A program made the position numbers and the translations under genes. From Candidatus Jingweiarchaeum tengchongense (lineage in GTDB: Archaea > Nanobdellota > Nanobdellia > Jingweiarchaeales > Jingweiarchaeaceae), in assembly GCA_025920705.1 (NCBI GenBank), contig JAPDLJ010000010.1, forward strand, positions 1-35,588: a stretch of 35,588 nt of DNA. The letters are read 5' to 3'. Each line of letters begins with the position of its first letter. The first letter of the stretch is position 1. Below, in pieces: positions 1-35,588 of the stretch. The notes under the pieces were generated by a model. That model did no database searches. It was not told where the DNA came from and saw nothing but the letters and a program-made list of their open reading frames with translations.

Positions 1-1
1 T

Positions 2-1204
2 GGATTAAGTGGTTCAATTTGTGTTGGTAAAAATGGAAAGATTGAAAGAATTAAAGAATTCCCAGCGAATGTTAGTTTGGGAATTTTATACGGTGCTGTT
101 ACATATGCCCTGGATATGAAGTACTCAGAAGATGAACTCAAAGTAATGAGTTTAGCACCTTATTCTTATTCGATTGAAATACCAGAACTTGATAAGATAA
201 TATCCGTCAAGGATGGCAACTTAATTGGAAAACTTCCAGTTAGATATGAGTTGTTACTAGCTGAATGGATTAAAAACCATTTACTTTGGAAGTACGGAAG
301 GGAAGCATTAGCTTATGGAATTCAAAGACATCTTGAAAAATGTGTCTGTGAAATTGTGAGAAAGGCAATCGATGAAACTGGGATTAAAGATATAGCGCTG
401 GCTGGTGGCATCTTTTCTAATGTCATTTTAAACATGGCAATTAGAAAATTACCAGAAGTTAGAAATGTTTTTGTTTTTCCTCACATGGGAGATGGAGGTC
501 TTGCAGCGGGTGCAGCCCTACTGTTAGATTACGAATTAAACAAGAGTTACAAAAAGGAACAGATAAAAGATGTTTATCTTGGTCCAGAATTTTCAAACGA
601 AGATATAGAAAAAGAACTATTAGAGAACCGAGATAAGATAAAGTTTGAAGAAAGAAGTGATATAAGTGAATACGTAGCTGATTTTATTCTCAATGAGAAA
701 ATTGTACTTTGGTTTCAAGGTAGAATGGAATATGGGCCAAGAGCGCTTGGAAATAGGAGCATACTTTCACCGGCATGGAGTAAAAAATGCAAAGACGAAT
801 TAAATTTAATAATTAAGCGGAGGCCATACTTTCAACCTTTTTGTCCAACAATATTAGAGGAAGACGCGAATAAATTATTGGAGGATTATGATAACAAACC
901 AAACAGATTTATGACAATGGCTTATATAGTAAGAGAAGATTTTTTAAAAGAGATGGAAGCGGTTACACACATTGATAGAACCACAAGACCACAAATGCTT
1001 TTAGACGAGAACCCCAGATATAGAAAAGTGTTAGAGAAAATAAAGAAAAAAACAGGTACGGGTACAATTTTGAACACCTCTTTAAACAAACATGGCTATG
1101 CAATTGTGTGTACACCAAAACAGGCAATATGGACACTTTTAAATTCTGGTGCAAAATACATTGCAATCGGAGATTTTTTTGTAGAAAAATTAGCAAATAA
1201 TTAA
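2..1204 (+). CDS. Carbamoyltransferase, NodU/CmcH family (5'-truncated by window edge)
   Basis: The frame is open from base 2 to the stop at 1204, giving 400 visible codons. The TTG at position 77 is probably internal, because residues upstream read as protein. Family members are usually 550-600 residues, so roughly the first third is outside the window. The visible part holds the end of the ASKHA-fold carbamoyladenylate domain (GGIFSNVILN, then FPHMGDGGLAAGAA) and the C-terminal domain with the hallmark GRMEYGPRALGNRSI near base 719. Known relatives transfer a carbamoyl group from carbamoyl phosphate, via carbamoyl-AMP, to hydroxyls of sugars or antibiotics. The next gene, 26 bp downstream, is a radical SAM enzyme, and GT-C-like membrane proteins follow. 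I infer decoration of a surface or pilin glycan; the substrate cannot be read from sequence. Confidence 0.92.
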   Translation, partial: GLSGSICVGKNGKIERIKEFPANVSLGILYGAVTYALDMKYSEDELKVMSLAPYSYSIEIPELDKIISVKDGNLIGKLPVRYELLLAEWIKNHLLWKYGREALAYGIQRHLEKCVCEIVRKAIDETGIKDIALAGGIFSNVILNMAIRKLPEVRNVFVFPHMGDGGLAAGAALLLDYELNKSYKKEQIKDVYLGPEFSNEDIEKELLENRDKIKFEERSDISEYVADFILNEKIVLWFQGRMEYGPRALGNRSILSPAWSKKCKDELNLIIKRRPYFQPFCPTILEEDANKLLEDYDNKPNRFMTMAYIVREDFLKEMEAVTHIDRTTRPQMLLDENPRYRKVLEKIKKKTGTGTILNTSLNKHGYAIVCTPKQAIWTLLNSGAKYIAIGDFFVEKLANN

Positions 1205-1230
1205 TAAACATTTTCATTTTTATTTTCAAA

Positions 1231-2637
1231 ATGAGAGTATTATTAGTAAGACACCACGATATTGGAAATATAAACACAAGATTACCTGAAAGTGTCAATA
1301 AAGTCCAAGGCATCTATCCGCCGCTTGGTTTGCTATATATTGCTTCTTCCTTAAGAATAGCTGGATATGAAGTTAAATTTATTGATTCTCAAGCGCTAAA
1401 TTTAACCACCCAAGAATTAAAAAGAGAGATCAAGAAGTTTGACCCAAATGTCATTGCCACAATGGCAATGACATCCACATTGAAAGGTGCATTAGAAGTT
1501 TGTAAATTAGCGAAGGAAGTAAGTAAAGAAATCAAGACAGTTATTGGTGGCCCACACATGTATATTTTCCCAAAAGAGACAGTTTCATATGATTTTGTGG
1601 ATTTTGGTGTTAGTGGCGAAGGAGAATTTAGAATCATAGAACTGCTGGAATTTCTAAAAGGAAAGAAGAAAATTCAACATATTGATGGGCTTACATACAA
1701 AAAAGGAAAGAAAATTCACCATATACCGGTTAAAAGGTATATAAAAGACATAAATTTAATTCCTTTCCCATCAAGAGATATTATTCAAATTAATAAGTAT
1801 TATTCGATTATCTCACTACACCCATTTACTACGATGATCACATCAAGAGGATGCCCATTTAACTGCAGTTACTGTTTCAAGTCTCCAATAGACCGATATA
1901 TACGTTTTAGAAGTAAGGAGAATACAATTGCTGAAATTGAGCAGTGCTTGAATAATTTTAAATTAAAAGAGATATGGTTTTATGATGATACATTTACATT
2001 GAATAGGAAGCATGTAGAAGGAATATGTAACGAGATCATTGCCAGAAATATAAAATTTAAATGGGAGGCACCTACGAGAGTTGACACGATTGATTTTAAA
2101 TTACTTAAACTGATGAAAAAAGCAGGATGTCTGAGATTAAGACTAGGTATTGAATCAGGAAACTCGAGAATATTGAAATTAATGAAGAAGGGGATAAATA
2201 AAAGGCAAATCGAGAAGGCAATTAAAATGTGCAAAAAAGTTGGAATAGAGACATTCTGTTTTTTTATGTTAGGTTATCCAACAGAAACAGAAAAAGAAAT
2301 GAAAAAAACAATTGATTTTGCCATTAAATTGAATCCAGATTGGGCGATGTTTTCAATCACCACACCATATCCTGAAACCGAACTTTATAAATTTGCGGGT
2401 GAGCTTGGTTTGGTTGATAGTGATTATTGGAGGTCATTTACCCTAAACAAAGCAAATGAACGTATGCCATACTGTGCTGAGAATGTTGAACACTACACAA
2501 AGATTGCTTATAGAAAATTCTATTTTAGACCAAGATTTATAATTAACCTATTGTTAAATACAAAAGACATTAGCCAGTTCAAAAAATATTTTGATGGATT
2601 TCTAGCTTTAACAAAATTCAAGATAATCCCTGTTTAA
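1231..2637 (+). CDS. B12-binding domain radical SAM protein
   Basis: 468 residues. The N-terminal half (about 1-140) resembles a cobalamin-binding Rossmann domain (PPLGLLYIASSLRIAGYEV, then VIGGPH and SGEGE). The radical SAM core begins at TSRGCPFNCSYC with Cys208, Cys212 and Cys215 as the CxxxCxxC ligands of the 4Fe-4S cluster. WFYDDTFTLN and LRLGIESGN are typical of the barrel that follows. This subfamily (BchE/HpnP-like) performs methylations, cyclisations and other radical chemistry on lipids, sugars or cofactors, and sequence alone does not give the substrate. It lies 26 bp after the carbamoyltransferase and is probably co-transcribed. Its TAA lies inside a TTAA shared with the stop of the opposite-strand gene. 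Confidence 0.9.
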   Translation: MRVLLVRHHDIGNINTRLPESVNKVQGIYPPLGLLYIASSLRIAGYEVKFIDSQALNLTTQELKREIKKFDPNVIATMAMTSTLKGALEVCKLAKEVSKEIKTVIGGPHMYIFPKETVSYDFVDFGVSGEGEFRIIELLEFLKGKKKIQHIDGLTYKKGKKIHHIPVKRYIKDINLIPFPSRDIIQINKYYSIISLHPFTTMITSRGCPFNCSYCFKSPIDRYIRFRSKENTIAEIEQCLNNFKLKEIWFYDDTFTLNRKHVEGICNEIIARNIKFKWEAPTRVDTIDFKLLKLMKKAGCLRLRLGIESGNSRILKLMKKGINKRQIEKAIKMCKKVGIETFCFFMLGYPTETEKEMKKTIDFAIKLNPDWAMFSITTPYPETELYKFAGELGLVDSDYWRSFTLNKANERMPYCAENVEHYTKIAYRKFYFRPRFIINLLLNTKDISQFKKYFDGFLALTKFKIIPV

Positions 2638-3044
2638 CAGAATAATATTAACTGGTTTTTACTTGCTCCGATGTCTTCATCTGTGTACAATGAAATCATC
2701 ATACTGTAGCTATAATTCCTCTTAGGTAACTCGAGCACAATTGTGTTGTTTTTGTTGCTTATGAACCTAAATGTTTTATCATATATCGCGGACCATCCTG
2801 AATGGAGGATAAGGATTCTCGTATTCACGATTTCATCTTTTTCATATATTGGTATGATACTACATTCAAAGGAACAACTTTTTTCTTTAATCTCAATCGC
2901 CACGCATGTGAATTTTACATCAATTTTGGATTGTTTGAAAACAATATTAGAAGGGATGATAAGTACTAGTAAAAAAATTAAGAATAGTAAGATAATTTCC
3001 AAGATTTTTTTATTTAATCTCGAAGACATAAGTATTATTTTCAT
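2634..3044 (-). CDS. Hypothetical membrane-anchored protein
   Basis: 136 residues of unrecognised family. A hydrophobic segment at about residues 13-33 (ILEIILLFLIFLLVLIIP) is followed by a roughly 100-residue, probably extracytoplasmic, beta-rich domain with a Cys pair (KSCSFEC) and one potential N-glycosylation site (NNT). The first ATG overlaps the end of the upstream membrane protein by 35 bp. An alternative ATG at 3029 would reduce this to 20 bp and give a 131-residue product. The overlap suggests co-translation with that 620-residue GT-C-like protein, so it may be an accessory subunit, but no function can be assigned. Its stop overlaps the stop of the radical SAM gene on the other strand. 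Confidence 0.65.
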   Translation of the reverse strand: MKIILMSSRLNKKILEIILLFLIFLLVLIIPSNIVFKQSKIDVKFTCVAIEIKEKSCSFECSIIPIYEKDEIVNTRILILHSGWSAIYDKTFRFISNKNNTIVLELPKRNYSYSMMISLYTDEDIGASKNQLILFC

Positions 3045-4872
3045 GAAAGATCAACTTATAATTTCTTGACATTATAAACAATTCTGGATTTAAACCAATA
3101 TGCGCAGGACCAATATAAACATGCGTTACATTGTACTTTTTCAATTTCATAATCGTACTTTCATTGTTTGGTTCTATTGCTAATTCTCGATATAGATCTA
3201 CACGCTCCTGGTATTCTCTTAAATCAAATAAACCAGGGCAAAAGTTCGTGAAATAAAATACTTTCCTTGATGTCAATGGAAAAATTCTTTCGCCATGTGA
3301 AAATGTTTGTCCCCCAACACACCCAGCACCACCACCATCTAGAATAAAAGTAGCGTTTATAGGTGTATTTTTCCTTATAAATTCAAATGCTTTTAATTCT
3401 TCCTCACTTACGACATCAAAGAAAGCAGCAGCCTCCTTATCCAACTTTTCAGGTACCATATAAAAATACCAAGATGGTGTGTTTGGAATGTACGGGGAAA
3501 GAATTAATGAAATACCCACGATAATAGGATTATCGAATACAAGTGAAAATGAGATTGGATAGATTAATTTCATATAATCAACATTCCTTTTCCATGTTAT
3601 TGATGGTATGTAAAAATAAGATGAAATGAAGAGAAAAACAAATAGAAACAATAAGAACATTTTACTTTTTTCAACAATCATTTTTGAAACAAGTAATGTT
3701 ACGAAGAAACCGAGAGAGTAAGTGACGCCTGACACAATCGAGGCAAAGCTCTTGAATATCATCCCATATAACTTCCCAATCATCGAGAGGTTTTCATAAT
3801 ATATTTCATACATCCTCCAATCAGCAAGTTTCCAAATTTTTTGTATTTCAAAATATTTTGGGATGAATAGTATTAAGAATGGTAGTAAAGCAATTAATAA
3901 AAATGGAAGCAAACCGAGCAGTTTAATTATTACATCTTTCGTTTTTCTAAATGAATTTTCATTGATGAATTCATGCATTGCTAATGAGAAAATGAGTGCA
4001 AGGATTACAAAAAAATGGTACCAATGCACTAATAAAAGGAAAAGTGCTGGAAAGAAAATCAATTTCTTGTCTTTTTCTCCACCATGTATTTTTAATATCC
4101 CATATAACATTAGAAATAAACCGTAAAAACCTATAGAGTAAGCAAATACACCCCTAGCCATGAGATAATCAAGTGAAACATCATAAAATAGCGAATAGAA
4201 AAAAGTTGCATACAACGCTTGTTTTTTATCTAATAATAAGTTTACGAACAAATAGAAAGCAAGAATAGACATGATGTTAAAAAAGAGTGAGAAATATGTG
4301 ATTGAACTAATCGGGTTTATGTTCATCAATTCTAAAATTAATGGGAGAACAAAAGAAATTGGAAAGTAAAAAAATGAATAGCTCATGTCATATGGTCTTG
4401 AATCAGTCGTTATTTCCTGCTTTAAAAACATTGAATGTGCAACAATTGCATATCTCACAGCATCGGTGCCAATGATCTGTGTAATTTTTGAAAATATCAA
4501 GACTCTTATTACAATACCTAAAATTAAGATCAATAATAAATAGATGTAAATTCTTTCCATTCTCATTTTTGACGGAATCTCAATTTTATAGATGAGCATT
4601 GGTAGGCATGAAGTAGTTAAAATAAGGAGTAAAAAATTTTCATTTATTTTCATAAAAAATGAAAAAAAGAGTGCAAGAATGATTGCAAACGAAATAGAAA
4701 TTGCAGGTGAAAATGCAATCCTTTCTATGAACGTTCTATTTTTTAAAGTAAAAAAACCAGGCAAAAAAAATATAATAACTATTGCGATTAACTGATAAAT
4801 TAATTGTAAGTTTAGTATTTTAGATAAATATAACAAAAATAAGATGCAAAAGAAAAAAATCCCTTTTTTCAT
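3010..4872 (-). CDS. Polytopic GT-C-like membrane protein
   Basis: 620 residues with about a dozen hydrophobic helices over residues 1-470, then a soluble C-terminal domain of about 140 residues. An acidic residue in an early loop (GTDA, Asp137) followed by an aromatic-rich segment resembles the catalytic loop of GT-C glycosyltransferases that use polyprenyl-linked sugars. The C-terminal domain contains FIRKNTPINATFILDGGG, a pattern often seen after the membrane part of archaeal GT-C-like proteins. It is therefore probably a lipid-linked sugar transferase or a relative, but not an obvious AglB because no WWDYG motif is visible. It is transcribed divergently from another GT-C-like gene 95 bp away and overlaps the small anchored protein downstream. 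Confidence 0.7.
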   Translation of the reverse strand: MKKGIFFFCILFLLYLSKILNLQLIYQLIAIVIIFFLPGFFTLKNRTFIERIAFSPAISISFAIILALFFSFFMKINENFLLLILTTSCLPMLIYKIEIPSKMRMERIYIYLLLILILGIVIRVLIFSKITQIIGTDAVRYAIVAHSMFLKQEITTDSRPYDMSYSFFYFPISFVLPLILELMNINPISSITYFSLFFNIMSILAFYLFVNLLLDKKQALYATFFYSLFYDVSLDYLMARGVFAYSIGFYGLFLMLYGILKIHGGEKDKKLIFFPALFLLLVHWYHFFVILALIFSLAMHEFINENSFRKTKDVIIKLLGLLPFLLIALLPFLILFIPKYFEIQKIWKLADWRMYEIYYENLSMIGKLYGMIFKSFASIVSGVTYSLGFFVTLLVSKMIVEKSKMFLLFLFVFLFISSYFYIPSITWKRNVDYMKLIYPISFSLVFDNPIIVGISLILSPYIPNTPSWYFYMVPEKLDKEAAAFFDVVSEEELKAFEFIRKNTPINATFILDGGGAGCVGGQTFSHGERIFPLTSRKVFYFTNFCPGLFDLREYQERVDLYRELAIEPNNESTIMKLKKYNVTHVYIGPAHIGLNPELFIMSRNYKLIFHENNTYVFEIK

Positions 4873-4932
4873 CTCGATCTTATTAATTAATAAATAAGTA
4901 ATTTTAAAATCTTTACAATGGTATAATATCGC

Positions 4933-4944
4933 TTAATTTTTAAG
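4933..4944 (+). promoter_or_regulatory. Possible TATA box for the GT39-like gene
   Basis: TTAATTTTTAAG lies 24-35 nt before the ATG at 4968, the spacing expected for an archaeal TATA box on a nearly leaderless transcript. It sits in the 95-bp divergent interval, which is very AT-rich, so the match is weak evidence. Confidence 0.35.
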
Positions 4945-4967
4945 ATAAAAATGTTTCTCTTGAAATA

Positions 4968-6317
4968 ATGAAAATAGATCAAATATTAATTTTAATAATC
5001 ATTTTGTCGATAGTTATGAGAATATTCTTCTTACATCCAACCTTCTCTGATGAGAACTTTTATTTTAATGTAGCAAAGAATTTTTTGAATGGCAAAACTA
5101 TTTATAAAGAAATTTTCCTTGCCCACCCACCATTCCAGATTTATACACTTTCATTTTTATTTCTTATTTTTGGGAGTTCACTCCAGGTTGCCAAAATACT
5201 TCCACTTTTAACAAGTTCTATATCTACATTCTTAATCTTTCTAATATGTAAAAAACTATACAATGAAAAAGTAGCATTTCTTTCTTCACTACTCTTTCTT
5301 TTTTCACCACCTTTTCTTTCATTTTCACTGATTGAGCAAGGTTTTTTTCCGACTTTAATGTTTATACTCCTTTCTTTCTACTTTCTGCTAAAAGAAAAAA
5401 CAACGTTAGCTTCGATCTCATTTACAATTGCCACGTTTTTTAGGTTCCACACAGTATTTTACATACTATTCTTTATCTTTTTTCTCTACTATTTCAAAAG
5501 GAATGAGATGAAAAAATTTGTTTTTTTAACGATAGCTTTAGTTTCAGTTACGTTTATTCTATTTCTGTCCATCTATGGTAATAATTTTTTTAAGGATACC
5601 ATCCTGTATCATATTAATACAAAAATACTTTTATTTTCATTCAGGAAAATCTTTACCTTACAATATTGGAGTATGAATTTCTTTTTTATGTCTCTAGCAA
5701 TCATTTCCCTAGTTACAGCAATTGAAAAGAAGCAGAAGATGCTCTTCTTCTTTTCAGTCATGCCAATTTTAATAGACTTTATTATTTTACTCCTATTCCA
5801 ACCAGTTTTTTATCATTATTTTCTTCTTTCATTACCATTCTATGTAATTGCAATTTCGAGTACTTTCTTCTCAATAGATGATAAAGTGATTAAAGGATTT
5901 ATTCTTATGATATTTTTACTTTCAATTTATTCAAATTTTAAAACGATTGATTTCTATTTAAATCCAATTAATACGGCACACATGTATGAAATAAGAAGTT
6001 TTATAGAGAGTAATATAAATGAAAATGAAACAATTTTTGGGGAACCATCAATTACAAACTTTATCTCATTTTCAAGTGACATAAGAATCACAGCAGATTA
6101 CCTTGATTCATTTTTACCACGCATTATATTTGATGGAAAAGAAAATTTGATTACAATGCTCGAGAATAATAGGCCAAAGTTCTTTATTGATATAAAGGTT
6201 GATAGCACTTATTACTATGCTTCAGAAGCACAAATTAATGATTTTATCCAACGAAACTATAGGAGCATTAAAAATGTTACTGGGACGCCCAGTTATTTGA
6301 TATATATGCTCAAGTGA
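4968..6317 (+). CDS. GT-C glycosyltransferase, family 39 / PMT-like
   Basis: 449 residues with roughly ten to twelve membrane helices. After the first helix comes SDENFY (Asp28-Glu29), the acidic pair that in ArnT/PMT-family enzymes binds the metal or acts as catalytic base. HPPFQIY at about residues 53-59 is the second typical family motif. A short soluble tail (about 330-449) follows the last helix. Relatives move a sugar from a polyprenyl-phosphate donor onto protein or lipid outside the membrane. The gene begins the rightward unit that continues into an exported protein through a GTGA overlap. Family placement is fairly firm; donor and acceptor are unknown. Confidence 0.8.
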   Translation: MKIDQILILIIILSIVMRIFFLHPTFSDENFYFNVAKNFLNGKTIYKEIFLAHPPFQIYTLSFLFLIFGSSLQVAKILPLLTSSISTFLIFLICKKLYNEKVAFLSSLLFLFSPPFLSFSLIEQGFFPTLMFILLSFYFLLKEKTTLASISFTIATFFRFHTVFYILFFIFFLYYFKRNEMKKFVFLTIALVSVTFILFLSIYGNNFFKDTILYHINTKILLFSFRKIFTLQYWSMNFFFMSLAIISLVTAIEKKQKMLFFFSVMPILIDFIILLLFQPVFYHYFLLSLPFYVIAISSTFFSIDDKVIKGFILMIFLLSIYSNFKTIDFYLNPINTAHMYEIRSFIESNINENETIFGEPSITNFISFSSDIRITADYLDSFLPRIIFDGKENLITMLENNRPKFFIDIKVDSTYYYASEAQINDFIQRNYRSIKNVTGTPSYLIYMLK

Positions 6318-7312
6318 ATGTTTTTATTTTAGCTTCACCTCTTTCTTATTATAAGGTATTGAAGATGGACCACACAGATTTACTTAGCTTGGGTAGGAAT
6401 GCAATTTCTAGGTTCCGTCTTTATATTATCGTTCTAATTTTCTTTCTTTTGTATCACTTTTACTTTTCAAGTAATAACCTAGTTTTTGGTGCTACAATAT
6501 ATGGTGTAAATTTAACACCAGTAAGCACAACTATCGAGGATAATTATATTTTCAATAATCCGAAGATTAGGTTTATTGTACGTAGCCAAGGAGACGTGAC
6601 AGCACTTATTACTTCACAGATTGTGAATGGCAATATTTCTTGTTCGCCTTCTCCAAATAATCCAAGTGCAGTGGCACCAAATACAATCGCCGAATTTTTA
6701 TTTATATGCAGTTCGATGAATTGTCAGGATTATTCTTCTGTTTTTAATGCACAACCCGTCATATATTATAACGATAGTATACAAACAAAAAGTGTTACTT
6801 CGCAACAAGTGGTTTTTTCAATCACTGATCCGTTAGTCATAACAAGTAGGACACCCACACAAGAAAGTATAGCAATTGATCTAGGTAAATATGCACTAAT
6901 CACATTTTCATTTAAGAATCTCGGTAGTAACACATTAAACACAAATTTATCATTTAATTACTTGCAGAGTCTACTTTACGCGCAATTTATGACATCACAA
7001 GGCACCTACTCGAAAGAGGGAATAGAAGGTCTATCATTCCAATTAGGTAAAAATGAGGAAGAGACAATAAGAATATTAGTTGTTCCAATTACTTCTGGCA
7101 CAGGTAGCTTTACAATTAACGTAGGTGAAAGTACTGCTTGCATAAATTGTGGAGAATCAATCAACTATAACGTCTTTGTTTATTCATTAAGCAAGCAAAT
7201 CATTGAATTTAAAGTACTTCCCGATTTGGATTTCCCATCCTTTTTAATCTTATTACTTGCTTCAATTCTAGCACTCCATAAAGTTTTAAATAATAGAAAG
7301 AATGAAATATAA
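6314..7312 (+). CDS. Exported protein with C-terminal membrane anchor, unknown function
   Basis: 332 residues. A hydrophobic segment at about residues 35-55 acts as signal or anchor. A beta-rich extracytoplasmic region with several N-x-S/T sites follows, then a C-terminal helix (FPSFLILLLASILALHKVL) and a short basic tail, NNRKNEI. Central sequence such as ITFSFKNLGSNTLNTNLSF resembles archaeal Ig-like or CARDB-like surface domains, but I do not recognise a named family. The GTG start overlaps the stop of the glycosyltransferase gene as GTGA, favouring translational coupling. An ATG at 6365 preceded by AAGGT is a reasonable alternative giving 315 residues. The 3' end of the gene carries the TATA-like promoter of the SRP RNA, which starts two bases after the stop codon. 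Confidence 0.72.
   Translation: MNVFILASPLSYYKVLKMDHTDLLSLGRNAISRFRLYIIVLIFFLLYHFYFSSNNLVFGATIYGVNLTPVSTTIEDNYIFNNPKIRFIVRSQGDVTALITSQIVNGNISCSPSPNNPSAVAPNTIAEFLFICSSMNCQDYSSVFNAQPVIYYNDSIQTKSVTSQQVVFSITDPLVITSRTPTQESIAIDLGKYALITFSFKNLGSNTLNTNLSFNYLQSLLYAQFMTSQGTYSKEGIEGLSFQLGKNEEETIRILVVPITSGTGSFTINVGESTACINCGESINYNVFVYSLSKQIIEFKVLPDLDFPSFLILLLASILALHKVLNNRKNEI
7284..7293 (+). promoter_or_regulatory. TATA box of the SRP RNA gene
   Basis: TTTTAAATAA lies 22-31 nt upstream of the first base of the SRP RNA terminal helix, the standard archaeal TATA position. It lies inside the last codons of the preceding coding sequence. Confidence 0.6.
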
Positions 7313-7314
7313 TT

Positions 7315-7582
7315 GCGGCAAGCAGATGGGGAGCTAGCCCTTCCCTGTACCGCAAATGGGCTTCATGGCGGATCGAAGCTTGGGTCAGGTGCATTATCCA
7401 ATTGCACACCTGAGTCGCTATCTATGAGATCTCGCCCTATTTGGCTCATTACTGGGCGAAACTGGTCAGGACCGGAAGGTAGCAGCCATAAACCCAGTAA
7501 TGGGTGCTTATAGGACCACGGGATCTAGAGAAAGCTTGGGTCAATACAATTGGATGTGCATCGAGCTCGAGCGGCTTGCCGC
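7315..7582 (+). ncRNA. Signal recognition particle (7S) RNA, archaeal type
   Basis: RNA component of the signal recognition particle, which binds SRP54 and SRP19 and targets nascent membrane and secreted proteins. The helix 8 core is unmistakable: GGTCAGG (7464-7470), the GGAA tetraloop (7474-7477) and AGCAGCC (7481-7487), closed by a perfect 10-bp stem of 7447-7456 with 7493-7502. The molecule is closed by a perfect 9-bp terminal stem, GCGGCAAGC (7315-7323) with GCTTGCCGC (7574-7582). A long-range helix pairs 7396-7404 with 7547-7555, as expected for helix 5. The length of about 268 nt is near the archaeal norm of about 300. It starts two bases after a stop codon and ends two bases before tRNA-Val, so the two RNAs are probably one transcript. 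Ends are inferred from pairing. Confidence 0.96.
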
Positions 7583-7584
7583 AT

Positions 7585-7657
7585 GGGTCCGTGGTCTAGT
7601 GGTTATGACGTCTGCTTGACGTGCAGAAGGTCGCTGGTTCAAATCCGGCCGGACCCA
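7585..7657 (+). tRNA. tRNA-Val(GAC)
   Basis: 73 nt, full cloverleaf: acceptor GGGTCCG with CGGACCC, anticodon stem TCTGC with GCAGA enclosing loop TTGACGT (anticodon GAC at 7618-7620), and T stem GCTGG with CCGGC around TTCAAAT. The discriminator is A and no CCA is encoded. Only two bases separate it from the SRP RNA, and no promoter fits between, so RNase P and a 3' nuclease probably also release the SRP RNA end. Confidence 0.97.
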
Positions 7658-7659
7658 TC

Positions 7660-7831
7660 ATGAAATTTGGATTAATTATAATACTAACAGAGAATGATAG
7701 GTGGGTTATACTTGATTCTACATCCAATTAAGTATTCAAACAAAAGTTCACAAAAAATATGCTAAAACATTTGTAAATTATACCTTAGAAAGAGAAATGT
7801 TAAAAAGATTGAGAGAGCTGGGTTATATTAT
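7660..7831 (+). other. Possible decayed coding remnants upstream of the CFI-box gene
   Basis: Two short protein-like stretches lie in two frames. An ATG at 7660 opens a 23-residue frame (reads ...TENDRWVILDSTSN, stop at 7729-7731). A second frame, open from about 7720, reads through KKYAKTFVNYTLEREMLKR and ends in a TGA that overlaps the next ATG as ATGA (7832-7835). The two could be one gene broken by a frameshift, or chance. No family is recognised. Apart from these I see no gene here. Confidence 0.25.
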
Positions 7832-8023
7832 ATGAATAAACCAAATTCTCAGATTCCACCCTATACACCAAGTGGTTGTTTTATTGCTACTGTTGTTTAT
7901 GGTAGAGGAAGCCACAAATTAAAGAGTTTTAGGAGATTTAGGGACAAGGTACTCTTAAGGAATAAATTTGGAAGACTTTTCATTTCGTTTTATTATAGAA
8001 TTATCATACTTTATAAATCTTGA
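7832..8023 (+). CDS. Small CFI-box domain protein
   Basis: 63 residues, nearly all of it the CFI-box C-terminal domain: GCFIATVVYGRG (Cys16) followed by FRRFRDKVLLRNKFGRLFIS and an aromatic hydrophobic tail, YYRIIILY. In known proteins this module (consensus near CFIATAAYGS...LRRFRD..L....G) normally sits at the C-terminus of larger secreted or enzymatic proteins and ends in a hydrophobic segment. Here it stands almost alone, with only about 15 residues in front. It may be a genuine miniprotein or the intact tail of a decayed longer gene. The last 20 bp overlap the 3' end of the opposite-strand glycosyltransferase-like gene. The role of the CFI box itself is unknown. Confidence 0.75.
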   Translation: MNKPNSQIPPYTPSGCFIATVVYGRGSHKLKSFRRFRDKVLLRNKFGRLFISFYYRIIILYKS

Positions 8024-9521
8024 ACATAATTTCTTCATTATGATAAATTTCTATCTCCTCACTGACTGTTTTGTTATGTGATTTCAAAAAATCAATGAAA
8101 ATTTTTTCTGGTTCAGTAGATCCACATACCTCATTAACTGAGAAGATGTATATCACATCCCTTGATTTCATAAGTTTATTTAAACGGGTTACAATTAATC
8201 CCAAAGGCTCTTTGTCTCTTATTAGATATAAAAGTCTATTTTCATTTACATCTATACTAGTATTTGCGTACCACATCACAATATATTGTAAATGACCAAT
8301 AGATGTTACAATTTTTGAATATTTTAAACTAGGAAGAATCGCAGACATAAGTTGAACTCCCACATTACATCTGTAGTTTTCTTGAATCTCAGTTACCAAA
8401 TTCAAATATGATCTTAAATAAATTAAGGATAATATACAAATAAAAAATATAGGAAAAGAATAAAAATAAATTTTAAATTTCTTTAATTTTCGTTGGATAT
8501 CATAAAAAAAATACCCTAAGATTATTGAATAATACGGAGATATTAAAATAAAATCTTGTGGTCTAAAGTTACTTACAGTTAGTAATGATAAGAGTACAAA
8601 TAATATAATAAAATTTGAGAATATAAATAAATTTTTTTTGGAAATCGTAGAATTAATTTCTTTTAGTATGGGAATGACAAAAATAAATAATGCAAAGATG
8701 AATAACATTAAAACTAAAAAATTATCAGAAGAAAAGTAATGATAAAACCTAATTGTTCCTTTCCATAAATTTTCTCTTATATTTAACAAATTTACTCCAT
8801 CACTTGTTTTAGGAAAATTTTTTAAAATATACCCAATCGTAGCAAAATTGTTTGTTAAATTGTATATAAGCATTGGTAATATTCCGATAAGAAAAGAAAG
8901 GATACAAACACACAAATTAATTTTATTTAACTTAAATTGTAAATTAAGAATAAGTCTTGATGTAAGAATAAATGAAATAAGAAAGAATAAAAATGTAAGT
9001 CTTGTTATGATCCCAAATCCTGAAAAAAGTGAAGCTAACAATAAAAATTTTAAGTTTTTGGTTTCATTGTACTTATTAAATAAATAATTTACTAATAACA
9101 TAAAAAATAGTAGCAGTCCGAATTCCATCATACTAATACTTAATACCAGATTCCTTGGAATTATTGTGAAAATAAATGAAGAAGCTAATGCCACCCACAC
9201 ATTATATAATTTCTTTATGTATATATAACACAAGATCATCGAAAAAACACTTAATATTAAAATGAAAGTTCTTACTGCTATCAAATTTTTTCCGAAAAGG
9301 TATATACTTGGTAACAATACATATGCACCCATTGGGCCGCGATATTCTCCCATTGATAATGTAATGGTACCTGTTTCAATCATTTCAAAAGCTGTTAAAC
9401 CAAAAATAGCTTCATCTGAAATAAGAGGTAAATCAGAAATTTTCCATAATTTTAAGAAAATACCCAAAGACAGAATTAAAAGTAACAAAAAATCTTCTAT
9501 TTTTAATTTTAAACTTAGCAT
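8004..9521 (-). CDS. GT-C glycosyltransferase-like membrane protein (family 39 / PMT-like)
   Basis: 505 residues with about ten to twelve membrane helices and a C-terminal extracytoplasmic tail of about 120 residues. The first loop has LPLISDEAIFG with Asp36-Glu37 in the place of the GT39 catalytic acidic pair, then an arginine and aromatic-rich segment (MGEYRGPMGAY). The segment after the membrane part carries the only cysteines expected outside (NYRCNVG and NEVCGS). It is a third GT-C-like protein within 9.5 kb and is probably part of the same glycan pathway, but it has its own upstream interval of 238 bp, with a TATA-like TTATATGT on the minus strand near 9552-9559. That interval holds no gene and shows T-rich sequence just downstream of the smc stop. 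Confidence 0.75.
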   Translation of the reverse strand: MLSLKLKIEDFLLLLILSLGIFLKLWKISDLPLISDEAIFGLTAFEMIETGTITLSMGEYRGPMGAYVLLPSIYLFGKNLIAVRTFILILSVFSMILCYIYIKKLYNVWVALASSFIFTIIPRNLVLSISMMEFGLLLFFMLLVNYLFNKYNETKNLKFLLLASLFSGFGIITRLTFLFFLISFILTSRLILNLQFKLNKINLCVCILSFLIGILPMLIYNLTNNFATIGYILKNFPKTSDGVNLLNIRENLWKGTIRFYHYFSSDNFLVLMLFIFALFIFVIPILKEINSTISKKNLFIFSNFIILFVLLSLLTVSNFRPQDFILISPYYSIILGYFFYDIQRKLKKFKIYFYSFPIFFICILSLIYLRSYLNLVTEIQENYRCNVGVQLMSAILPSLKYSKIVTSIGHLQYIVMWYANTSIDVNENRLLYLIRDKEPLGLIVTRLNKLMKSRDVIYIFSVNEVCGSTEPEKIFIDFLKSHNKTVSEEIEIYHNEEIMFKIYKV

Positions 9522-9759
9522 AAACGATCCCAGTTACATACAATCCAAACATATAAGCCAGTTTTTTTGAATTTTATTTTTATCAATATTTAAGGTAACA
9601 ACTCTTTATTATTTAACATAACCACACATTCTTAAACCTTCTATTATTTCATAGATATATTAGTTTACTAAATTATAATTTTCAATTTCATTGTAATGAT
9701 CAACAGAAAAAATAACAAAGGTACAAATTACAAAAATAATTATATCTTGCTTATCCTAT

Positions 9760-12700
9760 TTATAACCTCAAACTTACCACTTGACTTTCACCATCTGGTT
9801 TCATCGTTACGCCATATAAATAATCACTCTTTGTGAGCATCACATCATTATGTGATACAATGATAAATTGTGATTTCTCAGCATATTTTTTGATTAATTC
9901 AGCCAATCTATCTGAATTCTCCTTATCTAACGCAGCATCTATTTCATCCATCACATAAAACGGCGCAGGCTGATATTCTTGGATTGCAAAAATAAAAGAA
10001 AGCGCAACCATTGTTTTCTGACCGCCAGAAAGTGTTCTTACCGTTGTAAATGTTTTCCCATGCTCTTTGACCCTCATTTCTATACCACTTTCAAACAAGT
10101 TTTGTGGATCCTCAATAATCAATTTTATTTCCCAACCAGGACAAATCGTAGAATGGATTCTTTGCAAATTTTCCTCAATTTTTGTTAATGTTTCCAAAAA
10201 TGCAACCTTCTTCTTTGTGTCTGTTTCCTCTATAATTTTCATAATTGAACTTTTCTCTTCATTCAGTTTTTCAACTCTTGATTTAAGTTCATTGTATTCA
10301 TTCTCAACTTCTTTATAAATCTGTAGCGCTCGCATATTTGGTGGTCCAATCGAAGAAATCTTTTGTTTTATTTCTTCAATTTTTTTATTTATATCCTCAA
10401 CGCTTTCCCTCACTTCTTTTATCTCAATTCCTTTATATTCCTCATAACGTTTGTACAATCCTTCCAACATTCCAGAGATCCTTGCCTTCTCATTCTTTAA
10501 ATCATTAATTTTTTCCTTTAACTTATTTATTTTTTCACTAAAAATTATCTTTTTTCTCTGTAAAACCTCAATCCTCTTATTAATACTTTCTCTCCTGTGT
10601 AACAAATGCTTTAATTTTTCATAGAACTTTTTTTCTTCTGCTTCCTTTGCTTTTAGAGCTTCATTTGTCTTTACTACTTCATCTTGTACTTTTTTTATTT
10701 CTTCAGTGAAATTTATCTCTTCCTTTTCTAAGTTACTTCTTATCTTACTTAAATTTTCAATTTCTCTTAAAAAGACATTATTAATTGAGGACTCAATCGA
10801 GAAATGCTCGGCTTTCATTTCTTCCATCGATTTTTTTAATTCCTTTAGTTCTTCTTGAATTTTTAAAATCTCATCACCAGAAATTGGTAGAATCTCTAAT
10901 TTTTTGAATAACGACTGTTTTTTTTCTTCAAGTATTTTCAGTTCCTCATTTTTCTTATTCAAATATTCAATGTCAAAACTACCGATTTTTTCAATTTCCT
11001 CTTTTTTTCTTTTTAACTCATTTATTCTAAATTCAATTTCTTTTTCTTTCTCCTTTATCGTACTTAATTCATCTTGTTTCTCATTCAACGAATTTTCCAA
11101 TTTTTTAAATTCTTCACTCAATTCTCTTTTTAACTTAACCATTTCACCTATCTTAATCTCAATATCCTCTGGTTTGAAACCCATTACCTCCACTTTCCTA
11201 AAACCACCAGAAATCACACCGCTTTTTTCGATTAAATCGCCATCCAATGTTACCATTCTATGTATACCAATCCCAACTCTTTTTGCCGTTTCAAAATCTT
11301 TTACTACGAGTGTATTTCCAAGCACGTAGAGAAAAACATTTTCAAATTTCTTATCATAATTTAAAAGATTTATTGCAAGACCAATGACACCATCACTTTT
11401 TTTAATCTCCTTTAACTTTATTTTTTTTAGTCTATTAATTGGTAGAAATGTGGCAATTCCAATTCTATTCTTTCTTAAATGCTCTATACATTTCTCAGCT
11501 ACGTTCTCATTTTCAACAACAATGTAATTTAACTTATTCCCACACGCTACTCTTAAAGGTAGAGCAAATTCTTCCTTTACACTTGCAAGTTCCGAAACCG
11601 TTCCGTAGATGCCATCGATCTTATCCCTCAACTTCAAGACCTCTTTAGCTCCGATCTCCATCGCTTCAAAGATGCTATTTTTCCTTGCTTCAAGTCTGAG
11701 AATTGCCATCTCTAGCGTCCTTATTTCATCCTCTTTCTTTTTTAAGTTCATCGAAATTTCTTCGATATTATTGTATAATGTAATTTTTTTATTCTTGATT
11801 TCTTTGAGATCTTTTTCACTTTTTTCCAATTCATTTTTAATTGTATTAAATTGTTTATAATCTTCCTCAAATTTCTTCATCTTCAATATTTCCTCACGAA
11901 TTGAAAATATCCTCCTATCAAGCTCATCGATTTCAACTTTTATTTTAAAGAAGTTCTCATCTATTTTTACCCGCTCAAGTATGCTTTCTCTTTCTGAAAT
12001 TTCTGAATTGAGTGCTGAAATTTTTTTATTGATTTCACTTAATCTTTTTCTTCCATCTTCAATTTTTTTATTTGTCGATTCAAAATCCAATTCAATTTGC
12101 TCTTTCCTAATTTTTATCCTGTTTATCTCGTTTTGGTGACTTTTAAGCAAGTTCCTCAATTCATTCAATTTATCCTTCAAATCAGATATCTCACTCCTGA
12201 GCTTTATTTGTTCTTCTTCACCTCTTTCTTTAATTAACATTTCGATTTTGTCCAATCTTGATTGTCCAGCCCTAATTTTTTCATCAATTTCATTTATTTT
12301 GGTCTCAAAATGTTTTATCTTATTTTCTCTTAAAAAAATTTTATCAAGAATTTCTTTGATCTCTTTTTCTCTTGAACTCATCTCTTTGAAAATGAGACGC
12401 GCATTACAAACTTTGAGTTCCTCATTTAACTTTACATAATCCTCAGCCTTTTTCTTATCCTCAATTAAATCTTTCAAATATCTGTCTCTCTCAGCTAGGT
12501 GTGCATTTGCCTCATTTATCTTTTCCTCAACTTTTTTTAATTCATTCAAACTCTTTTCTTTCTTTTCATCGTAAACCTTGATCCCGGAAATTTCCTCGAT
12601 TATTTCTCTAACGCTTATTGGATCCATCTCTGCAAATTTTGAGATTTCGTTTTGTAAGATAATGTTGAAACCTTCAGGATCGATGTTTGCATATTTAAGT

Positions 12701-13083
12701 AAATTTATTACTTCTGCCTTTGTTGCCCTTACACCATTTATTCGATATGAGACACGATCTTTTTGGTCAACTTTCCTACTTATCTTTATCTCAGACTCAT
12801 TGTATGGAAATTCCTTCTCTGAATTATCAAGCGTAATCGTTACTTTGGCAAATTTTGCAGGAGTAGCCTTCTTAGCACCGTTAAAAATTAAATGTGCAAA
12901 TTTTTCAGTTCTGAGTTCTTTTTTTCTACCCTTTCCCAGTACAAAACAAATTGCTTCGACGATGTTGGATTTACCGCTCCCATTCGGCCCAGTTATGCAA
13001 CTCATACCTCTTGAAAAATTTAATTTTATACGTGAAGCGAAGCTCTTAAACCCCTGCATTTCTAGTGATTTTATATAAGCCAT
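9760..13083 (-). CDS. smc: Chromosome segregation/condensin ATPase SMC
   Basis: 1107 residues, slightly shorter than the usual 1150-1200. It compacts and segregates chromosomes as a dimer that traps DNA. Order of parts: Walker A GPNGSGKS at residues 32-39, a long coiled coil, a hinge at about 470-640 (VACGNKLNYIVVE, GVISGGFR), the returning coiled coil, then the ABC signature LSGGQK near 1017 and Walker B with the catalytic glutamate in VMDEIDAALD near 1045. A D-loop and switch histidine follow (FIIVSHND). The start is fixed by MAYIKSLEMQGFKSFA, the conserved N-terminus. No scpA or scpB is adjacent. It shares a 42-bp divergent promoter interval with the MscS gene. Confidence 0.98.
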   Translation of the reverse strand: MAYIKSLEMQGFKSFASRIKLNFSRGMSCITGPNGSGKSNIVEAICFVLGKGRKKELRTEKFAHLIFNGAKKATPAKFAKVTITLDNSEKEFPYNESEIKISRKVDQKDRVSYRINGVRATKAEVINLLKYANIDPEGFNIILQNEISKFAEMDPISVREIIEEISGIKVYDEKKEKSLNELKKVEEKINEANAHLAERDRYLKDLIEDKKKAEDYVKLNEELKVCNARLIFKEMSSREKEIKEILDKIFLRENKIKHFETKINEIDEKIRAGQSRLDKIEMLIKERGEEEQIKLRSEISDLKDKLNELRNLLKSHQNEINRIKIRKEQIELDFESTNKKIEDGRKRLSEINKKISALNSEISERESILERVKIDENFFKIKVEIDELDRRIFSIREEILKMKKFEEDYKQFNTIKNELEKSEKDLKEIKNKKITLYNNIEEISMNLKKKEDEIRTLEMAILRLEARKNSIFEAMEIGAKEVLKLRDKIDGIYGTVSELASVKEEFALPLRVACGNKLNYIVVENENVAEKCIEHLRKNRIGIATFLPINRLKKIKLKEIKKSDGVIGLAINLLNYDKKFENVFLYVLGNTLVVKDFETAKRVGIGIHRMVTLDGDLIEKSGVISGGFRKVEVMGFKPEDIEIKIGEMVKLKRELSEEFKKLENSLNEKQDELSTIKEKEKEIEFRINELKRKKEEIEKIGSFDIEYLNKKNEELKILEEKKQSLFKKLEILPISGDEILKIQEELKELKKSMEEMKAEHFSIESSINNVFLREIENLSKIRSNLEKEEINFTEEIKKVQDEVVKTNEALKAKEAEEKKFYEKLKHLLHRRESINKRIEVLQRKKIIFSEKINKLKEKINDLKNEKARISGMLEGLYKRYEEYKGIEIKEVRESVEDINKKIEEIKQKISSIGPPNMRALQIYKEVENEYNELKSRVEKLNEEKSSIMKIIEETDTKKKVAFLETLTKIEENLQRIHSTICPGWEIKLIIEDPQNLFESGIEMRVKEHGKTFTTVRTLSGGQKTMVALSFIFAIQEYQPAPFYVMDEIDAALDKENSDRLAELIKKYAEKSQFIIVSHNDVMLTKSDYLYGVTMKPDGESQVVSLRL

Positions 13084-13085
13084 AA

Positions 13086-13117
13086 TTTTATAAGAACAAA
13101 TTAAGATTATATATTTT
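13086..13117. promoter_or_regulatory. Divergent promoter pair, smc / mscS-like
   Basis: Two TATA-like boxes lie in a 42-bp gap: TTTTATAA (13086-13093) is 33-40 nt before the mscS-like ATG, and ATTATATATTTT (13106-13117) is 23-34 nt before the smc ATG on the other strand. Both spacings imply leaderless or nearly leaderless mRNAs, and the two pre-initiation complexes would occupy overlapping DNA. Confidence 0.5.
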
Positions 13118-13125
13118 ACATTAAA

Positions 13126-13656
13126 ATGAAAAGCATCATTCAGATTTTAAATAATTTGATCAATGGCAGAATCATGCTTGATGACATTAGTATACTTGCT
13201 GTTATGTTGATATTAACAATTATTATCATCATTGCTGAAAATATTATTTATCGAATCATTGCCTACTGGATTCAATCAAGAAAGTTTAATCCAAAGACGA
13301 CGAAAATTTTAGAAAAATCAGTTTCGTACTTTTTATATTTAATAATGATTATTTTGATATTAAACATACTTGGAATTTCTGAAGCGCTCCCAGCAATCAT
13401 TGCCAGCCTTGGTTTTGTTGGGCTCGCACTTGCATTTGCGTCCCAGACATTTATACAAAATCTTATCGCTGGTTTTGTTATTTTAATTGAAAGAGATTTG
13501 AAGATAGGTGATGAGATAGAAGTTGGTGGTATTAGAGGAAAGATATATGATATTAGATTAAGAACAACAAGGATTATCACAGAAGACAATGTTAAGGTCA
13601 TAGTGCCAAATATAATGTTATTAAACACGATCGTAAAGAGGTATGTTAAAAAATGA
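13126..13656 (+). CDS. Small-conductance mechanosensitive channel (MscS family), short form
   Basis: 176 residues. Two N-terminal helices are followed by the pore-lining helix with its small-residue pattern (GLALAFASQTFIQNLIAGF). The beta domain comes next (GDEIEVGGIRGKI, then the conserved VIVPN). The protein ends shortly after that, so the C-terminal alpha/beta cage of typical MscS (about 280 residues) is missing. Such minimal channels are known in archaea. Predicted role: release of solutes on hypo-osmotic shock. It is transcribed divergently from smc. Confidence 0.9.
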   Translation: MKSIIQILNNLINGRIMLDDISILAVMLILTIIIIIAENIIYRIIAYWIQSRKFNPKTTKILEKSVSYFLYLIMIILILNILGISEALPAIIASLGFVGLALAFASQTFIQNLIAGFVILIERDLKIGDEIEVGGIRGKIYDIRLRTTRIITEDNVKVIVPNIMLLNTIVKRYVKK

Positions 13657-13678
13657 TGACTGAGTTTTTAGTGATAAA

Positions 13679-13984
13679 ATGATGAAATTTGATGAGCTTG
13701 TTTTCAATTTAGTTAAAAAAATACCAACAGGAAAAGTTACTACTTATAAAGAAATCGCAAGAAAACTGGGAAAAGAAAATTCTTCCAGATTAATTGGTAA
13801 GATATTAAATAAGAACCCTAAACCAATAAAAATACCTTGTCACCGCGTTGTGAGAAGCGATGGGAGCATTGGCGGATATAAACTTGGAAAAAGGAAGAAA
13901 GTAATTTTACTTAAAAAGGAAGGAATTAGAATAAATAAAGGTAAGATAAATGGTTTTCGGGAATTTTTCTATAGATTTAAATGA
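13679..13984 (+). CDS. ogt: O6-alkylguanine-DNA alkyltransferase, C-terminal domain only
   Basis: 101 residues containing just the DNA-binding and active-site domain of the MGMT/Ogt family. The acceptor cysteine is present in IPCHRVV (Cys54), so it is expected to be a self-methylating suicide repair protein and not an alkyltransferase-like protein, where that Cys is replaced. The helix-turn-helix region is VTTYKEIARKLGKENSSRLIGK with Arg37 in the place of the arginine finger, and the family pattern GGYKLG follows the active site. The N-terminal RNase H-like domain is absent. The last 35 bp overlap the start of endonuclease V in another reading frame, so the two repair proteins are probably made together. 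Confidence 0.9.
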   Translation: MMKFDELVFNLVKKIPTGKVTTYKEIARKLGKENSSRLIGKILNKNPKPIKIPCHRVVRSDGSIGGYKLGKRKKVILLKKEGIRINKGKINGFREFFYRFK

Positions 13985-14645
13985 GCTTGAAATTATCCAG
14001 AGAAAAATCTCAAAAGAAGTGATAGAAACTGATAGATTCAACAAGAAAGAAAAAATTGGAGGCGTTGATGTAGCATACAAAAAAGATTATGCTTGCGCTT
14101 GTGCCACTGTATTTAAAAATAAAAAATTTGTTGAAGCGAAGCTACATATCGAAAGGATGAGATTTCCCTACATTCCAGGATTTCTTTCTTTTAGAGAAGG
14201 ACCAGTGATTATAAAAGCAATTGAAAAATTAGATGAGAAACCAGATATAACTATCTTTGATGGGAACGGCATACTTCATCCAAGATTTTGCGGAATAGCA
14301 ACACATGTTGGTATATTGTTGAACATACCAACAATAGGATTTGCAAAAAAATTATTATATGGAAGATTAAGAGCTGAGCCAAAAAAATTTGGTGAATATG
14401 TTCCTGTAATTGATAGGGAAAAAGTGATTGGTGCTTGTTTAAAAAATACTGAGAAATCAAAACCAATCTTTGTTTCGATCGGCCATCGTGTTAGCTTAAA
14501 AACCGCAATTAATATCGTTTTAGAAAACTCTATTTTTAGGGTACCTGAACCTGTAAGGAAAGCACATGAAATCGCAAGTGGAAAAATAAAAAAATTTAGC
14601 TTTAGAACAAGTAAGTTTATTGACGGATTAAAAGAGATAAACTAG
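13950..14645 (+). CDS. nfi: Endonuclease V (deoxyinosine 3' endonuclease)
   Basis: 231 residues, normal for the family. It nicks DNA one nucleotide 3' of deoxyinosine arising from adenine deamination. The catalytic acids are visible: Asp40 in GGVDVAY, Glu83 in SFREGP and Asp104 in FDGNGILHPR. The wedge motif PYIPG (74-77) and the conserved GFAKKLLYG are also present. The ATG at 13950 lies inside the alkyltransferase gene; no better downstream start exists before the conserved region. The same two activities are fused in one polypeptide in Ferroplasma (established knowledge). Its TAG lies in a CTAG shared with the opposite-strand pyrH stop. Confidence 0.95.
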   Translation: MVFGNFSIDLNELEIIQRKISKEVIETDRFNKKEKIGGVDVAYKKDYACACATVFKNKKFVEAKLHIERMRFPYIPGFLSFREGPVIIKAIEKLDEKPDITIFDGNGILHPRFCGIATHVGILLNIPTIGFAKKLLYGRLRAEPKKFGEYVPVIDREKVIGACLKNTEKSKPIFVSIGHRVSLKTAINIVLENSIFRVPEPVRKAHEIASGKIKKFSFRTSKFIDGLKEIN

Positions 14646-15313
14646 TGAACTCTTGTTCCAATGAATTTTTTCCCATTAAGTAAGTTTCTTAAATTTCTTA
14701 TGTCACTTGAAACGAAAAATACATTAATATTGTTTCGTGCGCATATCCTTGCTGCCAATGGATGAAATATAAAGTTCAACCCAGGAACAACTTTTACATT
14801 ACCAAATCTATTCAAAAATTCTTTCCATCTCATTTCCTCTATCAGCTTTGCGTCTTTGTTTTTCCTTGGATCTTTGTCATAGACGCCAATCGTATTACTT
14901 ATATTAATTAAAAAATCGCAGTTTAGAGCCTTACATATATAAGCTGCATCGACATCCGTATTCCAACCAGGCTTATAACCAGCAGAAATGATAATTTTTC
15001 TACCACGCATCTTCACTTTTCTTGGATCACCAAAGTCAAGAAAGGCATAATTTTTCAAAAGAAAATATAAAAGCATTGCGTTCAATTTTGTTACCTCAAT
15101 TCCAAGAATATGCGCTTTCTTTTCACTTATCCCAAGGTTAAGTGCAGCATTGATATAATCCCTACAAATTTTACCACCGCCACAAACAACAACAAACCTG
15201 TAATCTCTCTTTAAGAAATTTAACAAGAGTCCTCCAAATTTTATCAAAAATTTCTCATTTACTTGCCCAGGAACAATTACAGAACCGCCAAGCGAAAAAA
15301 CAACCTTCTTCAT
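14642..15313 (-). CDS. pyrH: UMP kinase, archaeal type
   Basis: 223 residues, amino acid kinase fold. It phosphorylates UMP to UDP with ATP in pyrimidine nucleotide synthesis. Visible family elements: the N-terminal SLGGSVIVPG, VVCGGGK, PGWNTDVDAA around the nucleotide site, and NISNTIGVYDKDPRKNKDAK for the ATP site. The short length and the PGWNTD motif match the archaeal branch more than bacterial PyrH. Its ATG overlaps the hisS stop as ATGA, so it is translationally coupled to hisS and probably lies in a tRNA-His - hisS - pyrH transcript. Confidence 0.93.
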   Translation of the reverse strand: MKKVVFSLGGSVIVPGQVNEKFLIKFGGLLLNFLKRDYRFVVVCGGGKICRDYINAALNLGISEKKAHILGIEVTKLNAMLLYFLLKNYAFLDFGDPRKVKMRGRKIIISAGYKPGWNTDVDAAYICKALNCDFLINISNTIGVYDKDPRKNKDAKLIEEMRWKEFLNRFGNVKVVPGLNFIFHPLAARICARNNINVFFVSSDIRNLRNLLNGKKFIGTRVH

Positions 15314-16581
15314 AAAATCTCACATATCTTCTCAATTTTTACCTTAGTTTCCTTACCATCCTTCAAATTTCTCAGTGTTACTTCACCATTTTCTAGGTCC
15401 TTTTTCCCAACGATGAGTACCTTTTCAATCCCTTTTTTATTACAATAATCAAGTTGTTGTTTTAAATTCCTGTTCATTAATTCAGTTTCAACCTTTTTAC
15501 CTGTCTTTCTTAAAATCTGTGCAATTTTTAGTGCCTTGTCCATTACATCATTGCTCACAGGGGCAACGAAAATTTGGGTTGTTGTTTTTGGAAGATTGAA
15601 CATTTTCTCTTCTTCCATTATTTCAATTACTCTTTCGACACCAATACTAATACCTGTTGCCGGTATATCCTGTCCTCTGTAGATTTTTATTAGATTGTTA
15701 TACCTACCACCACCAGCAATACTCTTATTGTACTTCTTGTATGTGACCTCAAACACAATACTAGTGTAATAGTCCAAGCCTCGCGTTAGACTAAGATCAA
15801 TTTTGATGTAATCTTTCATACCAAACATTTCCATAAATCTTGTAAATTGCACTAGCTCATCCATTGCTTCTTTTATCAATTCATTTTTAGCTTCTATCTT
15901 TTTTAATACTCCAATATCACCATTTATTTTGATAATACTTATAATTTCATTAACTGACTTTTCTTTTAGACCCATTTTCATTAATTCATTTCTAACACCA
16001 TCAATGCCAACTTTTTCTGTTTTATCTACAACTCTAAAGACATCGACTACTTTTTCTTTTGGAACCTTTAAATCGATCAAAAGAGCATCTAGAAGTTTCC
16101 TGTTGTTTATACGCACATAAAAATCATCAAAACCCAATTTTTTAAAAACATCAATCACGCAAGCAACACATTCTGCATCAGCAAGCATACTTTCACTTCC
16201 AACAATATCTATATCAGCTTGATAGAATTCCCTCCATCTCCCCTTTTGTGGTTCTTCATATCTCCAAACTTTTGAAATACAATACCTTTTAAATGGTTTG
16301 ATGAAATTTGGATTCATTGCTATAACTCTTGCCAACGGTACAGTTAAATCGAACCTTAACCCGAGTTCTCTCCCAGATTTGTCTTTAAAGTAATAAATCT
16401 GTTCTTTAACTTCAGGTCCACACTTGGCAGCCAATATTTCAAAATTTTCAAATGCTGGTGTATCAAGCGGCTCAAACCCATAGCACTCAAATATATTTTT
16501 GATTACATTGATCACATATTCCCTTCTTATCATTTCGCTCGGTAAAAAATCCCTTACCCCCCGAGGTAAACCAAATTCCAT
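15310..16581 (-). CDS. hisS: Histidyl-tRNA synthetase
   Basis: 423 residues, class II aminoacyl-tRNA synthetase that charges tRNA-His. Visible parts: the N-terminal GLPRGVRDFLPSEM, motif 2 region (WRYEEPQKGRWREFYQ), the histidine-specific LTRGLDYYTSIVFE and GGGRYNNLI, and a C-terminal anticodon-binding domain (from about residue 335, TQIFVAPVS onwards). The start at 16581 is supported by the conserved N-terminus. The tRNA-His gene ends only 12 nt upstream on the same strand with a TATA box ahead of it, and no separate hisS promoter fits in the gap, so enzyme and cognate tRNA probably share a transcript. Confidence 0.98.
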   Translation of the reverse strand: MEFGLPRGVRDFLPSEMIRREYVINVIKNIFECYGFEPLDTPAFENFEILAAKCGPEVKEQIYYFKDKSGRELGLRFDLTVPLARVIAMNPNFIKPFKRYCISKVWRYEEPQKGRWREFYQADIDIVGSESMLADAECVACVIDVFKKLGFDDFYVRINNRKLLDALLIDLKVPKEKVVDVFRVVDKTEKVGIDGVRNELMKMGLKEKSVNEIISIIKINGDIGVLKKIEAKNELIKEAMDELVQFTRFMEMFGMKDYIKIDLSLTRGLDYYTSIVFEVTYKKYNKSIAGGGRYNNLIKIYRGQDIPATGISIGVERVIEIMEEEKMFNLPKTTTQIFVAPVSNDVMDKALKIAQILRKTGKKVETELMNRNLKQQLDYCNKKGIEKVLIVGKKDLENGEVTLRNLKDGKETKVKIEKICEIL

Positions 16582-16593
16582 TTTACTTCACAA

Positions 16594-16665
16594 GGCCGTG
16601 GCCGGGATTTGAACCCGGGCTAAAGGGGCCACAACCCTTTATGCTGCCACTACATCACCACGGCC
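16594..16665 (-). tRNA. tRNA-His(GTG)
   Basis: 72 nt including the histidine-specific extra G at position -1 (base 16665), which faces C73 (base 16594). Acceptor GCCGTGG with CCACGGC, anticodon stem AAGGG with CCCTT around TTGTGGC (anticodon GTG), and T stem CCGGG with CCCGG around TTCAAAT. No CCA is encoded. It lies directly upstream of hisS on the same strand. Confidence 0.97.
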
Positions 16666-16690
16666 ATATTTTAATTAAAATATTAAATGA

Positions 16691-16696
16691 TATATA
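16691..16696 (-). promoter_or_regulatory. TATA box for tRNA-His - hisS - pyrH
   Basis: TATATA is centred about 28 nt upstream of the tRNA-His 5' end on the minus strand, in a run of AT-only sequence. The spacing is standard for archaeal TBP binding. Confidence 0.6.
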
Positions 16697-16702
16697 CTTT
16701 TA

Positions 16703-16732
16703 GTTAGAGTAATGCAAATGCATTACTCTAAC
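16703..16732. repeat. Perfect 14-bp inverted repeat spanning the GNAT stop codon
   Basis: GTTAGAGTAATGCA (16703-16716) and TGCATTACTCTAAC (16719-16732) are exact reverse complements separated by AA. The right arm covers the last codons and stop of the acetyltransferase gene, and the left arm ends 7 bp from the tRNA-His TATA box. It can be a hairpin that ends or protects the acetyltransferase mRNA, or a dimeric operator for tRNA-His - hisS. Confidence 0.85.
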
Positions 16733-17445
16733 CTCTTCAACAAATAAATTCTTTCATTGTAAACTGGATCTTTTATTGATGTGTCTTTGAATCCCAATTT
16801 TTTGAATAGTGATATTGCTGCTTCAGCTCTTGGGTTAGTTCTTGTTAGAATCGAGTTATATCTTTTTTTATTGAACTTCCATATCAATGAATTGCAGAGC
16901 TCCTCACCGATGCCAAGCGCTCTGAAATCATTTAATACACCAATCTCGTCAATGTATGCTACTCTCTCATTTTCCAATAAATCTAAAAGTTCGACTGATT
17001 TTGTTAATCTAAAAATTTCTTCTTTGTCTATGCCGTATCCCCACGTAAAACCAATGATTGTGTCTTTGTCTACTTTTTTTATACCGCTTTTTTTGGTGCA
17101 AAGTGCCCGATTATCAAAGTAACGATATATTCTCTTACCTGTTGTTTCAGCTATTAGACAAGTTGCATCTTTTTTGTTTAGTTCTTTTGACAGATCTTTT
17201 AAAACTCTTCTAATTGTCCAGTAAGGTACTAATCTTGTTCCATCAACTGGGCAAAATGTATTTCTGAAGTTTCTACCGAAATTGTTTTTTCCTTCGTCGC
17301 ATGTAGGACATTTCCTGTCCTCATTCCAAGGCTCATCTCTCCAAATTTCAATGTAGCACCTAGCAAGTTCCCTGATTTTTCTTTTATCCTCTTTATTGAT
17401 TTCTTTTATTTCTACAGCTTCTAATACAATTGTGAACCAATCCAC
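16723..17445 (-). CDS. GNAT-family N-acetyltransferase with internal zinc-binding insert
   Basis: 240 residues. The C-terminal half carries the GNAT acetyl-CoA motif A (YIDEIGVLNDFRALGIGEEL, with the RALGIG pyrophosphate loop) and motif B region (RAEAAISLFKKLGFKDT). Unusually, residues 46-69 form a likely metal site: CPTC (Cys46, Cys49), then CPVDG (Cys65 with Asp68 or a nearby residue as fourth ligand). The substrate is unknown. The GTG start is the first possible one: an in-frame stop lies five codons upstream, and the ATG at 17458 is out of frame. The stop lies inside a perfect palindrome. It is downstream of minD on the same strand, separated by 185 bp that hold no clear gene. Confidence 0.85.
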   Translation of the reverse strand: MDWFTIVLEAVEIKEINKEDKRKIRELARCYIEIWRDEPWNEDRKCPTCDEGKNNFGRNFRNTFCPVDGTRLVPYWTIRRVLKDLSKELNKKDATCLIAETTGKRIYRYFDNRALCTKKSGIKKVDKDTIIGFTWGYGIDKEEIFRLTKSVELLDLLENERVAYIDEIGVLNDFRALGIGEELCNSLIWKFNKKRYNSILTRTNPRAEAAISLFKKLGFKDTSIKDPVYNERIYLLKRLE

Positions 17446-17507
17446 CTTCGTCTTGCATCAATTTTTCCATATTTTTCACCCCCGTAATTTTATGAGAATG
17501 ACTAATT

Positions 17508-17573
17508 AATGATGTTTACAACTACTATAATCGAAGAATTCAGTAACTATGAAGCAAGACACCAAACATCATT
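17508..17573. repeat. 10-bp inverted repeat with 46-nt loop in the minD - GNAT gap
   Basis: AATGATGTTT (17508-17517) and AAACATCATT (17564-17573) are exact complements. A 22-codon ATG frame on the plus strand (17509-17577) spans it. The 185-bp interval holds nothing else I can support. Confidence 0.4.
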
Positions 17574-17630
17574 TTAACCAAAAATATTTTGTTTATTTTT
17601 ATTTATAAATATTACGATTAGAAAGTAAGA

Positions 17631-18410
17631 TTAACCCATTCTAAAAAACTTTTTTAATCGTTCTATCATACTCTTTCTTTCTCTCCTTATTTTGTATCTG
17701 TATCCTATTAACCTAGCTGCAAGTTTCTTGAATTCTATGCTTGCCAAACTATCAGGAAAAGAGAATACTACTGGTTTTTTTAGTGCTATTGCTTTTCTAA
17801 CATTTTCATCCCAAGGGATTACAGCTAGTACTGGTAGTTCTAAAAATTCTTCGATGTTTTTTGGACTCAATTCATGACTCGTGTCCCCACGATATTCATT
17901 TACCACAACACCGATTGGCTTGACACCCAATTCTTTTGCAAATCTAATTACTTTTAATGCATCTATAATTGCCGGAAGCTCTGGATTTGTTGCAACCAGG
18001 AGCTCATCAGCAGACTCAATCGCATGCTTTGCGTCCAAACCAAGACCAGCAGGACAGTCAATAATAATGAAATCAGTTACACCAACAATGTCAATGATTG
18101 CGTCTGTAAACCTTTTCTTATGCTTGCTCTTCAGCTCGTGTACCGCAATGCTTGCTGGGACAACTTTTAAGCCAAGAGGATGGATGTAGACTGCTTCTTT
18201 TAAGTTCTTTATCTTTCCTTTTAGTACATCATGAATCGTTGTCGGTGTTTTTGGTATTCCCAAATGTATGCTCACATTTGCAGTCGTTATGTTACCATCT
18301 ACTAAAATTACATCCCTACCGAATTCATGCAGCGCAGAAGCGAGATTTATACTAAGTGTTGTCTTTCCAACACCACCCTTACCAGATGCTACCGCAATTA
18401 TCCTTGTCAT
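17631..18410 (-). CDS. MinD/ParA-family ATPase
   Basis: 259 residues from the ATG at 18410. The frame is open further to 18434, but the family N-terminus is MTRIIAVASGKGGVGKTT, so the internal ATG is preferred. It carries the deviant Walker A KGGVGKTT, switch I-like DGNITTANVSIHLG, and Walker B FIIIDCPAGLG. The C-terminus (RKSMIERLKKFFRMG) is a short basic amphipathic helix like the MinD membrane-targeting sequence, which suggests reversible membrane binding. Archaeal MinD homologues position archaella, pili or chemosensory arrays in some species; that link to the pilus genes here is only inference, since the two are about 10 kb apart. Confidence 0.93.
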   Translation of the reverse strand: MTRIIAVASGKGGVGKTTLSINLASALHEFGRDVILVDGNITTANVSIHLGIPKTPTTIHDVLKGKIKNLKEAVYIHPLGLKVVPASIAVHELKSKHKKRFTDAIIDIVGVTDFIIIDCPAGLGLDAKHAIESADELLVATNPELPAIIDALKVIRFAKELGVKPIGVVVNEYRGDTSHELSPKNIEEFLELPVLAVIPWDENVRKAIALKKPVVFSFPDSLASIEFKKLAARLIGYRYKIRRERKSMIERLKKFFRMG

Positions 18411-18528
18411 TACAACAAATTGGTAAAAATACAAGAAAATAAATGTTACGATTTTAAATTTCTTCTATTTCTTTTTCTTAAACTTTTAATTTCTTTATAA
18501 AATAGAATAGTAAGCGGGAGTATACTTA

Positions 18529-18602
18529 TGGGCTCGGAGGGATTTGAACCCTCGACACCACGGGCTTCAGCCGTGCGCGCTCCCGGGCTGCGCTACGAGC
18601 CC
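18529..18602 (-). tRNA. tRNA-Phe(GAA)
   Basis: 74 nt. Acceptor GGGCTCG with CGAGCCC, anticodon stem CACGG with CCGTG around CTGAAGC (anticodon GAA), and T stem GAGGG with CCCTC around TTCAAAT. Discriminator A, no encoded CCA, no intron. Confidence 0.97.
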
Positions 18603-18611
18603 ACATTTCTT

Positions 18612-18700
18612 ATATGTCCATTAAGAAATTTAAAGCTTTTCAAATCAAAAAATTTGTAAATATACAAATATAATTGGAGAATATGTCCATTGAGAAATTT
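18612..18700 (+). repeat. Imperfect direct repeat of the DHH gene start region
   Basis: TATGTCCATTAAGAAATTT at 18612-18630 recurs as TATGTCCATTGAGAAATTT at 18682-18700, matching at 18 of 19 bases. The second copy is the start of the DHH gene (MSIEKF). The first copy, exactly 69 bp (23 codons) upstream, would encode MSIKKF and opens a 19-residue frame ending at TAA. Confidence 0.75.
18626..18635 (-). promoter_or_regulatory. TATA box for tRNA-Phe
   Basis: On the minus strand CTTTAAATTT lies 24-33 nt upstream of the tRNA 5' end, the normal archaeal spacing. It overlaps the upstream copy of a direct repeat. Confidence 0.5.
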
Positions 18701-19864
18701 CAACAGAAAGCAAGCGAGGCAATATCCAAACTAAAAAAATTAAGGGAAGAAGAAGTAACAGTCATCTTTCATGATGATGCCGATGGTCTATGTTCTGGTG
18801 CCATTACATACAAATTCCTTGAAAGGGAAGGATTTAAAGTCAAGCGTTTTTGTTTAGAGAAATTATATCCTGAAGTGATAGAAAACTTACATAAAAAAGA
18901 AAATAGAGTTATATTTTATTGTGATATTGGTTCAAGTCATGCTAACCTCATCTCAAATTTAAACAAAAATAAGAACTTAGTAATAATACTTGACCATCAT
19001 GATTTTGTTGAATCAGATGATCCCAATGTATTTGATTTAAATCTTGAAAGATTTTCATTAAAAGGAGAAACAGACTTTTCCAGCTCAACCGTCTGTTACC
19101 TCTTTGCTAAACTTATGAACCACATGAACATGGACCTAAGTTACCTAGCTTTAATTGGAAGTTGTGAAATTCCAGGTGATTTCATTAAAATAAATAGAGA
19201 GATAATGGAAGAGGCGATTAAAAATAAAATCCTGAGGGTGGATGGCAAAAAACTGATTATTAACAAATTTAACTTAGATATCAAAGAAGTTTTTTCAATG
19301 CTTCAAGTTCTTGGACCAGTTGGCTATTACAAGAATGGTCCAGAATTGGGTATAAAACTTTGTTTTGATGGTTTGGATGATGAAATAAAAGAAAGATTCA
19401 AGGAACTTGAAGAAAGCAGAAAGGTTGCAAATAAAAAATTACTCAATAAAATTATGAGAGAAGGATTGAACCAGACAAAGCATTTGCAATGGTTCGACGC
19501 AGGTGACATTTACAAAGATATGGGTACGAAAGTGATCGGAACTTTTTGTTCATATTTGTCCTATCAAAGAAGATTTATAAAACCATTCAAATATATTCTT
19601 GGATTCACAAATATGAGAGATGATATTCCTGGATATGGAAAACTGAAAAATCACTACGTGAAGGTTTCAATGAGAGCCCCGAGCATGTTACAGGAATACA
19701 TAAATAAAAACAAATCACCAAGTACAGTTGAATTATTGAAAAAAACATGTGAAAAAATAGATGGTATAGCAGATGGACATGCGGTCGCAGCTTCAGCGGC
19801 CATATTGGCAAATAAAAAAGAAGCGCTCATCGATGAGATAGAATCTTTTTTCGCTACCAAATAG
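18683..19864 (+). CDS. DHH-family phosphoesterase (RecJ/GAN-like)
   Basis: 393 residues from the ATG at 18683, preceded by a GGAGA ribosome-binding site; a TTG at 18674 would add three residues. Metal-binding motifs are intact: HDDADG (His30, Asp32, Asp34), YCDIGSS, and the name-giving DHH in IILDHHDF at about residues 95-97. Near the C-terminus, DGHAVAASAA corresponds to the DHHA1 substrate-binding GGH motif. Archaeal members are manganese-dependent 5'-3' exonucleases (GAN binds GINS in the replisome) or small phosphodiesterases. At under 400 residues this one is shorter than typical GAN, so the exact role is open. A helical protein of unknown family follows 36 bp downstream. Confidence 0.9.
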   Translation: MSIEKFQQKASEAISKLKKLREEEVTVIFHDDADGLCSGAITYKFLEREGFKVKRFCLEKLYPEVIENLHKKENRVIFYCDIGSSHANLISNLNKNKNLVIILDHHDFVESDDPNVFDLNLERFSLKGETDFSSSTVCYLFAKLMNHMNMDLSYLALIGSCEIPGDFIKINREIMEEAIKNKILRVDGKKLIINKFNLDIKEVFSMLQVLGPVGYYKNGPELGIKLCFDGLDDEIKERFKELEESRKVANKKLLNKIMREGLNQTKHLQWFDAGDIYKDMGTKVIGTFCSYLSYQRRFIKPFKYILGFTNMRDDIPGYGKLKNHYVKVSMRAPSMLQEYINKNKSPSTVELLKKTCEKIDGIADGHAVAASAAILANKKEALIDEIESFFATK

Positions 19865-19900
19865 TAACATTTATATACATTTTGTTTTTAATGATAGATA

Positions 19901-20437
19901 ATGATAGAAAGGACAAGACCTAAGTATTTGGTTAAACTGGTAGAGCATGTTAAAGAAACATTTAATGAGAATAAATTGGAAAAGATGATGCAGGATTATC
20001 AAAAAAATTTGATAAAAAATTTTCTAATTTTAAATAAACTTTTACAAAATAGAGAAAAATTTGATGAAAAAGCCATTATTGATGCGAGAATAGCAGACAT
20101 TCTATATACTACAAGTTTTGTGAATAACTTGGAAGACCTAATTACAGATAACATAAAGAGAGAAGCCAATTATATCGCACAGGGAATATATCAACTCCGT
20201 TATCCACTTACAATATTCCAAAATATACCGAAGAACTTGGAGGGGAAGATTCATCAAGTTATTTCAGAAGAAATGGAAAGATTAAGTAAGAATTTTTTAA
20301 GCAAGAACGCAGACATAATTAATTTTTTAAAATTTGCATATAATGCGCTTAAAAACAATGCATCTCAGGAAATTCCAAATCTTGAAGGTTTAATTGAAAA
20401 TACGAAGAAATTGCATTTATTTATGAAAACTAATTAA
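19901..20437 (+). CDS. Hypothetical all-helical protein
   Basis: 178 residues, unrecognised. Almost entirely alpha-helical and charged, with no signal, membrane segment, cysteine or metal motif. Heptad-like stretches appear at about 20-50 and 120-175. It lies 36 bp downstream of the DHH phosphoesterase and is probably co-transcribed, so a partner role for that nuclease is possible. I compared it mentally with the A-domain of GINS, a known partner of archaeal RecJ-like GAN, and did not see the expected pattern. The stop overlaps the 3' end of the opposite-strand gene by 8 bp. Confidence 0.7.
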   Translation: MIERTRPKYLVKLVEHVKETFNENKLEKMMQDYQKNLIKNFLILNKLLQNREKFDEKAIIDARIADILYTTSFVNNLEDLITDNIKREANYIAQGIYQLRYPLTIFQNIPKNLEGKIHQVISEEMERLSKNFLSKNADIINFLKFAYNALKNNASQEIPNLEGLIENTKKLHLFMKTN

Positions 20438-20924
20438 AAAATTTTGATTCACAATTAACTTCACAGAATATGATTCTATTTAATTTTCCGGCCTCTGCAT
20501 CAACACTTGCAATTCCCTGTAATTCATAGAAGGTTTCATTTCCAATGGTGTATGGTTTTGTAATGCTTATGCTATATATACAATCGATGCTGTACGGATA
20601 TTTATATTGTGGATACTTTCCAAAGTAAAAAACCCAGTATTCACAATCAATAATTTTTACTTCACGACCACCGTAGAGCCCATATCTGAAATCTAATCTT
20701 GGGACGTCTCGCTTAATTATATCTATAGCATCACTATAATTTACTCCAGAGTATCCACCAAGCACATTCTCATAGAACTTGACCAAAGAGGAGAGTGTTG
20801 ATTTTTCCCGATTGCAAACAGATATTTTAAAATAGTAATAGTAGGAAGAGGCGATAAAAACGAATTCTACTGCTACGAGAAAAATGATTAAAACTAATAG
20901 TGCTTCATCCCATCTTTCTTTCAT
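20430..20924 (-). CDS. Hypothetical secreted or membrane-anchored protein
   Basis: 164 residues. A hydrophobic segment at about 8-30 (ALLVLIIFLVAVEFVFIAS) is followed by an aromatic-rich extracytoplasmic domain with six cysteines (SVCNR, IIDCEY, SIDCIY, IIFCEVNCE) that could form disulfides, and two potential N-glycosylation sites. The N-terminal layout (short charged head, long helix, globular domain) is pilin-like, but there is no recognisable class III cleavage motif. It stands alone between the thermosome and the convergent helical-protein gene. Confidence 0.6.
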   Translation of the reverse strand: MKERWDEALLVLIIFLVAVEFVFIASSYYYYFKISVCNREKSTLSSLVKFYENVLGGYSGVNYSDAIDIIKRDVPRLDFRYGLYGGREVKIIDCEYWVFYFGKYPQYKYPYSIDCIYSISITKPYTIGNETFYELQGIASVDAEAGKLNRIIFCEVNCESKFFN

Positions 20925-20999
20925 TGAATTTATTAAATAATTACAAGAAATTAAAGTTTTTCTGTGATAAAAAATAAATAAAGAAATTCGAGTTTAAGT

Positions 21000-22637
21000 T
21001 TAATATTCACCTTCTGGTGGCATGCTTCCTGGACCAGAAGGCATCTTTCCACTTTCTTTTACTTTTCCAGCTGCTATCACATCATCGATTCTAAGAATCA
21101 TTACCGCTGCTTCGCTTGCGCTCTTTACTGCTTGTATTTTCACTTTTAATGGTTCAATTACGCCAAGCTTCCACATATCGCTTACTTTACCATTTACATC
21201 GATGCCAGCCCACTTTTCTCCTTTTTCGTGCTTTGCCTTTATCTCAACGAGCATGTCTATTGGATCAAGACCTGCATTTTCCGCTAGTGTCTTTGGTATG
21301 ATCTCCATTGAATCTGCAAATGCCTTCACTGCGAACTGTTCTCTACCGCTTAATGTTTCTGCATATTTTCTTAGTTCTTTTGCAACTTCTATTTCTGGTG
21401 CTCCACCACCAGCAACAACCTTTCCATCTTCAATCACTGCTTTTAAGTCACCAAGCGCATCCTTTATTGCCCTTTCTGCTTCATCAACGACGTGCTCCGT
21501 TCCACCGCGTATCAATATTGTAACCGCCTTTGGATTCTTGCATTTCTTTACAAATGTGAGTGACTCACCTGCAATTTTTTTCTCTTCAACAACCTTTGCA
21601 TATCCAAGATCTTTTGCACTTAAATCATCCAAGCTTGACACAATTCTTGCACCAGTGGCCTTCGCTAATTTCTTCATGTCACTCTCGCTCACTCTCCTCA
21701 CTGCAAATATTCCTGCTTTTGCTAGGAAGTGTTGTGCTACTTCATCTATTCCTTTTTGACAGAATAATACATTTGCACCTGATTTCTTTACCTTTTCAAC
21801 CATTTCCTTCAGCATCTTTTCCTCTTCTGCAATGAATGATTCTAATTGCTCGGGTCTTTCTATCCTTATCTGCGCATCAACTTCTGTTTTCTCAATTTCC
21901 AATGCAGCATCTAAAAGTGCAATCTTCGCATCCTCAACGATTCTTGGCATACCACCATGTACTCTTTCTTTGTCTATGACAACACCTTCCACCAATTCAG
22001 TATCATCAACGCTCCCACCGATCTTTTTTTGTAATTTTATGTTGTCCAGGTCAAGAAATGGTTTACCTTCACTCTCTTCTTTTACCTGTTCTGCTGCTTT
22101 GGTTAATATATTTACGAGCGTTTCCCTCGCAGTTTGCGAGCCTTTACCAGTAATTGCTGTTCTGACAATTGCTTTTATAATCTCCTCTTCCTCCTTTCCT
22201 TTTATCGTTACTGCAATATTATTAAGTACTTCCTCTGCCTTATCAGCTGCTAACTTGTATCCTTTTGCTATCACTGTTGGATGTATTTCCTGGTCAAGCA
22301 ATGTTTCTGCATTTTTTAATAACTCACCAGCAAGAATTACTGCAGTTGTTGTTCCATCCCCAACTTCTTCTTCTTGTGTTTTGGCAATCTCAACCATCAT
22401 CTTTGCTGCTGGATGTTCTATCTCCATTTCCTCCAATATTGTTACTCCATCATTTGTTATTACTACATCACCCAAAGAATCAACAAGCATCTTGTCCATT
22501 CCCTTCGGACCAAGTGTAGTTCTAACTGTCTCAGCAGCTACTCTTGCTGCCATTATATTTGTTCTTTGGGCATCTCTCCCAATCGTCCTTTGATAACCCT
22601 CAGGGAGTATCAATATTGGTGTAGTTTTTTCAGCCAT
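21000..22637 (-). CDS. thsA: Thermosome subunit (group II chaperonin)
   Basis: 545 residues from the ATG at 22637. The open frame reaches 22655, but GAGGTG (22644-22649) lies six bases before the internal ATG and the family N-terminus is [18 protein letters not shown]. It folds proteins in an ATP-driven double-ring chamber. Visible are [12 protein letters not shown], the ATP-site [33 protein letters not shown] and the C-terminal [12 protein letters not shown]. The tail ([15 protein letters not shown]) lacks the long GGM repeats of some thermosomes. It is the only subunit in this window. A strong TATA box and the ribosome-binding site fit a highly expressed gene. Confidence 0.98.
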
Positions 22638-22685
22638 TTTTAACACCTCTATCAAAATATTTTTTACTAATTATTAGAATCATCA

Positions 22686-22695
22686 CTTATATAAC
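22686..22695 (-). promoter_or_regulatory. TATA box of the thermosome gene
   Basis: The minus strand reads GTTATATAAG here, a near-consensus archaeal TATA box. A transcript starting about 26 nt downstream would carry a 5' leader of about 25 nt including GAGGTG six bases before the ATG. Confidence 0.65.
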
Positions 22696-22699
22696 ACAA

Positions 22700-24787
22700 T
22701 TATGTTTTTAAACTTTTTGCTTTCATTTTTAACCAGTTACAAACTACACGGTATATCTTGCAGTAATTAATTTTTTTCTCTTCAATCAAATTTAGAAAGA
22801 GCTTATTCCCGGCAATTACATGTTCCACATTAAGTAATTCTGGTTTGTTAAATTTCTTTGCTGATTTAACATACGCTTCCTTTATCATTGCCCTCAATTT
22901 TATACTCTGAATAACTCGATTTAATTTCATACCTCTTAGTTCACAAATTCTTTTTATTATAAATGAATTTTTTAAATTACAATACACAAGCTTGTCCTTC
23001 AAACTATCATATTTCATTAAGTCTGCAAACCCGTTTTCTCTTAATGGATCTTCGTTCCAAAATTTCCCCACTTCACACACATTTATGACTCTCCTTTTTC
23101 TTCTTATTCCTTCCCTTTCCCTTAAACTTGCGCAAGAAATTACGATATCAGTTGCTTTAAAACTTGTTTTAGGAACGTCAAGATCATTCACAATCCTATC
23201 ATAGACATCATAAACTGAAGAACCGTGTATTGTACCAAGTACAACATTACCAATAGCACCGATTCTCATTGCCTCGAATAAAGCCCTCGCTTCCTTACTC
23301 CTAACTTCACCAATTACGAGCACACTTTCACCCAAACGCAATGCTGTTCTCAATGCTTGTTCTGGTGTTAACTCGTATTCGTCACTACCCAATACTTGTT
23401 TAACTCTCAAATGTTGTATTTTGTATCCATGCTGCTTGAGTAAATCAATTGGTAGTTCTGGTGTATCTTCAATTACAATTATTCTGTAATTTGGTGGAAT
23501 TTCACAAAGTAGCGCAGAAAGGAGTGATGTCTTACCACTCCCCCTAGTTCCAGTGATTAGAATTGATACCTCACTTTGTAATAGGAAATTCAGTAATCCA
23601 GCACACGCCGCATTTAACATTTTAGCTTCAATGAACTTTGGTAATGTCCAAGCTTTTTCTTTGTGCTTCCTAAATGCAAAACCAACACCACTAAATGTTA
23701 AAGGCTCACAAACACCACATACTCTCACTTTATATTCTTTTATTTGTGAATCAATCGAAGGATATGCTTCGTCAAATGGTCTTCCAGAAAAAGCTCTTAT
23801 TCTTGTTGCCACTTTTTCTAGATCTTCCTTGCTCAAGATAATATTCGTGACACATTCTTCATACTTTTGATGATAGACATGGACCCTACTATTACCAGGA
23901 GAATCGACATAGATATCCTGCAGATTCTCATCAGCAAATAGTATTTCTAATATACCATAACCAACAGAATACCTGATCAAGATATTGCTTAATTTTTCAA
24001 TTTTATCCTTTGTCAGATTTGGTGCTATTTCTTTTATTTTATCCTTCACAATTTTTTCCATTTCATCTCTTACTTTTTCTGGTTCAATTTCCCGTTCTAT
24101 TTTTTCTATTTCTGCAAGTGTTTTTCCAATTATTCCCAATTCATCCGCGTTTAGAGTCATTTCGGGAGGGAAAATGAAATAGAATGGTTCAATCATTTCT
24201 TCACTCTTAAACACTTTTATGCTTGCACCCATCACCTGATATTCTTCCAAAAGGACGGTTCTGTCTGGAATATCAAGAAATATAAAACTTGATATAAAAC
24301 TTGGTTTGATTTCATATTTGAATATGATGTGATAGATCTCCCTTGAACGATAGTTGCCAAACTTTCTTGCTAATTTTATGATCGTTGTTTTACTCATTTC
24401 TTCCTTAATCCTTTTTATTAAATTCATTGATTCACATTTACATTTAATATTTGGAAATGAGACAAGTTGAAAGTAACATGAGATTGGATCAGTATGAATG
24501 TCCTCAATGATCCCCATTATCTTTGATTCACATTTTTTACATATTTTTTCCTTTATTTCAAATCCATTCAAGAACCTTGCATAATCCTTTAGTATTGCTA
24601 CACCATGTGTATCAAGATGTTTATCAACCAATTTTCTCAGAATTAATTCATCAACTTCATTTTCTTTTAATAAGTTCATTACACATTTGAAGCAATTACC
24701 ATTACCAAGACTTGCATTGTTTACGCAACTTCCGCAGTCTACCACGAGAATCTTTTTTCCACTGATCTCTCTAATAAGATATTCCAT
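22700..24787 (-). CDS. Type IV pilus / type II secretion ATPase with cysteine-rich N-terminus
   Basis: 695 residues. The C-terminal half is a GspE/VirB11-type hexameric motor: the FADENLQDIYVDSPGNSRVHVY region, Walker A GTRGSGKTS near 413, the Asp box VIEDTPELP, Walker B VLVIGEVRS near 489, and the His box GTIHGSS. The first 120 residues carry likely zinc sites: CGSC (18, 21), CFKC (32, 35), CKKC near 83-86, and CKC near 114-116. Such cysteine-rich heads occur on some archaeal secretion ATPases; their role is unknown. It would power pilin insertion or pilus assembly, but no platform protein is adjacent; the nearest are at 29.6-31.8 kb. A pilin-like gene is transcribed divergently from a 39-bp gap. 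Confidence 0.9.
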   Translation of the reverse strand: MEYLIREISGKKILVVDCGSCVNNASLGNGNCFKCVMNLLKENEVDELILRKLVDKHLDTHGVAILKDYARFLNGFEIKEKICKKCESKIMGIIEDIHTDPISCYFQLVSFPNIKCKCESMNLIKRIKEEMSKTTIIKLARKFGNYRSREIYHIIFKYEIKPSFISSFIFLDIPDRTVLLEEYQVMGASIKVFKSEEMIEPFYFIFPPEMTLNADELGIIGKTLAEIEKIEREIEPEKVRDEMEKIVKDKIKEIAPNLTKDKIEKLSNILIRYSVGYGILEILFADENLQDIYVDSPGNSRVHVYHQKYEECVTNIILSKEDLEKVATRIRAFSGRPFDEAYPSIDSQIKEYKVRVCGVCEPLTFSGVGFAFRKHKEKAWTLPKFIEAKMLNAACAGLLNFLLQSEVSILITGTRGSGKTSLLSALLCEIPPNYRIIVIEDTPELPIDLLKQHGYKIQHLRVKQVLGSDEYELTPEQALRTALRLGESVLVIGEVRSKEARALFEAMRIGAIGNVVLGTIHGSSVYDVYDRIVNDLDVPKTSFKATDIVISCASLREREGIRRKRRVINVCEVGKFWNEDPLRENGFADLMKYDSLKDKLVYCNLKNSFIIKRICELRGMKLNRVIQSIKLRAMIKEAYVKSAKKFNKPELLNVEHVIAGNKLFLNLIEEKKINYCKIYRVVCNWLKMKAKSLKT

Positions 24788-24826
24788 TGCAAATACCTTA
24801 TATTATCTTATTTTTTAGAGATTGTT

Positions 24827-25492
24827 ATGCAAAATAAAGCTTATGCAGTTACTCCAATCATTTTCATACTTCTTTTTCTCCTAGCATTCCTTTTTTCATC
24901 ACATTATACAGAGATAAATGAAATTCTTTCCAAACAAGTTGTAATTGAATCAAATATCTTTATGACAAATGTGAAGTTGCAGAAAGAACGCTTAAATAAG
25001 GATAATTTTTTAACATATTGCTGTTATAGGGCATGTCAAATAGCGCTAAATTGGGATGAGATCGAAATCTTTGTTAATGAATGCATGCGAAATAAATTCA
25101 ATTTTGACTTTCAAATAAAATTAATTGATAAAAATGATGAAAATTTTAGTGTTTCCTTCATTTTTCCAGCAGAAAGCTTTAGCTTGACAAATGTGGAAGC
25201 AAATTTCTCTGAAAAAAATCAAACAAAAGTAATCGATTATCCATTCATTAAATTAAAAAACGCAGCTGAAAAATTTAATGAGAGTGAATTTTCAAATTGT
25301 ATAAGCACTGAAGGTTGTGATTGCGTTGCGTTGCAAGAGTGTTTGAATGAGACGCAGGATCCATCTTTTTATTGGTTATTTAAAAATGAGACGGATAACT
25401 GCACGAGTGGTATGATATTTGTTTATTTACCAGGTAAAGAGATCACAAGATTTTTCCCGAGATTTGTCCGCTCACTTACTTGTGGATTGTGA
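24827..25492 (+). CDS. Pilin-like secreted protein
   Basis: 221 residues. The N-terminus (MQNKAYAVTPIIFILLFLL) has the short basic head, a xTP motif and a long hydrophobic helix, like archaeal type IV pilin-like proteins, with a possible prepilin peptidase site at or near Ala5. The exported domain has about ten cysteines (TYCCYRAC; CISTEGCDCVALQEC) and N-glycosylation sequons (NQT, NES, NET, NCT). Opposite the secretion ATPase across only 39 bp, it may be that motor's substrate. Not a recognised family, so the pilin call rests on N-terminus and context. Confidence 0.65.
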   Translation: MQNKAYAVTPIIFILLFLLAFLFSSHYTEINEILSKQVVIESNIFMTNVKLQKERLNKDNFLTYCCYRACQIALNWDEIEIFVNECMRNKFNFDFQIKLIDKNDENFSVSFIFPAESFSLTNVEANFSEKNQTKVIDYPFIKLKNAAEKFNESEFSNCISTEGCDCVALQECLNETQDPSFYWLFKNETDNCTSGMIFVYLPGKEITRFFPRFVRSLTCGL

Positions 25493-25525
25493 ACATTTAA
25501 ATAAAATGTTCTTTTATTTATAATC

Positions 25526-25996
25526 ATGATTAAGAAAGTGCTTGGCATCGAAGAAATGAAAGATGAGATATCAAAAATGAAAAAAGAAATTTCTGAGATT
25601 GCTGTTAATTTAAAAAATGCTTGGGATTGGTTTAAATTGACAGAAAAGAGACTTGAGAAAAACGAGAAGGAGATAGAGGAAATTAAGAAAATGGTTTTTG
25701 GAATATTTGAACGAATCAATCATATCTCAGTTTCGCTCAATTTAGAGGAAAAAGTAAGACCAAAAATAGGAACCGAAAATTTGGTCATTGAAATTTTAAA
25801 ACAGAACAATAGTTTTGATGAAAATACCGCAATTCCAACAACAAAAGTCCTAAGTTTTCTTCCGTTTAAGATGACAGAAAGAGGATTGAGGAAAAAACTC
25901 GAAAAGATGCAGATCGACGGATTAATTAGTAGTTTCAAACGAAAGAATATGAAGTATTGGTACTTGAAGAAACACAGTAATGGTACAACTACTTAA
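25526..25996 (+). CDS. Coiled-coil protein with C-terminal winged-helix-like domain
   Basis: 156 residues. Residues 8-70 form a charged heptad coiled coil (MKDEISKMKKEISEI onward). Residues 82-150 look like a winged helix: a helix with LVIEILKQN, then ERGLRKKLEKMQIDGLISS as recognition helix and wing, ending with MKYWYLKK. This is a plausible DNA-binding dimer, possibly a local regulator, but the call is structural only. It follows the pilin-like gene by 33 bp and overlaps the opposite-strand membrane protein by 8 bp at its 3' end. Confidence 0.65.
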   Translation: MIKKVLGIEEMKDEISKMKKEISEIAVNLKNAWDWFKLTEKRLEKNEKEIEEIKKMVFGIFERINHISVSLNLEEKVRPKIGTENLVIEILKQNNSFDENTAIPTTKVLSFLPFKMTERGLRKKLEKMQIDGLISSFKRKNMKYWYLKKHSNGTTT

Positions 25997-26468
25997 ATTT
26001 CTCCTTAATTTTCAGATTTGGTTTGATTTCTAAACTTCTAAATACTTTTTCTATTTTTTTATCATTAAATCCAGAACTTCTTAACAAATTAATAATCTCT
26101 TCTTTACTAAATCCTCTTCGTGCAAGATTTCTACCGAGACTTATAATTATTGTTTCCTCATCAAATTTATTCTTATTTTTTTCCTCTATCTTTATTGATA
26201 AAAAACCAAAAAGACTGATCAATATCCTAGAAAAAACAATAGAAATAAAACCACAGGAAAAGTAGATGAGGATTAATTTCTCTAGGCTGAAACTTTCAAT
26301 ATAAATTGAACTCAAAATTAAAATTGTGATAATAACAAACACGAATGCTTCCAAGATCAAGAGTAAGGCTCTTTTCAAAACCCCAAGTACTCTTGTTGTT
26401 AATATCTCTCCGATCAGCGCACCCATTATTAGTGAAAATGTTATGAAGATTTGGGAAAATATCTCCAT
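25989..26468 (-). CDS. Small polytopic membrane protein with helical C-terminal tail
   Basis: 159 residues, unrecognised. Three, possibly four, hydrophobic segments (about 5-25, 33-57 and 62-92) are followed by a cytoplasmic tail. The tail repeats a two-helix pattern, LARRGFSKEEIINLLRSSGF then NDKKIEKVFRSL, reminiscent of small UBA-like or DNA/RNA-binding bundles. The ATG follows the dtdA stop with no gap, so the two genes are co-transcribed. No function can be given. Confidence 0.65.
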   Translation of the reverse strand: MEIFSQIFITFSLIMGALIGEILTTRVLGVLKRALLLILEAFVFVIITILILSSIYIESFSLEKLILIYFSCGFISIVFSRILISLFGFLSIKIEEKNKNKFDEETIIISLGRNLARRGFSKEEIINLLRSSGFNDKKIEKVFRSLEIKPNLKIKEKFK

Positions 26469-27290
26469 CTAAACCCTCTCGTATTTGATTCCGACATTTT
26501 CTATCTTTTTGATGAGATGCGTCCTTTCATCACTTTTGAGACCCTTCCAGTCAATCAATGCAATCTCTGCAACTGGAAATGTCTTCTTAATCATCTGTTC
26601 TATCATACCTTCATCGATGTGTTGAACGTTATATCTAGGACATATATGTCCCATGGTATATTCATCCTCTGTTTCTATTCTCGAGAAGGTTGGCGCATAA
26701 TGCGGACCACCGAAACCAATCGCTACCTTACCTTTTTCTAAAATTTCACTTTCTTTTATTGTTTCGTCAATTACACTTGCTATTATTTCACAATTTACGA
26801 TGTTTTGCCATTCTTTTTCATCACTACCAACTTCAATGAAGAACATTGGTTTTTTTAATGAAGTTGGACCGTGGTGCGTGACTTCCAGACAAACATCTTT
26901 CTTAATACCAATTTTCCTTGTAGCTAAAATTAACTTCCTAAATGCTTTTTTTGCTAGGACAGAATGAAAAATTGAGAGTTCCTTTACTCTACCACCGTGT
27001 GACACGTCTTCCGACCAATTTCCAGTTGTGTGAATTGTCAAGCAAGACTTCTCACTTTCCGATTTGTGCCTTGATGCAAAGATATAAACATCTGGATTGA
27101 AGTATTTATCTAAATAATCAACATATATGATATCTTCAGCACAATTTAGGAGTATCGTATCCTTTTTTTTGTACACAGGCATATTATCAAATATTTCATC
27201 TGTGATCGAAAAACCAAATTTATTGATGAATAGATTGAAAATGTTCGTTCCAGCGATATCTTTCTGTGATGTAACAATACAAAACTTCAC
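26469..27290 (-). CDS. dtdA: D-aminoacyl-tRNA deacylase, archaeal/plant type
   Basis: 273 residues, full length. It hydrolyses D-amino acids, and toxic aldehyde adducts, from mischarged tRNA. Family signatures are clear: SRHKSESEKSCLTIHTTGN, CLEVTHHGPTS and GFGGPHYAPTFS, with conserved histidines for the zinc-type active site. This family (GEK1/DTD2) is restricted to archaea and plants, which supports the archaeal assignment. The stop abuts the ATG of the small membrane protein, with which it forms a two-gene unit. Confidence 0.97.
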   Translation of the reverse strand: MKFCIVTSQKDIAGTNIFNLFINKFGFSITDEIFDNMPVYKKKDTILLNCAEDIIYVDYLDKYFNPDVYIFASRHKSESEKSCLTIHTTGNWSEDVSHGGRVKELSIFHSVLAKKAFRKLILATRKIGIKKDVCLEVTHHGPTSLKKPMFFIEVGSDEKEWQNIVNCEIIASVIDETIKESEILEKGKVAIGFGGPHYAPTFSRIETEDEYTMGHICPRYNVQHIDEGMIEQMIKKTFPVAEIALIDWKGLKSDERTHLIKKIENVGIKYERV

Positions 27291-27302
27291 TTATAGCAAA
27301 AT

Positions 27303-27310
27303 GTTTTTAT
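27303..27310 (+). promoter_or_regulatory. TATA-like box for the interrupted tRNA
   Basis: GTTTTTAT lies 25-32 nt upstream of the tRNA 5' end, at the archaeal TATA position, in the 44-bp gap after the divergent dtdA start. Confidence 0.45.
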
Positions 27311-27334
27311 CCTTAATATTCTTTTTCCTATGAT

Positions 27335-27436
27335 AGCCCCGTGGTGTAGTGGCCAAGCATAGCTAAGCTTTCGCTCTATAAGGCTCTGGTCACTGGGAGA
27401 AACCAGTTGACGGCGGTTCGAATCCGCCCGGGGCTA
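27335..27436 (+). tRNA. Interrupted tRNA gene, tRNA-Glu(TTC)-like, probable intron
   Basis: The acceptor stem (AGCCCCG 27335-27341 with CGGGGCT 27429-27435, then A73), a Glu/Asp/His-type D arm (GTGTAGTGGCCAAGCAT), and the T arm (GGCGG, TTCGAAT, CCGCC) are all intact. The gene is 102 nt, about 28-30 longer than a mature tRNA, with the excess in the anticodon arm. CTTTCG (27368-27373) is the usual loop of tRNA-Glu(TTC). TTTC (27369-27372) can pair with GAAA (27399-27402), followed by a three-base CCA, like the central helix and one bulge of an archaeal bulge-helix-bulge splice site. However, no single splice gives me a clean five-pair anticodon stem. So the tRNA gene is secure, the intron likely, the identity tentative, and a pseudogene is possible. 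Confidence 0.65.
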
Positions 27437-27442
27437 GCAAAT

Positions 27443-27685
27443 ATGATAAGAAAAATATCAAAATTTTGGAAAGAACATGTAAATCTTAGGTTAGTTATCT
27501 GTTTCTTGCTTGCAATTTGGATTTGCTTTGGAATTCTAGTCTTAATGCCAAACTATCAGGACCAGGACATACTTTCACTTTCAATAGCTTTGTCCATCAT
27601 TTTAGGTTTTATATTCGGCTACCTGGTGTGGTCATTGACGATTACTAGGGATGTAATAATGGAGATGAAGTCAAAATATAAGTAG
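27443..27685 (+). CDS. Small two-helix membrane protein
   Basis: 80 residues from the ATG at 27443; the open frame runs further upstream but only into the tRNA. A basic N-terminus (MIRKISKFWKEHVNLR) is followed by two membrane helices, about 17-36 (LVICFLLAIWICFGILVLM) and 46-68 (ILSLSIALSIILGFIFGYL), then a charged tail. No family recognised. It starts seven bases after the tRNA and may share its transcript. Confidence 0.65.
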   Translation: MIRKISKFWKEHVNLRLVICFLLAIWICFGILVLMPNYQDQDILSLSIALSIILGFIFGYLVWSLTITRDVIMEMKSKYK

Positions 27686-27720
27686 AAACTACTGAATCAA
27701 AGTAATATTCGCCAAAAAAC

Positions 27721-27731
27721 ATTTAATAAAT
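27721..27731 (+). promoter_or_regulatory. Possible TATA box for the pilus operon
   Basis: ATTTAATAAAT lies 23-33 nt before the ATG of the secretion ATPase, within a 68-bp gap, consistent with a nearly leaderless mRNA. A second AT run at 27741-27748 is too close to the ATG to serve. Confidence 0.4.
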
Positions 27732-27753
27732 AACAATCATTTTTAAATAGAAT

Positions 27754-29271
27754 ATGTCAGAAATTTTACCAACAATACCAGAATTCGAAGAAATAACAAA
27801 GGTAGATGTGAGTTATCCACTCATACCACCATTTGCCAGTGCCCACATATTTTGGGATGATAAAGAGAAACAACTGGTGTATTATGTTATAGAACCAGAG
27901 TTAAGTGAGGATGAAAAACGCATTTTAATACTCGTGGCAAACACATTAATTGAAGCGCTTGAAGTTGAAATTTCAGCATTAGAAAAGAAAGAAGTTGAGG
28001 AGATAATAACAGAAGCCACGAACAGGATACTGAAGGAATATAATCTGAAACTCACTAGGGATACATTAAGTAAAATTATGTACTTCATTTTTAGGAATTC
28101 AGTTGGTTTCAACGAGATTGAACCACTTATGAGAGATCCCTACATTGAAGATATCACTTGCGATGGGGTTGGTATACCTATTTTTGTTGTACATAAAAAA
28201 TTTGGAAGTTTAAGAACGAATGTAATTTTTAATGAAGTAAAAAAATTACAAGATTTTGTCATAAAGATTGCACAAAGAACTGGCAGGTATGTGAGCTACG
28301 CAGAGCCACTTCTAGATGGAACACTTCCAGATGGTTCAAGGGTACAGGCAACATTTTCTAAAGACGTCACAACAAGGGGGCCGACGTTTACGATTAGAAA
28401 ATTTCCGGAAAAGCCATTTTCCATTACCAGTTTAATCAAGAGTAAAACAGCCAGCTCAGAAATACTAGCTTATATGTGGTTGGCGATCAAAAATAGGTGT
28501 AATATACTGGTTACTGGTGGTACTGGTGCTGGTAAAACCACATTTTTAAACGCAATATGTGTTTTCATACCAAGATCGGCAAAGGTAGTGAGTGTTGAAG
28601 ATACAAGGGAACTCACGCTTCCACACGAGAACTGGACACCAGCAGTCACTAGGACCGGATTTGGTCCACCAGATATGACTGGAAAAAAATACGGTGAAAT
28701 TAACCTTTTTGATCTATTAAAAGAGAGCTTCAGACAGCGACCAGACTATGTGATCGTTGGTGAGGTTCGTGGTGCCGAAGCCTTCGTGCTTTTCCAAGGA
28801 GCTGCTTCCGGCCACCCAAGTATGGGCACGATACATGCTGGAAGTGTGGAAGAGGTAGTTAAGAGGCTCCAAGGCCCACCCATAAATCTACCAAGCACTT
28901 TTCTTAAATTGCTTGATGTAGTAGTTGTGATGACTTTTGCAAAATCACTTGGGGAAAATGTGAGAAGGGTGAAAGAAGTTTCAGAAGTTGAGTTTGTTGA
29001 TCCAAGAACAAACGAAGTGATTGAAAAAAAAGTTTTTGTTTGGGACCCATCCACAGACACATTTAGATCATCGCCAGACTCTGTTGTTCTTAAAAAAATC
29101 AGCGAAAATACTGGAACCCCAATTGATAAATTGAGAGAGGAACTGGAGAAGACGAAAAAGATATTAGATTGGATGGTTAGTAAGAATATAGAAGATTATT
29201 CAGAAGTTGCAAAAATCATTGAAATGTATGAAAAATCACCAAATGAATTGTTTAAACTTATAGGTATGTAA
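27754..29271 (+). CDS. Type IV pilus/archaellum assembly ATPase (VirB11/TadA/ArlI-like)
   Basis: 505 residues. Walker A GGTGAGKTT at 255-263, Asp box SVEDTRELTLPHENW near 280-294, Walker B VIVGEVRG at 333-340 and His box MGTIHAGS follow an N-terminal domain containing GFNEIEPLMRDPYIEDITCDG, typical of archaeal secretion ATPases. Residues from about 440 on are a helical extension. It would energise pilus subunit assembly with the two platform proteins encoded just downstream. It is the first gene of a tightly packed locus (2-bp gap to the next gene). The presence of the FGPPDMTGKKYGEINLFDLLK segment points to the ArlI/TadA-like archaeal branch; I cannot decide between archaellum and pilus because no other arl genes are present. 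Confidence 0.95.
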   Translation: MSEILPTIPEFEEITKVDVSYPLIPPFASAHIFWDDKEKQLVYYVIEPELSEDEKRILILVANTLIEALEVEISALEKKEVEEIITEATNRILKEYNLKLTRDTLSKIMYFIFRNSVGFNEIEPLMRDPYIEDITCDGVGIPIFVVHKKFGSLRTNVIFNEVKKLQDFVIKIAQRTGRYVSYAEPLLDGTLPDGSRVQATFSKDVTTRGPTFTIRKFPEKPFSITSLIKSKTASSEILAYMWLAIKNRCNILVTGGTGAGKTTFLNAICVFIPRSAKVVSVEDTRELTLPHENWTPAVTRTGFGPPDMTGKKYGEINLFDLLKESFRQRPDYVIVGEVRGAEAFVLFQGAASGHPSMGTIHAGSVEEVVKRLQGPPINLPSTFLKLLDVVVVMTFAKSLGENVRRVKEVSEVEFVDPRTNEVIEKKVFVWDPSTDTFRSSPDSVVLKKISENTGTPIDKLREELEKTKKILDWMVSKNIEDYSEVAKIIEMYEKSPNELFKLIGM

Positions 29272-29273
29272 AT

Positions 29274-29579
29274 ATGGAAACAAACTTGAACTCAATATTT
29301 GAAAATTCAAAAGAGATAATGAAGAACATTGAAATACTCAAAACATTGGTTGTTGAAGAAGAGGCAATAAAGAATGACATGGACAAGACATACAAAGAAT
29401 ATGAAAGTGGAGAAATAAGTAAGGAAATCTATGAAGAGATAATCAGTTCTAAGTCAAAAGAGATAGCAAATTTAAAACAGAGACAGATAGATTTGCTTTA
29501 CAAAATCACAGAAGCATCGAGACAGATATATGAATTGACTTATTCTGAAATTAGAGAAATAAGTGAGAATATTGAGTAA
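29274..29579 (+). CDS. Small coiled-coil protein in the pilus operon
   Basis: 101 residues, acidic and all-helical (NIEILKTLVVEEEAIKNDMD; SKSKEIANLKQRQIDLLYKI), with no signal or membrane segment. It lies between the motor ATPase (2-bp gap) and the first platform protein (17-bp overlap), so it is translated with them. The N-terminal cytoplasmic part of the platform protein is also helical and charged, so this may be a cytoplasmic linker or adaptor between motor and platform. No family recognised. Confidence 0.75.
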   Translation: METNLNSIFENSKEIMKNIEILKTLVVEEEAIKNDMDKTYKEYESGEISKEIYEEIISSKSKEIANLKQRQIDLLYKITEASRQIYELTYSEIREISENIE

Positions 29580-30972
29580 GGAAAAGAAAAAATTTGATTT
29601 TGAAAAAATTAAATTAGATGAAGAAAAACTTACGAATTTGTATCAAAGAGCAAAAAACATAAAATTCTTGAGTCAAGAAGCCAGCATATATAAAGAGAAG
29701 CTGAATCTAGTTTTTGAACTACCAAAAAGAATAAGAAAGATGCTGGAGAAGGGCGAAGTTACTGATCGAGAATATGACTTATTGACAAAAACATATGAAT
29801 CTATCAGGGAATATGAAAAGATATTAAGAGAAGATTTACCAAAATACCTACAATGTCTTATGTCAATTGTGAATGATTCACTAGGCATATACTCTGAACT
29901 CACGAATGAGACCCTAGTCACAGAAAAAGCAAAATTGCTTTTTGAGCGGGTGTTTTTGAGGATCAGAGGCGTTAGGGAAAAGAAGAGCGTAGTGGAAGTA
30001 CCAGTAGAAAAAGAGATACCAATCATAAAGATGAAAAAGTTTAGTATGGCAGCAGTTAAACCAGAACAAAAAACACCAGAAAAAACCAGAAGATTTAAGT
30101 TTTCTAGGGAATTTGCGTTAGTACCCTATTACATGCTGTCTAATAGCTTGTTTGGTAGCATATACGATAGTTACACAGATAGTTTTACCCAATTTGAAAA
30201 TACGCTTAAAAAAGCAGATATAAAAATTCTAACAAGAACTTATGTGTCAGTGATGTTTTTTACTGCATGGCTCTCTTATGTCATCGTTGTTATACTACAT
30301 TTATTAATCAGACCAATATTTCCAAATCCAATGTTTTACACATTGTATTATTTAATCCCAATTATAACATTCCTAATCTTTTATCTCTATCCAAGTTACA
30401 GGGCAAAGGAGAGGGAGAGGAGTATAAATACAAATCTACCATTCGCAATTAATTATATGAGCGCAATAGCAGCAAGCGGTCTTTCCCCATACCACTTGTT
30501 TAGGATCATGTACGAATCTAAAGAATATGGGGAAATAAGGAGAGAGATGGGGCGAATCGTGGGAATTAGCGATGAACTTGGTTTGGACGTGGTTAGTTCA
30601 TTAAAAAATGTTGCATCCACAACCCCAAGCGAGAATCTATCAAAATTTCTTTTAGGTATTAGCTCTACAATTGAAACCGGTGGTGATCTAAGGAAATTTT
30701 TAGAAGTTGAGTCAGAGAAAGCCCTTTTTGAGTACGAGATAAGAAGAAAAAAATATCATGAGTTATTATCCACGTATGCAGATATATATGCCGCTGTTGC
30801 TGTTGCAGCCCCATTATTCTTAATTGCCACATTAACACTATTAAATGCACTTGGTGGCACGATAATGGGATTTTCAATCCAAAGTTTATTATTTTTAGGG
30901 ACCTACATTATCTTACCATTTTTAAACATCATCTTTATTTTTTTCGTTGAAATCACACAACCACAAATGTAG
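29563..30972 (+). CDS. Type II secretion F-domain platform protein (TadC/ArlJ-like), first copy
   Basis: 469 residues from a GTG at 29563 that overlaps the preceding gene by 17 bp; a TTG at 29572 is an alternative. Residues 1-210 are a charged helical cytoplasmic domain. Two helices lie at about 225-280, the T2SSF domain covers about 290-400 (NLPFAINYMSAIAASGLSP; ISSTIETGGDLRKFLEVE), and two more helices sit at the end. It forms the inner-membrane platform on which the ATPase assembles the filament. A similar but shorter paralogue follows 8 bp downstream, the TadB/TadC-like two-platform arrangement. Confidence 0.9.
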   Translation: MRILSKEKKKFDFEKIKLDEEKLTNLYQRAKNIKFLSQEASIYKEKLNLVFELPKRIRKMLEKGEVTDREYDLLTKTYESIREYEKILREDLPKYLQCLMSIVNDSLGIYSELTNETLVTEKAKLLFERVFLRIRGVREKKSVVEVPVEKEIPIIKMKKFSMAAVKPEQKTPEKTRRFKFSREFALVPYYMLSNSLFGSIYDSYTDSFTQFENTLKKADIKILTRTYVSVMFFTAWLSYVIVVILHLLIRPIFPNPMFYTLYYLIPIITFLIFYLYPSYRAKERERSINTNLPFAINYMSAIAASGLSPYHLFRIMYESKEYGEIRREMGRIVGISDELGLDVVSSLKNVASTTPSENLSKFLLGISSTIETGGDLRKFLEVESEKALFEYEIRRKKYHELLSTYADIYAAVAVAAPLFLIATLTLLNALGGTIMGFSIQSLLFLGTYIILPFLNIIFIFFVEITQPQM

Positions 30973-30980
30973 GTGAACAA

Positions 30981-31763
30981 ATGGAATTATATGAGATAGC
31001 AGTTGTATCAGCAGTGATATTAGCGGTGGGAATAGCAATTATCTTCTTCATGAAAATGATGAATCTATTACCAATAGTATTAATAATTTCAGCAATACCT
31101 ATTGCGCTATACTTATACTTAGATTACAGAAAAACAAAAGAAATCGAGAAGATGTTTCCATATTTCATCACGGATGTTACTGAAGTAGTTCGAGCAGGCA
31201 TGCCATTAACCCAGGCGATGAAATACCTATCTAAGAATGAGTACGGTGAACTATCAAAACACATCCGAAAGATATCAGCCAAGATTGATCTCGGTGTACC
31301 ATTGAGCAAGGCACTTACTTCTTTTGGTGAGGAAAGCAAAAGTAAAATCGTAAAAAGAGCAATTGCGACGATCATAAAAGTAGAAGAATACGGAGGGAAT
31401 CTCGTAAATGTTTTAAATAATGTGGTTGAATCGATTAGGATGATTGATAAATTGAAAAGCGAGAGAGAACTTTTAATCTATGGTTCCGTGACGCAATGTT
31501 ATGTAATATTTTTGATATTTTTGGGAATAATGGTTGCCATGTATAAATTTTTATTCCCAATGCTCTCGATGGGGGTTGGTTCAGCCGAAGCATTAATCGG
31601 CGTAGATTACACACAATTATTTACGAATCTTGCTCTAATCCAAGCATTGTTGAGCGGGATTGTGATCGGTAAAATAACAGAGGGAAAATTACTATCTGGT
31701 CTAAAACATTCCGTGGTTTTGGGTATTGTTTCATATGCTGTTGCATCGCTGTTGGCGATTTGA
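30981..31763 (+). CDS. Type II secretion F-domain platform protein (TadC/ArlJ-like), second copy
   Basis: 260 residues. Two N-terminal helices (about 3-45), the T2SSF domain at about 57-165 (MFPYFITDVTEVVRAGMPL; VEEYGGNLVNVLNNVVESI) and three or four C-terminal helices. It lacks the long cytoplasmic N-terminus of the first copy, so the two probably form a hetero-oligomer. An AGGTGA ribosome-binding site (30971-30976) overlaps the upstream stop codon region and supports the ATG at 30981. The next gene begins with no intervening base. Confidence 0.9.
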   Translation: MELYEIAVVSAVILAVGIAIIFFMKMMNLLPIVLIISAIPIALYLYLDYRKTKEIEKMFPYFITDVTEVVRAGMPLTQAMKYLSKNEYGELSKHIRKISAKIDLGVPLSKALTSFGEESKSKIVKRAIATIIKVEEYGGNLVNVLNNVVESIRMIDKLKSERELLIYGSVTQCYVIFLIFLGIMVAMYKFLFPMLSMGVGSAEALIGVDYTQLFTNLALIQALLSGIVIGKITEGKLLSGLKHSVVLGIVSYAVASLLAI

Positions 31764-32924
31764 ATGGGTGTGGTTGATATTATAATAGCTACTGCAATAT
31801 TTTCTTTCTTTTTTTTATATGCACTGTTCTTCATAAATTCAGTACAAGTTGAGTTCAGATCTCCAACCTCACTTGTGATAGATAATATTTTTGAAAACTT
31901 GAAGACGGAAGTTTTAAGGATTCCCATCAAAATAAAGAGTAACTATACATTAATTTGGGAAGTAGCAGAGATTGAACTTAAATGGATAGACAAGAATTCC
32001 ACAGTCGTTAAAATTGGTCAACAAGTTATTCCATCACAATTCTTGGAGGATGAATTGATTTTTCCACTTAACTCCAGTGATTTTGATATTAATATATACT
32101 TTGTGAATGGGACGAATAGAAGTAGAGCAAGCTATTCAACCGACTTATCTTTTTTAGAATTTTCACAATATTTTAAGATCAGCAATTCTTTTTATGATGC
32201 AAATTTGCAAAAAAATTGCACATTAAATAACATTTCCTCCTATGGATTTAATGTTTTTAGTGATGGTATAAACACAGATGAAACTATTACTGAAGAAGTA
32301 GTCGACAATGTGTCAGTAAAAATATCATGTACCAACATATCCTACAATTTTTTTTCTTACTCGCCAAAAATAAAAGTAATGACAAGAAAAAGCATCACGA
32401 TTGGCCTAAAACCGAATTTCACAAATTGGGAGACAGAGTCGTCAAGTAGTACAATAACAGGAGATTTGAACTTATTGGTCAAGAAAATTTTACTCTATAA
32501 CACATCATTGAGACTCTTATTCTTAGAATTTATGGATATCACCAATGTCACGATTCATCCAGAAACAGGGAAAATTTCATTGATTATAAATGAACCATCT
32601 AACTTTTCAATTTACGTGGTTAATTTCTCGAATGAGAACAGGAATTACTACAAGAATAGAGAACTTGACATTACCGTTGGTGCAATAGAGAAGAACATTG
32701 CACTTGTGAATGAAAGTATAACCAGTTTTATGTTAGAAGACTACAATCTATTAAAAAATAAGTTTGGATACAATTTTTTTGTCGAAGTTTTAATAGACGG
32801 CAACCTTGCCGGCATCAAGGGGACATACTTAAGTGAGGTCAAGAGATTAGGTGAAAGGAATATTTTTTATTACGATGATAAATATGACAAAAAATTAGCA
32901 CTGGTGAGGATTGGAATATGGTAA
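31764..32924 (+). CDS. Membrane-anchored, heavily sequon-bearing extracellular protein
   Basis: 386 residues. One N-terminal helix (about 4-24, VVDIIIATAIFSFFFLYAL) anchors a large beta-rich outside domain. I count about 15 N-x-S/T sequons (for example NSS, NGT, NRS, NCT, NVS, NFT, NES), far more than cytoplasmic neighbours have, so N-glycosylation is likely. It carries only two cysteines, in NCTL and SCTN. Position in the pilus operon, directly after the platform genes, suggests a minor pilin or tip/anchor protein. The N-terminus has no canonical class III cleavage site. Its last 7 bp overlap the next gene. Confidence 0.75.
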   Translation: MGVVDIIIATAIFSFFFLYALFFINSVQVEFRSPTSLVIDNIFENLKTEVLRIPIKIKSNYTLIWEVAEIELKWIDKNSTVVKIGQQVIPSQFLEDELIFPLNSSDFDINIYFVNGTNRSRASYSTDLSFLEFSQYFKISNSFYDANLQKNCTLNNISSYGFNVFSDGINTDETITEEVVDNVSVKISCTNISYNFFSYSPKIKVMTRKSITIGLKPNFTNWETESSSSTITGDLNLLVKKILLYNTSLRLLFLEFMDITNVTIHPETGKISLIINEPSNFSIYVVNFSNENRNYYKNRELDITVGAIEKNIALVNESITSFMLEDYNLLKNKFGYNFFVEVLIDGNLAGIKGTYLSEVKRLGERNIFYYDDKYDKKLALVRIGIW

Positions 32925-33301
32925 AAAAAGCTGTTTTGAAAACATTTGAAGCGATAGCCGCATCTACGATACTGATAATTTTAATCGTATTAATTAATAA
33001 TGCTTATTTAGCAAAAATAAGTGAAAAAGACCAACAAATCATCTTCTTTTTACAAGATGCATTGATAATCCTGGATGAGAATCAGAGCCTGAGGGATAAC
33101 GCGCTTCGTTTTAATAATACTGAGATAGAGGAAGATATAGAGAAACTAAGTAATTCAAGTTTGGACATTTATGTAATGATATGTAATATGACAAATTGTA
33201 TTGGCAACAGTATAGAAACAGCAAATGTTGTTACTTATGTAATAGCTGGAAACGATAGCTTTAATCCATTGGAAGTGAAGGTATATGCAAAGAAAAAGTG
33301 A
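32918..33301 (+). CDS. Minor pilin-like protein
   Basis: 127 residues. The N-terminus MVKKAVLKTFEAIAASTILIILIVL combines a basic head, a glutamate at the position of the pilin +5 residue (FEA) and a long hydrophobic helix, resembling type IV pilin-like proteins. A short exported domain with two cysteines (VMICNMTNCIG) and three sequons follows. It overlaps both neighbours (7 bp and 17 bp), so it is translated in the operon. Likely a minor structural subunit. Confidence 0.68.
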   Translation: MVKKAVLKTFEAIAASTILIILIVLINNAYLAKISEKDQQIIFFLQDALIILDENQSLRDNALRFNNTEIEEDIEKLSNSSLDIYVMICNMTNCIGNSIETANVVTYVIAGNDSFNPLEVKVYAKKK

Positions 33302-33785
33302 GTTTTGGTTAATTGGTGCAATTATATTTACAATAATATCTTTACTCACAACCTCTTTCCTCGCTTCTTCGTCATTTGAAAAGATTGACGACTATTTTTT
33401 GTATAATATCATCGAAGAATTTGGACGCTGCGTAAACATAGAAAATTGCACACTAAGAAATTTCACGGATTTTGTAAGATTTGTATGCTATGAAAGGTCT
33501 TACAACTTATCCCTCATCTATTTTTACTGTAATATAACTCACCTAGAAATTGGTAACTTTTACAATAGAGATATTAATGTCACTATAAACTCGGAGATTG
33601 GTTCAACGAATTTGATAATATTAGATAATCAAACAATTTTTTATGAACTCTCTGAGATTGGTAAATATTTGAATATATCATACCCAGCTGGGGAGATTCA
33701 TCTTACATGTAACAAGAAAACGATAGCAAGAGACATTTGTCTCTCATTTTTAAATACTTTAAAATGTTTTTCAGATATAAGTTAA
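33285..33785 (+). CDS. Minor pilin-like or anchored extracellular protein
   Basis: 166 residues. Short head (MQRKSEFWL), hydrophobic helix at about 8-29 (IGAIIFTIISLLTTSFLA), then an exported domain with seven or eight cysteines (GRCVNIENC, RFVCYE, FYCNIT, LTCNKK, DICLS, LKCF) and about seven N-glycosylation sequons. The cysteines probably form disulfides outside the cell. It overlaps the previous gene by 17 bp. The family is not recognised; the pilin-like call rests on topology and operon. Confidence 0.65.
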   Translation: MQRKSEFWLIGAIIFTIISLLTTSFLASSSFEKIDDYFLYNIIEEFGRCVNIENCTLRNFTDFVRFVCYERSYNLSLIYFYCNITHLEIGNFYNRDINVTINSEIGSTNLIILDNQTIFYELSEIGKYLNISYPAGEIHLTCNKKTIARDICLSFLNTLKCFSDIS

Positions 33786-33796
33786 ATTTAGAAAAA

Positions 33797-33805
33797 GTTT
33801 AAAAG
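33797..33805 (+). promoter_or_regulatory. TATA box of the pilin gene
   Basis: GTTTAAAAG lies 23-31 nt before the pilin ATG in the only gap over 40 bp inside the pilus locus. The spacing predicts a leaderless mRNA and lets the major pilin be made in excess over the assembly machinery. Confidence 0.55.
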
Positions 33806-33827
33806 TATACAAATTATTTGATAAATA

Positions 33828-34310
33828 ATGATGAATAAAAAAGGTATATCACCACTGATTGCAACAATCCTCTTAATTGCAATTACAATTGTAATTGGCG
33901 CATTGATAACAGCTTGGTCAACAACATATGTCTCCAGCCAGACACAGATGGTTGGTGGTGGAGGAGCAGCTTGTGTTTACGTAGGTCTGAGATCATCAAA
34001 TTGTAACTTAAACCAGAGTAATGCAACGCACCTCTACCTCATCATAGAGAATACAGGTACGAGATCAATCAGTGAAATTAAAGCAACAGTACAACTTGCC
34101 ACGGGGGAGAAGAAATTAACAAACGTTTCCGATACCGACGGCAGAATTCTTACTTTAGATGGACAAGAAGCAAAACCCGCATACATTGTGAATCCATTCA
34201 CCACAATAAATATCAATAACACAAACCAATGGAATAGCATCACACTTTGGGTGTACAATCCATCTTGCAGCGAAGTTAAATGGTCATTAAGTCCGAATGA
34301 TTGTCAATAA
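33828..34310 (+). CDS. Type IV pilin / archaellin-like subunit
   Basis: 160 residues with the textbook archaeal class III signal: MMNKKG then ISPLIATILLIAITIVIG, where the prepilin peptidase would cut after Gly6. The conserved hydrophobic helix (ISPLIATILL) is the archaellin/type IV pilin N-terminal domain and packs in the filament core. A beta-rich head follows, with four cysteines (ACVYVG, SNCNL, PSCSE, NDCQ) and at least four N-glycosylation sequons. It is probably the major filament subunit, transcribed from its own promoter. A second ATG three bases on (33831) is equally possible. Confidence 0.93.
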   Translation: MMNKKGISPLIATILLIAITIVIGALITAWSTTYVSSQTQMVGGGGAACVYVGLRSSNCNLNQSNATHLYLIIENTGTRSISEIKATVQLATGEKKLTNVSDTDGRILTLDGQEAKPAYIVNPFTTININNTNQWNSITLWVYNPSCSEVKWSLSPNDCQ

Positions 34311-34324
34311 ATTCATAGATCAAA

Positions 34325-35056
34325 ATGAAAGCAGTTGCCACTTGGGTATCTTACATTATGTATTTTGCAATTTCTTTAGTAGTAACCTCTCTTGTTCTTA
34401 ATTTTGGTCTACCCATGTTAACAAGGGCAAAAGACATTTCTATAATAAGTTCATCGAAGAATCAGCTTCAAGAAATGGCCGCAGCTATTTATGATATTTC
34501 AAAGGCAGGGCCAGGCTCTGCAACGACCATCTCTTTCAAAGTGGATGAAGGTTTCTTGGTTTTGGATCCTGAAAATGACAAGATATATTTTATGAAGAAT
34601 ATAACGGAAGGTGTGCTTTCTCCAAGGACAAGAGTAAGCGAGGGCCACATAATAGTTGCAAGTAATATAGAAGTTAGTAGTTATGAAACATTTGAAACGG
34701 ATGATTGTTGCTTTGTCTTGGAAAATTCTCATATCAAAGTAAAATTCTATAAATTTAACCAGGTAAATAGATACACAAACAATGTTATTAAAGAATTCAT
34801 TTTTAAGGATCAAAATAAGACACTAAATTTTGGCGGGGTAGAGATACTCATAGATGATAATGAAACAACGATTGTTGGTAAAATAAAGACACAGTTGTTA
34901 AATACAGGTAGCCTACTGCCTAAAGCATCTTTACTCGAAAATGTTGATGATTCAGAAGCTAATGGTGGTGCAGGATATTGCTATGATGTTAAGTACACGT
35001 TAGAAAGCGAAGCAGATTTCCTTTTAATAAATATAGAAAACTTAAGGAGATGTTAA
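34325..35056 (+). CDS. Pilin-like protein in the pilus locus
   Basis: 243 residues. One N-terminal helix starting almost at the first residue (MKAVATWVSYIMYFAISLVV), then a pseudopilin-like amphipathic stretch (NQLQEMAAAIYDISKAGPGS) and a beta-rich domain with a Cys pair (DDCCFV) and further cysteines near the end (GGAGYCYDV, LRRC). No clear class III cleavage site. It lies 14 bp after the pilin and ends flush with the next gene. A minor pilin or priming-complex subunit is the simplest reading. Confidence 0.68.
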   Translation: MKAVATWVSYIMYFAISLVVTSLVLNFGLPMLTRAKDISIISSSKNQLQEMAAAIYDISKAGPGSATTISFKVDEGFLVLDPENDKIYFMKNITEGVLSPRTRVSEGHIIVASNIEVSSYETFETDDCCFVLENSHIKVKFYKFNQVNRYTNNVIKEFIFKDQNKTLNFGGVEILIDDNETTIVGKIKTQLLNTGSLLPKASLLENVDDSEANGGAGYCYDVKYTLESEADFLLINIENLRRC

Positions 35057-35461
35057 ATGCAAATACGTTTTGAGAGCAAGTTTGTAATACCAATTGTTTT
35101 AGTGATAATAGGTGTAATAATCGCTCTAGTTTTATTTTATCCTGGCAAGGGCACAAAAAGTTATGGGGTGAGTGAAGGGAGTGAAGTGCAGTTTAAGACA
35201 AATTATTATTTACTACTTTTTTATATCCCAGGCAGTCCAATTTCAGAGAATCAATTACAAATCACGAGAAAGGTTTTGAGTGAGTCAAAATTTCAGAATA
35301 TCAAGTTACATTTGATAAATAAGAATGATAATTTAACAGTTAAGTACAATGTAACTGACTTTCCCACTTTAATCTTATTTAGAGATAGTACAATACTATG
35401 GCGTGAAGGAATGTTGAGTGAAATACAACTCAGATCAAAACTAGAAGAATCTGTTACTTAA
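35057..35461 (+). CDS. Membrane-anchored thioredoxin-fold protein lacking both active-site cysteines
   Basis: 134 residues. A signal-anchor helix at about 10-27 (VIPIVLVIIGVIIALVLF) is followed by a compact thioredoxin-like domain: the first strand and active-site loop LLLFYIPGSPIS (53-63), a helix, the second strand, and the cis-proline motif DFPTLILF (Pro103). In thioredoxins the loop reads FWAPWCGPC; here the two Cys positions are Ser60 and Ser63 (GSPIS), so dithiol chemistry is not possible. AAGGAGAT (35044-35051) gives a strong ribosome-binding site. As last gene of the pilus locus, outside the membrane, it may act as a holdase or scaffold for the cysteine-rich subunits. The fold call is by motif, not by structure. 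Confidence 0.72.
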   Translation: MQIRFESKFVIPIVLVIIGVIIALVLFYPGKGTKSYGVSEGSEVQFKTNYYLLLFYIPGSPISENQLQITRKVLSESKFQNIKLHLINKNDNLTVKYNVTDFPTLILFRDSTILWREGMLSEIQLRSKLEESVT

Positions 35462-35462
35462 A

Positions 35463-35588
35463 TTAGACCCTCTCAACCAATATCTCCAACTTACCTTCCC
35501 TGAGCCCATCATTCCTTATCTTAAACTTGTACAATCCCTGTGGTAATACCAATTTGTTACCTGTCAGGTTCAAGTTGGTTCCACTTAC
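35463..35588 (-). CDS. 3' end of an opposite-strand gene, unknown product
   Basis: From the window edge the minus strand is open for 41 codons and ends at TAG-free TAA (35463-35465). It reads like the tail of a beta-rich, possibly exported protein (LVLPQGLYKFKIRNDGLRE, then GKLEILVERV). Codon use is less AT-rich than in its neighbours. The 5' part lies outside the window. Its stop is one base from the stop of the thioredoxin-fold gene. Confidence 0.6.
   Translation of the reverse strand, partial: VSGTNLNLTGNKLVLPQGLYKFKIRNDGLREGKLEILVERV

Follow-up and report, generated by a model that had tools for sequence, protein, structure and literature searches.

The stretch of DNA analysed here (the window), 35,588 bases long, is an entire contig of a 1.1 Mb archaeal genome bin. 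The archaeal SRP RNA and tRNAs are present on the contig, and positions 27335-27436 (102 bases) gave an Rfam tRNA match of 39.9 bits that was missed by ARAGORN; this is perhaps an intron-bearing tRNA.

The pilus operon is located on the plus strand. Its secretion ATPase, E (27754-29271), is ArlI/BasE-like, matches PF00437 (E=6e-34), and scores 440 bits against the NCBIfam archaellum motor ATPase profile, which is below the cut-off of 550. A gene for a helical protein of 101 aa and unknown function (29274-29579) separates it from the gene of the ArlJ/UpsF-like F1 (29563-30972), which, like F2 (30981-31763; PF00482, E=8e-20), is a T2SSF platform protein. Downstream of these are located the genes of five exported single-helix proteins: the pilin-like A386 (31764-32924), the small pilin-like B127 (32918-33301), the pilin-like C166 (33285-33785), the type IV pilin PIL160 (33828-34310) and the pilin-like D243 (34325-35056). 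PIL160 contains the class III signal MMNKKG|ISPLIATILLIAI, and its match to Pilin_N (E=0.008) is below the gathering cut-off. Homologues of B127 were detected in 7 loci of the class, most of these proteins having a C..C pair in the corresponding region, and those of D243 in 18 loci. The PF00437 match, the two PF00482 matches, the weak Pilin_N match combined with the KKG signal of PIL160, and a gene set that is common to the class identify the region as an archaeal type IV pilus locus.

In A386, B127 and C166, N-glycosylation sequons are significantly more numerous than in shuffled sequences. A386 has 15 sequons where its composition would give 6, which suggests a surface protein with heavy glycosylation. 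The initial annotation described several exported proteins of the locus as cysteine-rich. The cysteine counts of the five are 2, 2, 7, 4 and 4, of which the 7 belong to the sequon-rich C166; the description therefore fits this protein well, and the other four less so.

The last gene (35057-35461, plus strand) encodes a protein of 134 aa, which is the subject of this work; the coordinates and translation given for it in the initial annotation are exact. Its ATG directly follows the TAA of D243, so that the junction has zero bases, and the sequence AAGGAG is present upstream of this ATG within the last codons of D243. The zero-base junction and the ribosome-binding-like site point to translation together with the pilin-like protein. 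In its codon statistics, frame 1 is like the remaining genes of the operon, and all other frames give negative values. One base pair beyond the gene, at 35463, lies the end of a minus-strand ORF (35463-35588) that is convergent with it. This ORF bounds the operon and supports the view that the 134-codon gene closes it, although it is open at the contig end, which lies 127 bases past the gene. Scans for promoters and terminators gave nothing above chance.

The thioredoxin fold and the altered active site

The only sensible Pfam and NCBIfam matches of the 134-aa protein are to thioredoxin-fold families, and all are below their cut-offs. The best Pfam match by E-value is TraF (PF13728; E=0.0024, 18.2 bits versus a gathering cut-off of 23), followed by Thioredoxin_2 (E=0.0041) and Thioredoxin (PF00085; E=0.028, 14.9 bits versus 23.5), and NCBIfam TIGR01068 gave E=0.0021 with 18.2 of 96.8 bits. 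Membership of the TraF family was rejected, because the score is too low and the neighbouring genes are T2SSE, T2SSF and pilin-like genes instead of traH, traW and traU. An HMM made of eight thioredoxins of the class detected the protein with 32.7 bits, mainly over residues 78-132 (E=6.5e-9 in a search space of several thousand ORFs of pilus loci). Nearly all of the best matches in a sequence search of the PDB were chains of thioredoxin or PDI, none of them strong by itself (E=0.006 to 0.4). The highest-ranking one, an ERdj5 chain, has SPPS as its aligned motif. Alignments to 40 thioredoxins scored many standard deviations above those of shuffled sequences (for the first 20, 54 versus 25 +/- 1.8).

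A structure model made without an alignment was unusable (pLDDT 46). When guided by an alignment of 30 thioredoxins from viral contigs, the model has a pLDDT above 90 from residue 50 on and the strand and helix order of thioredoxin (E50-55, H61-74, E82-87, H92-96, E104-109, E112-117, H122-133). All matches listed in a PDB fold search with this model have the thioredoxin fold (probability 1.00, rmsd about 2 Å). On this thioredoxin-guided model, the beta-alpha-beta-alpha-beta-beta-alpha core and the cis-proline of the superfamily are both present. As it leans on the alignment, the model indicates compatibility with the thioredoxin fold and is not stand-alone proof of it. The sequence searches, the guided model and the fold search agree, and the predicted thioredoxin fold, which had been proposed from the sequence, is well supported. 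The initial annotation had asked for a structure prediction and fold search and named a result without this fold as refuting; the fold came out.

The protein resembles thioredoxin (PF00085/TIGR01068) in its fold, its cis-proline and a glycine near the C-terminus, with a matched region of residues 77-131. Unlike thioredoxin, it has an N-terminal anchor and lacks the CxxC motif, the buried aspartate and the active-site tryptophan. The cis-proline is that of an FPT motif (codon 103, positions 35363-35365, plus strand) and falls on the cis-proline of thioredoxin in 39 of 40 local alignments. At the position of CxxC, the protein has SPIS (S60-P-I-S63; codons 60-63, positions 35234-35245, plus strand), as seen in the ungapped alignment of FYIPGSPIS with FWAEWCGPC. 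The register of the two serines is less forced by the sequence alone: strict pairwise global alignment placed both on the two cysteines in 17 of 40 cases, and MAFFT introduced a gap within the active-site loop when full-length thioredoxins were used, while trimming of the N-termini resulted in the ungapped register. The register does fit by spacing, which is a check independent of it: S63 and P103 are 40 residues apart, and this distance is 39-42 in 38 of the 40 thioredoxins. In the model, which was made on an alignment in this register, the active-site helix begins at residue 61.

The replacement of both catalytic cysteines by serines 60 and 63, claimed in the initial annotation, is borne out in that the protein contains no cysteine at all, and the conclusion on redox activity consequently does not depend on the register. 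In the ungapped alignment with E. coli thioredoxin, the catalytic residues D26, W31, C32, P34, C35 and P40 are replaced by L54, G59, S60, I62, S63 and Q68, whereas P76, T77 and G92, which are fold and groove residues, are kept as P103, T104 and G118. The loss of the buried aspartate, the tryptophan, both cysteines and the helix proline excludes thiol-disulfide chemistry by this protein; a non-redox role, as had been proposed, follows from the loss of both cysteines. Its assignment as a thioredoxin oxidoreductase (PF00085) was rejected for the SPIS motif and the score below cut-off. The cis-proline groove is kept, and the loss of catalytic but not of structural residues suggests a retained function.

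Membrane anchor and other thioredoxin-fold proteins

The anchor helix of the initial annotation was found both by hydropathy and in the model: residues 9-27 (positions 35081-35137, plus strand) form a single hydrophobic transmembrane helix with a mean Kyte-Doolittle value of 3.4, modelled as helix 7-27. Charges flank it on both sides, so that the topology is ambiguous by charge, and the number of sequons in the protein is at chance level (2 versus 1.0). A short N-terminal tail ahead of a single strong helix usually adopts the N-in form. The N-terminus, MQIRFESKFVIPIVLVII, does not contain a class III signal peptide (K/R-G before a hydrophobic helix), and the protein was therefore rejected as an archaeal type IV pilin.

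CxxC is present in each of the five other thioredoxin-fold proteins that the genome encodes: a soluble thioredoxin (CGPC) whose gene adjoins that of thioredoxin reductase, an 85-aa redoxin (CPNC), a membrane protein linked to a GT2 gene (CGNC), a membrane-anchored thioredoxin of 142 aa (CPHC) adjoining a DsbA-like protein, and a CcdA-type membrane protein with a thioredoxin domain (CPHC). For the membrane-anchored CPHC thioredoxin, the pattern is clearly N-in, with the thioredoxin domain outside. The 134-aa protein is thus the redox-inactive exception in this genome and not its sole membrane thioredoxin.

The GT2-linked protein belongs to a family, L13, of membrane-anchored proteins of 210-250 aa consisting of a transmembrane segment, a helical middle and a thioredoxin domain, with matches in 300 of the 378 genomes of the class; examples are located in G000 C1 at about 191278-191955 (L142:1126-1803), L103:8088-8744, L110-L139 and L227-L246. 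No Pfam family matched above its cut-off. There is usually an overlap of a few bases between the L13 gene and the end of a GT2 glycosyltransferase gene encoding 410-420 aa. A sample of 20 copies from different families includes 16 with CxxC; none of the 30 copies nearest to the query has it, and these have D/E..S..QG instead. L13 and GT2 look like a conserved, undescribed pair, with one branch lacking the redox site. In family f48, the L13 gene is found 2-3 kb downstream of platform gene F2 (L077:7689-8381 and L095:7395-8090, both on the minus strand, and G125 C18:5440-6072); L077 and L095 are the two of 40 pilus loci with L13 downstream of a platform gene. The 134-aa protein shares with L13 the N-terminal anchor and the thioredoxin-fold domain, and CxxC has likewise been lost in one large L13 branch. 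However, L13 proteins are about 220 aa long, have the helical middle and adjoin a GT2 gene, and the genome's own member has CGNC. L13 was rejected as the source of the 134-aa protein, which scores 12 bits against the L13 profile and 32 bits against thioredoxin; the genome's own member scores 194 bits against L13.

Distribution and gene order across the class

Searches of 378 genomes of the class, of the protein's own genome, of a sample of the phylum (371 genomes, mostly of the same class) and of viral contigs gave no orthologue of the 134-aa protein with a usable E-value; the weak matches in these searches are the C-terminal halves of ordinary thioredoxins. The order and family of this archaeon are represented by this one genome in the collection, and the gene could therefore be common in an unsampled group. 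So far, the protein is a lineage-specific oddity found in one genome.

The same pilus core is present in 40 other loci of the class, none of which has a comparable thioredoxin-fold gene adjoining the core pilus genes. The initial annotation had proposed surveying homologous loci, in which a homologue retaining CxxC would speak against it; the survey yielded neither such a homologue nor a true orthologue. A thioredoxin-like ORF located 5.6 kb from pilus locus L082 was rejected as a relative, since it keeps CxxC and has no anchor. A D243 homologue is detectable in 18 of the 40 loci, just upstream of the ATPase gene and, in 17 of these 18, within about 100 bases of it. Here, by contrast with this norm, PIL160 and D243 are located at the operon's 3' end, where the thioredoxin-fold gene follows them.

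A candidate accessory of the archaeal pilus

Thioredoxin folds lacking CxxC are known from other pili. TraF of F-type systems is required for pilus extension, binds TraH and is thought to be a chaperone (PMC7555446, PMC11315126), and TrbC of F-type conjugative pili also has the fold without the motif (PMC10939261). The statement in the initial annotation that no described pilus system has such a component is accordingly wrong when all pili are considered (PMC10939261, PMC11315126, PMC7555446); in an archaeal pilus census, thioredoxin is mentioned only for a KaiB-like regulator (PMC4858521). Like TraF (PF13728), the 134-aa protein would be an exported thioredoxin-fold protein without CxxC, encoded alongside a pilus machine. 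TraF, on the other hand, is periplasmic, serves bacterial type IV secretion pili and has a separate N-terminal region that binds TraH; this locus encodes neither TraH nor TrbB nor any further Tra protein. The likeness would thus be one of working and not of family membership. In F-type systems, the redox-inactive TraF has been reported only together with the active TrbB (PMC11315126), and similarly this genome has separate active CxxC proteins beside the inactive one. Serines for catalytic cysteines are also found in the thioredoxin domains of PDILT (SKQS) and other altered-site PDI members, which are chaperones (PMC8026947). Unlike the 134-aa protein, PDILT is eukaryotic, multidomain, lumenal and unrelated to pili, and it keeps one cysteine in its other site.

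A pilus role is plausible. We give about an even chance to the reading that this membrane-tethered, catalytically dead protein is an accessory component of the archaeal type IV pilus with no catalytic role, probably helping to hold or assemble pilus parts instead of performing redox chemistry. The domain would face outside, and its peptide groove would bind the exported pilin-like subunits A386, B127, C166, PIL160 and D243, which would be kept or positioned at the platform for as long as they are unassembled. The disulfides of these subunits would come from the genome's CxxC proteins, which are separate from the 134-aa protein. The fold, the residue pattern, the operon coupling, the dedicated CxxC proteins, the cysteines and sequons of the neighbours and the TraF precedent all argue for this reading. 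Against it stand the 40 related loci that do without the gene, the ambiguous topology and the need for an ordinary-thioredoxin alignment to obtain a high-confidence model, and also the absence of an orthologue, because of which conservation or co-evolution with the pilus is not demonstrable.

Absence from the 40 loci speaks for a passenger, that is, a general envelope protein that came to lie at the operon's 3' end by chance and is unconnected with pili. Because the pilin-D243 block, too, has changed its place, the region is rearranged and may have picked up a neighbouring gene, and anchored thioredoxin-fold proteins without CxxC are common in the class in the glycosyltransferase-linked family. 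A chance neighbour would nonetheless have to be reconciled with the zero-base junction and ribosome-binding-like site, which suggest translation with a pilin-like protein, and we consider this explanation unlikely, if by no means negligible. Decay or recent disarming of a thioredoxin that was once a TrbB-like, pilus-linked oxidoreductase and is now cysteine-free and weakly selected is a good deal less probable: the path from cysteine to serine is short, several catalytic residues were lost together and no orthologues were found, but the frame is open with normal codon statistics and a good start context, and the intact fold-determining residues, with only catalytic ones lost, suggest a retained function. 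Least probable is a tethered adaptor with a cytoplasmic thioredoxin domain, binding for instance the ATPase or a platform protein, which the ambiguous charges would permit but against which both the usual N-in form of such short-tailed single helices and the outward domain of the genome's anchored CPHC thioredoxin argue. KaiB-like thioredoxin-fold regulators linked to archaeal pili, which would favour such an adaptor, have been discussed (PMC4858521).

Returning to the accessory reading, it is conceivable, at somewhat less than even chances, that an archaeal type IV pilus recruited a cysteine-free, tethered thioredoxin-fold assembly factor independently of TraF and TrbC. Little is known of archaeal pilus assembly factors beyond the ATPase, the platform and the pilins, particularly in archaea that have small genomes and are hard to culture. 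Should the gene be a mere passenger, it would be a warning that a thioredoxin beside pilus genes need not signal disulfide formation. If the assembly role is true, two unrelated machines for building pili would each have taken over a thioredoxin fold stripped of its redox activity, and this would suggest that the peptide-binding groove of the fold is a general-purpose holder for subunits that are exported.
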